Part shown: piece by piece, positions 1 to 64,000 of the stretch | Layout of the letters: each line of letters starts with the position of its first letter | Numbering within the stretch: the first letter of the stretch is position 1 | Notes under the pieces: model-generated | What the model was told of the DNA's origin: nothing | Databases searched by the model: none | The model's input: the letters and a program-made list of their open reading frames with translations, nothing else | From: Aphrocallistes beatrix | Taxonomy: Eukaryota; Porifera; Hexactinellida; Sceptrulophora; Aphrocallistidae | NCBI GenBank assembly: GCA_963281255.1 | Contig: OY725493.1 | Span: 62,001 to 126,000, forward strand | DNA length: 64,000 nt | Direction of reading: 5' to 3' | Translations under genes and position numbers: made by a program

Positions 1-255
1 TCGTTTGTTACGATCTAGTATATTCCTTTCAGTCCTGGTATTTAAAACTTGACACGTGCAACTTTCTAAATATTGATTTTGTCCATTATTCAATCCCAAA
101 ACTATTCTACTAAATGCTAAAACCTTTCAACGTTTGTATATAATCACAAGCGCGATTAGTTTGCTTGTTATTTTTCTAGTGATATCGATTTTGACAGTAA
201 GACTGACATATTTAGAGAAGTTATCTTCCTAATAATTAATCAATGTGACACCAGG

Positions 256-326
256 CCACCGAAGGGAGCCTTCGGCGGACACAAAGTGTCCGCCAGCCGC
301 GCAGCGCAAGCAAGTGAAGTGCGCAT
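256..326 (-). repeat. GC-rich palindromic interspersed repeat, copy 1
   Basis: A compact GC-rich block in AT-rich surroundings. It contains the nested palindromes GCGGACACAAAGTGTCCGC and CCGCGCAGCGC and is the reverse complement of the blocks at 3660-3740 and 4215-4290. No coding potential is visible. The rest of 1-559 is AT-rich and holds nothing else I can name. Confidence 0.7.
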
Positions 327-559
327 GTTTACTATAGATAGAAAAACCCAAAGCTATCCGATTGGTAAGCTGAAATGTAACATTAACGATACAAGTGAAT
401 ACACACACTCAGTTTAGTACACATTTATGATTAGAGAGTCAAATAAGCCAAACAAGAGTGGGTACGTAGTAGATAAGTGAATTGATATAAGAGCAGAACT
501 AATCATGTAAACAAGAGTCAAAGCAAGCAAACAGAAGATGATGAAGTAAATTTGTGTCG

Positions 560-2005
560 TCAGATCCGTTCTTGGATTACTTCTTGAATAGAATGGGAGG
601 AAACATTCTTTTCGCAAAATTCTTCAAATAAAAATTTTTCATAATTACCTCGAACTATTAATTCTTGTAAAAAAGGATCAGAGGATTCCTCAAGGCCATT
701 AACTATCTTTTCTTCGCTCTCTGGTGCGATGATAGCGTTAATCACTAAACCAAGCTGTTTAAAATCAAGGCCTTCAGTATCCTTTTTCTCGACTGGTGGC
801 TTGTGAAAGTAGCTTCTATCAAAACCCGAGGTTGAACCAATGGCAGTAGCCCTGTCGAAATCAATTAGCATTGCCTCATAATGTTTCGAAAAGCAAAAGT
901 TAGGAAGTCGGACATCTCGGTGTGCATAACCCAATTTATGTAGTTCCTCCAGTGCCGTTATAGCTTGTTGAATAAAGTATTCAAGACATTTCTTGGCTTC
1001 ATCTCGGATAAGTGGCTGATGAGGTTGGGCTTCAAATTGAAATATAGGAATGGCAGCATTAATGCGAAAAATCCATGTAGGCAACACTAAATGTGAAAAG
1101 GATTGAGATTTCGGAAATTGGCGTTCCCTTTCGAGACCCATCAAGGTCTTTTCTTCATGCACATTTGGAGAAATCTTATAGTAATAGTCTTTATCACTAA
1201 CCAGAATAGAATAAGCGGATTCGACTTGTTCTAATGAACTACCAGGAGGCAATATTTTCTGGAGAAGAGTGAGGTCTTTTTGGGAAAGTCCCATAAAATA
1301 ATCTTTGGAATCATTATTTTTGATAATTTGAGAAAAAATACTTTGTTTATCCAACACCATCTGAATCTTCGAACGTGCTTCATCCAATTTTAAGCATTCC
1401 CACTCAATGTGAAAAAGAAAATTCTCCCAATGAACAGTAATCAAACTAATTCTTTCCTTAGTTTTTTTATTTGGAAAAACAAAGCCAGAGACTTCTTCAA
1501 CTTTCTGGTCATAAAGGCGTATATACCGTAGCTGGAAAATTAAGGCAATTGCACAATGTGCAACCGTATCATTGTAATTATTAGAATCTACTTCGAGTAA
1601 GAGAAGCGGAATAGAAGGATTGTCCTTATCCACAACCGCTACATCAATCCGCATGTTAGCTGATACAATTAAAGGCGTGAGCTGATCAGATTTGGTGTAC
1701 TCGTGGACAAATTGAAACTGCTCCTCCAAATCAAAATTCTTCATCATCCAAATCTTCAAATACTTTTCTGGGCGACAGTCATCATCTAATTCTAATTCGC
1801 ATATATCAATTAGATTACAAAATGGGGGCTTTTGGATTTGTGGATCGCTAAATGATACTAAAGAATGGCTAGTAAGATCTGTAAGGGATTTTGATGAACG
1901 AGATCTTGTTATAGTTGGCAATGCTATATTTTTCCTATTTCCAGGAAATATGCCCGTATTGAAATTTATTTGTGAATGTTTAGTGTCTTTGCGAGGCGTT
2001 GCCAT
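560..2005 (-). CDS. Kinase-like protein with possible PD-(D/E)xK-like N-terminal domain (Crinkler-type resemblance)
   Basis: Intronless 481-residue ORF. The C-terminal part has protein-kinase C-lobe motifs: a catalytic loop of HRD type (H362, R363, D364, then N369, in HRDVRLPN) and a DFG-like DFD at 382-384. I see no clear glycine loop or VAIK lysine, so the N-lobe is divergent or degenerate. Residues 115-205 have a D121...LLLLEVD (E138)...FQLRYIR pattern reminiscent of the restriction-endonuclease-like fold, but with D140 where a catalytic lysine is expected. A nuclease-like domain joined to an HRDVR-type kinase is the arrangement known in Crinkler-type proteins of oomycetes, fungi and some animals; that link is inference. 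The start is the first ATG after the AT-rich leader. No intron is needed, codon use is AT-rich, and palindromic repeats flank the gene, unlike the housekeeping genes here. Substrate and role are unknown. Confidence 0.6.
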   Translation of the reverse strand: MATPRKDTKHSQINFNTGIFPGNRKNIALPTITRSRSSKSLTDLTSHSLVSFSDPQIQKPPFCNLIDICELELDDDCRPEKYLKIWMMKNFDLEEQFQFVHEYTKSDQLTPLIVSANMRIDVAVVDKDNPSIPLLLLEVDSNNYNDTVAHCAIALIFQLRYIRLYDQKVEEVSGFVFPNKKTKERISLITVHWENFLFHIEWECLKLDEARSKIQMVLDKQSIFSQIIKNNDSKDYFMGLSQKDLTLLQKILPPGSSLEQVESAYSILVSDKDYYYKISPNVHEEKTLMGLERERQFPKSQSFSHLVLPTWIFRINAAIPIFQFEAQPHQPLIRDEAKKCLEYFIQQAITALEELHKLGYAHRDVRLPNFCFSKHYEAMLIDFDRATAIGSTSGFDRSYFHKPPVEKKDTEGLDFKQLGLVINAIIAPESEEKIVNGLEESSDPFLQELIVRGNYEKFLFEEFCEKNVSSHSIQEVIQERI

Positions 2006-2391
2006 TAATTAATAAGAATTTCAATTGTTATAAATGAAATCACAAAGCTTGATCGATAGGAAGAAACTAGGAAGAATGAATGCACTACAAGTTTTGAAGT
2101 GATAATAATTTCTATGAAAGGAAATTGATAAACAATAGAGAATGAAATATAAAGATAAAAATGGAGAGTAAATAATATGAAAAGACGCGATAGAGCGAAA
2201 TACAAGTTAAATCATGCCGCGGTTGCTCAAAAAATGAATTCTGTTAAAATTTTGATCATAACCGTCACTGTTAAGGTTGGTTCTTTTTTTCCACTGATTT
2301 ATCAACATTTTCAGTGCAGATTTGAATCACAGGCTTATCTGAAAAAGTGTTCTCCAGTAAAATCCAGTAAACTTTTCCAGTAAAATTCATT

Positions 2392-2560
2392 ATAATTGCT
2401 TAATATGGATTATGCCATAACTCAATGTATGTAAACAAGTTATAATTACTTTCTAAACCTGAAATCCGATTGGCTGAAATGAAAAATAGTCAAAACTCTT
2501 AAGGATGTATCATTGTATATTCAGCAAAAGCTCTATGAGTCACTTAATGGTGCTGCACTC
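2392..2560. mobile_element. Truncated TA-flanked MITE (GTGCAGCTCC family), right part
   Basis: This stretch matches the right half of the complete element at 48222-48531 (shared features: AATATGGATTAT, AACTCAATG, ACTTAATGG followed by GCTGCAC). It ends in a variant of the terminal repeat. The left half is missing or unrecognisable. Confidence 0.6.
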
Positions 2561-2584
2561 ACATTATGTCGACTGACATTTTTA

Positions 2585-2910
2585 GTGCAGCTCCTAGTAT
2601 GAGGATGCCTTATGTCATGATCGATGTCGAACGTACGTCTGCTCGCTCCTGGAAATTCTATTCGACCAAATTGCACCAAATTTGGGTCATATACTCCTCA
2701 TATGGTGGAGATTTGTACCTGGGTCCAAATTATGCAATATTTTCACACCTTTCCACAAAAGGTGTCAAAATGTATTAGCCAATCAGAATCCAGGGATTTA
2801 CCAACACAATGGCTTTGATTTTATCAGATTAATATGGATTATACCAAACTCAATGAACATATACAAGTTAGAATTCTTTGTTTATTTAGTCGATTTCATC
2901 AGGCTGTAGA
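2585..2910. mobile_element. TA-flanked MITE (GTGCAGCTCC family), left end intact
   Basis: It begins at the terminal sequence GTGCAGCTCCTAGTAT directly after a TA. The body is similar to 48222-48531 and, inverted, to 54165-54471. The right end is degraded, so the boundary is approximate. Three short ORFs crossing it are not genes. Confidence 0.6.
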
Positions 2911-2956
2911 AGTACGGAATGTGTAACTATATCCTATTGGAAGGCCGGAATGTGTA

Positions 2957-3170
2957 CCTGTCTCTCATGCTAAGCCAAGTCTGTCTCTCAAGCTAAGTCA
3001 AGTCTGTCTCTCAAGCTAAGTCAAGTCTGTCTCTCAAGCTAAGTCAAGTCTGTCTCTCAAGCTAAGTCAAGGCTGTCTCTCAAGCTAAGTCAAGGCTGTC
3101 TCTCAAGCTAAGTCAAGGCTGTCTCTCAAGCTAAGTCAAGGCTGTCTCTCAAGCTAAGTCAATCTCTCAA
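2957..3170. repeat. 23-bp minisatellite, about nine copies
   Basis: Head-to-tail copies of CTGTCTCTCAAGCTAAGTCA plus AGT or AGG. The period is 23 bp, since successive copies start at 3004 and 3027. Early copies end in AGT and later copies in AGG, indicating directional homogenisation. It is intergenic. Confidence 0.9.
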
Positions 3171-3659
3171 GTCTCAATTTTGTGATTAACTCTTATATTT
3201 TGATATTTTGTACGTATAAGTATTTTAATGAATTCGACTATATTCATTAAAAACCAAATAAAATATCTCATTTCAACTGTATTGATATAATAGTTAGTTT
3301 GTCAGGGTGGGTGAATGCTTAATTCATGGCAATTGAACCATCTAACCAATATCAAAATTATTGGTCTTTAAGTATTTAACCAATCCATGGTACTAAATCT
3401 TTATTGACTACCATTGCTTAGTATATACGTAGAATGCTATGATTAATCTAAGTAAAGGATTAAGTAATAAACAAAGTAAAAGAAAAATTAAATACTTAGC
3501 CAAAACTAAGTATATATTAAGCAGTTCTTAAGTTCTCCACCTAAACTAAGTATTTACTTAGTAATTACTTCGTTTCCAACTAAAAACTAAGTATGGATTG
3601 AGTATATCCTTACTACTATTAAAACTCGATTAATGTCTATATGTGTGTGTATTTATTAT
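3171..3659. other. AT-rich intergenic stretch rich in CTAAGTA words
   Basis: There is no gene here. Between about 3365 and 3610 the words TAAGTA and TACTTAG recur in both orientations (for example AACTAAGTATTTACTTAG), giving local inverted symmetry as in a decayed palindromic MITE. Confidence 0.5.
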
Positions 3660-3740
3660 ACAAGCGCGCTTCGCTTGCTTGCGCTGCGCGGCTTGCAGAC
3701 ACTGTGTGTCCGCAGAGAATCCTTGCGGGTGCCTGTGAAT
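3660..3740 (+). repeat. GC-rich palindromic interspersed repeat, copy 2
   Basis: It begins AAGCGCGCTTCGCTTGCTTG and continues through CGCTGCGCGGCTTGC and ACACTGTGTGTCCGC. It is the same unit as 4215-4290 and the inverse of 256-326. Confidence 0.75.
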
Positions 3741-4214
3741 ATTCAAGAAACGGTCAATTGGTTTTCTAATTCCTTACGAAAAAATGTCGTTCATGTACGG
3801 TTAGTCATGAATTCAGAACTGGGAAAGAAAATTAAGTTTATGATAAAAGGAATTTGCTTAATCCTGAATGTAATGTCAATTTGACACTACAAAGTTCAAT
3901 TAAGATTATTATATTTGAACGACTCAAATAACTTCAGTCGAGTAACGTTAACAACAATCCATGTATGTGTTACGTGCTATAATCAATCAATTTGACCATT
4001 AAATTACTTTTAATGATGAAATAATAGACTCAAATAACTGTATTCAATCATTTATATGAAATAGAATCGTGTAAATCGTATTTTAATCGTATACTCATTA
4101 TTATTTACCTGTGTGCCAAATTTCACATTTCTAGCACCTCCCAGTTCCTCAATCAATTCTGGACAAACAAACAAAAAAAACAAAAGAAAAACCATTGCGT
4201 TTTAATATATAAGA

Positions 4215-4290
4215 TGCAAGCGCGCTTCGCTTACTTGCGCTGCGCGGCTTGCGGACACTTTGTGTCCGCAGAGTCGCCCTACGGGCACCT
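4215..4290 (+). repeat. GC-rich palindromic interspersed repeat, copy 3
   Basis: It shares about 70 bp with copy 2, including CGCTGCGCGGCTTGCGGACA and TTTGTGTCCGCAGAGTCGCC. It lies 550 bp downstream of copy 2 in the same orientation. Confidence 0.75.
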
Positions 4291-4385
4291 GGAATTACTC
4301 AATCTAGCGTATTGTGGGAATTTGTTTACTTTATATAAATATTGAAACAAAACTTAACAAATAATTTCGCATATAGAACCGAAAA

Positions 4386-4455
4386 TATAATATTCTAAAT
4401 TTACACCTCTGAAAACCCCATGTAAACCGTTGGAAGCTAGCCTCTATCCTGTTTT
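4386..4455. repeat. Interspersed repeat containing AACCGTTGGAAGCTAGCCTC
   Basis: It matches, in inverse orientation, two segments near 30015-30080 and 30150-30220 (GAGACTAGCTTCCAACG...). No ends are defined. The remainder of 4291-4821 is intergenic with nothing else recognised. Confidence 0.5.
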
Positions 4456-4821
4456 TTTGTCATTTGTTTACTTTATGTATCCAATGTAAACAAAAGTAAA
4501 CAAATAATTTATATTTTCATCTGAAAATACTACACCACGAAGCTTAATAACGTTGAATTGAGTGACACTGTCACCTCAAATCGGCAATTCCTAACTCCTG
4601 ATTGGTTGGTACTGGACCATGGTATGTCATGTCAGGAGAACACCTGTCTGGACCATGGATTGTCAGTGGCTAAGAAATCGCTTTAATGTCACAAGTGCTC
4701 ACAAATTACACTAAATATAATATTAGCTATATACGTGCGAAGATAAGTACATTAATAGACGCCCGCTCAATCTGGCGCCATACCTGGCACCAATACACAA
4801 ACACATCCGATCTAAATAGGC

Positions 4822-6351
4822 CTAGCTGTCCAGCAGCTCCTGCTGGAAGAGGAACAAGTTGTTCGTGGCGGCGATCGCGAGGATGTTCTCCTCGGGGTGC
4901 CAGCTCGCGTGGAGGATTTTACGGTTAAAATCGAGAGTCTCAAGCGCCACTTCGTTGTTCGTGTCCAACTCCAGCCCGTCTCTTCGAGCCCGCCGCGTCC
5001 CAGAGACCGTTTTGGGCTGAAGAATGTGACCAAGTTGCTGCGTGTTCTTGGACGCTTCGTAGCAGACCTCGGCGCGGGTCTGGAAGTCGTAGACGCGGAA
5101 GAAGTTGTGGTAGGAGCCCGTCATGATTCCCTTGGACGCGCCGCCCCAGCGGCACTCGAACTTGTCGAAGATGCAGTCGTTCTCGTAGAGCGAGCAGAGG
5201 CGCGCGCGGAGGTGGTCGTGTACGGGGAAGGAGCAGACGGGGTGCGACTCCATGTTCACGTCCCACACCTTCACGTTCAGGTAGTCCCGCGACAGGATGT
5301 AGCGCCCCGACGCGTTGAAGTGCATGTCCGAGATGGAGACGATCACCTCGGAGAAGAAGGACTTGTTGGCGGGGTCCTCCGCCTCCTGGAACCACTTCGC
5401 GTGCTGGTCGCACAGGGCGCGGGCGCGCATGTCGCAGAGGCGGATGGCGCCGGTGGAGCTGGAGTAGATGAACTCGTGGCAGTTGGTCGGGTGGAACTGC
5501 GCCGAGGTGATCACCTCGGACAGGTCCTCCATGTTCGCGGGCTTTATGTCCACGACGTTAAACGATTGGTCGGTGCAGTTGAGACTCCACACGTTGATCC
5601 GCAGGTCGTCGGCGGAGAGGAATGTCTCGTCGTCCGAGTTCACGGAGATGGAGTTGATGTGGTAGGTGTGCGCGTTCGAGAAGATCTTCCGGGGGATGGC
5701 CTCCACCGTGAAGTCCTTGTCCACCTGCGGCACCTTCAGCCCGTCGGAGAGCTGGCGGGCCGCGCCGTCGTCCGAGAGGAGGTTCAGGTTCCGCGTCCGC
5801 GGCCGCCGCTCTGCGATCTTCCACAGCTTGATGGTCTTGTCGTTGGTGGTGAGGAGGTAGAGGCTGGAGTTCGGCTGCCGGATCCACTTTATCTTGTTGA
5901 TCTTCTCCTCGATCTCCAGGGACTTCAGGTAGTCGAACTCGGCCTCGTGCGACTGGAAGGTGCAGTAGACGTTGTAGTCGCAGAGGATGGGGCTGTTCCG
6001 CTTCTGGTGCCGCTTGAAGATGACCACGCGGCCGCCCTTGTCGCCCGTGGCCAGGAATTCGCCCGTCGAGTTGAACTCCACCACCGAGATGATGTCTGCG
6101 TCGGTTATGTCGTCGTCCATGGTCCCTTTGATCTGCGAGAAGATCCACGGGATCTGCGTCGCGTCCTCCGCGGGCGTGTACTGGTACCCCGGGGAGTCCG
6201 CCCGGACGGACAGACCCCCTTCTGCCCCCTTCGCCACCGGAGGGTCGAGGTCCATGGGGTCCGGACCCTCGTCATTCGAACTGATGCTTGATTGGCTGTC
6301 TTTGTTCATTCTATCTACCATTTTTACATCAATCACACCTCTACAGTGCAT
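4822..6351 (-). CDS. PP2A regulatory subunit B55 (PR55), WD40
   Basis: A 509-residue single-exon protein. It is the B55 regulatory subunit that targets the protein phosphatase 2A core to substrates. Family hallmarks are near invariant: [48 protein letters not shown]-like blade ends, [53 protein letters not shown] and the C-terminal [20 protein letters not shown]. The N-terminus carries about 75 extra acidic residues before the conserved start of the family; an internal ATG at 6321 is an alternative start. Codon use is strongly GC3-rich, which creates long spurious ORFs on the opposite strand. The identification is firm; the exact start is not. Confidence 0.95.
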
Positions 6352-7107
6352 GGAACAAGAGTGTGGTTATATAAATATACTTCTCAGATGATAAATATAG
6401 ATATTGCTTCGTCCATTAAAACTAAAGTTACTCTAGAGATCTTGCAATTACATTAACTAACGCGAGCGATTATCCAATCACTTTGGCTGTTAGACAGACA
6501 GCAATTCTGCCATCGAGGACAGCAGTCTCAGTTTGGGAGGAATTGCTGGGATAATGGACTGTGCTAACCTGCTAGAGCAGTATTAAATTCCACCACCAAC
6601 TCTCTAATAGCCAATCAGCTGATAGAGAATGAGAGGGACCAAGCACTCGCATTAGAGGTAACATCCAAACATAGCTCTGAGCACAGCTCAGGACTCAGAG
6701 AGATTAAGGATATGGAACACCCAACTCAGACGTAAATTTCTGGAGTTTGGGTCGATTCCATAAAGCTTACTTTATATACGCGGGAGGGAGAGATGTGGAA
6801 AATTTTGAGGATTTAATAAACGCGGGAGTTGAATTGAAATTAATTGCTGATTACATAGTAACACGTGTCATATTATCCAGAATAGAATGAAATATTCTAT
6901 AGAATTCAGGTAGAAGATAACTGATGCAATTAATAGGATAAAAAGCTCTCTCTGGATAAAACTTTCAAAGTCAATTTAAGAAATTTAACAAATGGTGGAT
7001 CGGAATAAGCGCGGGAGGTTGGAAGAAAATCCATAAATCAATTAATAAGTGGGAGACCCGTTTATTCGGACCCTGAGTAGTTTCCTGATTCTATTCGTAG
7101 ATGCATT
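6352..7107. other. Intergenic region between the B55 start and a MITE
   Basis: AT-rich intergenic DNA with no ORF of note. It should include the B55 promoter (close to 6352) and the downstream flank of the gene ending at 7544. Near 6600 it has a CCAATCAGCTGAT word of the kind over-represented across the window. Confidence 0.5.
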
Positions 7108-7262
7108 CACATGAACATTCGTTTATTATGAACTAACCTCCTGGTCCCAATTTCATTTTTTAGATAGGATTTGTATTGAATCAAGTTCGCTTAATATGAA
7201 GTATCCCTATTATAAACAGATTTTTTGGTCCCCTGGTGGTTCACAATAAGCGACCCTGACTG
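7108..7262. mobile_element. MITE with CAGTCAGGGTCGCTTATT terminus (left end damaged)
   Basis: The body and right end match the complete copy at 43671-43808 (shared ACATTCGTTTATTATGAACT and TTCACAATAAGCGACCCTGA). The left terminal repeat has been lost or replaced. Confidence 0.65.
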
Positions 7263-7543
7263 TGGTTAACAAAAGTTTAAGTTATGTGATGAAATATTCA
7301 AGCAATAATCCCAACTCTAATAAAGCTTGTATTCCAGAAGAATTGAATAGACTGAGAACTCAGTGTTTGAATTAGAATGTCACAAGTACTAACAAAACAA
7401 AGTAAATAATAGCAAATGATATGCGATACTTAAAATAGAGTCAAGTAAAATGGACACGCAAGGTCCATTGAATCTGAATTTGTACAGACCTCACAACAAC
7501 AACAACAACAACAAAGAAACAAATCAACTCTCCCTCCCACTCT

Positions 7544-7801
7544 CTAGCACACTTGCACCATTGGGTTCTGAATTGGGATCGCGTTACTCTGGAAGTCCTC
7601 TCTCACGTTCAGCCCCTCCAAGTATCCGCCCTTCGAAGACATCATGCCGGCGATCTGCTGCGAAGAGCCCGCAGACTCGTCCGAACCGCCGTGTGCGACG
7701 TGTTTGAAGTCGGTCGGCGTCCCGATCATGGTCTTGTCGATGAGGACTCTCCGCTGGGGTTGCTCCTCCTCCACCTGCAGGCAGCTCAGTGATGTGCCCA
7801 T
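7544..7801 (-). CDS. CDC42 small effector (SPEC/CDC42SE-like)
   Basis: An 85-residue protein, the usual size for this family. The CRIB-type Cdc42-binding motif is clear at residues 19-38 (IDKTMIGTPTDFKHVAHGG), followed by the family-typical MSSKGGY at about 54-60. The N-terminus MGTSLSCL has a glycine at position 2 and Cys7, consistent with lipid attachment and membrane targeting as known for these proteins. These proteins bind GTP-Cdc42 and link it to actin organisation. A splice acceptor (CTAG on the minus strand, 7803-7804) sits one base upstream of the ATG, so the 5' leader is probably spliced. The gene symbol would be CDC42SE-type, but the paralogue cannot be assigned. Confidence 0.85.
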   Translation of the reverse strand: MGTSLSCLQVEEEQPQRRVLIDKTMIGTPTDFKHVAHGGSDESAGSSQQIAGMMSSKGGYLEGLNVREDFQSNAIPIQNPMVQVC

Positions 7802-7867
7802 GCTAGCTACCGAGAAGAGAGAAAGGAATGCAGTTATGGGCCAGTGAGGCTAGCGGGGAATCTAGAG

Positions 7868-8010
7868 CAGTGGATTCAAACTGGGGTACGCCGGATCTCA
7901 AAATTTTATATCTCAACAAATTATAAATAATTGCATGAGTCAACTGTTGAGGGTACACAAAAGTTCATAACAGTCTGGGGGTACGCTTGGAAAAAGTTTG
8001 AAGACCACTG
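7868..8010. mobile_element. hAT-like MITE with 8-bp target duplication
   Basis: The termini CAGTGGATTCAAACTGGGGT and (inverted) CAGTGGTCTTCAAACT form an imperfect terminal inverted repeat. The flanks ATCTAGAG and GTCTAGAG are 7/8 identical. The 143-bp length and 8-bp duplication are typical of non-autonomous hAT elements. Confidence 0.75.
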
Positions 8011-9535
8011 GTCTAGAGTGCAAGCGCGAAAGTGAGAATAGCTATGCCACTAACAGTATCCTAGTTACGGAATTCCAACCAACCAGAACTTACACAACCA
8101 ACTAGTTTTTATGAATGAACAGACACAGACTTATATTCAGCTCTGAATGCTATCTGACCTAGCGACACAATCGAACAATAAAGCTAATAATTCCCTAAAT
8201 AGAACGGCAATGGCAGCGGCTGTGAGTATTTAAGAGATCTGAATAGGCTCTCAGCGAGAGAGAATTCAGAATAGATGCACTAAATCAGCATTCTGACTAA
8301 CTCAATTGGCAGAATCGAGCCATTAACGAGAACCCAGATAACCGAGTTCAGTTCTTGGCTAGATTGCCACGAATCATTCATTTTATAGGAAAATAACCTA
8401 AAATAACTGTAGAGTGGAGATATTTTTAGTAAACAATGACCTCACACAATTCAGTCTAAATATGAATATAATAGTCTATGCTACATCTCTGATGTAACCC
8501 AATCTTGCGTACAAATGTTCTATGCAATGCAATCCTTCTTCAGAGTTAGAAGTGCCATTCTTACACACTCAAGGAATGAATGTTGTTATTTCGGATTCAA
8601 AGATTAGCTTTTCAATCCGTGAACCAAAAGCAGATCGAGCGACACAACTCGACACAAACCCTTCTAAGCAAAATTCTTCTCGTTTTTCTTTCCAACGACA
8701 AATGAGATAAATATTAATGTAATGCATCTTCAACATTGATTCTTCCTGCGGAAGTTTTACATGGATATTGCCCTTTAGCGGTTTACAATTGTAATGTATG
8801 ATAAAAGTATGATCTAATATTAATAATGATATTTCATATATACTAACTGGAAGAAAGTATTTGAACACTCAATTATTTCACAGACAGAAATAATAAATGA
8901 GTTTTGATTGCGACAAATACCACTAAATGGCAAGGGATTCTACTAATCGGGAATATACACATTCGAATTAGTCAGAAAAAGATCTCTGATCTAATATTTA
9001 TTTCTAAAGTTTCCAAATTATCAATCAGTGCCATTGTATGCCACATATTTCAAGTTAAACCATGGTATATGATGGTGAATACCTGGTTGCACAGGTTCAT
9101 ACTTTTATCCTTTGGGATGATCAACTTACAATCTTCCACTAGGACTAACTGGAATGTGTAGATTGCGAATCTGGGTTCAGATTCTTGATATCTCCTAGGG
9201 TTGAATGCATTCTCCTTTAAGAAGAGATCCAACTTAGTATTACTTGCATGGGAATTAATCAAATACTTTTGTCCGGTTAATTGGTATACAGGATACTACT
9301 GAGAAGTAATTAAGCTCACTGTACTGATTTATGCACAAAGCTTTGCTAGCTTCAGCGCATTCGCAACATTCCTAATCCGGACAATCGGTGAGTGGCTGCC
9401 AACCAAATATCAAATAACTCATGTTTGACAACCATCCTATACCAAAACTGAAAACTCTGGTAACACTACACTCTATATATAGGCACTACACTTTACCCTG
9501 AAGCAACGAAGTAGATAGGTTTGAATTCTGGTGTG

Positions 9536-9536
9536 C

Positions 9537-9586
<50 letters not shown>

Positions 9587-9588
9587 TT
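9536..9588. repeat. (AT)n-(GT)n compound microsatellite
   Basis: A run of ATATAT followed directly by GTGTGTGTGTGTGTGTGT. It is intergenic. Confidence 0.9.
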
Positions 9589-9629
9589 AACAAATTGTCA
9601 GTTATAAATCACCAAATTAGAACGTATTT

Positions 9630-9765
9630 GTCACCTTTCTTTAAGCCCAAAAGTGTTTAGGAGCGTGAAAATTTAGAATATTACCCAATTTATGTTATCG
9701 ATTTAGGCGTGTAAATTTATTGGTTTGAGACTCGGAGCGAATCTCTGGATTCCTGCACTACTCTG
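9630..9765. repeat. GAGACGCTCC-family repeat, degenerate copy
   Basis: It shares the phrases AAGTGTTTAGGAGCGTGAAA and ATTTAGGCGTGTAAATTTAT with the copies at 38655-38810, 53820-53985 and 61712-61865. The ends are unclear. Confidence 0.5.
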
Positions 9766-10553
9766 GTTCCATCGTAGAAGACACTGCGATCACTCTTTAT
9801 CAGCGAAAAATCCTCTCTCACCATTCCCTGCCTCTGATTGCTCAGTCTCTTCCCTGGACTTAATTAAGTTTATATAACCTTTCTTATACAATTTAATTCC
9901 TTTCTCAAGTGCATAGGCCAACTCCGTTCAATCGCTATTTCAGAGAATGGTAGTGACGTCATCACGCCTATTATACCTATCCAGCATGGATTAATTGGAA
10001 TAGATACCAGATCCGTTCGGACATGCTAATGTTACGAGTCACAATGGTTCACTGGTGAACTGCTCCTTATATAGTCACGCAACTCTAGCGTGATCCACGA
10101 TAGAGTTCCTAGCTTTCTTCCTTTGAATGCAACAGTGAATCTCTACGACTACCGCACTCATCCATAATGCGACTGAATAGGCCAATCGAATGGCTTACTT
10201 GTGTCAGCAGCTCTGTCTGTTTCTGAGTTCAGATTGCCGCCAACTCAGCTGTTCGGCGCGGTGGAGATTCTCATTACTTCCATCAACTCCGACAGCGCAG
10301 CTCATAACTCAGATGGAAGGAACTGTTATTCCTCTCCAATAGAAACTCCCCTTTCCAGCTGTTGCATTCTCGAGACAGGTCTCTTGAGCTGTGCAGCGGA
10401 CTCTTCCACTCTAAAACTAACCTATTTACTTCTCTGATCGTCATTTCTATTTTGATTTATTGTTTACTGCTGATATAGCCCTAGCTGATAGATACCTATG
10501 ATTACAGCTGATCCTTCTAAAAGCTCACATTCCATTCTATCCTAACCGTCACT

Positions 10554-13500
10554 ATGGCCATGGCAGGCAAGAAGAAGTACAGTTTGAGTGGGAACACTCA
10601 CAACGCAGTTCCCTCAATCATCGAATCTCAGCGAACTGGTAATTCTATTCTTATACCTAAGTTTAAATTTAGATTTTTTTAAATATCCACATGTTCCTTA
10701 CGAGTGAATCCGCACAATGGCAAGTTATGTGCTGGTTCCAAGTTCTCATGTCCGGTCGAATCAGGTCCTGTCAAAGCTCAATCTATATTTAGACAGAAGG
10801 ATTATAAGAGTGGCTATTTCTGTGTCATGATGTCATCAGGTCGCTTCTATGTAGCAACCTGTTTATACCCAATTATGTATTCACACCTTCACACCTCGGC
10901 TCGTACGGAATGTGTCGCGGTCTCTGTAAGAGTTCTCAGTTGCGAGGCTTCGAGACAGTCGTTGGCTGACGTCACCGCTCAGTACTGCTATAACTTCTCA
11001 GTATGCGCTGTTCTAATCGAATTATTTTATCCATCTACGCTTAATATTCTGTCCATCTGAAACATTCCAGACTCTTCTACGGTTGTTACGTTCTTTGCTT
11101 CCTGGATATTTGTGTGGAATGGCGTTTCTCCTGCCCAAATCTCCTTCGATCAGCCTCACGATAGAAGGAACTCCGTCAGGTCTGTTCTCAACAGTTGTAC
11201 AGCTCTGTGCTAGCTAGCTGCTGATACGTCAGAAGCGCAGCTGTGTTTCATTGTCAAATTATTAGCAGCCGTGTTTCATTGAGCTTCATGCCTATTCGTA
11301 GAAATGAAGCGGCAGCTGGCCGAGCAGACGGCGCGGCTGGACATGCGGACGGAGGCCAAGAGCTTCCTCCTCTCGGAATTCTCGGAGTACCTCCGCAAGC
11401 GCGCGGACGTGGAGTTCCAGTACGCCAAGGACATGGAGCGGCTGGGGGACAAGCTGGAGCGGAACCTGGCCAAGGAGGCGCAGGTGAAGTACTTCCCCTC
11501 CGTGACCGGCTTCATCCACCAGATGTCCGCGCAGGCCAAGCTTGTGTCGCAGCAGCGCATGGCCTACACAGAGATGATCCAGGCCGACATCGCAGTCAGA
11601 CTCGAGCTGATGGCGCGCGACGCCAAATACATCAACAGCAAGGTCGGTTGTCTAATCTCAGCTGCGCCGCAGTGAGCCATTCAAGTAGTGAACAGCTGAT
11701 TTCCTGTAGATGAAGAGCATAGTGCAAGACATGCACGATGAATACCTCCACCAGATCAAGGACCTGCACGAGGCAAGTTTATTTGTTTGTTTGTTTGTTT
11801 GTTTGTTTGTTTGTTTGTTTGTTTGTTTGTTGTTTGTTTGTTGTTTACTTTATTACTGGTATACTTATCTAGTCTGCCCGTGAGTATTCGCAAGTGAGCG
11901 ACAGTTTTCAGAAGAGTCACGACAAGCATCAAAAAGCGAAACAGTCAAAAGACAAAAATCCGAACAAGAAGGGGGTCGCCTCCCGCGAAGAGACAGTGAG
12001 TTATAATCACTTCGATACATTCCTTCTGCTCGTTCCTATCTCCATGGTTCCATTTTAGCTGTACAATTCGGTGATAGAAGCTCGGAACAAGAAAATGAAA
12101 TCTAAAGTGGACTTGGAGCTGTCGATAGCGGACGTGAACTCCACTTCCGTCTGCTACTTCAACGAAGTCATCCACCAAATCATCGAGGTAGGACGCTAAC
12201 CGCTCGAAGGGCGCATTTCTTTTCTTGTGCCTCGCAGTCGATCTGATTTAGATTGGCCTGTCATGTCAGGCGCTTTGTGTCCGTATTCGTCCTTGCTTAG
12301 TCGAGTGGCGGATTTAAATATTCCGCGTACCTCATTGGCTGGTCTGTAGGAGCTAAATATTCCGCGTACCTCATTGGCTGGTCTGTAGGAGCTAAATATT
12401 CCGCGTACCTGATTGGCTGGTCTGTAGGAGCTAAGTATTCCGCGTACCTGATTGGCTGGTCTGTAGGTGCTAAGTATTCCGCGTACCTGATTGGCTGGTT
12501 GTAGGTGCTGGATCTGGACTTCCACGAGGGTCTGGTGCGGCTGGCCACGGCGCAGCACCAGCTGGAGTCTTGGCTCCATCGCACCGCCGGAAACGCCGCT
12601 GAGAAAACTCTGCACTCTTCGCACTCGATCTCATTCGCGGACGACGAAAAGGAATTTCTCTTCCACAACTCCGAACCCTTCAAACCGGCGCTCCACTTCG
12701 CCAACGAATCAGGTCCGCAGGAAGAGTTGATGGTGAGTGTTCTATTTATAGTTACGTCATGGGAGAGGGAGAGGGTATGCCACTTGATTATATCGTCCCA
12801 ATCTGGACAAAATGGGCATCTCATTATGTCCTGTTGTTGTTGTTGTTGTTGTTGTTGTATTGCTATTGTTGTGTAGGCGTCAGTTGGAGACATTCCATCC
12901 TACCAGGACTTGTACAGGAAGAGCGTGGAGGCCATGAGACTTTCTAACGTGACAGTGGAAGAGGTGAGTTGGAATGTGAGTCAGGAATCAGCTGATTACT
13001 GTCGCTCGTTAGGAGAGGAAAACGCTGCAGTTTATGGACACAAAGAATTTGTCCGAAGAGCGGCACGTCTTCCTTCCGAACCCCGCTCCTCTGTCTGAGG
13101 GCGCCAACCCCTTCCTGTCCGAGATCCCGGGGCAGGGCCCGCAGGGGGACGCCTGGCGGCAGCTGAACGAAGCGAAGAAGGACCAGTTCATGGACTACTA
13201 CTTCCAGAAGCTGCGCGCCTTCCTCAAGCACAAAGACCTGAACTTCAGACTCAAAGACAAGGTCCGCATCCTCGAGACCACGCTAGGTAGTTCCTAGATA
13301 TGGGAGGATGTATTAGGAATGTACAATATTATGCTTAATTCTATTTTTAGAGAACAGCGGTGCCAGTTTGTGAGTTGTTGATCCTACTTTTAGACTTTAG
13401 TTTGTACGTAATTGATGACGTCACTCTAGACAATTGGCTAAGGTTCCGACCTCTGAGATTCCCGAACTTTTCAAAGGAAACATCCAGACTTACATTCAGG

Positions 13501-15936
13501 TAACTCTCTCTGCGTAACTGCCCCGCGCTGCGATTTGATTGGTTGATTCTGCAGGTGACCGGCTACAGAATCCCGCCCATCATCACGAACTGCGTGGACG
13601 CGATCTCGCACTACGGCCTGGAGCTGGAGGGACTCTTCAGGATCCCAGGGCCCGCCGGAATCATCGACGAGTACAAGATGGAGTTCGAAGTGAGTTGTCT
13701 GAGTCGCTCAATTCCTTAACCGTTCTTATCCATGGTCCATCCTGTCCCAGGCCGGCCTGAATCCGCTCCTGAACAGTCCGGACACGCTGGACCTGTACGC
13801 GGTGGCCGGCGTGCTGAAGAGCTACCTGCGCGACCTGAAGGAGCCACTGTTCCCGTACGAGGACTACGACAGCTTCCTCAGCTGCTGCCGCATCGGAGAG
13901 GCCGACCTGCGCGCCGACTCCATCCGCGACTGCGTCTTGAAACTCCCGCGCGAAATCCTGCACGTCATGAGCTACCTCTTCTCCTTCCTCTCCAAGTGAG
14001 TCGTCTTCCAGTTCATGTTAGAAACTCATTTCCTTTGCCCCTGGATTATACACGTGACGTAGAAACTTTGAAGTGGCATTCCTTTGTCCATGTTCCGTAT
14101 CTAGTGTCCTTGTTGTAGTGTGGCAGCGCACAGCTACGCTAACAAGATGAACTCAGTCAACCTAGCAACCGTGTTCGGCCCAACTATGTCGCGGGCGCCC
14201 CCCGGCACGAACTACCTGCAGCAGCAGATGGATATTGTGTTCCAGAACATTCTCATTCAGACCTGCATCGAGCACCACCAGACCATCTTCCCTCCCCTCT
14301 CCCCCCCTCTCCCCAACAACGTCACCAACAACAACAATGTGAGTTAGGACATTCCTTTCTGTCCCTTTCATCTCCATCAGCCTTGAGAAAGTCCTCAGAG
14401 AATTCTCACTAATTTATCCATCAAAATTTGCATTCAAAACTTCAAAGCATTCATAACTCAGCTGTTTGTTCTATGAATGGCATAACTAATCAGCTGATTT
14501 ATGTTTTGTAATTCTAGCAGAAGAAGACCCAGGAAGATTCTGCCTTCAGTTTTCCTCCCTCGTCCCCTCAGACTCCTCCAGATCAGAGGGCGGACACTTC
14601 TGTGTTGGAGCAGCCTCACGGAGTTGGAGGTAAGTCCTCAACTCAGATCTGAGATTGAGACTTTCGCAGACTGTGCTATTGTATCGATCTCTGAGATCTA
14701 AGATGAAATAATTAATTATCTGATTACCGTTGAGATTTCTCCTTTTTTAATCCTTCTTATGTCATCCCTGCTCCACTAAATCCACACTAATTTACACTCA
14801 CAATTGCTGCTGCATTCAATCATTTTAATACAAACATTGGATCCTTGTTAGAGGCTGGAGCGAGCAGTGAAGGCGTGGCTGCGGACCAAGACGCGTCAGA
14901 GGATCGGAGGGGTTCTCTCTCGTCAGCTGATGCGGCCGACTCTCACCCTTCAGACGCGGAAGGTAAGAGTCTAAACTTTCTGGACTCATTTATTCGTAGT
15001 TCCTTTCAAACATATTTAACACTGCAAACCCCAAATCTCACTGAATGTGTGGAGTTAGTTCAGTCACTAAATTTCTTAATAGCAAAATGTATCCACAAAC
15101 AGGAAGTTATATGTCCTGAACATTTGTAGCATTCATCTTGTTGTTATTGTTGTTGTTGTTTAGATGACAGCGGGTCCGGGTCCGAGATAGACTTGGAGAG
15201 TCTGCGGAGTGCGCGGGCCATTTTCAGTTTCTCGGCGCGCAACGACAAGGAACTGACTGTGAAGAAGGGCGACGTCCTGAAAGTCATCTCCCTCACCCCG
15301 GACAACAACTGGTGGGAAGGGGTGCACGGGGAGAATACTGGGTTCATCCCCAGCACCTACGTGGTCCTCCTGGACGAGGAGGCCCCCGTGCCAAACTCCG
15401 TAGGTGTTACTTCCGGTATTCTAATTATAGAACGCTGGGTTTAAGCTGTATTTCTAGACTCAGCCAGCTGATGAGGAGCAGCTGGAGTCCCCCACGGGGG
15501 CGGGGCAGAATCCCGAGTCAGAGGCCGCAGAGGTGTCCAAGGGTCACAGCCTGGCTCCCGCGAAGGGACAGAGTCTCGGACAGGACGACCCCCTCTCCCT
15601 CCCCATCTCCTTCCCGCCGCAGAACATCGGCGCGTCCCCCCACCAGGCCAAGTTCCTGATGGGGGAGATGGAAGGCGCCAACCCTTCCAAGGTAGGTATC
15701 AGCTCGGCCAATCCTCTCCGGTCTTTCAGAGATTAACCGCGGTTTTCTAGGTTCCGCCCCCTGTGCGCCCCCGGCCCAGCCTGCGGGACAAGAGACAGAA
15801 CTCCACCGGGCGTCTGCGGTCGCACACGGCCAATCCGCCCTCGCCCAAGCATCAGTCCAACCTGCTGGGCGAGCACGCGCAGCTGGTGGAGAAGCGCAAG
15901 CAAGAGAAGCTCGGGACTCAGAGCTCTGACTCTTAG
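10554..15936 (+). CDS. srGAP-type F-BAR / RhoGAP / SH3 protein
   Basis: Eighteen coding exons join in frame to 964 residues: 10554-10638, 11302-11642, 11710-11772, 11873-11995, 12059-12187, 12505-12732, 12877-12963, 13013-13286, 13351-13369, 13430-13499, 13555-13689, 13751-13995, 14119-14338, 14521-14629, 14852-14962, 15164-15399, 15458-15691, 15751-15936. The F-BAR domain (about 25-430) starts with RQLAEQTARLDMRTEAKSFL. The RhoGAP domain (about 474-665) has its arginine finger at R502 in EGLFRIPG and NLATVFGPT near its end. The SH3 domain (about 760-815) contains ARAIFSFSARNDKELTVKKG and NNWWEG. A Pro/Ser-rich tail follows. The order and size match slit-robo GAPs, which bend membranes and switch off Rho GTPases in migrating cells. 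Intron 3 has a GC donor (GAG|GCAAGT), exon 9 is only 19 nt, and the exon 14 acceptor is a NAGNAG (TAGCAG), giving an optional extra Gln. The start is supported by phase joining into exon 2. Confidence 0.92.
11774..11850. repeat. (GTTT)n microsatellite in srGAP intron 3
   Basis: About 18 tandem GTTT units begin within ten bases of the GC splice donor. Confidence 0.9.
12305..12504 (+). repeat. 39-bp tandem repeat carrying copies of the srGAP exon 6 splice acceptor
   Basis: Five units of ATTCCGCGTACCTGATTGGC plus TGGTCTGTAGGTGCTAAGT occupy the end of intron 5. The last unit runs into exon 6, where CTGATTGGCTGGTTGTAG is the acceptor used and GTGCTGGATC begins the exon. Each upstream unit therefore holds an acceptor-like CTGTAG followed by G(T/A)GCTA. 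Confidence 0.9.
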
Positions 15937-16429
15937 CTTTGCTGTGACTGTTCTTGTGTGTGTATTGTGTAAAGACTGCGGGCAGAGGGTAGTTTCGTAT
16001 ATTTGATTAATATTTATTAATATTGTGTCCGTTCCCTCTCTCTATTTCTGTCTCTCCACTCGACGCTAAAATAGCCCAGTTTCAGTTCAGAAAACACGGA
16101 ATGCGAATATCTGCTCGGATATGCCAGCACAGCACAAATGTAATTCCTCCATTGCAATAGGACATGCTAGCTTAAAACTTCCTCTTTTAACACCAAATTT
16201 TAGATTTTTGCTGTTCCAATTGATGAGGGAAGTTCAGTATTGTCATAATAATCTGTAAACTTTATTTTGTTCTTCAGTAAAATGAGTTTGTGGCGTGGAA
16301 TAATAATACAATCTTAATTATCTATGAAACACGATAAGTTATTTTAAATTAATTTGTATTCAAACAATGATTTCTCGCTTCCCTGTTTCTACTCAATTTC
16401 CAGAATCCGATTACTTGTTCTATCACAGT

Positions 16430-17243
16430 CGCAAGTGCGAAGAAAGGTAAAGCTCCCGGTGAGCTCTGGCATCCCCGAAGTGTCGCTGTAGACCCAATCA
16501 CTCACTGCGTATTTGTCGCTGAAGGAGATTTACAGCCAAACTTCGCTAGTGTCTATTTTTCAAACTCGGGAGACTACTTATTTAATTTCACTAACAGACA
16601 CATTAAATCACTATGGGGCATTGCATTCACGGAAACAACGTGTATGTCACAGACGATGTTTTGAATGCTGTCCTTCACTTTAAGATGTGTCAACTTCCTT
16701 CTGGTGGCTAGGATCGGGGGTAGAGGGTCTCGTATTGGACAGTTTGATGGTCCTTGCCAACTCTCCATCTCCACTAAGGGAGAAATCTACATTGCTGATT
16801 CTGGAAACGACAGAATCCAAATCCTAAACAGCTCCTTGCGCTCGATTGGAGGAATAACATCCATCAATGCACATTCCTGAAAACGTCAAGATCGCAGCAG
16901 AGGATATTTACGTGCTTAGTCGCGAGACTCTCTTTGTATCCACGTGTGTGGTCTGTCCGGTGTGAAGAAGCGCTCTCTACTCACATGTGGCGATGGTCTG
17001 GAGGTAGCCGCAGCTCTTTTCTTCTGTATCGACGCTAATGAGTGTTTAATGATCAATGATTGGCATGCTCATCACATCAAAATATTCTCAAATGAGGGAG
17101 CTCTCCTCCACACACTCGGGGGAAGAGGAGGAGGAGCTGGGATGTTTGATTCTCCGCACGGATTAGCTCTGACTTCTGATCTGAAATTAATTACTGTGTC
17201 TGCAAACGCTAGCTGCGCACTGCAAATATTTAGTTCTTCTTAA
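16430..17243 (+). pseudogene. NHL-repeat gene, broken tandem copy
   Basis: Conceptual segments in different frames match the intact gene 1.3 kb downstream in order: GELWHPRSVAVDP and FVAEGD near 16455-16530, GNNVYVTDDVLNAVLHFK near 16628-16684, GQFDGPCQLS and GEIYIADSGNDRIQ near 16738-16820, then HHIKIFSNEGALLHTLGGRG near 17070-17130 and a normal-looking end at 17243. Several frame changes and stop codons separate them (for example a stop after the LPSGG equivalent near 16710). It is a tandem duplicate that has decayed; no single frame could give a full NHL propeller. Confidence 0.8.
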
Positions 17244-17762
17244 CATTATTTGTTTGTTCTTATATTTGCATCTGATTGAACTTTTACTTTCACCTCATTT
17301 TGCTAAACCGAAATTCCAATCCTCTAACCTGGGGATTCGATTGGATAGAACCAGACGTCCTCTCCGTCTCCAACTGTGCTACGCTATGAGAAGACAGAAG
17401 CGTCTCAGCTGATAAGTCAGGCGAGGCGATTCTTACCGATACAATCGACGTGTGTGGTGTGTGAGGTGCTTGAAGGACGAAGAATGTCTTGTCCGTTATC
17501 GGATCTATTTCAATTAGCCATATAACTCCCTCTTCGATTCAAACATCTTTCTAAAGCTTACACTTCGCGTGTATACGGATAAGTTAACATTTACTGTAAA
17601 CAATTATTTCCGCTGCACTACCTTACACTGAGATTTGGTGTTGTCCATGGTTATGTTCTGTCTATAGCAGTTGACACTGCTTCCAAATAATTGTAACCTA
17701 AGACTCATTTACGAGTATTAAGATAGTTGCAATAGGCACTGCACATATTACATTGCATCCTC

Positions 17763-18668
17763 ATGGCGGCTTCACGGTTTCCTGATCCTCCAACCTCCGT
17801 GGAACTTTCAGAATCTGAGTTCCGCCACGTCTTTGTTCGTTCCATCGCGTGCGTGAAGCAAGGCACGGCGCCTGGCAGGCTTGGGTATCCTCGCGGTGTC
17901 GCCATAGACCCAGCCACCTGCCACGTCTATGTCGCCGAGGGAGGAAAGGACTTCTTCGCGAGGGTGTCCGTCTTCTCAGAGCTGGGAGTGTACCTCAACA
18001 GTTACACTCACCCGTACATGACCTCATTGTGGGGAATAGGCATATTCGGGAATAATTTATATGTAACGGACACGGAGATGCACGCTGTATTCCACTTTAA
18101 GACGGATGCTGGATTCCTATTGGAGGGAAAGCTAGAGGGGAGAGGGTCTGGAGTTGGAGAGTTTGATGGTCCTTGCCAGCTCTCCACGTCCACCAATGGA
18201 GATGTCTACATTGCTGATAGAGACAACGACAGAATCCAAGTCCTAGATGGATCCCTGCATCCGATTAGAGAAATAGTACATCCATCCATGCACAGACCTC
18301 GAGACGTCAAATTAACAGCAGACAAGATCTACGTGCTCAGTTCCGGAGATTCTCATTGCATCCATGAATTCACTCAGGCAGGTCACAAAGTGCGTTCTCT
18401 GATCACGCGAGGTAAAGGGACCGCCAGTGTAGCTAAGGCCTACTTCTTCTGCATTAGCGCGAATGAAAGTTTCATTATCAGCGATTTTAGCGGCCATCAA
18501 ATAAAAATATTCTCGAAGGAGGCTGCCCTCCTCCACACATTAGGGAAGCGGGGCCAAGAAGCAGGGAAGTTCTTCTGTCCCTGCGGCTTAGCCCTAACTT
18601 CTAATATGCGGTTAGTCACTGTGTCCTGGGTATACAACTTCGTGCTTCAAATATTTTCTCCGTTTTAA
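17763..18668 (+). CDS. NHL-repeat beta-propeller protein
   Basis: Intronless, 301 residues. It consists essentially of NHL repeats with the usual pattern (PRGVAIDP...HVYVAE; GEFDGPCQLS...GDVYIADRDNDRIQVLD; RPRDVKLTADKIYVLSS; ...SGHQIKIFSKEAALLHTLGKRGQEAGKFFCPCGLAL). Five to six blades are visible, enough for one small propeller. No RING, B-box or coiled coil precedes it, unlike the TRIM-NHL proteins, so it is an NHL-only protein. NHL propellers bind protein or RNA; the partner here is unknown. A decayed paralogue lies directly upstream and a further fragment may lie near 26300. The start is the first ATG in frame. Confidence 0.85.
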   Translation: MAASRFPDPPTSVELSESEFRHVFVRSIACVKQGTAPGRLGYPRGVAIDPATCHVYVAEGGKDFFARVSVFSELGVYLNSYTHPYMTSLWGIGIFGNNLYVTDTEMHAVFHFKTDAGFLLEGKLEGRGSGVGEFDGPCQLSTSTNGDVYIADRDNDRIQVLDGSLHPIREIVHPSMHRPRDVKLTADKIYVLSSGDSHCIHEFTQAGHKVRSLITRGKGTASVAKAYFFCISANESFIISDFSGHQIKIFSKEAALLHTLGKRGQEAGKFFCPCGLALTSNMRLVTVSWVYNFVLQIFSPF

Positions 18669-18837
18669 GGGATATTCGTACGATTGTTATTTTATCTTAT
18701 TTCCTAATTACATTTTCATCTCTGTTTGTTAAAACTGAATAAGATTTGCTTGATTGTTAAAAGTTATTTTATGATCTGATTGTGCACAACATAATACTTC
18801 GATTAAATATTTCATTCAAATGACCTATCGCTTAAAG

Positions 18838-19000
18838 CAGTGGTTCCCAACCTGGGGTTCATGGACCCCTAGTGGTCCACAGAAGATATCAGGGGGTCCA
18901 CAGGATTCAAAATTTGTATTATTGTTAATAGGAAGGGGTCCACAGAATATAGAAAAATTGCTATAGGGGGTCCACAGCCAAAAAAAGTTGAATATCGCTG
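18838..19000. mobile_element. hAT-like MITE with perfect 8-bp target duplication
   Basis: It starts CAGTGGTTCCCAACCTGGGG and ends GTTGAATATCGCTG, with GCTTAAAG duplicated exactly at 18830-18837 and 19001-19008. Length is 163 bp. The body contains repeated GGGTCCACAG words. It lies between the NHL gene and the IQGAP 3' end. Confidence 0.9.
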
Positions 19001-19250
19001 GCTTAAAGTATGTGTAAGGCTTTTAATGGCGCCGAGAGAGAGTTAGAAGTTCACTATAAATATCCGTAAACTTAGGATCTATACATGTCAATGTCCATGG
19101 TTCGTTCTATAATAGTGTATTAGACGAATTAGCACACAATCTTATTATCAAAATAAGTAAACAAGGTAGGCTAAAATAAGAGATAGTGGAGTTTGTAGTG
19201 AGCTAACTAGTGATAAGATACAAACAGTGAATTGTGCAAACAAGTGCGCC

Positions 19251-22200
19251 CTATTTCCCGTAGAATTTCTTGTTGATGAGGTAGATGAGGAGATTGACAT
19301 TGACCTTGACTCTCCCCAGCAGTTTCATGATTTGGACATTCTCAAATCGGTGTTGCAGCAAATCTTCGAAGACGACATGCACACTCTCAGCTGGGAGTCC
19401 GAGCATCTTGGCGTTTATGTCGAAACTCCCGTGGCTCACACTGACAATCTCGAAGAAGAGAGCCTTGAACTGAGACTTGGACACTCCGTCGATCTCGATG
19501 AGGATTCCTTTGTCGAATAGTTTCTGTGCTGAGTAGCGGATCGTCTTGCTTCTAAAATTAGCTGCGGCCAGGACGGGAGAGGTTTGTTGATCCGGCGTGG
19601 GTGGCAGCTTTTTGGCGCCTTTAGACATATTCGCGGTTGCGGTTTCGACGTACTTCCGGTAGTCCGCGTACTGCTCGTCCAGGAAGGCCAGCTTCCGGTC
19701 CAGCTGCTCGATGGCGGTGCTGAGTCTCTCCTTCTCGCTGCGGCGCTCGCGGCGGTAGCGGTGCTGGTTGCGGATGTCCCTGGCGATGGCGTTGAGGATG
19801 TGTTGGTACCCGTCCGCGGCGGACACGACCCCTCTCTCCTCCAGCAGCTCCAGGTTCTCGCGCAGGAAGTACTTCAGCTCAGAGAGAGTGTAGTTACGGG
19901 TCTGGCTCGGAGCTATGGAGCTCGTGATCAGGTCGTGATCAGCTGATTTCTGCACCAGCCTATCAAACGCCTGCTCTGTGGCAGCTGAGTGGACAGCTGA
20001 GATTATGTCGGGGAGGTTGTCGCCCGGATGGACTTTGATCAGATCCACTGCCATGCCCTTAGCCTCCAAGAACTTGGCGTTCGTGTCCAGCGCTTGCTTG
20101 TCTTGCTGAATGCCTTCGTACTTGTTTACGAGAGTGAGCATTATCTCCTGCCGTCCCAGCTCCACCCATCTCTCCTGCAGCTCTTCGGCCGGAAGGTTCC
20201 GGTCCTCCAGCTCCCCGAGGAGGTTCCGGATGTCCGGTGTGTCGCCGAGTGCCACCAACACCTCCCTGAGTGGGTCATCTCCAGACGGCAGCGGGGCCAC
20301 TGCGTCGAGGTGGGCGAGCAGGAGTTTGTGCGTGGAGATGATCTCCTTGGCGCTGATGTTGATCACCGGGCGGGAGATCATGACCAGGTCCGAGTACTCG
20401 CCGATGTCGAACTTCTCCTCGGCGCTTGGAACGTCGGCGGCCGCGGCGAAGTACTGGGAGAACCTGGCGTGGGAGGCGCGGATGTAGGGGTTCAGGGCGG
20501 ACAGACACGCGTACTCCCCCTCGAACAGCTTGCAGGCCGCCGCGTGCTGGAGGATGCGGGCGATGCTTCCGAGCCGCTTCCGCTGCTCGTTCTCCAGACT
20601 GGCGCCCGCCTCCAGCTCCACCACCTCGAACGCGTCCGGCGCGGCGATGACCGGGTTGAGGAACCGGTAGTAGATCAGGTTCCCGGTCACCTTCCCGATC
20701 TCCTCGTCTCCGGCCCGGGGGAACCTCTCCCGCAGGAAGTGCCCCAGCTTGGAGGCCATGTACCGGAGGCCGTAGGGGAGCGTCCGCGCGTTGGAGAAGA
20801 TCGCCTCCATGAACTCGTCCGCCGCGGCAGAGACTGTCTTCATCGCCTCGCTCAGGCGCTCCCGCACTTCTGGGTGGTCCAGCGCCTGCAGGTTCGACAC
20901 CTCGTACGGATACCGGGAGGGCTCGCCCGTCTCGATTTCCGTCTGCGACAGCCAGCCCTTGTAGATGTCCACCGGGTTGAGCGAGATGCGATCTTCGGAA
21001 TGTAACACCTTCTCCACGAGAGGGCCGAGGACACTCTTCAGGTGGTGCTGCTGGAAGTCCATGCGGCGCGTGAAGGAGATGATCAGCTTGACGACGGTGG
21101 GGTTCCCGATGATGACGTCATCGATCTTCTCCACTTTGGAGAATATCTCGCGCCTGAGCGCCGTTTCGAAGAGCTTCAGGAGGAGGAAGTGCTCCCGATT
21201 GGTGGAGGCGTAGTTGAAGACAGTCAGCACCACTTCCTGCACGAAGGCGGTGGTCCTTCCGCCGGGCATGTCGAAGATGAGGTTGGCGAAGTAGCGCGGG
21301 TCGGTCTGCAGGAGGTAGAACAGGTGCGCGTAGCCGCCTAACAGCTGCTTGTTCTCTTTGGTGAAGTGCTGGATGCCTTTCGATTGGCTGCGAGCGGCCA
21401 ATCGCCGGCGCTCCAGCTTGGAAGTGGTGTGCACCACGTCCATTACGCTGAGTCTGTTCCGGACCAGGAGTCCGATCTTGGTGTCGAGTCCGTCCAGGTC
21501 CTCCTCCAGCTGTTTGTTGCGGCGGATCTTGGTCACGAGCTCGGACTTGAGCTCCGTCAGCTCCAGCTCCTCCTGCACGTCGCGCTCGCTCTGCTCCAGC
21601 AGGGGCAGGTACTTGCGGAGGGAGGAGACGGGCGGGTCGGAGGCCGACACGATCAGCTGGTAGGACTTCATGGCCAGGTGGCAGCGAACAGCTGACTGCG
21701 CGCGGACGATCTCAGGAATGTGCGCGTTGTAGTGCGCCACTTTCCCGCGGAACTTCCTGCGCGCCAGAACCATCTTGAGGTAGCTCTGGATTCTAATAAT
21801 AGCGCCCACCTGGCGCGCGAAGTGGAGCTCTCTGTCGTTCATGGCGCTGATGGAGCTGACCACTGATTGGATGGAGGTGTTGGAGAGGAGAGATGTGTCG
21901 AGGTGGCAGCTGCCACTCCGGCGCCACGAATACTCGCCCGACTCAGTCTGGAAGAAGAACGGAAATCCGTCGATGGACTCGCCCCCCAGCCAGAGGCCCG
22001 GGGAGGAGACGGGACTGAGGAGTTTGGCGTTGAGGTTCCGGATCCTCAGGCGGGTCAGCTCTTTGTGGAACTGAGTGGCGCAGGCCTCGGAGAGACCCTG
22101 CAGGGACAGGGAGGGGGCGAGGAGGCGCTGGAGGGTCTCAGCGGGGTCGACGGCTGATTCGAGGTAGGTGTTGAACTCAAACACCTCCCGCGACAACTCG

Positions 22201-25200
22201 ACACTCAGTTCAGCTGACTCGTTCCCATCCGACACAATTTCCAACAGCTCCACGGACGTGAGAGTTCTCCCGCTCGATTGCGTGAATTCCCGCCTAATCA
22301 GATCGCAGTAGTGGGGCGCGTTCTGCGGCACTAACAGCTGACCGCAGGCGCCGAACAGCTGCGAGAGGAGAGAGAGAATCGCGCTGTCATCGTCACCTTC
22401 CAAAATCAGCTCTCTGATCCTCTCCACCAATGACATCTCAGTGTTCACCTTCTCCACGCTTTCCTGGATCTCTTCGTGAGACAGAAAACTTCCGGATGCA
22501 TGCCGGGATAATTCGACCAGAGCGTCGTGGTACCGGTCCCGATATGCCGGCACTACGGCCTGGATCCGGGCGTGCGGGGCGGTCAGATGGCTGAGAGTTG
22601 TCTCCGGTTCGTTCCGAGGCAAAGAGCTGTTGATGCTCTGGATAGCGAGAGAGTGCAGGGCTTCTAATCCGGCGTTTTGATTGGTCAGCTGCACTCCCTG
22701 CTGCACCTCAACCTCGTTCAGTATCTCCTGGGCGCCAGAACTCTCCCGCTTAACACCTCGCTGAGACAGGAAATTCTCAAAATAGCCCTCCACATTGTCA
22801 GCCACCACTTCCTGCAGTTCCAGCTCTTCGCTTCGCAACCCAATTAAGAGATTGGAATGCGAACCGTTGTCAAGCGCATGGTCTATTTTTAGCAACACAG
22901 TTTCGATATTTTTGGAATTGAGCGCCACAGAGTTTGCCAACCGAATCAAATCGCGGATTTCTTCCCAAAATAGATCCGCGTTCTTCTCGGTGCGAGCGCG
23001 GCTCATGACGTCATAGTACCACACCGAGTGAACAGCTGTGACACCTGTGAACCCTGACTCCTGATTGGCCAGCAGCTGCGTCAGGTGCTGATGCGACGCG
23101 GACGTGTCCAGTGTCAGAATTTGGTTCAGCTGCGCCACGACTTCCACCCTGGCAGCTGCCATTCTCTCGACCTCTTTCTCCTCGTTCACCTCTGCGATGG
23201 CCTGGAAGAGCTCAGCGCGGGAGAGAATGTAGTCGTACGCGTCGATCTCGCTGCGGCTCCGCTCGCTCACTCCGTCGCAACTGGCGCCCAATTGGTTCAG
23301 CTTCCCCGCGCGCCACATCTGCAGCGCTTCGTAGTAGAGCCGCGCGTGGGGTTCCGCCATGTGCGGCTCCAGGTCCAGGGCGGGGTTTCCCAGGCACAGC
23401 TGGACTCTCTCGGCGGACATCTGCTCCAGCGCCTCGTACACCGCCACCTCCGCCGCGTGCACGGCCGCCTGGTCCAGAGTCAGCTGCTCGCGCAGGAGCC
23501 CGTCGATCTTGGTGAAGGCCGGCATTCGGATTCCGGTCCGCTCGAACTCTCTGAGGACGTTGTCTATCTCCTCCTCCGTGAACTCCGCCTCTCCTAGGGC
23601 GACACAATTATAACACCTGAGAGTGGCGCAAACGGACACCTTATAAGGCCGCAAGAAGTGAATAAATGAAATAAAATTGTGGAGTTTTGAATCCCATTTA
23701 TTAACAATTAAAATATTTCATTTGAATAGAACTTCTATCTTCTCCGAGTTCCTGCACAAGAATTTAGTTATTAGAACCAATAATCGCGTAGAGCTCTGTT
23801 ATGAGGAATTCCAAGTGTTTGTGCATTCCTTAAACCCATTTAAGAATCACAGAAATACAACACAATTGAACGAGTTTGTCACCACAATTTAACCCAGCAT
23901 GAAAATGATTAAACCAGACATGACGTCACACTATCAGTTCGGTTCACAGCCAACTTTGAAGATAGTTAATATTCAGGGAACCAATCCGATTTGAGAATAA
24001 TTATAGTCGCATCCACTCCCTCCCTCCCTCCCTCCCTCCCAAGGGAAGAATTAAGGATCGAAGTGGTTGAATAGCCGCAATTCCTTACATTCCACTTACC
24101 CACTAGCGACGCCATGGTAGGGCCTCTCCCCAGCTTGGACAGGTAGATGCTGAGTGCGTGGATACAGTAGATGACGCGTGGCATGTTCTTCTTATCGTAG
24201 ATGTCAGTGGTGGTAGGGTAGAATATCTTGGGCAGTCCCAGCCGCTCCATGGCCTGCATCCAGTAGTTGATGTTGTCGGTGTGTCTGAAGTTCAGAGTCT
24301 TCCTCTCCTCGCCCTTGATCCGAGTCCGCGGGAAGACGCCGGGGTACATGAAGCAGGCCAGCTTGGCCAGGATTACTCCGTTCCTCAGCGATTCCTCCAG
24401 GTCGGCGGACTCAGGAATGTCCTCACTAACGCACTGGGATATCCACCTGCGAGCTTCTTCTAGTCTATAAATAGAATGAATAACACCGCATTCCTATGGG
24501 TGTTAGGTGTTACTAGGGATATCATAACTATCTGAAAGAATCAAAAGCGGATTTCGATTTATTGGAATGTTGAATGACTGACCAATAATCTCTACGCCAA
24601 ATAACTGACCAATAAATTCACACTTCAGAACTCGGTTAATTTCCAGACAGAAACTTTCACAGTGATTGGCTGTTCACAGAGATAACTCATATCAGTGCAA
24701 TTCACATCGAAACTCAACTTAAACAGATTTCACAAAGGATTCTTTATGACAATAATTTCTGTATTTTAATTCAGATGGTCTTATACCAGGTTTCACTCGA
24801 GATTGAAATTGAATTCTTGAATAACTCCGAATAAAGAACCAATTCAATTCAAGAATTCGGCTACAGACATTGCAGTCCATGGACTGGAAATGTATTGAAA
24901 TGATGGCTGAAGCGAACGTATAAGTTATCCCGATTGATAGAACCAAAACTGCACTGAAATACACCGACAATCATGAAACAAATGAATGAGATACGCATTG
25001 AGTTTCCAACTAACACCTGCCTAAATAAAATATTCTTCGAGACTCTTCGGACACACGAAACTTAGAAATTAGATTTGGGATGCTTTGCGGGTTTAAAGGT
25101 CCGTTGGTATCTCCGTCCTTAACAACTTAACATAGCGCACAGAATGTCAATGTACATGTCCCAATCTTTAAATGATAATTTCTAAAAATAAATACTAAAG

Positions 25201-25444
25201 TTCTCGTGAACATACCTCCCGTTGCCAGGAGACAGAATGGAATTTACCTGCAGAGATATTCATAGGCTAACAGCTGCTTTCGCTGCTCGTCGATTTGATT
25301 GGCTGATTTCCTGGGGCAGGCGGGGTCTAGCCATGAGTCGTTCGATTGGACAGAAGTGGTGCTGGGATACCTCACGCGGGAACCGCCGTCATTCATTGGG
25401 GACAGGCACTGAGAGCCAATCGACTGCGGGCTGCTGCTGTCCAT
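19251..25444 (-). CDS. IQGAP scaffold protein
   Basis: Three exons join in frame to 1634 residues, close to vertebrate IQGAP length: 25444-25248, 24464-24100, 23593-19251. Domains in order: N-terminal leader ending QIDEQRKQLLAYEYLCR; CH domain about 66-175 (ARRWISQC..., LNFRHTDNINYWMQAME, GLPKIFYPTTTDIYDKKNMPR); helical repeats; a WW-like segment (GFPFFFQTESGEYSW); two IQ motifs near 775-835 (IIRIQSYLKMVLARRKF, IVRAQSAVRCHLAMKSYQ); the RasGAP-related domain about 900-1260; and the RasGAP C-terminal domain. IQGAPs bind actin, calmodulin and GTP-Cdc42/Rac and do not act as GAPs. The gene would couple functionally to the CDC42 effector and srGAP in the window, though clustering is probably chance. 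The exon 2 acceptor is CTATTTATAG. Exon 3 is an unusually long single exon of 4.3 kb. Confidence 0.95.
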
Positions 25445-26299
25445 TCACAAAAAGTATAAAAGGAGAAATAGGCTAACAAGCAAACAAATAACTCAGTCAA
25501 CACGGTGCGAGGTTAATGGCAGCGCTATTAATATATTAGAAGTTAGTGATACATAACACCATATAAATAGGATTATTCAAATTCGGCCATAAATACCGTT
25601 CAAACTCCAATTCGTATTTGTATGTGCTTGTGTACTGGCGAGTACGGCTGCACTTATTCGCTAGAGCGGTTATATAAAATATATTCACAAAGGATTCTCT
25701 CTAAACCTCTCAACTGAACCAACCCGTAGCAGTTCTCTGATCTGGAACAAACAACACTCAGCATCCATGGTACAGAACAGCTCTTTACGGCAGTTACGGC
25801 GCTGATACTGAATACTGAGTATTAATAAAATTGTGGATAAAGATATGGAAGTAAACCTACAAAGCACAATTGATAGTCAGCCTAATAAGGCTAGATATGT
25901 GCTGAATACGTAATGGAATGGAGAGATGGCTTCTAGCTATTTCTACGCAGTATCAGGGATGGGATTCAATTTGCGTGTTAAACAATGGAGTGTGGAATCT
26001 CAGTAGAGCGTAGAGCACAATAGAATGTGACTATCAATCAGCTAGAGAGAATGCTTGGGAGATTACATTGTTTGATGTGTCGATCAAACAACTAAAATAT
26101 TTAAATGAGAAAGACACTAATTGGACAATATCAATGTTAGCAGAAAACAGCATTCAAATCTGAGTACAGATTTGTATGAAGAAATCAGAAACGAAAAGAG
26201 GTTGCGCACATAGGAATTAGTTGATAGGTTGATTAGAATTGAAACTGATTGGACATCTGATGATGAACCTAAGTATTTATTTTTCATTTTAAAATAGAG

Positions 26300-26405
26300 T
26301 CAGAACTCTGTTTGGTGGCTAGAATAGGGAACACATCCTGGACAACTCTGCTCCTCTACCAATGGAGATGTCTAGCTGCTAGACATCTCATTGGTAGAGG
26401 AGAGC
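26300..26405 (+). repeat. Perfect-arm hairpin within a possible NHL gene fragment
   Basis: CTCCTCTACCAATGGAGATG plus TCTAGC is followed at once by its near-exact reverse complement (one base different), giving arms of about 25 bp with almost no loop at 26350-26400. The left arm and preceding bases (TTTGGTGGCTAGAATAGGGA, ACCAATGGAGATGTCTA) resemble a piece of the NHL genes at 16.7 and 18.2 kb, so this looks like a gene fragment captured and inverted. Confidence 0.5.
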
Positions 26406-26444
26406 AGATTAGAGTTGAAACATCCAATCATGAGCAGGGGGCTC

Positions 26445-26705
26445 ATTCACTAAAGTTCTAAACTGAAATTCTTAGAATTTCAGTTGATTCTAAGAATTAT
26501 TCAATTTTAAGTCGAATTCTAAGAATTATTCAATTTTAAGTCGAATTCTTAGAATTATTTTTAGAATTTAGCGAATTCTTAGAATTATTTTAAGTTGTAT
26601 TCACTAAAGTTCTAAAGTCAAATTCTTAGAATTTGGCAAATTCTTAGAAAATCCTTGAATTCTAAGAAAAATTATTAGAATTTATACGAAGAGAAATTTT
26701 AAGTG
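26445..26705. repeat. Cluster of AATTCTTAGAATT palindromes
   Basis: At least six copies of TTCTTAGAATT or TTCTAAGAATT occur within 260 bp, and ATTCACTAAAGTTCTAAA appears twice. It is probably a palindromic MITE or nested copies. Confidence 0.6.
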
Positions 26706-27137
26706 AGGTAGGGGGTTGACTTCCCATTAACTGTAAACACTGTGATAAGACATACTAACTATTCACACGTATCACACAGAACAGTTAAAAGGAAATATCT
26801 GGAGTTATTGAAAAGTTTACGTGACACAGTTACTAATGTTGTGTCTGAGAGAAGAGCTAGCTCAGTAGGATTCTGAACCTTCCTTCTTGGTTTCCATACT
26901 CCCCAAGAGTGTGGAGTGAACCCTCATTTGAGAATATTTTGATTTGATTGAACCCCAATCACTGATAAACTCTTATTAGCGTCAAATTCAAACACCAACG
27001 CTTAGCGTAACAACAAGTTAGATTATCTGGATTTACACTGTTCATCCAATCGAAAGTACATTTTTCCAGTACTTTTGTAATACACAAATATTAACAATGA
27101 TTCACCAAAATCTAGACTACCGTGCTAGAATGATGAC

Positions 27138-28526
27138 TCAGTTCTCTCCGTTTGTGTCTGCAGCTCCATCCAATCTCACACCAGCGAATTCTCTTAGGAG
27201 AGAGGAGTAAGAATCTGTCTCAGCCTGTCGGTTTATCTCCATCGCTATATCCGCAACTCTGGTATCAGTGAGGTTGTCGACGTATAATATGTTAGGGTAG
27301 ACCTGAGGAGTTACGTGTCTAAATAGTTCGAGACACGCAGCGTCTGCTCTGTTCGCTAGCGTTAAAATAGAGTCAGCACCCAAGTGACAAAAGGCAGCCT
27401 CACTCTTAGACTGAGTGAGCGTCCAAGACAGCAAGAAGTAGCTGGCGTCAGGATTAGGTCTCATCGTCTGCATTTTCCTTATTTGGTCATCCATCATTGC
27501 GTTCAAATCGTTTGTTTCAGAATAGCTATTGTAAACGTTGAAGTTTATTTTCTTGTAAAAGCCTCTATGCGCATATTCTCCCAGATCACACTCTGGCTCT
27601 ACCACGACTATCACGGCAGGTTTACCCTCACCGATGTAGGCGTTGAGTGGGAGAGTGGTGAGGTCCACATGGATTGGGTCAGGTGCCACGTAGAGGTGTG
27701 AAATAGTGGCCAACAAGCTGAAGAGTCCATTCCATTCGTCCTGATTAAAAGGCCTGTAGGAGTTAGCTCCAACATCTGTGTTGAGCTCATGCGAGATGTT
27801 GAGAACGACGAGTTCGTTGTAAGCTGCCGTATAAAAGTTTACCTGTGAGACGACGGAGTCAATGGATTGCCCATTGGCGCCCTGCCAACTCCCTAGAATG
27901 TGTCCGTAGTGTCCTGTGTAGTATTTCCCCGCACTAATGACGGGGCGAATATCGAAGTATCGAGCTCCGAACTCTAGCTGACCCAGGACGTCCGTGGTCT
28001 GAGTTATGGTATTGCCGTCGTGTGCAAACGCAGTTCCACTTCCTCTCTCGCTCATTCCTGAGTCGTGGGACCCAGGAATGCAGATCCACTTCAAACTCCT
28101 TCTCCCTAGCAACGCAAGATTTGAAGACATCCAGTGGACATCCAAATTGGGCGCAGAGAATTGTCCGTTCTGTTCAATCAGGTAGAACGTGGCGGTGCCG
28201 TCACGCGCCCATCCCAGGTCGAACGCATGGCCTAGCGGTGTGGAGAAGTTGCACAGAAACACCTTCAAGCTGAATTCTCCGTTTATAACGCGCGCTTCAA
28301 TCTTAAATCTCATATCAGAGTTTCCTAATACAAAAATAACGTCTCCGGCGTCATCGCCTTTATTCTTAAATACATTTTCATTCCACTCCACATATTCCCG
28401 AATGCTCTGGCCTGGATTCATTTTCTCTGGAAACTCCCAACTATGCATCTGATAGGAGTGGATGTAGGTTCTAGTCCACACGTACAGAGTCCTGTTCACG
28501 AGGATGAGGTAGCCTCCTTGTCCCAT
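27138..28526 (-). CDS. PI-PLC X-domain phosphodiesterase-like protein
   Basis: Intronless, 462 residues. Residues 140-310 match the catalytic X domain of phosphatidylinositol-specific phospholipase C of the calcium-independent type: WICIPGSHDSGMS with the first catalytic histidine H154, QLEFGARYFDIRP (D192, R194), and YTGHYG with the second histidine H206. These enzymes cleave the phosphodiester of phosphoinositides or glycosyl-PI. Residues 1-125 form an extra beta-rich module (YVWTRTYIHSYQMHSWEFPEKMNPGQS...) that I cannot name; similar two-part proteins occur in fungi. There is no signal peptide or membrane segment. AT-richer codons and the lack of introns set it apart from its neighbours, compatible with transfer or retroposition, but this is unproven. 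Confidence 0.8.
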   Translation of the reverse strand: MGQGGYLILVNRTLYVWTRTYIHSYQMHSWEFPEKMNPGQSIREYVEWNENVFKNKGDDAGDVIFVLGNSDMRFKIEARVINGEFSLKVFLCNFSTPLGHAFDLGWARDGTATFYLIEQNGQFSAPNLDVHWMSSNLALLGRRSLKWICIPGSHDSGMSERGSGTAFAHDGNTITQTTDVLGQLEFGARYFDIRPVISAGKYYTGHYGHILGSWQGANGQSIDSVVSQVNFYTAAYNELVVLNISHELNTDVGANSYRPFNQDEWNGLFSLLATISHLYVAPDPIHVDLTTLPLNAYIGEGKPAVIVVVEPECDLGEYAHRGFYKKINFNVYNSYSETNDLNAMMDDQIRKMQTMRPNPDASYFLLSWTLTQSKSEAAFCHLGADSILTLANRADAACLELFRHVTPQVYPNILYVDNLTDTRVADIAMEINRQAETDSYSSLLREFAGVRLDGAADTNGEN

Positions 28527-28977
28527 TCTGTAGCTCTGCTATCACAATAATGAGCTTCTGAAGCAAGTAAAGTGGAATTTGAGAAGTGAACTCTTCATCA
28601 TGTCTTATAAGCGTGGGTCAACGTTGTTTCTCTCCAGCTAGGCATATAATTATGTTCAGATATATAAGATCTTATATTTTAAAACGCTAGGATTTTGTTT
28701 GTTTGTTTGTTTGTCCGAATTGATTGAAGAATTGGCAAGTCGTAGAGATACGAAATTGGCATGTAGGTGCCAAATGATGAATCTACGATTAAGTTCTTAG
28801 ATCTAAGCGAAATTTTCACACCTCTACAAAAAAATGGAAAACAATTTTTCACACCTTTTCTATCGAATACTATGAACGGTTTAACTCTCACAATAGAAAT
28901 CATTGTACGACAATATTGTAGGATGTCATTGCTATTAATACTTCACAGCAATAACTTATATAAATATCTCAATTATA
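28527..28977. other. Intergenic region before the mariner element
   Basis: It contains the PLC upstream region, a short (GTTT)n run at about 28695 and no recognised gene. Confidence 0.45.
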
Positions 28978-29920
28978 CAAGGGCTGTCCAAAAAGTCCTT
29001 AACCGAATTGATGTAACTGTTTAACCAATGAAGCTATATAGGCGTATCCTATTTCATTTGAAAGCTTATTCGATTCTGCTTCTTAAATATGCTCATTGAG
29101 TTCATAGCACTTTTATTTCAAGTACAGCATTAAATTTACTAGAGTCAACTTTTCAGATATGATGAAATCTTCCAGTGCAAACCACAGGCATGTTATCTGG
29201 TTTTTGCTGCAAAAGGGCAAACACGTAGAGAGATATTAGATGAGATGCGCGATGTGTATGGGGATGATTGCCCTTCCCGAGCAACTATTTACAAATGAGT
29301 AGAAATCATTTGAAAATGGCTGGGATTCCGTTGAAGACGATCCCTGTCCAGGCCGCCCAAAATCGTCAACTCCCGAGAGTAACATAAGGCTAATTGAGAG
29401 AATATTGCATGAAGACCGCCGTACTACACTCAGAGAGTTAGAGGAGATAACTGGGATCTCAAAAGCAAGCATTCATACGATTATCAAAGATGACCTGGAA
29501 ATGTCAAGGGTTGTGGAGAGATTTACCTCAAATTTACCTCCAACATGACAATGCAAGGCCTCATGTCAGTGGCAAGACAACTGATGCCATCCGGCGTTTG
29601 GGTTCTGAATGTCTCCCTCATCCACCCTATAGTCTGGACCTGGCTCCGAGCGACTATTGGCTATTCGGTGAAATGAAAAAGCCACTACGTGGCAAAAGAT
29701 ATGGCGACTTAAAGGAGCTAAAGCGGGCCGTAAATCATTGGGTAGAAGTGACCCCCCCAGAATTCTATGCCAAGGGTATAGATAAGCTTCCAGAGAGATG
29801 GGAACGATGCATGAAGTTGGAAGGGGATTATATCGAAAGATTAAACAGCGATTTAGATTAGTATATTTCATTGTATTACTTTTATTACAATTCGGTTAAG
29901 GACTTTTTGGACAGCCCTTG
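28978..29920 (+). mobile_element. Defective mariner-family (DD34D) transposon, full ends
   Basis: Terminal inverted repeats of about 32 bp, starting CAAGGGCTGTCCAAAAAGTC, are nearly perfect at both ends and flanked by TA on each side (28976-28977, 29921-29922). The 943-bp element is shorter than a complete mariner because the middle of the transposase gene is deleted. The intact ends suggest it could still be mobilised in trans if a related transposase exists. Confidence 0.93.
29159..29861 (+). pseudogene. Mariner transposase remnant
   Basis: The N-terminal half begins at ATG 29159 but is interrupted by a stop at 29237, then continues with helix-turn-helix features (RTTLRELEEITGISKASIH). After a deletion the other frame continues with QHDNARPH, HPPYSLDLAPSDY and WLF up to the stop at 29861. 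The Asp in HDN and the Asp in APSD are 34 residues apart, the DD34D spacing of mariners. The segment with the first catalytic Asp is absent. The product cannot be active. Confidence 0.9.
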
Positions 29921-29922
29921 TA

Positions 29923-31149
29923 TTATAGTGTATAGCAATAAAAAGGTTTTGTGTCTATTTTCACACGTTTATATACATATTTTAGCACCATTTGATGAAT
30001 TTTAAAAAATTCGCTAGAGACTAGCTTCCAACGTTTGACATGGGATTTTTAGGGGTGTAGATTTCGACAATCGTATGTTCGAATCTGTGTGATAAATTTT
30101 TTGTTTACTTTTGTTTACAATAGATAAATAAAGTAATCAAATTACAAAAATAGGCTAGAGACTAGCTTCCAACGGTTGAAAACGGGTTTTGAAGGCTGTA
30201 GAGTTCGAATATCGTATTTTTAAAGTATAGGTTGATAGGCTTGGTATTGTATGGTTTATGGGTTAAACAATTTAGATGCATACTAGAATTTAGATTGGTT
30301 GCAAACCATTCAATTGTATTGAATGCTTGAAATTGGTGACGATGGATCTTTTCTTCGCTATAATACATAACCAAAATGCAAGTAAAATATCACAAGTAGA
30401 TTTTATTTTGGGCAAGGAAGTTAAAAATAATCGAATTTCATCGGTACAATTTGTAACTTATCTCAGCGAGATGTGAAAATTTCGCTTCGCTCTCTGGCGC
30501 CCATTTCCGTAGGGCCTCTAAATTATTTCGTTTGACCCGGCGCCCTCAGGACGCCTCGGACAGACACGAAGTGTTTGCGGCTGTACCACTCTTATGTTAC
30601 ACTTTTAAACACCAACCAACTGACAATGGATGAGAATAATGGTCTATTATTTGCTAGGATAATCAGGACATAAGGAGAGTACTTTTAAGTCAGCAGAACT
30701 ACGATAGGACTTCTCTCATCAGAACGTAGCTCTCTGCTTATGTCTCAAAATCTGAGATATTTATACTCGACCAGATTCTATAGTGAATACCGCCTCCGCC
30801 GTCCTAGCAGAATTGAAATCTAGGTTCGAGCCTAGTTTCAGTCAGATAAGTGAGTGAAGATAGGCCGAACAGGAATTTCAACCAAAAACTGGAAATTTCA
30901 CATTTTTTTATGAAAGAAACTAGGCTAAATACTGACACAATTTTAATCTGCTACAAACGCAACTAAGTATTTTCCCAATACGATAACCTAGACAAACCAA
31001 CTCTGTCAGAAACATGGACTGTCCAGGGTAACAGGTGCCATCTAGTTATCTAATAATATTATAAAGGAATGAAGTGAGGTGTTTAGTGAATCAGAATTTC
31101 TATTTTTGTGTGTTATGCTCAGTGTGTGATAGTGTCGTGTTGTGCTAGC
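29923..31149. other. Intergenic region upstream of Unkempt
   Basis: No gene is recognised. It holds two copies of the GAGACTAGCTTCCAACG repeat (30015-30080, 30150-30220) and the GC-rich block at 30480-30600. The last few hundred bases must contain the Unkempt promoter and leader. Confidence 0.5.
30480..30600. repeat. Diverged GC-rich repeat related to the palindromic family
   Basis: It contains TTCGCTTCGCTCTCTGGCGC, CGGCGCCCTCAGGACGCCTC and GACACGAAGTGTTTGCGGC, similar in style and partly in sequence to the blocks at 256-326 and 4215-4290. Confidence 0.45.
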
Positions 31150-34100
31150 ATGAGCATATTCCAGCTGCCGCAAGACACATTCTCTAGCAAGCCAGCCGTT
31201 GCTACGCAGCTAGAGAGACCCCCAATCACAATCGGGAGTCCCACTCCCGTATCCATGGTCCTTTCCTCCCGCACCCCCAGCACGCCCCTCAGCCCTGCGC
31301 CCTCCGTCAGCCACGAGAAGCCGTTCCACTACAAGTACCTCACGGAGTTCCGGGTGGAGCAGTGCCCGCTCTTCCTGCAGCACAAGTGCTCGCAGCACAG
31401 GTCCGTTCTCCTCGTCTTAGCTCAGATCTGATTGGCTGTGGGACTCAGTCATTTACTTCTGTTCTAAAACCTAATTTACGGAATGGAACCGAACGGAACT
31501 TGACGGAATTTTAAATGCCTAATTTAGGAAATATTCCGTAAATTATGTGTGTCCATAGTAGTCCCTATTTTCCTTTGAATGGAACTGGATTTGAGTTTGC
31601 ATCCAGAGAGGGATCGATCTGATTGGCTGATGTGTGTAGGCCGTTCACCTGTTTCTACTGGCACTTCCAGAACCAGCGCCGCAGACGGCCAATCAGACGC
31701 AAGGACGGCCACTTCAGCCACTCAGCCGACACCTACTGCACCCTCTACGACGAGAACACGGGGCTGTGTCCGCAGGGCGAGGAGTGCGCGTTCCTGCACC
31801 GAACAGCTGGAGACACGGAGCGGAGATACCACCTCAGGTAAACCACCAATGGCGTATGAGGATTGGACATATAGTCTGATTAGTTTGTATGTAGGAAGTA
31901 GGCGTAGGAATGGGAGGGAATATAAAGCATCAGAATTTACATTCGTTATTTGATAATTTCAGATTCTTGTACTGTATAGACAGGACTTTCAACTCTCACG
32001 ATTTGCGAACTCTCTCAGGTTGAGAGATCTGCATAGGAATTCTTTATGTTTTGTCTCGCGACAGAATCATGAGATAACTCGAATCTGAATTGCTCAGTGT
32101 AAAGTGGTATTTATGCCAATGTTTGGAATGCAAATTTCAAAGTAGGCATTCCTGATTTGATTTTGCGTATTTATAAGAGAATAAATTATAGCAATTTAAG
32201 TCTGTCAACTTTTCATTTGAATCAATCTTATCATTTATATTCGTAGTCTATAGATATAGATTAGGAATTTCAATTTATTCATTCTCTTAGCTCATTTTCT
32301 CATATCTCCTCTTCCCAGGTTCAGAGCTAGGGGATTCCTAACTTAGGCAGGTTCACACCTCTGATTTATGTTCCATAGAACTGCACAATGATCTGCTGCT
32401 TCACATTATAGCATCGGTGGGCAACCTGGGACCCGCGACTCTTTTCAAACTATTATGACTCTATTATGAGCCCGCGTATTAGCGATTGTGATACAAAATG
32501 GGCCCGCCTAATTTTGGTGTGAAATTGATGCTGAATATCAATATTTTTTCTATAATCATTATATAATGATTCAATTTATTTCACTTATTTTTGCTTTTAT
32601 AAGTATAATTTTAGTTGTTACATTGCTTCCATATAGGTTTCTAATGTCAGTTCTTGCTACGGCCACAGTGATGTGACCTTAACAAGAACTGACAGATTTG
32701 GGCCCGTGAGACCCAATTGTGGCCCACTTAAGTATTAAGGTTGCCCGCCACTGCATTAAGAGTAAAGGCAGCTAACAGCATAATCCTCTCTGAGATAATT
32801 CTGAGATATAACATGTCTGTGTCGTAGGTACTACAAGACCAGCACGTGCGTGCACGAGACGGACGCGCGTGGCTACTGCGTGAAGAACGGAGTGCACTGC
32901 GCCTTCGCGCACGGAACTCACGACATGCGCCACCCCGTCTGCGACATCCGCGAGATCCAGAACCTGGACGAGGACGAGTCCGGCGCAGGTAGCCTCCCTA
33001 TTTATACTCTGTCTGAGCGAACCCCAGCTGCTGGCAGCTGATTGGCTGTCTGATTTTAGTCACCTGGACTATGAATGCTCACTTATAATTTTGCCCAATC
33101 ATTTCAATTCTTTAAATTATTTCTGGAATTCGCATCAGAATTCAGTCAAATTTAGAATTGATTTTCTTAAGACTTATTGATCGCATTTCTTATTTCTCTT
33201 TGAAGAACATTCCACAGGTCTGTTCGGGTCGCTGGAGAGAGAGAAGGGGTACCTGACGGACGATCCCCGCTGGCAGAACTCGAGCTTCGTGCTGACCTAC
33301 TACAAGACGGAGCCGTGCCCCAAACCGCCCAAGCTCTGCCGCCAGGGCTACGCCTGCCCCTTCTACCACAACAACAAGGACAAGCGCCGCACCCCGAAGG
33401 TAGGCCGTTCTGTAGAATACCCGAGAGGAAGCCACTATCGACCACTTTTCAGTTAAATTATGGCTAAATTCTGAGGATTGGTGCATACAGTATACACTCG
33501 AATAGAGCCTGGGTGATTATCCATCTTTGCCCCATTTGCTTCCTGAAGAAATTAGTACAGTCGACTCCGCTTAATAGGGTCACATCGGTCAGAGGACATT
33601 TTGCCCCGATTAAGCGGAGAACCCTATTAACCGAAAATAGTTTGTAGTAGCTATTCCGTTCCGGCCAAAAGTGGCCCAATTAAGAGTCAACTGTATTTCA
33701 GATTTTAAAGGGAAACCTAACCTCACGAATCATTCAACAAAAAGTAGAAGGGAAGAATCAACATTAATCCTTATTCAAAAGGACAATATAAATACTTGTG
33801 CACCCTCTTTGCAATGCGGTAATTGTATGGGATTTCGCAATAATTCATGATAAAAATAGTCCAAATGATCTTCACGATGGTACATTACGACACTTCTGTC
33901 ACCAGAAACGATCCTTGAAATCCCTGGTCCATTATACATTGATCTACTCTTCACTTCCTCGCTGAGTGAGGATTAATATTATTATTTCTGCAGACGAACA
34001 AGTACAGATCCACTCCGTGTCCTAACGTGAAGGTGAACGACGAGTGGGGAGACCCGCGCCACTGCGACAGCTCCGAGCAGTGTCTCTACTGCCACACCCG

Positions 34101-37100
34101 CACTGAGCAGCAGTTCCACGTGGAGATCTACAAGTCCACCAAGTGCAACGACGTGCAGCAGACTGGGTGAGTTGCTTCTGAGATTCATAACCAATATTAA
34201 CCATGGATGGTTTTGTTGTGTAGAAATCTGAGATTATCCATAGAATCGCGAGGTTTGTTTTGCTCATTCAAATGGTCTTGTGGTTCAATCGGTTTCACCG
34301 TAGCTTGATAACATCGCCACCAAATTGTGACACACGACACAATTTGGTGGCACGGGACCCAATTTACTTTGGTGAAGCCTCATAGAGGAAGCGAAACGAA
34401 CCTCACAATTCTATGGCTAATCTCAGTATACTATATTACACAACCATCCATGGTTATGTAGTATAAGAATCCCCACTAACCTACGCAACAGGAATCTTTT
34501 GTAATTTTGTAATTTTGTGCTCATTGGCTATTTTGAGACATTTGGAATATTTGACTTTTGTCTAATATCTTTGTTTCTATTCTGAAGAAAGTTGTGGAAT
34601 CTCATTTGGGATCTTTGCTAATGCTTTATGGTTTATAATGATAGTTTTAGATTTACACTGAAACAGGAATTGTTTAGTTTCAATTCCAGTTAGAAACACA
34701 TGTTTACACTCAGTATCATCTTCACATTCCAATTTACCACTTCTATCTCTTAGGTATTGCCCTCGCGGCGCATTTTGTGCTTTCGCGCACAACGAATCAG
34801 AATTGAACGCTCAGAGAGAACTCACCAGCGCCCCGCTCTCTTCCTCCGCGCCACCGGAGCAGCCTAACAACCGAGAAGCGGCGGAGGAATTCATACCACA
34901 CCGCACCCTCACCACCGCCTCCCAGCCCAAGCCAATCGGAAACAAGTCCTCCCTCCTCGGAATAGCGTCAGTTTTTAATAGCTTAATAGCAACTCAGTAA
35001 AAGTCCGGATTCCAATGACGTCATAATTCTATGATGATCGACATTTTCGTCTGAGCTCAGAACTTAAAAATCAGCTTTCTGTGCCTGGCAGTTTCTTCAA
35101 TCAATTCGTTACACATATATACGTATATATATATTAATCGAGTTTTAATAGTAAGGACTATGCAGGTACTCAGCTGGCGCGCTGGGCAGGGCTGAGCAGA
35201 AGGAGTTCGCGGAGGAGGAGCTGACGTTCGGACTGTCCCCGCGGGTGTCGGGCGGTCTCTCTGGCTCCGTGGCGAGCTCCGCCTCCGACACCGCCGAGGG
35301 ATTGGGCGCCAATCCCAGCGTGGACGACATAAACTCTCTGGAGTTCGACATGTCCGACTTGGAAGGCTTCGCAGTCTCAGATGCTCACCTCACTGGTAAC
35401 CAATGGCTTGCCGCAGTTCTATTTTTAGCCACCCAAGTCTGAAAGTTACAGATCTCACTGGAGAGTTCAACCAATCTAATTCTGTTCTATTTATAGACTC
35501 GAAGGTGTCCATCCTAGCAACCAGCCCCGCGGCGCAGAAATTCCTGCAGACGTTCTCGCAGCTGTCGCAGGGTCCGCTCAACTCCGCCTACATCTCCTCC
35601 TCCGCCCCCACGCACCCCTATGACGTCATCAAGAGGCAGCACACCTCTCCGCTGCGCGTGCCCAATCAGCCAATGAGACTCCCGCCAGCTGGACACGAGT
35701 CCCTGACGCAGGCCATGCAGGGGATGAGCGTGGGCGAACAGCTGATTGGCCATAGCCCGATCCCCACCTCCCTGGGACAAGTGACCAATCAGAATCCAGC
35801 TCCTGCCTCCTTGGGACAGCTGGCCGGTCAGGCGGACCAGGGGGAAGGGGAGGAAACCAGCCAATCAGACTCCCTCGCCATGGGCGCCATTCCTGACAGA
35901 CACATGGAGAGCAGCAAGAGGTAAGACTCCTTCGATGTTCTATTTATAGAATCTACAGACTCACCCAGGAGATCTATAGCACACAAAGGAATGTCTCATG
36001 TGCCCAATCTCAAATATCCAGTCTTAATAAGTTGTCACAGCTTCCATTCTAAATTTATCCCAGAGCATAGCACATCCATAAATAGACACAATTCTCAGCT
36101 GAGTTCTATAAATAGCTACGAGTAGTAGGGCGGCTTCTTGACGGAGATGCCGTAGTCCGCCAGGGCCAGCTGCAGGGTGTCCACCGTGAGGCAGTAGGAC
36201 TTCTCTTTGGAGTTCTTCTTGCTGCTCTGTCCCACGCCAGTCATCTTGCAGTGTTGAAGAGCGTCGTTGGATACCTCAGAAATGAACTTCTGCGCCGCCA
36301 GAGAGATCAGACGCACCACTCTGGGGTCCGAGGTGTTGAACCCAGTCTTCTGGAGGTAGTGGTCTAAAATAGAACAGGGAACTATAAATAGAACTGAGAT
36401 GGACATTTGATTGGTCAGGTCCTAGCTAGGATATCGGAGCTACTAACTGGTCAAGGAGTCTGGAATTGTGGGAGTTACATCTTCCAGAGAGGACAGGAAT
36501 TCCGAGAGTGTCCCTCCTCTCTCCTCTGGGGTCTCTTCTGCCATCTGAACTAAATATAGAACTGACACAGATGTAAACGAACAGAAATAAACAAACCAAT
36601 ATGTGTCTAATTATAGCTTAATCAGTTGCTTTATTTAGACTCTCAGAACTCCATCAGACATTCCCGCCGTTGCTAGGAGGGACAGAGGGGTCCCCTTCCG
36701 TGGCGACACCATTCATCCACCTGAACGAGTCCACCCTTCAGCCACACTCAGGTAAGCAGCTGATTGGCTAGAATGGCTACTAAGGAGAAATCAGGAAAAT
36801 AGGGTTCCTCATTTCCTGTTTGTGAATTCCACTCATAGCTACCAACTAACTACCGATTTGATACTATAAATAGATGTCTCATTTATGTGCTAGTATTGCT
36901 TAACTACGTAGTAGGGTATATGGTATGTTAGGAATTGCTCAATTCCCTCAAGATATTGGTCAATGTATGGGAACAAAAATCTTAATTTCCTCAATCTCAT
37001 AAGTTCATTCGTACAAAGCCAGCTGAGACAGTTCAAGATGGCGCACTTATATAGGCTCTATGTGCTAGTTCTATTTTAGGCTCGGACCTACTGAGTACCA

Positions 37101-39291
37101 GCGCCCCCACCCACTTGTCCCATGGGACACATGGGACACATGGGTCCCACCCGGCCGATCAGCTGCTGGACTCCATTCTGAAGGAACAGTTCCCGCGCTC
37201 GCCTAACAATCAGCTGATCTCCGCGGGAGGTCTGATTGCGAGTCCTGGCGCCCACAGCCTCAACTGCATCGAGAATGAAATCCTGCAGGACCAACTCAAA
37301 CAGGCGCAAGTGAGTAATTAGGCGCCAAAGTTAATATTATGCACATATTTAAATTAATATCAGGTAACCATGGTATTAGTATTTGGTTTGTTGATGGATT
37401 CAATACAATGTAAGATTGATTTGTATGCAAATTAAAATTCGGTATTTAGAATTATTCAAAAATTGAAAATATCAGTGATGATCATTCATTAACTTTGAGT
37501 CTTAATAAGTGTGAAAATATGAATTGCCTAGCAATATTATCGAACTGAATATTAATAAGTAATAGCATACGTTATATTAGTTGCTGATAACTTGAAGATA
37601 TCACGCAACTTAACTACAAAGTCTAGTATAACAAAGTAACTTACTACTACTTGTAGTATGAGTAATATTAGTTGTATAAAAAGTATTGATGATAGTTCTG
37701 TAATCTTAGTTGTATAATAAAGTATTGATGATAGTATGAGTAATTTTAGTTGCATATTAAGTATACTCTCAAACAACATACGAGCAATTATTACCATTAC
37801 GCAATATTAGTTGTAACTATGCAGTATATAAGTATGGGATATTTTTGAGTTTAAAAGTAAGAATTCTAATCGCAACTAACTTTAACAAATGGGGAATATA
37901 CTGAGCGGAAATGGAGAGAGAGAAGGGCAATCAAACAATCCTCTCACGTACACCTATTCAAAGTCAGAAAAGGAAGACTTTATTTCATATGGTGTGTGGT
38001 CTGCATTGATGGAGTTTTCAGGCGGACATCATTAACTGTTTGGAATAAGAATAACTCTATAACGTATTTACCCACTACTCATATATTCTATTGCTTATTA
38101 GATACAAGCAATACTCAATAATTTTGACCTTTAGTGTGTTGTGTGTGTAATGTATTAATTGTTATAATGTACCATCAATAGTTTTAACTTTCATCAGTTT
38201 TCCCAAACATTTCAAAGGCTTATCAGCCAATAAGCTTTGATTCTGAATAGGTACGCTTATGCATGGACACTGTATCTGTCCATAGGTGCAATCCTGCGAA
38301 TCTAACCAAGAAATAGAAATGTATTTTAGGCTTTATAGCTATATTCATAGGGGCAAGTTCTCTGTAATGTTGAAAGACAAAGTCCATTCATTATGATTTA
38401 TAATTATGACAGTATTAGAAAAGCTTCTAATGGAGACTACCGAAAAACTTTTGCACCAGGGATACTGTTGAGGATGATTGAATTTGGATTTTGAACTTGG
38501 ATACCATGTCTATAAGATAGGACAGTAGCACAATCTGGACAATATTTCCATTCTGATGGCTTCCCTTATAATAGAGAGTAGACTCTGGCATAATGACACC
38601 TGAAATCTTGAAGTATTCTTCTTTAAATAGCAATTCATTCTGGATTATACTACAGCCCTCAGAGATACGCTCCTACCCTTAAACCCATAAATTTGTATAT
38701 AAATCTATAAACAACAATAAAATATAGGTACATTGGGTAATATTCTAACTTTCACGCTCCTAAACACTTTCGGGCTTAAACTCATATGCCTAAAGGAGCG
38801 TCTCACTTCCATATAATCCATTGAGTTCATCGTATCATGGCAGTTACTGTATAGTTACATTGTACAGTATAATATTGTACGGTATATTGTACAGTATAAT
38901 GTACGGTATATTGCACGGTATAATATTGCATGGTATAATGTGTATAATGCGTAGGAGCGCATCAACATGCTGGAGGGGAACTGCCTGCAGTACAGACAGA
39001 GCATGGAGTTCATGAAGCGGCGCATGGACATGATGGAGGTGTCCATGGCCGCCAAGCAGGGACAAGACACGGACGTGCAGGGGTCAGTCTATTTTTAGGT
39101 GTTACTATTTCCGTGCACGCTGTGACCCTCCCTCTTGTAGCTTCAACACCTCTGACTTGGTGGACCCCCCTCACCCCCTGCTGGCCGCCTGGAGGCAGGA
39201 CGCGCCACTTGACACCTGTGCCTACTGCGGACACAAGAGGGACGCAGGGAGCGAGTGCGCCTACTGCAAGAACAAAGCGCCAGCAATGTGA
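31150..39291 (+). CDS. unk: Unkempt-family CCCH zinc-finger RNA-binding protein
   Basis: Twelve exons join in frame to 817 residues: 31150-31400, 31640-31837, 32828-32988, 33218-33399, 33994-34166, 34754-34966, 35166-35395, 35497-35920, 36639-36751, 37080-37309, 38955-39082, 39141-39291. Six CCCH fingers lie in the first ~330 residues, in the two-cluster arrangement of Unkempt (for example TYCTLYDENTGLCPQGEECAFLH, TCVHETDARGYCVKNGVHCAFAH, KCNDVQQTGYCPRGAFCAFAH). Then come a Ser/Pro-rich linker, a coiled coil (NEILQDQLKQAQ...INMLEGNCLQYRQSMEF) and a C-terminal Cys cluster CAYCGHKRDAGSECAYC. Unkempt binds UAG-containing mRNA and represses translation during morphogenesis. The acceptors of exons 8 and 10 are CTATTTATAG and CTATTTTAG. 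Intron 8 holds TAF10 on the opposite strand; several introns hold MITEs. Confidence 0.95.
32412..32753. mobile_element. hAT-like MITE in Unkempt intron 2
   Basis: Ends CATCGGTGGGCAACCTGGG and, inverted, CAGTGGCGGGCAACCTTAA. It contains multiple GGCCCG words. The flanks CATTATAG and CATTAAGA are an imperfect 8-bp duplication. Internal GTCAGTTCTTG...CAAGAACTGAC forms a hairpin. Confidence 0.65.
33558..33693. mobile_element. TA-flanked pogo-like MITE in Unkempt intron 4
   Basis: Starts CAGTCGACTCCGCTTAATAG and ends with GAGTCAACTG, between TA dinucleotides. A second copy is nested in another element at 62296-62483, with shared internal sequence such as TCGGTCAGAGGACATTTTG. Confidence 0.85.
34198..34456. 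mobile_element. MITE with AACCATGGATGGTT terminal repeats in Unkempt intron 5
   Basis: The left end AACCATGGATGGTTTTGTTG is mirrored at the right by ACACAACCATCCATGGTT. An internal palindrome, CACCAAATTGTG...CACAATTTGGTG, lies at about 34319-34352. Length is about 259 bp. Confidence 0.65.
36116..36544 (-). CDS. TAF10: TAF10, TFIID/SAGA subunit
   Basis: Two exons, 36544-36448 and 36363-36116, give 114 residues. The histone-fold core is highly conserved: SLEDVTPTIPDSLT, HYLQKTGF, DPRVVRLISLAAQKFISEVSNDALQHCKM, then a basic KKNSKEKSY linker and LTVDTLQLALADYGISVKKPPYYS. TAF10 is a shared histone-fold subunit of TFIID and SAGA. The whole gene sits inside intron 8 of Unkempt on the opposite strand, with 195 bp to the upstream Unkempt exon and 94 bp to the next. 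The intron acceptor is CTATTTTAG, and a further acceptor-like CTATATTTAG lies a few bases before the ATG, so a noncoding 5' exon is likely. The N-terminus is shorter than in vertebrates. Confidence 0.95.
38655..38810. repeat. GAGACGCTCC-family MITE-like repeat in Unkempt intron 10
   Basis: GAGATACGCTCCTA on the left and TAAAGGAGCGTCTCAC on the right are inverted with respect to each other. The body AACACTTTCGGGCTTAAACT is shared with 61712-61865. The rest of this 1.6-kb intron (37310-38954) is AT-rich, with repeated AGTATTGATGATAGT words near 37680-37740 and no other feature. Confidence 0.65.
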
Positions 39292-39464
39292 TTGGTTGAT
39301 TGACTGCTGTTCTTCTGTTTAATGAGCTACTTATACTTATCAGCTGTGTCTATTATAGAATGGAGGATTTGGGTGTGACATGGCGGGAGACGCCAGATGT
39401 TGTGTAAACATCTGACGTCATACTAACACTGTTTACTAAATGAAAGCTAAATTTAAATCTGAAC

Positions 39465-39470
39465 AATAAA
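39465..39470 (+). terminator. Candidate polyadenylation signal of Unkempt
   Basis: AATAAA lies 174 bases after the Unkempt stop and 64 bases before the TMA16 stop on the other strand, so the two transcripts probably converge here. Confidence 0.5.
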
Positions 39471-39533
39471 GCTATTTATAGTAACGCTTAAACACGTGTG
39501 CTATTCTTGTATAAAGTTACTAAAAATAGATTG

Positions 39534-39980
39534 CTAGGGTTTGGTTTTGGAGAATTTTTTCATAGTGATGTTGTGCTGAATCCATTTGACTTCTCCATTC
39601 CAATCTCTCAAATTGGTAACCACGCGCTTGATACTAAGATCTGGCGCCTGAATTCCCCCGCTCGATTCGAACTGGTGTCTCTCCTGCTCCACTTGCATCC
39701 GTGCCATGTCGTCTCGGTGTGTGCCACTTGACACCTCTTCACCCCGACACAGGAACTCCTCAATCAGCTGTTCCATCTCGGACACATCGTACACCTCCTT
39801 CCCTGCCACAAGGTGGCGCTGGAACCACTTGAGCTTGTCCGCCACTATTCTGTCCAAGTGGCAGCGCGCCACTAACCGCCGCTCCACCCTCGCCCTGTGC
39901 GACACCTGTTTCTTGAGCTGGTGCAGCTTCCTGGAGTGCGGATGCAGCTCCTTCGCCTTCACGCCGCACCGCTTACTCAT
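39534..39980 (-). CDS. TMA16: TMA16, translation machinery-associated protein 16
   Basis: Single coding exon, 148 residues. Conserved features of the TMA16 family are the basic N-terminus with LHPHSRKLHQLKKQVSHR, then VADKLKWFQRHLV, YDVSEMEQLIEEFLCR, MQVEQERHQFESSGGIQAPDL and a final LRDWNG motif. TMA16 is a late nuclear factor of 60S ribosome biogenesis. It is smaller than the human protein because the C-terminal tail is short. It is tail to tail with Unkempt, 242 bp apart. A CTATTTATAG acceptor-like site 22 bases upstream of the ATG (minus strand) suggests a spliced leader exon. Confidence 0.88.
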   Translation of the reverse strand: MSKRCGVKAKELHPHSRKLHQLKKQVSHRARVERRLVARCHLDRIVADKLKWFQRHLVAGKEVYDVSEMEQLIEEFLCRGEEVSSGTHRDDMARMQVEQERHQFESSGGIQAPDLSIKRVVTNLRDWNGEVKWIQHNITMKKFSKTKP

Positions 39981-40068
39981 TCAAGCTAATTATAGCTCTC
40001 TATAAATAGAATCATATATCGTATTAGGGAATCCCAGTTAATACACAACCACGGAATTAGCTAGGATT

Positions 40069-40332
40069 CATAGGCGTCGTAACCCACCCGGTTACCGGCA
40101 ATTGCCGGGAGGCCCAGAGTGAATGCCGGGTACTACCCGGCAGGCCGGGTGCTACCCGCTAAAAAGCTTAGTGCTATTATGTACTGGTAATTGGCTGTTA
40201 CTAATTCCTCATGTAGATCAAGGGTTCACGGTCCATTTGGCTGACGGTGACGCTGGATCAGCTGAAGATACGGCCCTGGATTATTGTGGCCGGGCAGTCC
40301 AAGGGTAGGAAATAAAGTTTACGACGCCTATG
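40069..40332. mobile_element. hAT-like MITE with CATAGGCGTCGTAA ends
   Basis: The inverted ends CATAGGCGTCGTAA and TTTACGACGCCTATG are flanked by a perfect 8-bp duplication CTAGGATT (40061-40068 and 40333-40340). The left third is full of CCCGG/CCGGG words that can fold on themselves. No coding capacity. Confidence 0.88.
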
Positions 40333-40417
40333 CTAGGATTATCTAACGGAGTATATTATAACCGGAGAAACGAAGCAGTCTGCTTCTCTACACAATAGTT
40401 TCAAGCGGTGGGGACGC

Positions 40418-40721
40418 AGCATTTGTCCGAATCGATTTTTGGAATATTGTCATTTGTCCGAATCGTAATTTGGAATATTGTCACTTGTCCGAATTGGGAC
40501 GCTCGGAATATTGAGTGTAAAATTGGCATTTTAATTTCGTGACGAGTGGGTTGAGTGGCATTACTAGAAATCCTATTCTGACAAACGCCAGCAAAGGAAA
40601 TTCTGACTAATGACTACTTCAAGATTCTGAAAAATGCAGCCTCTTCATTCGGACAAATGACAATATTCCAAAAATCGATTCGAACAAATGACAATATTCC
40701 AAAAATCTATTCGGACAAATG
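40418..40721. mobile_element. MITE with CATTTGTCCGAATCG ends
   Basis: The left arm holds three tandem CATTTGTCCGAATCG...GGAATATTGTC units (40418-40500) and the right arm their reverse complements (40650-40721). It is a palindromic element with subterminal repeats; the target duplication was not resolved. Confidence 0.7.
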
Positions 40722-41198
40722 CATGCGCCTCTCAAGCGGTCTAGTCTTTCCCTGGTCTCCACTACCAGGGATTGGAAATATATCAAATACAGCAGAACTC
40801 AATAAGACGTACCCCTCCGGGAAGCGGAAAAAAGTACGTACAACCGAGTTGATATTAGACATGAATCTATACATTAAATGAATTTTGGTAAATTCAGAGA
40901 AATGAGTACTAACCGAGTTCTACTGAATGCGATATTTGATATATGATGACTTCGCATTTTATGAATTCATTATTTCCACGAATGAGGCTGCAAGTATTAA
41001 TGAAGTATTTATGATATTGACACCTCGAGGATAAGTTTATTTGATAAATAGAGGTGATGGTTCTAAAATAATTCACAAAACAAGCAAATAAATAATAACA
41101 CAATGATAACCTAATTGGTTAAGAGAGGAGATATCAACATTTAAAACTGTAAACTCAGAACTATTCACACCAATAATTAAAAGAAAAAGTGTCTATCT
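40722..41198. other. Intergenic region
   Basis: AT-rich, no gene recognised. It would hold the 3' flank of the minus-strand gene ending at 41199. Confidence 0.45.
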
Positions 41199-43229
41199 TT
41201 ACTTCCGGAATTTGTGCTTAAATTTGGTGGGAGCGGCGCCCGAGAACGGTGGAGGGGGCGGGGGGGTGTTCTCTCTATCAGCTGATTGGTCAGTTTCCAA
41301 TGTTGTGTCGGTAGTGTCGGTCTGTGGATCCACAGGAGGGACGGAGCTGGGACTCGGCGTGGAGACCACAGGAGAGGGAGGGACCGGGCTGGGAGTAGAG
41401 CGGACGGGAGAGGCGGGAACATGGGACGAAGTAGGGACAACTGGAGATGGGGGGATAGGAGGAACAGGGGAGGAAGAAGAGGGGACAACTGGAGAAGGGG
41501 GTACAGGAGGCACAGGAGAGGAAGAGGGGACAACCGGGGATGGGGGGACCGGTGGGACAGGGGAGGAAGTAGGAATAACTGGAGACGGGGGAACATGGGA
41601 CGAGATAGGGACAACTGGGGACGGGGGGACAGGGGGTACAGGGGAGGAAGAAGAGGGGACAACTGGAGATGGGGGCACAGGGGGTACAGGGGGGGAAGAA
41701 GAGGGGACAACCGGAGAAGGGGGCACAGGAGGCACAGGGGAGGAAGAAGAGGGGACAACTGGAGATGGGGGAACAGGAGGCACAGGGGAGGAGGAAGAGG
41801 GGACAACTGGAGCCTGGGGTATGTGGGGCACAGACGTAGCGGGGGCCATGGGCAGGATGGGAACCTTGGGCTTCCGCGGGACGGAGTGCTGCGAGTAGGG
41901 GGGAGGCTTGCCCCGCTTCGGCGATCTGAGCGAGGAGGTCTTGGTCAGCAGCGCGTGCTCCTTCTCCCGGAACATCTGCTGGTCCGCGGGCGTCTGCAGG
42001 AACGGGTGTCCCTCGTGGGGGACCCGCCCCATCCGGAAGTTGTTCCTCCCCTCGCCCTCCCTGGCGGGCAGCCGCTGCGTAGAGGAGTGGCTGCGCTTGG
42101 CGGTGGCGGGCCCGGCGGGGGGTCCGGTGGCAGCTACCGCCGTGCGTGGAGATCTGAGGTTGGGGGAGCTGACCTGGTTGGTGAAGGTCTTGGACTTGGC
42201 CATCCTTCTGTCCCGCGGGTCTATGGCGGGGAAGAACGGGTGTCCGGGACTCGGCGCCTGGTTGTGTCCCTCTGAGCCCGTCCGCGAGAACTGATTGGTC
42301 GCGGGGTCGGGGTCTGTGCGGGAGAGGGCGCGCGCCATCTGCAAAGAGGCCTCCTCGCCCGCCTCTTTCTCCTCCATTTCGCGCGCCACTTCTCGGTCCT
42401 CTCTCTCCTGCAGCTGCTCCGCCACATCCGCGTCCTGCAGCTGCTGCGCCAGCTGCTCGCCCTCGCGACGCTCCTGGATCCTAGGAATGCAGGATTTATT
42501 CACATACGGCACTCTTAGTGTGGAAAGAACCAACACGTCACTACTGTAATAACAGTATACACTATGCTGTGCTCTAACTATAACGGATATCAGCAATTCC
42601 TTAAATGGGCATTCTGAATAGTCTCATTACATTCTGATGAATACTTCAGCAGATTAGAGAATTCTCAATGAATAAAGTGATTGGTTGGATGAAGGAATGA
42701 TTGAGATTGAATCCAATACGATTAAGACTGCTGATACGCTCTCCATCCAAGACGTATCATCTGGAGAATGCATACATTCCAAGCTGTGATATGGTAACTA
42801 AGGATAACCTGTTCTTGGTGTGCTCGAAGCCGATGAGTTCCCTGGACAGCCAGGTCTGCACCCCCGCCTGATCCTGCCCTTGAGCATTCTTGTCCTGCAA
42901 CTTGGTTGCTAGCTTCCTGTCCATCTCCTCTCTCTTCAGACGCTCTGTCTCTAAATACAGACTATCACACAAATTCCTAACTGCCACCAGCGTAACTAAG
43001 CGTTGAACTGCTTACCTACGATCTTATTGAGTGTCTGTTCCTGCAAGGCCACTTTTGCTGCCACTTTAGAGCCCACAGTCACGGTCTGGTGTCGCGACTG
43101 CGAGGTGGATACGTTCCCCTCTCTGAGGTGTGAAAACTCCTCCTCCTGCATCCGCTGAGCCATCCCCATGTCCGCCTGGGACTGAAACTTCAACTTCGCT
43201 TCTTGCGGACTCAGAGCTTCATCTGACAT
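41199..43229 (-). CDS. CCDC50-like coiled-coil protein with proline-rich C-terminus
   Basis: Three exons, 43229-43016, 42950-42809 and 42480-41199, join to 545 residues. The N-terminal third is charged coiled coil with repeated LQ(D/E)..A..LQE.E motifs (MAQRMQEEEFSHLREGN, RKLATKLQDKNA, EQLAQQLQDADVAEQLQEREDREVAREME), the style of CCDC50/Ymer, a ubiquitin-binding signalling adaptor. This resemblance is moderate. The middle is basic and Ser-rich. The last ~190 residues are about nine imperfect repeats of PVVPSSSSPVPPVPPSP, encoded by a DNA minisatellite, giving many PxxP sites for SH3 domains. The exon 3 acceptor is CATTCCTAG, and CTATAAATAG lies eight bases before the ATG as a likely leader acceptor. 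The second exon is the weakest part of the model. Confidence 0.6.
41410..41830. repeat. Coding minisatellite (Pro/Ser/Val repeats)
   Basis: Imperfect ~51-bp units of GGAGATGGGGGCACAGGGGG type stand on the plus strand and encode the proline-rich repeats on the minus strand. Units vary in Ser number and in a PTSSHVP variant, so copy number is probably polymorphic. Confidence 0.85.
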
Positions 43230-43670
43230 TTAAACTCTATTTATAGTAACATTATTCATAGCATACTGCCATATAAGGAAGTTATGGGTTGTCAGAGGAA
43301 TGCAAAATGGAACTATTAAACTGGAATTGATTGCTAGTGACCAATCATTTTAACGCTTACTTAATTCTTAATAGCGAATTCGCCTATCAGATTAGAGGGA
43401 ATTCTATTTATTCTGGGTTTACAGCTACAATAGTCGGATTATGATGGATTCATGACGCATCGACTCATCTCAAAAGAAGACCCATTCCCATTCCCAGCTC
43501 TGCGAGGTTCTCATGAATTAGAGACACTTCTATGTCTAGACCACTTAAGTCATTCCATTTTGATCAGAGAACTTTCTCTACGAATAAATTAGTACAGAAC
43601 TACGCTAGAGATTCTCAATTAACTCCTCTTGAACTTCTCATGTCTGTCTGAGTCAGGCTGTGACGTCATA

Positions 43671-43808
43671 CAATCAAGGTCGCTTATTATGAACATTCGT
43701 TTATTATGAACTAATCTCCTGGTCCCAATTTCACTTTTTTCTATAGGGTATCTCTATTATGGACAGATTTTTACTCCCCTGATGGTTCACAATAAGCGAC
43801 CCTGACTG
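43671..43808. mobile_element. TA-flanked MITE with CAGTCAGGGTCGCTTATT ends
   Basis: Complete copy of 138 bp: left CAATCAAGGTCGCTTATTAT, right GGTTCACAATAAGCGACCCT then GACTG, between TA dinucleotides. It is the same family as 7108-7262. The surrounding 43230-44171 is otherwise intergenic with nothing recognised. Confidence 0.85.
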
Positions 43809-44171
43809 TACTATTAACAGTTCCTGGAATTATAATGTTATGCACTTGAGGATATATTAATATTTTCACACATATTCTAAGATGACCGAGGTTGATTGCT
43901 ATATTTGTTTACAATATTATTGAAATAAACAATCAGTGGACGAATAGGATTGTCTCAAATCCTCGGAGTTCGTTCTAACACTCCTAGATTCACAGAAAAA
44001 CCATGGATGTTATCAAGTACGCTAGCTAACACAACTGACATAGCAACGGTACATTCCTGTGTTGCAATATGACGTCATGACACACTAGTAATCGGTTGCT
44101 AGGGAGGGGGAAAGAATGTATAAACAGCTGTGATACATTTAAATATATAAATGCTACAATCAAAGTGTCAG

Positions 44172-47097
44172 TTAAGAAATGGAACAATTCCTCTTCCCCT
44201 TTCCAACCACTTTCCCTTCCGCAGTCCCAGTCCCATACTTCTGGTAGAGCAGCTGCGGGGTGAGCAGCTTCACTTGCTCCATCACGGCGTGGAAGGAGTC
44301 CTGCACGCACAATCCGGTCTTCGCACTCGTCTCCATGAAGGGGCAGCTAATTTTAGAACAGTACTCGATCACTTCGTCCACTGGGACCTCCCTGTACTCG
44401 TCCAGGTCTTTCTTGTTCCCACACACCACCATGGGGATCTCGTCTGGATGCTCCTACATAGCAACACCTCTGATCAGAATCTGAACTTAGGAATGTGGAC
44501 GCAGTGGGTTATTAACTCAAATCATGATTTATTACTTTTAGGAGGAATCGTTTAGTCTTATTGAAGGTTGAAATTAAAAATAGACTCAACTAATTCGTAT
44601 ATGAAATTACGTAACCACAAAAATGTCTAATTATAGAATGTTAACTAAAATAGAATAAAAGCAGAGTTGAGAGTGTCGAGTTTTAGATTTGATAAAGTAT
44701 GATTCAACAAAAACACAGACATTGAATCAACCATTTAATATTCTAACACCTAACTTCTGTGGAGAAAACTCATTTGTAAGATGACAAGGTGTGAGATAGG
44801 AAGAAGTGTCACAGGAATACCAACAACTGAAAGGTAATGTGTCTCTAACCTTAGCTCTAACTGTAGCAATGGCAACACCGGACTCCAACTACTCCAATTG
44901 CCCCTACCCCATCTACCCCATCTACCCAGTGCCATTCTCCCAGTGTCTGAGTATGAAGTTGTGCCAGTGCGGGGACCACCTACGTAGATGGAAGGTGAGG
45001 AAGGAGAGTCCCAACAGGGGGCGCGTGTTCCTCAGCTGCCAGACCGCATGGCCGATAGACCTCACAGGCCGCACCATCTCCTGTCCCTCCTGGCACTGGG
45101 AGGACGAACTGGACCCCAAACCGGAAATATTCTCCTTCGATGACCAGTACCGGTCTCATCCGGACACCAGGGCCTACTTCCAGTCCCTGGACTTCCTGGA
45201 GAGGAACAGCGCGAGGGCCAGGGAGCTGCTGGGGATGAAGGGTAGGTGTGATACTGGACCATGGACACGGATAATCCTATCAATTCAGAACTTAGAGGAG
45301 CTGCTGCATTGTCAGAATTTCAAAGTTTTGTTTTTTTAAAAATTGTCGTTAGTCAGAATGGAGTTTCTTACTATCAAATTAATCTTCAAAAGTGGATGTC
45401 ACATGTCCTTAACCTTAATTGTTGACGTCCATACAAGTTAACAAATTACCCGTGGGATCTTCTATCGCTGTTCTCTTGAGGTCACAATTAACAAAATGAA
45501 AATTGTGGTCAAAGAATGACTTCTTACATAATCCAATTCACAGTTTCCGAAAAGTAATTCTGACATTCTGACAAAATTCTGACAAATGCAGCCTTAGAGA
45601 GGTAGAGAACTGATATGTGATTGGTGACCAATGAAGTGTTAAAATTCATTTGTTTGTTTGTTTGTTTAGTGAAGACTAAAACCAGGGATGCAGGAATCCA
45701 GACAGAGGGACTTCCTGCCATGGAGCAACTCCAAATTGACGATAGCAACGACTTCTCGCTGAGGTATTCGCCGGGATCTCAGCAATTCGTCATCCCCTAC
45801 CTATCCCCGAGGTAAGATTTGATTGGCTACAGTGTATGTTACAGAGGCATAATTATAGTTAGTTATAATTAGACATCTCAGAAGAAGAGAGAAAGAGGGA
45901 CCACATTCCGAAGAGCTGATCCTGTTTCCAGGAGAAAACACGGATGATACCTAATCTGATTGAGTCAATTCTTGACTCTTGAAGAGTTACGAACTAATTT
46001 ATTTATAGACAACACATATTTGTAGCTCACTTATGTTTCTATGTTCTATTTTTATGAATAAACTACCATCCATAGTTCCTAGTTTCCTAGTGTCTTTATA
46101 CTGTCCTAGTACCGTAGTGTCAGTGTCCTAGTGCCATAGTGTCCTAGTGTCACAGTGTCCTAGTGCCATAGTGTCAAAGTGTCCTAGTGTCATAGTGTCC
46201 TAGTGTCCTAGTGTCCTAGTGCCATAGTGTCATAGTGTCCTAGTGTCAGTGTCCTAGTGCCATAGTGTCGTGGTGTCATAGTGTCGTAATGTCGTAGTGT
46301 CCTGGTGTCGTAGTGTCATAGTGTCAGTGTCGTGGTGTCATAGTGCCAGTGTCGTGGTGTCAGTGTCGTGGGTGCAACTAGCCTTCTCCTGCTCGATCTT
46401 CTTCCTGAGCTGCTTGAGCTCCAGCCAGGAGCTGAGGGAGTTGATGGCGTATAGGGCGAGGTAGGCGTCCCCCTCCGCCAGGGAGCTGTCCCGGTACTTG
46501 AAGAACTCCTCCTGCCCCGCCGTGTCGATTATCTCGATGTCGAACTCCCTCCCCGAGTGGGAGATTTCCGTCACGTACTTCTCCTCCACCTACTCATACA
46601 CAAACAATAACAACTATTGTCACAACAGCACCAGGAGACATGTCCTATTGCTATGAGGACACCAACAGAACTGTTACTAAATATAGCAACAGACCATCTG
46701 GTGGCGTACTTCAGACACCAAGAATTAGTGTCGCGTGGCGGTGGCTATAAATCTGGACACACTTCAGTCGAATGGAAAATTTCAGAATTTTATAGAAAAT
46801 ATAATAATTCGAAGATTCATTAGAAATAAGACAATTGTTTGATTGGATCGTTCGGAATTCCAGGGAGTTCATGTCTAAATTTAGCACTGATCTATTGCCC
46901 CCTTTGGGTCCAGGGAGGGATCCCCACGGATTCGGCGCCTGTTCTTGATCCCTAGCTCCTCTAGGAGGACTCACCGTAGGGTCGTAGTACTCAGGAAATC
47001 TGTCCTCCAAGAATCGGACAGTGATGGAGCTCTTCCCAACGCCTCCCGAGCCAACCACGCACACGCACAGCCTGGGGTTACTGTATGGGGATGCCAT
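44172..47097 (-). CDS. Ras-family small GTPase
   Basis: Exons 47097-46975, 46589-46383 and about 44453-44172 give about 203 residues. G1 is GSGGVGKS (16-23), the effector loop is YYDPTVEEKY, G3 is DTAGQEEF (Q67 equals Ras Q61), G4 is GNKKDL and G5 is ETSAK. The tail KGKRNCSIS has a basic stretch and a CAAX box ending in Ser, predicting farnesylation and membrane anchoring. It is a plasma-membrane type switch near Ras/Rap/DIRAS; the subfamily is not resolved. The intron 2 donor is unusual: the only in-phase donor I find is GC (GAGAAG|GCTAGT), and the acceptor may be before GAG or three bases later, so the model there may be off by a residue. Intron 2 contains a minisatellite next to the donor and a complete plus-strand gene. 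Confidence 0.87.
44869..45815 (+). CDS. GRF-type zinc-finger protein
   Basis: Two exons, 44869-45241 and 45670-45815, give about 172 residues. Residues 31-80 form a GRF zinc finger: LCQCGDHL with C32 and C34, NRGRVFLSC with C57, and CPSWHWEDE with C72. GRF fingers bind single-stranded nucleic acid and occur in NEIL3, TOP3A and APE2 but also in small stand-alone proteins like this one. A Tyr/Pro-rich leader precedes it and acidic or polar sequence follows. The gene lies inside intron 2 of the Ras-family gene on the opposite strand. The end is ambiguous: AGG TAA reads as a stop, but CGAG|GTAAGA is also a good donor, so further exons are possible. Intron 1 (45242-45669) contains a MITE-like stretch and a (GTTT)n acceptor tract. 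Confidence 0.72.
46080..46375. repeat. TAGTGTCC/TAGTGTCA minisatellite in Ras-gene intron 2
   Basis: About 30 imperfect 8-12 bp units built from TAGTGTCC, TAGTGCCA and GTGTCGTGG. The array ends within ten bases of the predicted donor of the minus-strand Ras gene. Confidence 0.9.
46590..46974. other. Ras-gene intron 1
   Basis: No gene inside. The donor is ACG|GTGAGT on the minus strand and the acceptor GAGTAG|GTGGAG, joining PT to VEEKY in the effector region. Confidence 0.7.
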
Positions 47098-47814
47098 TCA
47101 GTGATAGGGTTGCTAGGGTAGGTGCCAAGTGTATGTTAGTAAACAAAAACAAAATAAACTCCATTTATTATATATACCATTATGCTAATAAAAGTCAAAA
47201 TATTAATCACAGGAATGTAATAACAAATCTCACATGAAGACACCAACAAAAACAAAATGAGTAACGAGTAATGACGTCACATCCCACAACTAGCATTGAT
47301 AGAAATAGCAGACACTTCCAGACAACGGATAGCTCACTGGTATACCTCTTTCGCACCTACTTATTTCTCAATCAAAAAGTACTCATTTTCACCCTTTTTT
47401 TCAAACATATTCCACTCAAAAAGCCTCAACTCCCGTTTCTGGCACACTAATACCCGTTTATTTTGGTCTCTAATTAGGCAAAATGTGTGTGTGTGTGTGT
47501 GTGTGTATGCACCAATTCGGCGCCCGTTGTTACCTTATGTACTTAGGCGCAGAACAAACGAGCGAAGCGCGCTTGTAATAAACAAACAAGATTTACTCAC
47601 AAGAAAAAGAAAATAGAAAAAGCATAAAAAGAGCGAAAATAAAGTCTCAAAACAAATCCATAAAATCTGAGATACACAAATCCTATCTATTTATAGAATC
47701 TTAGAGAAGGGGCAAGCAATCAGATTGAGATCAGGCATAAGGGAGTCGAATCTAAAAATAGAATACATGACAACAGTATAGGTTCTTAGTTATGCGGCTA
47801 TATGGGATATATTA
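47098..47814. other. Intergenic region between the Ras gene and the PFR-like gene
   Basis: It contains a (GT)n microsatellite at 47484-47506 and, at 47515-47580, a fragment (TTCGGCGCC... GAGCGAAGCGCGCTTGTA) of the GC-rich palindromic family. No gene is recognised. Confidence 0.5.
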
Positions 47815-50218
47815 TTATTGAAAGTTCTTGCTGAGTGATTGAATCTCCAAATTTTCCCACTCTGCTTCGTGTTGTGCTCTCTCATCCTCATCTGTAAACA
47901 AGAGAAATAAACAAAGGAAGTAAACAAGGAAAGTAAACAAGGGAAGTAAACAAGACAAGTAAACAAGAGAGTGGGTGGCATGAACTCACAGACAGTGTCG
48001 ACTGAGGACAGCTTGGTGTCGGGAACCCGTTTGTAGATCGCGGCGTCCACAGCTTTCAGTTTATGGTCCGTCTCAGCATAGATGTGCTCTAGCGACTGCT
48101 TAGCACTCATGTAGTGCATCTTGTACTCAGACAGCTCTTTCACTTCCTTCTCCGTCTTATCGACCATCATCTAAGGACGACGAGTCACTACGGCACATAG
48201 GCTAACGTTTTAAATTTTTTAGTGCAGCTCCTAGTATAGGAATCCCTTATGTCATGATCGGCGTGCGACATCCATTATGAAAGATTTCCATACCTTTCCA
48301 TAAAAGGTTTCAAAATGTATGGCCAATCAGAATCAAGGATTTAACATAACAGTTGGCTTTCATTTTATTGATTAATATGGATTATAACTAACTCAATGCA
48401 TATAAATGAATTACAATGACTCTCTAAACTTGAAATCTGATTGGTTGACGTGGAGAAAATTGTTTAAAACGCAATCAAGGATGTCTATTATGCAAATACC
48501 CTACAAGTCAAGTCACTTAATGGAGCTGCACTATCAGTCTGGGGCGTCAAGCGAGCGTTTAAATATCGGGCCATGTCCCCAGAAAAAAGATTGCTCGCAG
48601 AGATGGCCTAGGGGACATAATGGCTCTTGGTTCCTGTAGAGGTGATCCCATACCATCCTAGGAGATTAAAATTCAATTGAATAATCCATAACGCATGGCC
48701 TCTAACCTTGAGTCCAGTCATTCTCTGCTTTTTCAAATCTTCCTTCTTGGGCTGGAGAAGAGCATCCAGTGTGGACACATTCGTCTCCAGTTCTTGCAAG
48801 CGGAACCTGGACGCCACGATACGACCCACCAGACACCTCCTGTACAGCTGCAGAGCCTACGAGAATCAGCTGTCACTGATACTAAATATAACTACTCACA
48901 TGCAGAAAGTAGTCTCATGATGATTCTGTTGTGAGTAATTTCAAAATAGGAATTTAGAAGCTAACTCAGAGCATCCCTGGTCCGCCTACTCACCTCCACA
49001 GAGACACGGTTGAGCTGCTCCAGGTACAGCTGATGTGTCTGGTAGAAGTCCTCCACCACCAGAGTGCAGCCCTCCTCCACCAGTGCCAGCACTGACTGGG
49101 CGTGCTGAGTCTGTGTCTGCAGACGCGACACATTATCCTGCCACACCGACACCTTCTTGCGCGCTTCATTGTACGCGCGCTCAGCTGATTTCTATAAATA
49201 GACAGTCAGCTGATCTCACTGGCAAAATGACCTCAGCACTCTGTGGAGTCTTTAATTGTAATTACGGTCTTTCCCTGAATTAGCGCCCGGGCACTTAATG
49301 AACGTTAAACCCCGACGTTCATTCAGGGAAAGACCTTAATTATCGTTGCTAACTCATTCGCGGTTAAGTCATTTTCGGCGGGTAAGCCATATTTGTGTTT
49401 CATACTATAAATAGAATCGAAGCCAGGTAGTTCGAGGTGTCGAGTCTCTAGGACAGAGATTTCAACTTTTTTTTCGGAGGATTTCTTTGATTTGTTTCTA
49501 GAAGTCCTCAAGCTTTTAAGAGGTCATGACCTGACTTTTGAAGAACAAATATTTCCTCCAGTAAGAAGAAAGTTAGATCGATAACGGTGTCCCCTGGACC
49601 AGGGAGTTAGTAGGGAGTTATAGGCCTAAAGGGTTGGGTAGGGTTGAATGGTCTTACGTTCTGTCTCTTGGCGTGGTCTCTCTGTGCATCGATCTGCTTC
49701 GCAGAGTCTCTGAGTGCTCTCAGTCTACTCTCCAGCAGTGCCTGCTCTTGTCTATATATGCAGAATCAAATCACAGCGCTACAACACTAGCGGACCATGG
49801 AGACTACTAACTTGTTCTTCTCCAGTTCTTTGATCTGTATATCATCCAGCTGCTTGAAATGCTGTTTGGATCCTGAGTAGATCTTGTCCAAGGTGTTACT
49901 GGCCCGATCCATCCTCCCACGGTCCTCTTCACACCGTTTCTAAAAATAGACAGTCATACCTGTGTCTGGACATTCCCTACAAGGATGTATGACACATTCC
50001 TATCCTCCGTTTAGTTACCTGGACGGTACTGAGGCTTTCTCCATCAGATTGCATCGCTGCGCCTATCTCCATCTCCAGATTCTTCACAGAGATGTGCTTG
50101 TTAGCTCGCACCACTTCTGAGTACCTCTGCTCTGCCACTCCATGCTGTAGCTCCGCCTTCCCAACGCATACCACTGTGTACAAAGTAAATAAGTAAACAA
50201 ACAAACAAACAAACAAAC

Positions 50219-50250
<32 letters not shown>

Positions 50251-51688
50251 AGAATGTTTACCAATATTATCCATTGCGTCAGATAGACATTTTTCTGCCT
50301 CCTCCATCTGTCCATTCTGGAGGTGTTTCTGTCTCAGTTTGCTGCACTGATCAGCTGTTTTGAGGAAGCTGAGTGGCTCATAATTCACCTCCACTTCTTC
50401 CCCGCCTATTTCACACGCGTCCTTGAAGATAAAGAACAACTTCTGGAACACTTTGTTGGAGGACTTCAGAGAGGTGTGTCCGTTCGAAGCGATCAGAGAG
50501 GCGTTGTTTAAAATATCTAGACATCACACGGAGTTAGTTCCTATCTCTGAATACAGAACTTAGTTCCTATCTCTGAATACAGAACTAAATTCCATATCAC
50601 TGAACACGTAACTAGGGAGTTACCTAACAGCTTCTGTGCTTTCTCATGGTGCTTGGGTACCAGTGGATCTCCAATGACAGAGCTGACTAGCTTCAAAAAC
50701 TTCTTCTGTTCCTCTTCTACAGAACATACTACATAAACGTATTCGTTGCCATGAAGCTACACACAGTGTCCGCTAGGTGGATATTGAACGTTAACATTTA
50801 GTTTTGGGTCATTTGCCCCTTGTACCCCAGAGGTCCGAAGGCCACTCTAACACCTGGAATCCCAACCCTTCATTCTGACCAATCAATTCACCGATTAAAC
50901 CTATGACATCATTGGTCATTATGTGCGGTAGTGTCTCGTACCATTGGAAGGCTTGGCTTTCACTTTTTCCTGACACGATTCGAGCATTTCCTGACTCCGC
51001 ACGAAGAGAGTGTCCTTCATCAGCTGAGGCAGCCTTTGCATCTAAAGAACAGCTGACACAGTAAGCACACTCAGAGCTGAGGTGTGAAATCAGCTGACAC
51101 AGCAAGCACAGCTCAGAGCTGAGGTGTGAAATCAGCTGACACAGTAAGCACAGCTCAGAGCTGAGGTGTGAAATCAGCTGACACAGCAAGCACAGCTCAG
51201 AGCTGAGGTGTGAAATCAGCTGACACAGCAAGCACAGCTCAGAGCTGAGGTGTGAAATCAGCTGACACAGTAAGCACACTCAGAGCTGAGGTGTGAAATC
51301 AGCTGACACAGTAAGCACACTCAGAGCTGAGGTGTGAAATCAGCTGACACAGCAAGCACAGCTCAGAGCTGAGGTGTGAAATCAGCTGACACAGTAAGTC
51401 CAGCTCAGAGCTGAGGTGTGAAATCAGCTGACTACTCACAGTGACGATGTCCTTCCTGTCCTTCTCGTCCAAGAGGGAGCGGACGTGGTCGCAGAACTCC
51501 TGGTAGGTGCACGCGGCCGCTTCCTCCCCGAACAGCTGATGCACCTGCTCCTCTCCAGCTGGCGCCAGGGGATCAGCTGATTCCTCTCCGCGGGGGGCGC
51601 GGGGACACGGGGTCGGGGGGGCGGTCTGTGCGTCCTGGAGGATCAGGTACGCGGACGAGTCGATCTCCTCACTGCAGAACTCTGCCAT
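47815..51688 (-). CDS. Paraflagellar-rod-like coiled-coil protein
   Basis: Eleven exons join in frame to 559 residues: 51688-51440, 51041-50942, 50716-50624, 50516-50262, 50173-50019, 49939-49812, 49751-49658, 49191-48994, 48856-48707, 48170-47990, 47891-47815. After an acidic N-terminus (MAEFCSEEIDSS) the protein is almost all helical and coiled coil. Landmarks recall the paraflagellar rod (PFR1/PFR2) family of kinetoplastids, in order: a GKAELQHGVAEQRY segment, KRCEEDRGRMDRA, KKVSVWQDNVSRL, LALVEEGCTLVVEDF, then ALQLYRRCLVGRIVASRFRL, LDALLQPKKEDLKKQR and a lysine-rich tail. The length also agrees with that family. This is from recalled family features, so it is a proposal; an unrelated coiled-coil protein is the alternative. 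A role in a flagellum or cilium would be the expectation. The acceptors of exons 6 and 8 are CTATTTTTAG and CTATTTATAG. The leader is probably spliced (acceptor CATTCCTAG, 51694-51695). Confidence 0.65.
48222..48531. mobile_element. Complete TA-flanked MITE (GTGCAGCTCC family) in PFR-like intron 9
   Basis: The perfect 10-bp inverted ends GTGCAGCTCC and GGAGCTGCAC are flanked by TA on both sides; length 310 bp. It defines the family also seen at 2392-2910 and 54165-54471 and points to Tc1/mariner-type mobilisation. Confidence 0.9.
49243..49343. repeat. Inverted repeat with GGTCTTTCCCTGAAT arms in PFR-like intron 7
   Basis: The arm AATTACGGTCTTTCCCTGAA (49258-49277) and its complement TTCAGGGAAAGACCTTAATT (49322-49341) enclose a ~44-base loop rich in ACGTT and CGGG. 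It is either a small MITE or a structured intron segment. Confidence 0.7.
50190..50251. repeat. (AAAC)n(TAAC)n microsatellite in PFR-like intron 4
   Basis: Runs of AAAC then TAAC. On the minus strand they form a GTTA/GTTT-rich tract leading to the exon 5 acceptor. Confidence 0.9.
51050..51436. repeat. 42-bp minisatellite filling PFR-like intron 1
   Basis: About nine units of CAGCTGACACAGCAAGCACA plus GCTCAGAGCTGAGGTGTGAAAT, some shortened by one base. The array starts within ten bases of the exon 1 donor and ends about 10 bases from the exon 2 acceptor, so the intron is essentially the array. The period is a multiple of three, which makes long meaningless ORFs. Confidence 0.93.
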
Positions 51689-52921
51689 CCTGGAGCTAGG
51701 AATGCGAGATAGTTATGTGCATTAGTTCCATAGAGGAGTGTACGGAAACACAGAAACACTTTAGAAAATAAAATATTCGAAAAGCGGACATTTCGTTCTT
51801 TGGGATTTCGACGCCGGAATATCCCCGTTTTCCAAATATTCAAGTCCGTGGTTATTATATGACACCTTAACTCAATTCAGATGTGGCGCTCATGTGTCCA
51901 CGGGCTGTGGGTGGTAGGATTCTACTCAACTTGAAGCAATGTGGATGCACAAGAGTAATTATACAGAGCCATATCCATGTGCATACCAACTAACCACTGC
52001 ACTGAATCCCTTACAAGATGATGTAATATCCAGTTTGATAGAATCAAGGTTAATTGAACTGTTCTAGCACCAGATTGTACAGTACAAGTACGATGGACTA
52101 AGTTCTATAACAGGAGAATGCTATGTCAGGACATGGACCTCCTGCACCAGTTCAATCCGAGACTGCGGTCCTGATTCAGTGGCGCAAACCCAGTAAATGT
52201 TGACACATCAACATACATGCCACCTGAGCCATGAAGGCGGGACAGTTGGCAAGTATGCACCACATATACTGATATACAGCATACCATATGTTATATTATG
52301 TAACTATGCAAATTAGGAACAATTACAAGTTTGAAAATCCTGCTTTATTAAATTCAGGTCAGAATTAAGTCAGACCATGGATATGCTGAACTTAAACTGG
52401 CAATCCACATCCATAACGCCAACTTTGAAAGTCAACTCAAAGACTCAATATTATAACTAATGTCCAGGTTTTAGTGTCCAGTCATTAGTTCAGCATTTTC
52501 AACGGTGTTCAAGAGAGTTTCAAGAAAACGTCCAGTTGTTTGCAAAGATATTTCGGTCACCATATCCTGGCATAATGATGTCATAGAGCAAGCTTGTGAA
52601 GGAATTTGTACTGAAACTTTAAAACTGAAGACTTGAGAAGTGTAACGATCAGAAATATTATTAGGGATAGACTTTTTGGTAAATTATTGTGAAGAAATTA
52701 AAAAAATCTTCTTAAAACTCGAAAATATTTCTCTTAAAAGCGCCGACAAACTTCGGTTAACCCAAATAACTGAAAATATATAAATTTATAGAGAAAATAT
52801 TTTATAATCAATTCAGTTGACCCAACACGAAAATATTCCTAACCAAATCTGGATGCACAAATCTCATAAATGAGTCATTAAAAAGTTCCTCGAATCCAAA
52901 TCAATGCCACAGAGTTCTGGA
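51689..52921. other. Intergenic region between the PFR-like and DED-only genes
   Basis: AT-rich, no gene or clear repeat recognised. It contains the PFR-like upstream region and the DED-only gene 3' flank. Confidence 0.5.
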
Positions 52922-53503
52922 CTAACTCAGGAGCATTTGACTCCTGAACTCTTCATCGGACATTTTCTTAAAAGTGGAAGCGTAGCCTCGAACTTTGCTA
53001 GCTAAATCGTTTCTTTTTAGGATTTCCAGACATTCTGCCAGATCTTCAGTATCCCTGGTTATGATGCTGTTCTCTATGCACAGTTGGAAGATCTGGTTTC
53101 CGCTCTCTTTCCCGTCCAAGCTCACTTTGGAAGAGCTGGCGGTGAGCATGATCCAGTGCTTCTTGGTCATTCCAGTTATCAGCAGCTCTCTGAATGTGTT
53201 GGTGGGGTGGGGTTCATCAGCGGACGCGGGAGATAAGGAGCTGGGAGAGCTCAACCACTTCAGCTGTCTCGCGGTGTATTGCAACTTCCCACCAATCATT
53301 TCAAGCGCTGCATCGAACTCGCAGGGATCAAAGTCCTTCCATTTCTTTAGAGCGGTCAAGAAACTGACAGTATCCGTTCCGATCCCCTCGCTCACTCCCC
53401 CTGGCACTCGGAGGGTGTTCTTCAGCTTTTCTATTATCTCAGGCGTCATTAACTTGTCCAGCTCGACGTACACTTTCATTTCATTTTTGTCAGATTCAGC
53501 CAT
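52922..53503 (-). CDS. Tandem death-effector-like domain-only protein
   Basis: A 193-residue single coding exon. It is made of two death-fold-like helical domains and nothing else: DED-like 1 at about 7-84 (MKVYVELDKLMTPEIIEKLK...FLTALKKW...YTARQLKWLS) and DED-like 2 at about 102-178, ending with CLEILKRNDLASKVRGY, which has an RxDL motif (R164-L167) typical of DED helix 6. It matches the first ~190 residues of the NACHT gene 3.5 kb away along its length and in domain order. Free-standing tandem death-effector proteins in vertebrates act as adaptors or decoys that tune apoptosis; a similar regulatory or adaptor role is inferred. There is no NACHT, caspase or LRR part. An acceptor-like CTCCTCTAG six bases before the ATG suggests a spliced leader, the same structure as in the NACHT gene. 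It is transcribed away from that gene. Confidence 0.75.
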   Translation of the reverse strand: MAESDKNEMKVYVELDKLMTPEIIEKLKNTLRVPGGVSEGIGTDTVSFLTALKKWKDFDPCEFDAALEMIGGKLQYTARQLKWLSSPSSLSPASADEPHPTNTFRELLITGMTKKHWIMLTASSSKVSLDGKESGNQIFQLCIENSIITRDTEDLAECLEILKRNDLASKVRGYASTFKKMSDEEFRSQMLLS

Positions 53504-53819
53504 TCCAGTCTAGAGGAGCTGAACAGGAAATAAATTCATTTTTAATAACTAAAGTTTAAGATTTAAGGAGTAAGCAACTTCTTCGAAGGAGCGCTCTTTT
53601 AAATATTTTGAAAATACGCATCACTTCTATTCTCAGGCGTAGCAGCTGCTATGTAACTACCTTAATTCTATATATTGAGAAGCCCAGGGGACTTTTCAAT
53701 ACCTCCTTCATTCCTACCTACCTAAACTCAGGTACAGAATCTCAACGCAGTCCCACTCTCCCTCAAAAAAGTGTGAGGCCCGTCTAAAATGGGGCGGTTG
53801 GCATCAGGGAGTTCTCTAG

Positions 53820-53985
53820 GAGCAGAGACGCTACTTTAGCGTAGTTTTATGCCCAATCGTTTTAGGACCGCGGAAATTGGAATATTTTCCTATACCATAA
53901 TCTAATTTATCGGTTTAGGCGTATGAATATTTATATGATTGGGATTAGGAGTGTTTCTGTAGAGCTGTATAATACCCTGAGTGGC
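53820..53985. repeat. GAGACGCTCC-family repeat, inverted copy
   Basis: AGCAGAGACGCTACTTTAG on the left and GTGTTTCTGTAGAGCTGTAT on the right, with a body shared in inverse with 38655-38810 and 61712-61865. Confidence 0.55.
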
Positions 53986-54115
53986 TTTTATGCCAATGAC
54001 CGATCACAACAGACGACGTAATCGTAAATTGTTTCACAGAAACTAAAATACGTAGTTCATTTCGAATCATTACCCGTGATTCCAAAATACTAGGATCTCG
54101 AAATTCTACGCAACA

Positions 54116-55820
54116 GGTCTAATCAATGGTCATTGGTCAATAACATCAAAGCCAACTGTAATGTTAAGTACCAGGGACATTATTCACTAAACTTCTTAAC
54201 TTAAGCTTTGCTTAACTTTAAGTAAAAACTAAGTATGAACATAACAAATTTAAGACCACTGGATTCTGATTGACTAATACATTTTGAAACTTAGTGAAAA
54301 GATGTTATGATTTGCAGAATTTGAACTCAGGTTCAAGTATCCACCTTGAAAGGAATATATGGTCCAGATTTGGTGCTTTTGGTCGAATAGAATTTCCAGG
54401 AGCGAGGAGACGGATGTACGGACGTTACACGCCGATCTGACATAAGACATCTCTTATACTAGGAGCAGCGCTAAAAATGATGATGAATACAAATTTGATG
54501 TGGTGGAGATTTCAATTTGAATCTAGGATTATTAAGCTCTAGGCTTAATCCTGGAGAACTGAAGAAAGATAAAATATTCCTTTTTGGTTTAAACTCTCCT
54601 TAACTCGTGTCATTACCCTTACTCTGATATCTCCACACAACTTTATCCTTTAAAGTTTATAGTTTGACTCCTCCTGCTATGACACTGAAGAGAATTTGCT
54701 GAAGGAACAAGTTCTGTGTTGAAAGTACAAACCAATGAATTCAAATGGTTGAACCATCTCAATACTAGATTCCTGTCTCCAGATCAGTGAGAATCTAGCC
54801 AATCAGAACTGTAGTTATTAGACTGAATAGAAAGATGCAAATTTTGTAAAAAAATTTTCTCATACTTTGTAAATTTCTTAAAATTTATACAATTCTATCC
54901 ATGGTAACATTATACTATACATACAGTAAGACTATACAGACCAATCACTCCCTTGCTATCAGTTCTATTTGGCATTCTGGATGTGTTCGTGTCTCTAGAT
55001 ACTGAATTTATCAGATAGTGGAACGATATCTTCCAAATCTATTGGTTAATGCAAACATCCACTAAAGTACACACTACATTTAATCTGACAATGTTATTTA
55101 GGATTGTTGACACCATTTTTCGTTTTTGTTTGTATATTTTCAAGAAACACTGACTCCGAAAGAGAAAAGGGTGGATCCAAAGTTCTACAAACCTCATTTT
55201 TCTTGAAAAGCGAGGCGGACTATTCCGAATAAATCTAGAGTTTGCTTATCAATCTATTGAATAGTATTAGGCATCCTGTACTGATAAATAGATAGATTCT
55301 CTAGCAGTTAGTATACTGAAACACTACAACCAATACTGTTCAGAACACACACGAACACAAACAATTCAAACTCTCAAAATTATTCCTCGAAAGAAGAATT
55401 CGCAGCAATTCACACATTCCAATCTGAAACAAGTGAGTTCATTTGTTCTATTTATAGCAGTCTTATTTTTAGTAATTTCAGGTGCGGCGTGAGCTATAGG
55501 CGCCGAACCCGGGGGGGGGGGGCGGGGGGGGGCTCGAGCCCTCCCTGGATTCGAAGATGGCCCATAGACGCAATACTAAATTTAGGGCTGTGCCCCCCCT
55601 AGAACCCCGAAATTGTCCTTAAATTTCGCAAAGTTCGGCGCCCCTGGCGTGAGCAATACCAGACATTTTCCTGGCAAATATTCAAATTCAACCAATCATT
55701 TCAATGTTTATCTCGGTAATCTGGATTCACAGTGGCTTAAACTTTCTTAGATACACAGTAGAACGTCAGTTATCCGCACACGGTGGGACCGCAGAGGTTC
55801 TGATAACTGAGGTTCTACAT
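54116..55820 (+). repeat. Duplicated module, copy 1 (upstream of the NACHT gene)
   Basis: Long stretches are nearly identical to 62858-64000, in the same orientation, including AAATTTGATGTGGTGGAGAT, the block from TTCGAAGATGGCCCATAGAC to the end, and a G-rich run at 55511-55532. Copy 1 has extra segments, notably the MITE body at 54165-54471 and about 54955-55240. A candidate splice donor GAAACAA|GTGAGT (about 55431) is present in both copies. Confidence 0.88.
54165..54471. mobile_element. GTGCAGCTCC-family MITE, inverted and degenerate
   Basis: It ends in TACTAGGAGCAGCGC followed by TA. Read in reverse the body follows 2585-2780 (CGCTCCTGGAAATTCTATTC, CAATCAGAATCCA). In copy 2 of the duplicated module most of it is deleted (62911-62934). 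Confidence 0.6.
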
Positions 55821-56993
55821 GTAAATAGTTTTTCTGTTGTTATTGTGCTTGAATTGTTTGATATTATTCTAAATTTAGATTTATTTGAAATTCCAGTTTA
55901 TTCACACATTTACACAATTAAGTGAGTTCCAAAATAGAATACTGATCTAATAATAGACTTTCCTTGAAGGTGAGGAGGAAGGGAAGGGATATTGAGTCAC
56001 TTTTCTGTCACGAATTGATCTGAATTGAACTTTTAAGCTAGGACATATTAGTGACATGCATGCCATCAAAAAGTGTCCTCGTAATGTCACATTACCAACG
56101 ATGTTAAAACAATCAAAGTTAGAATATCCCTTATTTCAATTTTTTAAATTCAAATACGAATATCTCAAGTACCTTAGAAAGTAATTATCTTGTTCTAATT
56201 TTAGACACAACTTATCATTGAGCTTTCGGCACATTCGAGCTTAATCACAAATTCACACACATTTCAAGTAAGTTGAAATACAAATAACTACAGTGGATAC
56301 ACACTACTACATTCCAGCACCAAATCCATTGTCTATTTCTAATTTTAGTCTATACCATATCTCCACTGTTCTTCTATAGTGTATTCTTGTATAGTGTGTG
56401 ACAGTGTACTAAGTAGACACAACAAATAATACTCCACACAATCCATACGGTTGAGACCTTGCTGTAACTCACCATATTATTATTATGTAATTCTCCCTCG
56501 CAATGATTCATATTTTATGAAAATGTGTCGATATTTTAGACTTAGAGAGTGAAATGCAAATTGTATTATTGATTGCATAATTTCCCAGGATTGATCCGAA
56601 ATTACTTTACCCAAATTGTGGTGGAACTTCTAAAATCGTGTGTAATTTTTGCACAAAAACCTGGCCTATAGGATATCTCAACTTTCCCGAGGAACTTGTA
56701 TCCTGCATCCAGCATACTGAGTAGATACAACCAAATAATAGAGCACAAAGTCCATTCTATAGTTAGTGTATAAAGTACACGAGAGGGGATATAAGATGCA
56801 GAGGGATGGCTATTCGAAAGCTGTTTAGTTAGAAATGTTTTAACTTACGACCGTGGAATTACATGACATTGATCCGTTTTCTTAATGTTGTTTATACGTA
56901 AGTAATGCATTAGTTTACCTACATGGTAAATCCTGAATCTTCAACTAATACGAGTAGATGATTAGATAATTCGGTTTCCTTATTCTAGATAAA

Positions 56994-59642
56994 ATGTCTA
57001 CAAGTCATATGCACGAAATGAAAGTGTTTGTGGAACTCGGCAAATTACTGACACCGCCAATTTTGCGCAAACTAGAAAACGCCCTGAATATTCCGAGTCG
57101 AATCGTTGAAGAATCAAGAAACGAACCCATTCGATTTCTGTACGCGTTGAAACAGTATGAGCATTTCAATCCGGCACTTTTCGACTGTGCAATGCATGAG
57201 ATTAACCCGAGCATTCAGCATGTCGCTAGGAAACTGGAATGGTTAAGCAATCCTCAGTACACACAGCCCACGAGTGGCAGACAGACGCGCTCCATGGAGT
57301 CATTCGTCAAATTGTTCGCAAACGAGTTGAGTTCAGAAGACTGGATGATACTAGCTGGTACTTCAGCCAAGGGGAATGTAGATCCGAAGGAGATGATGGA
57401 GAAATGCATCAATGAGAACATAATCACCAGGGATATGTCAAAGCTATGCGAGTCACTAGAAATACTTGAACGGAATGATTTAGCTTTAGAAGCACAGCGA
57501 TATGTGAATGTTTTCCAAGACATCACCACATCCCAGTTTCGTGAACAAATGAAAACTATCCTAGAAGAAGATTTAGAGGAGAATCAGAGAGAATGGCAAA
57601 CACGTTTGAGAAAGTTCCTCAAAACTCAAAACAAGGACGTTAGCGTTGTGTTAGATGATGCAACCGTCCCGATTGAATCGGTTTATACACCGCTTACCGT
57701 GATTCAAATTAAACCGGCAAAGGAGGCAGCGTTTGAGGAGAGTGGCCTCAACGAGATAGAATTCCTACGCAATATCCACCAACAAGTCGAACTGGAAACC
57801 GTAGAGGTCGTAGACTTTGAAAATATTGTCATTAAGTGCGATTTAAATGATAATAAACTGTGGTGTTTGATTGGTCACCCCGGCAGTGGGAAAACTTTCT
57901 TATGTAAGCACTTCGGCTACATGTACGGTACCCACACTCTGAATAACTTTAAATACACTGTTTCAATTCCGTGCAGGAGTAAGGAGTGGCATCTGTTAGA
58001 GGAGGAGAGACACGAAAAGAAGCAGGTCGTGAACTCGCCATTCATTGTTAGCTGGCTCCAACTCAGCATGTCGACTGGCGCCAAATGGAGCAAAGAACTC
58101 TCCGAGCATTTGGTCAGATCGGACGGAGAGGGACTCTTCATCATAATGGACGGGGCTGATGAGTTCACCCGGAGTGTCCCATTCGAAACCGCTTTACTCT
58201 GCAAATTGCTAGAGCGACAGTTTCTAACACGTAGCACCATCCTGTTAACGAGTCGACCTAGCGCGTGGTACGATTTCAAATACACGTACGGCGCCCAATT
58301 CCATATCGATTCAAACTTCCAAGTGTTAGGCTTTTCCCCCGCCAACCGAGACTTGTACTTCGAAAAGCGCATCGAGACCATTTCCAAACTAAATGATGTT
58401 CACGAAATGTTCCACCGTCACGATGAACTCAAACAACTGTCCCTGGTGCCCGTGAACGCCAGTTTATTCAGCGCTCTCTTCAACGCGACTGAATCCATCC
58501 TCACCCAGACACTGTCACACCTCTACACACAATTGATAGTTTATATCGTCAGACGGCAGTTATCACGAATGGAACTGAAGGAACAGAGCAAAATCGTAGA
58601 AATGTCCAACTTCCATCCGGCCATTCGAGACTGCATTAATACCATTGGACTCGAGGCTAATCAGGGAATATTCGAACGAGAACTCACCTCAGAAAAGAAC
58701 ATCTCCCTCACGATTGACGATAAGGTGTATGACAGTGAGCGTCTCGGTTTAATGCAAGTCCACATGAAAGTAGTGAGGTTTGGCGTGCGTGTGAAGGTGT
58801 GGACCTTCCAACACCTGACCATTCAAGAGTACATGGCGGCACTTTCCATTTGTAACAATTCATGGACAAATCAATGTTTTATACTCCGTTACCTGACTTC
58901 CTCTGCTCAGTACTTGTCCATGTATAAAATGGTAATTCGCTTCATGGGTGGGATCTTAAGACAGGACGCAGGACGCATGACTCCCATTCTCTGCCGCCAC
59001 ACTCTCCCGAAACCCTTGTCACTCCGTGATGCACCTATGTATTATCAGCTGTATTACGACACATCCCTTGTTAATATTTCCGATTGGAAGGAATTTACTC
59101 AATCCTACCTTCTTCTCACCACAGTGATAAGTGAAATGAACTCACATTGCATTTCTGAGCACTTTGCATATTTCAAAAGAGAGATTTCCTATCCTCTATA
59201 TTTATATTTCCTTTCTACAATATCTCCGAATGAGTGGCATTGTTTTCTTCAGTCATTGTGTCATATTCGTGAGTATCAAATCATTCATTTCCATTCTGAC
59301 TATGTTACCTCAGCGCAGTTCCAAACTTTCTTGAGTCAGATCTACTCCTGTTCTATCCATTACTTAGCGCTGGTGTTTGTTGAGAAATATTTCGATTCCA
59401 TATATCCGTTCACTAGCATTCTCTCCTCTGCCACTCTGCCACCTAACACCAGGATTAGTTTCCATTTTGTGAAATGTAATCTGACTGCTTCCATTTTTTC
59501 ACAGCAACTGTTTACATCAACCAATCAATTCATGGGTAGTTTGGAGATACATGATTCTGTTATTCATTACCAAACACTGAACTCCCTCACCAATCAGTTC
59601 TATTTGTTGGAGAATTTGCACTTATATGCCCGAATCGAATGA
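56994..59642 (+). CDS. Tandem DED-like / NACHT NTPase (NLR-like receptor)
   Basis: 882 residues in one exon. DED-like 1 is at about 7-84 (MKVFVELGKLLTPPILRKLE...HVARKLEWLS) and DED-like 2 at about 102-175, with an RxDL motif at 160-163 (RNDL). A linker follows to about 290. The NACHT NTPase has Walker A at 294-301 (GHPGSGKT) and Walker B at 381-391 (LFIIMDGADEF), followed by STILLTSRPSAW (sensor 1 type) and the helical region (QVLGFSPANRDLYFEKRI, FQHLTIQEYMAAL). From about 700 the sequence becomes Leu-rich. This is the STAND/NLR plan of an intracellular sensor that oligomerises on activation and signals through its N-terminal death folds. Codons are AT-rich. An acceptor (TTATTCTAG) five bases before the ATG implies a noncoding 5' exon. 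The stop at 59640-59642 overlaps the next frame, which carries the LRR tail, so this is probably a truncated reading of a longer gene. Confidence 0.85.
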   Translation: MSTSHMHEMKVFVELGKLLTPPILRKLENALNIPSRIVEESRNEPIRFLYALKQYEHFNPALFDCAMHEINPSIQHVARKLEWLSNPQYTQPTSGRQTRSMESFVKLFANELSSEDWMILAGTSAKGNVDPKEMMEKCINENIITRDMSKLCESLEILERNDLALEAQRYVNVFQDITTSQFREQMKTILEEDLEENQREWQTRLRKFLKTQNKDVSVVLDDATVPIESVYTPLTVIQIKPAKEAAFEESGLNEIEFLRNIHQQVELETVEVVDFENIVIKCDLNDNKLWCLIGHPGSGKTFLCKHFGYMYGTHTLNNFKYTVSIPCRSKEWHLLEEERHEKKQVVNSPFIVSWLQLSMSTGAKWSKELSEHLVRSDGEGLFIIMDGADEFTRSVPFETALLCKLLERQFLTRSTILLTSRPSAWYDFKYTYGAQFHIDSNFQVLGFSPANRDLYFEKRIETISKLNDVHEMFHRHDELKQLSLVPVNASLFSALFNATESILTQTLSHLYTQLIVYIVRRQLSRMELKEQSKIVEMSNFHPAIRDCINTIGLEANQGIFERELTSEKNISLTIDDKVYDSERLGLMQVHMKVVRFGVRVKVWTFQHLTIQEYMAALSICNNSWTNQCFILRYLTSSAQYLSMYKMVIRFMGGILRQDAGRMTPILCRHTLPKPLSLRDAPMYYQLYYDTSLVNISDWKEFTQSYLLLTTVISEMNSHCISEHFAYFKREISYPLYLYFLSTISPNEWHCFLQSLCHIREYQIIHFHSDYVTSAQFQTFLSQIYSCSIHYLALVFVEKYFDSIYPFTSILSSATLPPNTRISFHFVKCNLTASIFSQQLFTSTNQFMGSLEIHDSVIHYQTLNSLTNQFYLLENLHLYARIE

Positions 59643-60390
59643 ATTTGATTGGATAAACCAGATTATGAGCATTCAGTACCTAATAGCATCACATCCACTC
59701 AATGGAATATTCATTTATGACCCGAATGGTTACCTCCCAGTGTCCCCTGAAATCTTATCCTCTGTCTCCTCGTTACGAGAGTTACAATGGGCAACAAAGG
59801 AAGATGCATACGAAGTCCTTCCCTATATAGAGATATTCAGCTCTCTCACATTATTGATGCTAACATCCGCTAGATCACCATGCGACTATTCCCGCAAAAA
59901 CTCACTCACTGAACTAATTGCAACAAATTCCAATTCATTAAAAGAAATCAATTTCAATCTTTTGCACGCTGTCGGATTTCATGGCTTGAGTAGTTTCCTA
60001 AAATCCATTTCATCATGTTCTAATCTTATGACGTTAAAGATAACGAGTTGTAATTTAACTTCGTTTGACGTCCGTTGCTGGTACAGCACTATCTCAGCTC
60101 TTAAGTCACTCGTTTACTTGGTAGTTCAGGATATCCCTCTACAAGACTCAGGCATGATGGTGCTATGTGGTAGTCTAGTTCATCACTCTGCTATAAGGTG
60201 GTTATGGGTACGAAAGTGCGAACTCAGTTCTTCCTCGTGTCACACTCTCAGCTGTCTTATACCCACACTCCCGAGAATAAGAATGATTGAACTCTCCCAA
60301 TCTGAACTCTCTGTTCCAGACTCCGAACCACTACAACGCCTCATACAGACAGCAGAGAAGTACTCTGTCGAGATTCAATTTAAAGATTAA
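59626..60390 (+). CDS. LRR tail of the NACHT gene, in +1 frame
   Basis: 254 residues overlapping the preceding ORF by 17 bases. It is leucine-rich with NLR/ribonuclease-inhibitor-like repeats (SLKEINFNLLHAVG, LMTLKITSCNLTSFDV, SLVYLVVQDIPLQDSGM, IRWLWVRKCELSSSSC, IRMIELSQSELS), continuing the Leu-rich end of the upstream ORF. Its own ATG is inside the overlap. One gene with a one-base frame change (mutation, assembly error or recoding) is more likely than two genes. No intron with plausible sites bridges the frames at this point. Confidence 0.7.
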   Translation: MPESNEFDWINQIMSIQYLIASHPLNGIFIYDPNGYLPVSPEILSSVSSLRELQWATKEDAYEVLPYIEIFSSLTLLMLTSARSPCDYSRKNSLTELIATNSNSLKEINFNLLHAVGFHGLSSFLKSISSCSNLMTLKITSCNLTSFDVRCWYSTISALKSLVYLVVQDIPLQDSGMMVLCGSLVHHSAIRWLWVRKCELSSSSCHTLSCLIPTLPRIRMIELSQSELSVPDSEPLQRLIQTAEKYSVEIQFKD

Positions 60391-62239
60391 ACTCAGAAAG
60401 GTTAGTTTACGTTTATTATTTATTTTATCATCAATTTAATTACAAAAATATACTTTATTCCTTTTTAAGTAATTTGACATTTTATCCTTATTAGTACAGC
60501 TCTTAATTCTTCTCGGAATGTGATTCGTTGTTCATTTATCGGTTATAAATACACAGAAATCAATTATTTATATCTTTTCTCTGATATTAAATAAATCCTG
60601 TGACATTATTCTATTTTTAGAGTTCTCGAATATCATATTTTACACTTCTACCTCAAATTCCAATCCTACCACTCTACATGTACAACGACACAAAATTCCT
60701 ACTTCACACCTCTCTTCTGTACTTTATTAGAGTACTTGACTATATTCGTTTATTGAACTTTTGTGTTTGTTTATTTCTTGAGATATTAATAGATTATCTA
60801 ACTCAGCTAATTCACTATTGCTTGGGTGTGGGTAGAAGGAAACCAGGGATTAGGTCTATCAAATGCAGCATTTCAGAATGTCCATAAAAGGCTTGTATCT
60901 GACCTTGTTGATTAAAAGAAGCCTTTATTTATTAAATTTGAACAAGGAGAGATTTACCTTCTTTGCCTATAATAGCTAGATGTTCAGATTTTATTTCATT
61001 TGATAAGTACCTTTCTCTTCGTTCATATTTTTTTGCACTCTAAAGTAAAATATTTTGAGATATAGGGCGATAAGTCTATTGGCCCTTTTTGACAAATTGT
61101 CCTAACTGTTGCCCCTGGAATGCTTCCCGCCATTTCTGCTTTGGCCATTTTGGGCGGGGAACCCATATAATTGTGCACATCTCCCCTACGCTCCTCCTTG
61201 GATTTCACCATAGCAACACATATGCAAAGGGACATGTGTCTACAGCAATACTTAACATTTCAACTACAGCACTATTGTTCATTCACAAGTAGTTGGACAT
61301 GCTCTAGCGGCCATCTAGGCTCACACAGCCAACGGCCACACATTCAGTCCCTTGAGGTCCTAAAACTGTCTATAACGGCCACTTCATGTTGATAACTACA
61401 TACATGTGTTCATTAAGATCCCTATTCCGAATGATGATCTAGTTTCTAGAATCACTAACATTAGTAGTAAGCACAACATTGATATCCAGCAGTACAGGTA
61501 TTGATTGCCACTGCATCCATCCTTGTTCAATCTGACTTTATATGTCAAATTGAGCCATGATAAAGCGGGAAGCGGCGTTGAATTTCGTGGGACACAGCGG
61601 GACGCAATAGAAAAGTCTTATACTTTGAACCATAAAAACGGACAATTTCATGTAAAAACTGGACACTCGTAAAAATTAGCTCAAGGATGGACAGTAGGCA
61701 TCAAGGTATTATACTGCCTCCAGAGATACGCTCTTAATCTCAAACCTCATCGACGAATAACATTATCATATAGGGTAAAGGGTAAATTTGGTATTATTCT
61801 GGATTTTGACGCTCGTAAACACTTTCAAGCTAAAATGTGCGCCTAATAGAGCGTCTCGCACTCCTATGCAATCCCTTGGTAGACACGTATCTAGCAACTA
61901 TATTTCAGTAACTTGATTCGCTATCCGTTTTTCAGTATTTTGGTTTGCTAAACTTTTAGTATTTTGATTCTGATTCTATAGATGTTGTAGATCCATGGTG
62001 GGAATCAAGCTACGATGAAACAGGACTATAGACTAGCACTGTCTATTCTGATTAGCGGAACTAAATTCTAAAATTAGCAACATCGCAATAAGGCAAATTC
62101 CTAGATAAATGAGGTATTTCCGATTCTATACAAGATAACGACAAATCCTTGTGTGTACGAGATTTGGACGTAGGGGGGAGCATCCGGAGCTTTTGCCCCA
62201 AGTTTGATTCTGCAGCCCCGGATTTCATTCGACCTAAGC
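60391..62239. other. Intergenic region downstream of the NACHT gene
   Basis: AT-rich; small ORFs at 60678, 61023 and 61089 have no recognisable domain. It contains a repeat at 61712-61865. No gene is supported. Confidence 0.5.
61712..61865. repeat. GAGACGCTCC-family repeat
   Basis: GAGATACGCTCTTAATCTCA on the left and TAATAGAGCGTCTCGCACTC on the right form inverted ends. It shares AACACTTTC(A/G)(A/G)GCT with 38655-38810. Confidence 0.65.
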
Positions 62240-62646
62240 CAAGGGTGCTCAAACGGTGGCCCGCGGATAATTCGCTTGTTTTCATTATTCATATACAGTC
62301 GACTCCGCTTAATAGGGCCACATCGGTCAGAGGACATTTTGTCCCGATTAAGCGGAGGACCCTATTAACCGAAAATATTTTGTATTAGCTTCTATGTGTG
62401 AGAGTTATTCCGGTCCTGCCAAAAGTGGCCCGATTAAGCGGCTGACCCGATTAAACAGTGGCCCTATTAAGCGGAGTCGACTGTATATACTGTGGATTCA
62501 CATGCTTCAGTCGTCAGATAATAATTGTTTTTTCTAAACACCTTATAGAATTTAACTAAAGCCAGAGGCGATCTATGATTTGTGGCCCGTAAGGCGGGGC
62601 CTAATTTTTAAAGTGGCCCGTAGATTTAAAAGTTTGAGCACCCCTG
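62240..62646. mobile_element. hAT-like MITE with perfect 8-bp target duplication, carrying a nested element
   Basis: Ends CAAGGGTGCTCAAAC and, inverted, CAGGGGTGCTCAAAC. The flanking duplication ACCTAAGC is at 62232-62239 and 62647-62654. Repeated GTGGCCCG words lie near both ends. The middle is interrupted by a different TA-flanked element. Confidence 0.9.
62296..62483. mobile_element. TA-flanked pogo-like MITE nested in a hAT-like MITE
   Basis: Near-perfect inverted ends, CAGTCGACTCCGCTTAATAG and its complement, lie between TA dinucleotides; length 188 bp. Same family as 33558-33693. It inserted after the hAT-like host element. Confidence 0.92.
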
Positions 62647-62857
62647 ACCTAAGCCAAAATTATAGGAAGGACCCGGATTTTTCTTTTTCTGGCCCCTCCT
62701 CGCCCCGGGTTAGAAAACTCCTGTGTCCCCTGTGAAGACTTCCAAAGGTATGTGCTGGTGTCAACGGAGGAACTTTCTAGAAGCGCGAGACGCTCCTTTA
62801 TAGTTTTGCGAGCTTGTCTTTTAGTCCGGTTTAAATCTAGGGAGTAGTCATGGTTTT

Positions 62858-64000
62858 TAGGTCTAATCATGGTCATTGGTCAATAACATCAAAGCCAACT
62901 GTAATGTTATGTCTCTTATACTAGGAGAGCGCTAAAATGATGAACACAAATTTGATGTGGTGGAGATTTCAATCTAAATCTAAGATTATTAAGCTCTAAG
63001 TTTTATCCTGTGGAGACCTGAAGAAAGTTGAAATATTCTATTTTGGTTTAAACTCTCCTTAACTCGTGTCAATACCCTTACTCTGATATCTTCACACAAC
63101 TTTATCCTTTAAAGTTTATAGTTTGACTCCTCCTGCTATGACACAGAACAGAATTTGCTGAAGGAACAAGTTCTGTGTTGAAAGTACAAACCAATGAATT
63201 CAAATGATTGAACCATCTCAATGCTAGATTCCTGTCTCCAGAGCAGTGATAATATAAAAATTTAATTAATTTTCTGATCTTTTAAAAATATCATAGAAAT
63301 AGTTCTTAAAATTTATACAAATCTATTCATGGTAACATTATACTATGCATACAGTAAGACTATATAGACCAATCATTTCCCTTTCTAATCAATCTAGAGT
63401 TTGCTTATCAATCTATTGAATAGTATTAGGCATCCTGCACTGATAAATAGATAGATTCTCTAGCAGTTAGTATACTGAAACACTACACTACTCTATTGAA
63501 ACGATACAACCAATACTGTTCAGAACACACACGAACACAAACAATTCAAACTCTCAAAATTATTCCTCGAAAGAATAATTCGCAGCAATTCACACATTCC
63601 AATCTGAAACAAGTGAGTGCATTTGTTCTATTTATAGCAGTCTTATTTTTAGTAATTTCAGGTGCGGCGTGAGCTATAGGCGCCGAACCCGGGGGGGGGG
63701 GCGGGGGGGGAGCTCGAGCCCTCCCTGGATTCGAAGATGGCCCATAGACGCAATACTAAATTTAGGGCTGTGCCCCCCCTAGAACCCCGAAATTGTCCTT
63801 AAATTTCGCAAAGTTCGGCGCCCCTGGCGTGAGCAATACCAGACATTTTCCTGGCAAATATTCAAATTCAACCAATCATTTCAATGTTTATCGCGGGAAT
63901 CTGGATTCACAGTGGCTTAAACTTTCTTAGATACACAGTAGAACGTCAGTTATCCGCACACGGTGGGACCACAGAGGTTCTGATAACTGAGGTTCTACAT
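62858..64000 (+). repeat. Duplicated module, copy 2 (runs off the window end)
   Basis: Direct repeat of 54116-55820 at an offset of about 8.2-8.5 kb, including the same G-run (63691-63710) and the same donor-like GAAACAA|GTGAGT. The similarity continues to the last base of the window, so the full length is unknown. Confidence 0.88.

Follow-up and report, generated by a model that had tools for sequence, protein, structure and literature searches.

A glass sponge family of predicted NACHT-LRR proteins with tandem death effector domain-like heads, and a free-standing head gene beside one member

The glass sponge Aphrocallistes beatrix is predicted to encode a large family of NLRs, most of them in a single coding frame, that join a tandem head resembling two death effector domains (DEDs) to a NACHT domain and leucine-rich repeats (LRR) of the ribonuclease-inhibitor type. 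Within this family, strongly diverged heads are found on nearly identical bodies, and further heads are encoded on their own. The account that we favour, and that we consider somewhat likelier to be right than wrong, is that the heads are old and bound to their loci, that gene conversion homogenises the NACHT-LRR bodies across loci and that the free heads tune signalling in the manner of c-FLIP. The starting point was a window of 64,000 nucleotides (positions 62001-126000 of contig OY725493.1, called C7 here; positions without a contig name are those of the window), and the genome searched comprises 100.5 Mb in 28 contigs.

The window genes and their family

The window contains a short gene on the minus strand (52922..53503) with an intact frame of 193 aa and, 3.5 kb away and in divergent orientation, an NLR gene on the plus strand with a frame of 882 aa (56994..59642); both frames lie where a sequence-only reading of the window had placed them. 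This reading had also described two successive domains shared by the two N-termini, an RxDL motif in the second of them and an acceptor-like site just 5' of each ATG, and the further analysis bears this out. The short protein and the N-terminus of the NLR have the two domains in the same order and spacing and are 39% identical over 190 aligned positions with only 4 gap positions (E 2e-46); RNDL (R-N-D-L) is present in domain 2 of both proteins; and an acceptor-like TAG lies 6 nt 5' of the ATG of the short gene (53510-53512, minus strand) and 5 nt 5' of the ATG of the NLR (56986-56988, plus strand). By sequence, the TAG is a trait of the family: of the 59 family frames amenable to this check, 48 carry it no more than 12 nt from their first in-frame ATG.

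The head of the window NLR, recognised by homology, profiles and its position in the tree, comprises residues 1-190 (56994..57563, plus strand) and is followed by a NACHT domain (PF05729; 57861..58373, plus strand; Pfam E 1.1e-13, 51.8 bits against a cut-off of 26.7). The gene had been read as open through to 60390, which it is not: in comparison with its tandem sibling at C7:127169, which is 96.8% identical and has an open frame of 1,139 aa, the frame breaks at about 59619, and the remainder (59626..60390, plus strand, 254 aa) continues in another frame. The break could be an assembly error. The 254-aa continuation matches LRRs of the ribonuclease-inhibitor type in a phmmer search of solved structures (ribonuclease inhibitor E 2.4e-29, NLRP3 4.9e-13; E values summed over several repeat stretches), whereas Pfam finds no family in it at E up to 1. 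Pfam LRR searches were also negative in seven relatives whose sequences were cut ahead of the last part, and LRR_6, the sole LRR model searched genome-wide, gave 35 matches at E up to 1, none of them at a NACHT place (coordinates compared by eye). Judged by these matches, the window NLR would have the NACHT domain, the C-terminal LRR and the N-terminal effector domain of an NLR, with the LRR frame positioned past the frame break.

Genome-wide, the merged searches gave at least 117 NACHT places, at least 107 of them preceded on the same strand by a head match no more than 1.5 kb away. At 84 of these head-linked places the frame is 1,100 aa or longer; the frames of the other 23 are shorter and some of them are broken, including that of the window NLR. 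The counts are lower bounds, as they rest on the best 150 of 190, 150 of 189, 94 of 176 and 86 of 309 candidates, and the extra NACHT places from two of the searches were picked by hand.

The nature of the heads was examined with an alignment of 51 heads, a chosen subset of the 92 heads in the tree described below. DED is the leading Pfam family (28 of the 51 heads, best E 3.2e-10 for the whole head). A DEATH identity was rejected because Death matches only four of the 51, and CARD and PYD were rejected with zero matches among the 25 families listed for these heads. When the heads are halved, a sequence profile finds DED in five of 51 first domains (best E 1e-7) and 21 of 51 second domains. 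In the short protein, domain 2 matches Pfam DED with an E value of 3e-4, which is under the curated cut-off, and the first domain has no match to the DED profile. All 42 matches of a genome-wide Pfam DED search likewise stay under the curated cut-off; one NLR on contig C4 is matched there in each half (E 2e-4 and 0.11). Comparisons with solved structures point in the same direction: ten of the 11 rows obtained with the head profile are c-FLIP or PEA-15 (E 0.022-0.09), PEA-15 accounts for five of nine rows obtained with the first half (best E 0.066), and c-FLIP, PEA-15 or viral FLIP for 12 of 29 rows obtained with the second half, including the ten best (E 0.023 or worse). The two halves are barely alike (hhalign probability 1.9%). 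Of the 92 family heads, 57 have R.DL in the second half and 36 in the first, compared with about three in shuffles. Each profile signal is weak, and together they agree in favouring, weakly, a pair of DED-like domains over CARD, PYD or DEATH. The architecture proposed earlier, tandem DED-like domains followed by NACHT and LRR, is thereby supported: by the weak DED matches of the heads, by the NACHT match and, for the LRR, by the solved structures.

Other parts of the window were inspected as well. An IQGAP-like gene with RasGAP, RasGAP_C and IQ matches (19254-23654, minus strand) is encoded in a single frame of 1,467 aa, which shows that NLRs are not the only genes here with a long single frame. 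A 42-bp tandem repeat (51050-51432; 9.2 copies, 96% matches) lies inside minus-strand frames at 50809-51688, and no Pfam family is found at 51302-51688. Two 31-bp repeat arrays (40420-40494 and 40647-40721), with units that by eye are partly inverted to each other, are perhaps the ends of a mobile element. On the mitochondrial contig C28 (17,996 b, part examined), cox1 has 14 in-frame TGA, 16 AGA and no AGG. AGA largely occupies positions where Ser or Gly would be expected and not Arg, ATA is at positions presumed to be Ile (for example in NHKD-I-GTLY) and AAA at presumed Lys; the combination of ATA for Ile with AAA for Lys speaks against the common bilaterian mitochondrial codes, and a bilaterian origin of the genome was rejected on the codon use. 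Haen et al. are said to have found in 2007 that glass sponges share a changed reading of AGR with bilaterians.

Divergent heads on nearly identical bodies

Eight NLRs of contig C7 have NACHT regions (alignment columns 260-700) that are 92-98% identical in protein, but heads of three types: type A in the window NLR and its sibling C7:127169, type B in the NLRs at C7:722, 424 and 818 kb and type C in the NLRs at C7:397, 405 and 625 kb. Head identity is 30-46% between types and 61-99% within types. In all 21 between-type pairs the heads are saturated at synonymous positions (pS 0.76-0.88), whereas the dS of the NACHT region is only 0.09-0.16. Between types, DNA similarity (matches of more than 60 bp) sets in abruptly near codon 195, at +569 to +613 when counted from the ATG. 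For the window NLR, the first base aligned to each of six partners falls at +569 to +598, which places the mosaic junction at 57562..57591 (plus strand), in agreement with a jump in dS; its head has no DNA match to the C7 NLRs of other head types, and similarity begins at the junction. The one between-type match upstream of the junction is a stray stretch of 76 bp shared by the flanks of a type A and a type B gene (L002 versus L004). Similarity upstream of the ATG is short even within types (-21 to -84, or none), and the type A pair alone reaches -490. The stray match and these short stretches count against the reading that each locus keeps its flank, which is therefore tentative.

Trees of heads and NACHT domains are in conflict. 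The NACHT tree and the pair counts below include 35 of 36 NLRs: L062 was dropped because of its short NACHT piece, and L015 covers 45% of the columns. In the NACHT tree, the eight C7 NLRs and one from C9 form a clade of nine with a support of 100, and this clade is rejected by the heads (p 3.3e-5). Three more NACHT groups are rejected by the heads with p 2.3e-4, 0.0023 and 0.025 (five tests, uncorrected). Among the 595 pairs of the 35 NLRs, 92 have a NACHT identity of at least 88%; in 33 of these 92 the heads are less than 60% identical and in 37 at least 80%. Most of the 33 discordant pairs, 27, come from the nine-gene group, and across the 595 pairs a weak correlation between head and NACHT identity persists (rho 0.23).

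Both the junction and the tree conflict would also arise if heads, not bodies, were exchanged, with old bodies repeatedly gaining other tandem-DED cassettes. Such an exchange should bring similar heads onto dissimilar bodies, yet heads of at least 60% identity on NACHTs of less than 75% were found in none of the 595 pairs, which favours copying of bodies beneath resident heads. Moreover, synonymous divergence is lower in the NACHT region (columns 256-450) than in the LRR segment (columns 820-1040) in 25 of 28 pairs, as conversion of bodies would give. We therefore regard head exchange as improbable, if still worth keeping in mind, and prefer the reading in which the NACHT-LRR bodies have been homogenised between loci by gene conversion while each locus has kept its head. 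The LRR segment has a dN/dS of 0.31-1.39, in comparison to 0-0.31 for the NACHT region (28 pairs of the eight C7 NLRs, rounded values; same LRR columns), as expected of a diversifying sensor.

Free-standing heads and the relatives of the short gene

At least 157 head matches were found in the genome, with one place (C18:2915) counted in two pieces. For at least 49 of them, no NACHT is listed in the 2.5 kb that follow; C7:815699, which the script had assigned to the next NLR, comes in addition. Some of these 49, with long frames or remnants of the linker, are in fact NLRs, whole or broken. After individual examination, 32 heads were taken as free-standing, meaning that no NACHT match is listed within 2.5 kb downstream; the flank itself is not the criterion. 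Ten pairs of related free genes were compared, and in nine of these dN/dS is 0.23-0.61; the tenth has no synonymous change.

One group of free heads stands apart. On contig C19, 22 head matches are clustered between 426 and 898 kb (L064-L081), and 16 of the 18 frames examined start directly after a TAG, 14 of these without an ATG in the first three codons; the C19 frames are thus probably later exons of another gene type. A frame upstream of these heads has a basic stretch and ends at a donor-like site. The idea that these heads are exons of a transmembrane receptor was rejected: a genome search with the upstream frame matched only itself, and a search for TNFR_c6 was empty.

The phylogeny of the N-termini, one of the checks suggested with the sequence-only reading, was run on 92 heads, 60 from NLRs (of the at least 107) and the 32 free ones; L020, duplicate retrievals of one and the same place and the broken NLR heads L094, L095 and L097 were excluded. 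On this tree the free-standing state needs seven changes, at least five of them forced by strong branches. The short gene of the window falls away from the window NLR, within a set of 11 rows (eight NLR heads and three free heads, SH-aLRT 99), and its inner group consists of the heads of C7:397120, C7:405410, C7:624839 and C9:3419551 (support 93; 98/94 in a more careful tree). Among the matches listed, it is 51-54% identical to these four NLR heads, in contrast to 38-39% to the neighbouring NLR, and no copy closer than 54% is listed. An AU test rejects the grouping of the short gene with the window NLR and its sibling (p 4.2e-6, under the model used).

These data decide against the earlier description of the short gene as a copy of its neighbour's own head and of the two genes as one locally duplicated unit. 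Such a unit would fit the short distance and the divergent orientation, and two other free heads of C7 (C7:815699 and C7:826442) each precede an NLR, at distances of 1.7 and 2.5 kb; as these two are near-copies of each other (dS 0.05), they count as one case. Besides tree and AU test, the sibling C7:127169 has no second short gene beside it among the matches listed, and for 28 of the 32 free heads the closest NLR listed is at least 17 kb away, or their contig has none listed. The only escape would be a later replacement of the head of the NLR, and we consider a single duplication unit very improbable. By sequence, the short gene and the NLR are two family members that happen to adjoin.

It is likewise unlikely that the short gene is merely what is left of a truncated or decaying NLR, without function, even though short or broken frames are not rare at the head-linked NACHT places and close copies of the short gene are missing among the matches listed. 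tblastn detected no further trace of an NLR next to it in the window, and its own stop sits at the head boundary. The gene is free of internal stops, and in a neutral simulation only 4-6 of 1000 runs stay stop-free at 51-58% identity. Compared with two of its closest NLR heads, the gene has dN/dS values of 0.11 and 0.24, which are rough, since dS is near saturation (1.43 and 2.79), and which include the constraint on the NLR branches. The short gene looks constrained, and we take it most readily for a free head of type C that is under constraint.

A functional free head could act in either direction. As a positive adaptor, the bare tandem-DED protein would relay the signal of the NLR heads to a DED-caspase; free heads are numerous, nine of the ten pairs compared have a dN/dS of 0.23-0.61, and caspase pieces on contig C1 are preceded by a DED half (see below). 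The short protein has, however, no second domain type with which to bridge two families, and proteins consisting of two DEDs only are the form of viral FLIP and of short c-FLIP, which inhibit. We therefore consider the adaptor doubtful and place a limiting role first, because the free head carries nothing besides the pair of DED-like domains. The likelihoods given here for the alternatives overlap, as the alternatives concern different steps.

Proposed mechanism and comparison with known systems

In the proposed sequence of events, gene conversion would homogenise the bodies from about codon 195 onward while the head stays with its locus. The LRR would act as the sensor and the NACHT domain would then oligomerise, with the heads nucleating DED filaments to which a DED-caspase is recruited. 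As a bare head, the short protein would co-assemble with like heads, and thus with heads of type C and not with the type A head of its neighbour; its predicted partners are type C NLRs elsewhere rather than the adjoining one. Most likely it would limit or tune assembly, as c-FLIP or the viral FLIPs do, and less likely extend it as an adaptor. Caspase-domain matches number 58 in the genome, counting pieces. A candidate for the DED-caspase is found on C1, where caspase pieces (C1:9114275-9115656) are preceded on their own strand, at a distance of 2.4 kb, by a DED half (L124, C1:9117700-9118600).

Three further places with DED or caspase matches were noted. A frame on C4 (L125, C4:1671350-1672800, minus strand) has several DED-like domains, three by DED search and four by eye, and reaches 38.0 bits with Pfam DED, above the curated cut-off of 35.9; it is possibly a DED hub. 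A 962-aa frame on C13 (L126, C13:4708300-4711200), between the head matches C13:4702960 and C13:4719547, combines a caspase domain with a weak Roc match under the cut-off; no DED was found in the part of this caspase frame near the C13 free heads that was examined. On C17, 25 caspase-domain matches lie between 338 and 447 kb, with the tandem-DED frame C17:428921 among them.

c-FLIP and viral FLIP have two DEDs in tandem, to which the two DED-like domains of the short protein may correspond, and domain 2 of the family aligns to DED2 of c-FLIP. The alignment has an E value of only 0.022, and the 193-aa frame differs from c-FLIP in that it consists of the head only, without a caspase-like part, and in that it belongs to a family of NLR heads.

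The sequence-only reading did not recognise the architecture as a standard NLR class, which holds in part. DED-NACHT proteins are known from amphioxus, sea urchin and Nematostella, with a DED-type head directly on the NACHT domain as in the sponge, and have been proposed to trigger apoptosis directly via caspases with similar prodomains (PMC2575513). What is unusual is the tandem form: here, two DED-like domains precede the NACHT at no fewer than 107 of 117 places, and the available part of that paper mentions no tandem DED. Among the titles listed from the literature searched, which lies largely outside subscription journals, none is on tandem-DED NLRs.

According to the part available of a 2026 survey, each of 11 sponges has more than 100 NACHT proteins, and the glass sponge A. 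vastus has no bona fide NLR (PMC12909245). The NLRD, NLRC and NLRX proteins of sponges described there resemble the present family in their large, lineage-specific NACHT expansion, death-fold heads and LRR, but have DEATH or CARD heads in place of the DED-like ones. In contrast to the report on A. vastus, A. beatrix has NACHT together with an LRR that Pfam does not see. The terms NACHT, NOD-like and NLR are absent from two glass sponge genome papers (PMC10280926, PMC10282587). In zebrafish NLR-B30.2 genes, as far as the accessible text goes, NACHT domains are homogenised by gene conversion within groups, as appears to be the case here, and N-terminal repeats combine with different NACHT groups; the zebrafish N-terminal parts are on separate exons, whereas in the sponge head and NACHT share one frame with the junction inside (PMC4852459). 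Amphimedon has a comparable sponge expansion, of TRADD-N proteins with several (1-3) N-terminal Death-like domains; in the portion of that work available these are followed by TRADD-N, while the heads described here are followed by NACHT-LRR or by nothing (PMC8195603).

The family is thus ordinary in kind and unusual in form, and the mosaic and the nearly universal tandem-DED head are what stand out. The report of NLR absence in A. vastus may stem from Pfam LRR models that miss repeats of the ribonuclease-inhibitor type.

NLR evolution is usually described in terms of a constant signalling head and a diversifying sensor. In this family, loci with nearly identical bodies differ most of all in their heads, so it would appear that diversification affects signalling specificity as well as sensing. 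In a bolder reading, which we consider less likely than not, the more than 100 tandem-DED NLRs of this glass sponge may be pictured as a shared NACHT-LRR body copied by conversion beneath old, locus-bound heads. A single sensor body would thereby feed several separate DED signalling channels, with the matching free heads as channel-specific brakes similar to c-FLIP. The free heads would offer a test of whether DED-only regulators have originated repeatedly outside vertebrates and viruses.
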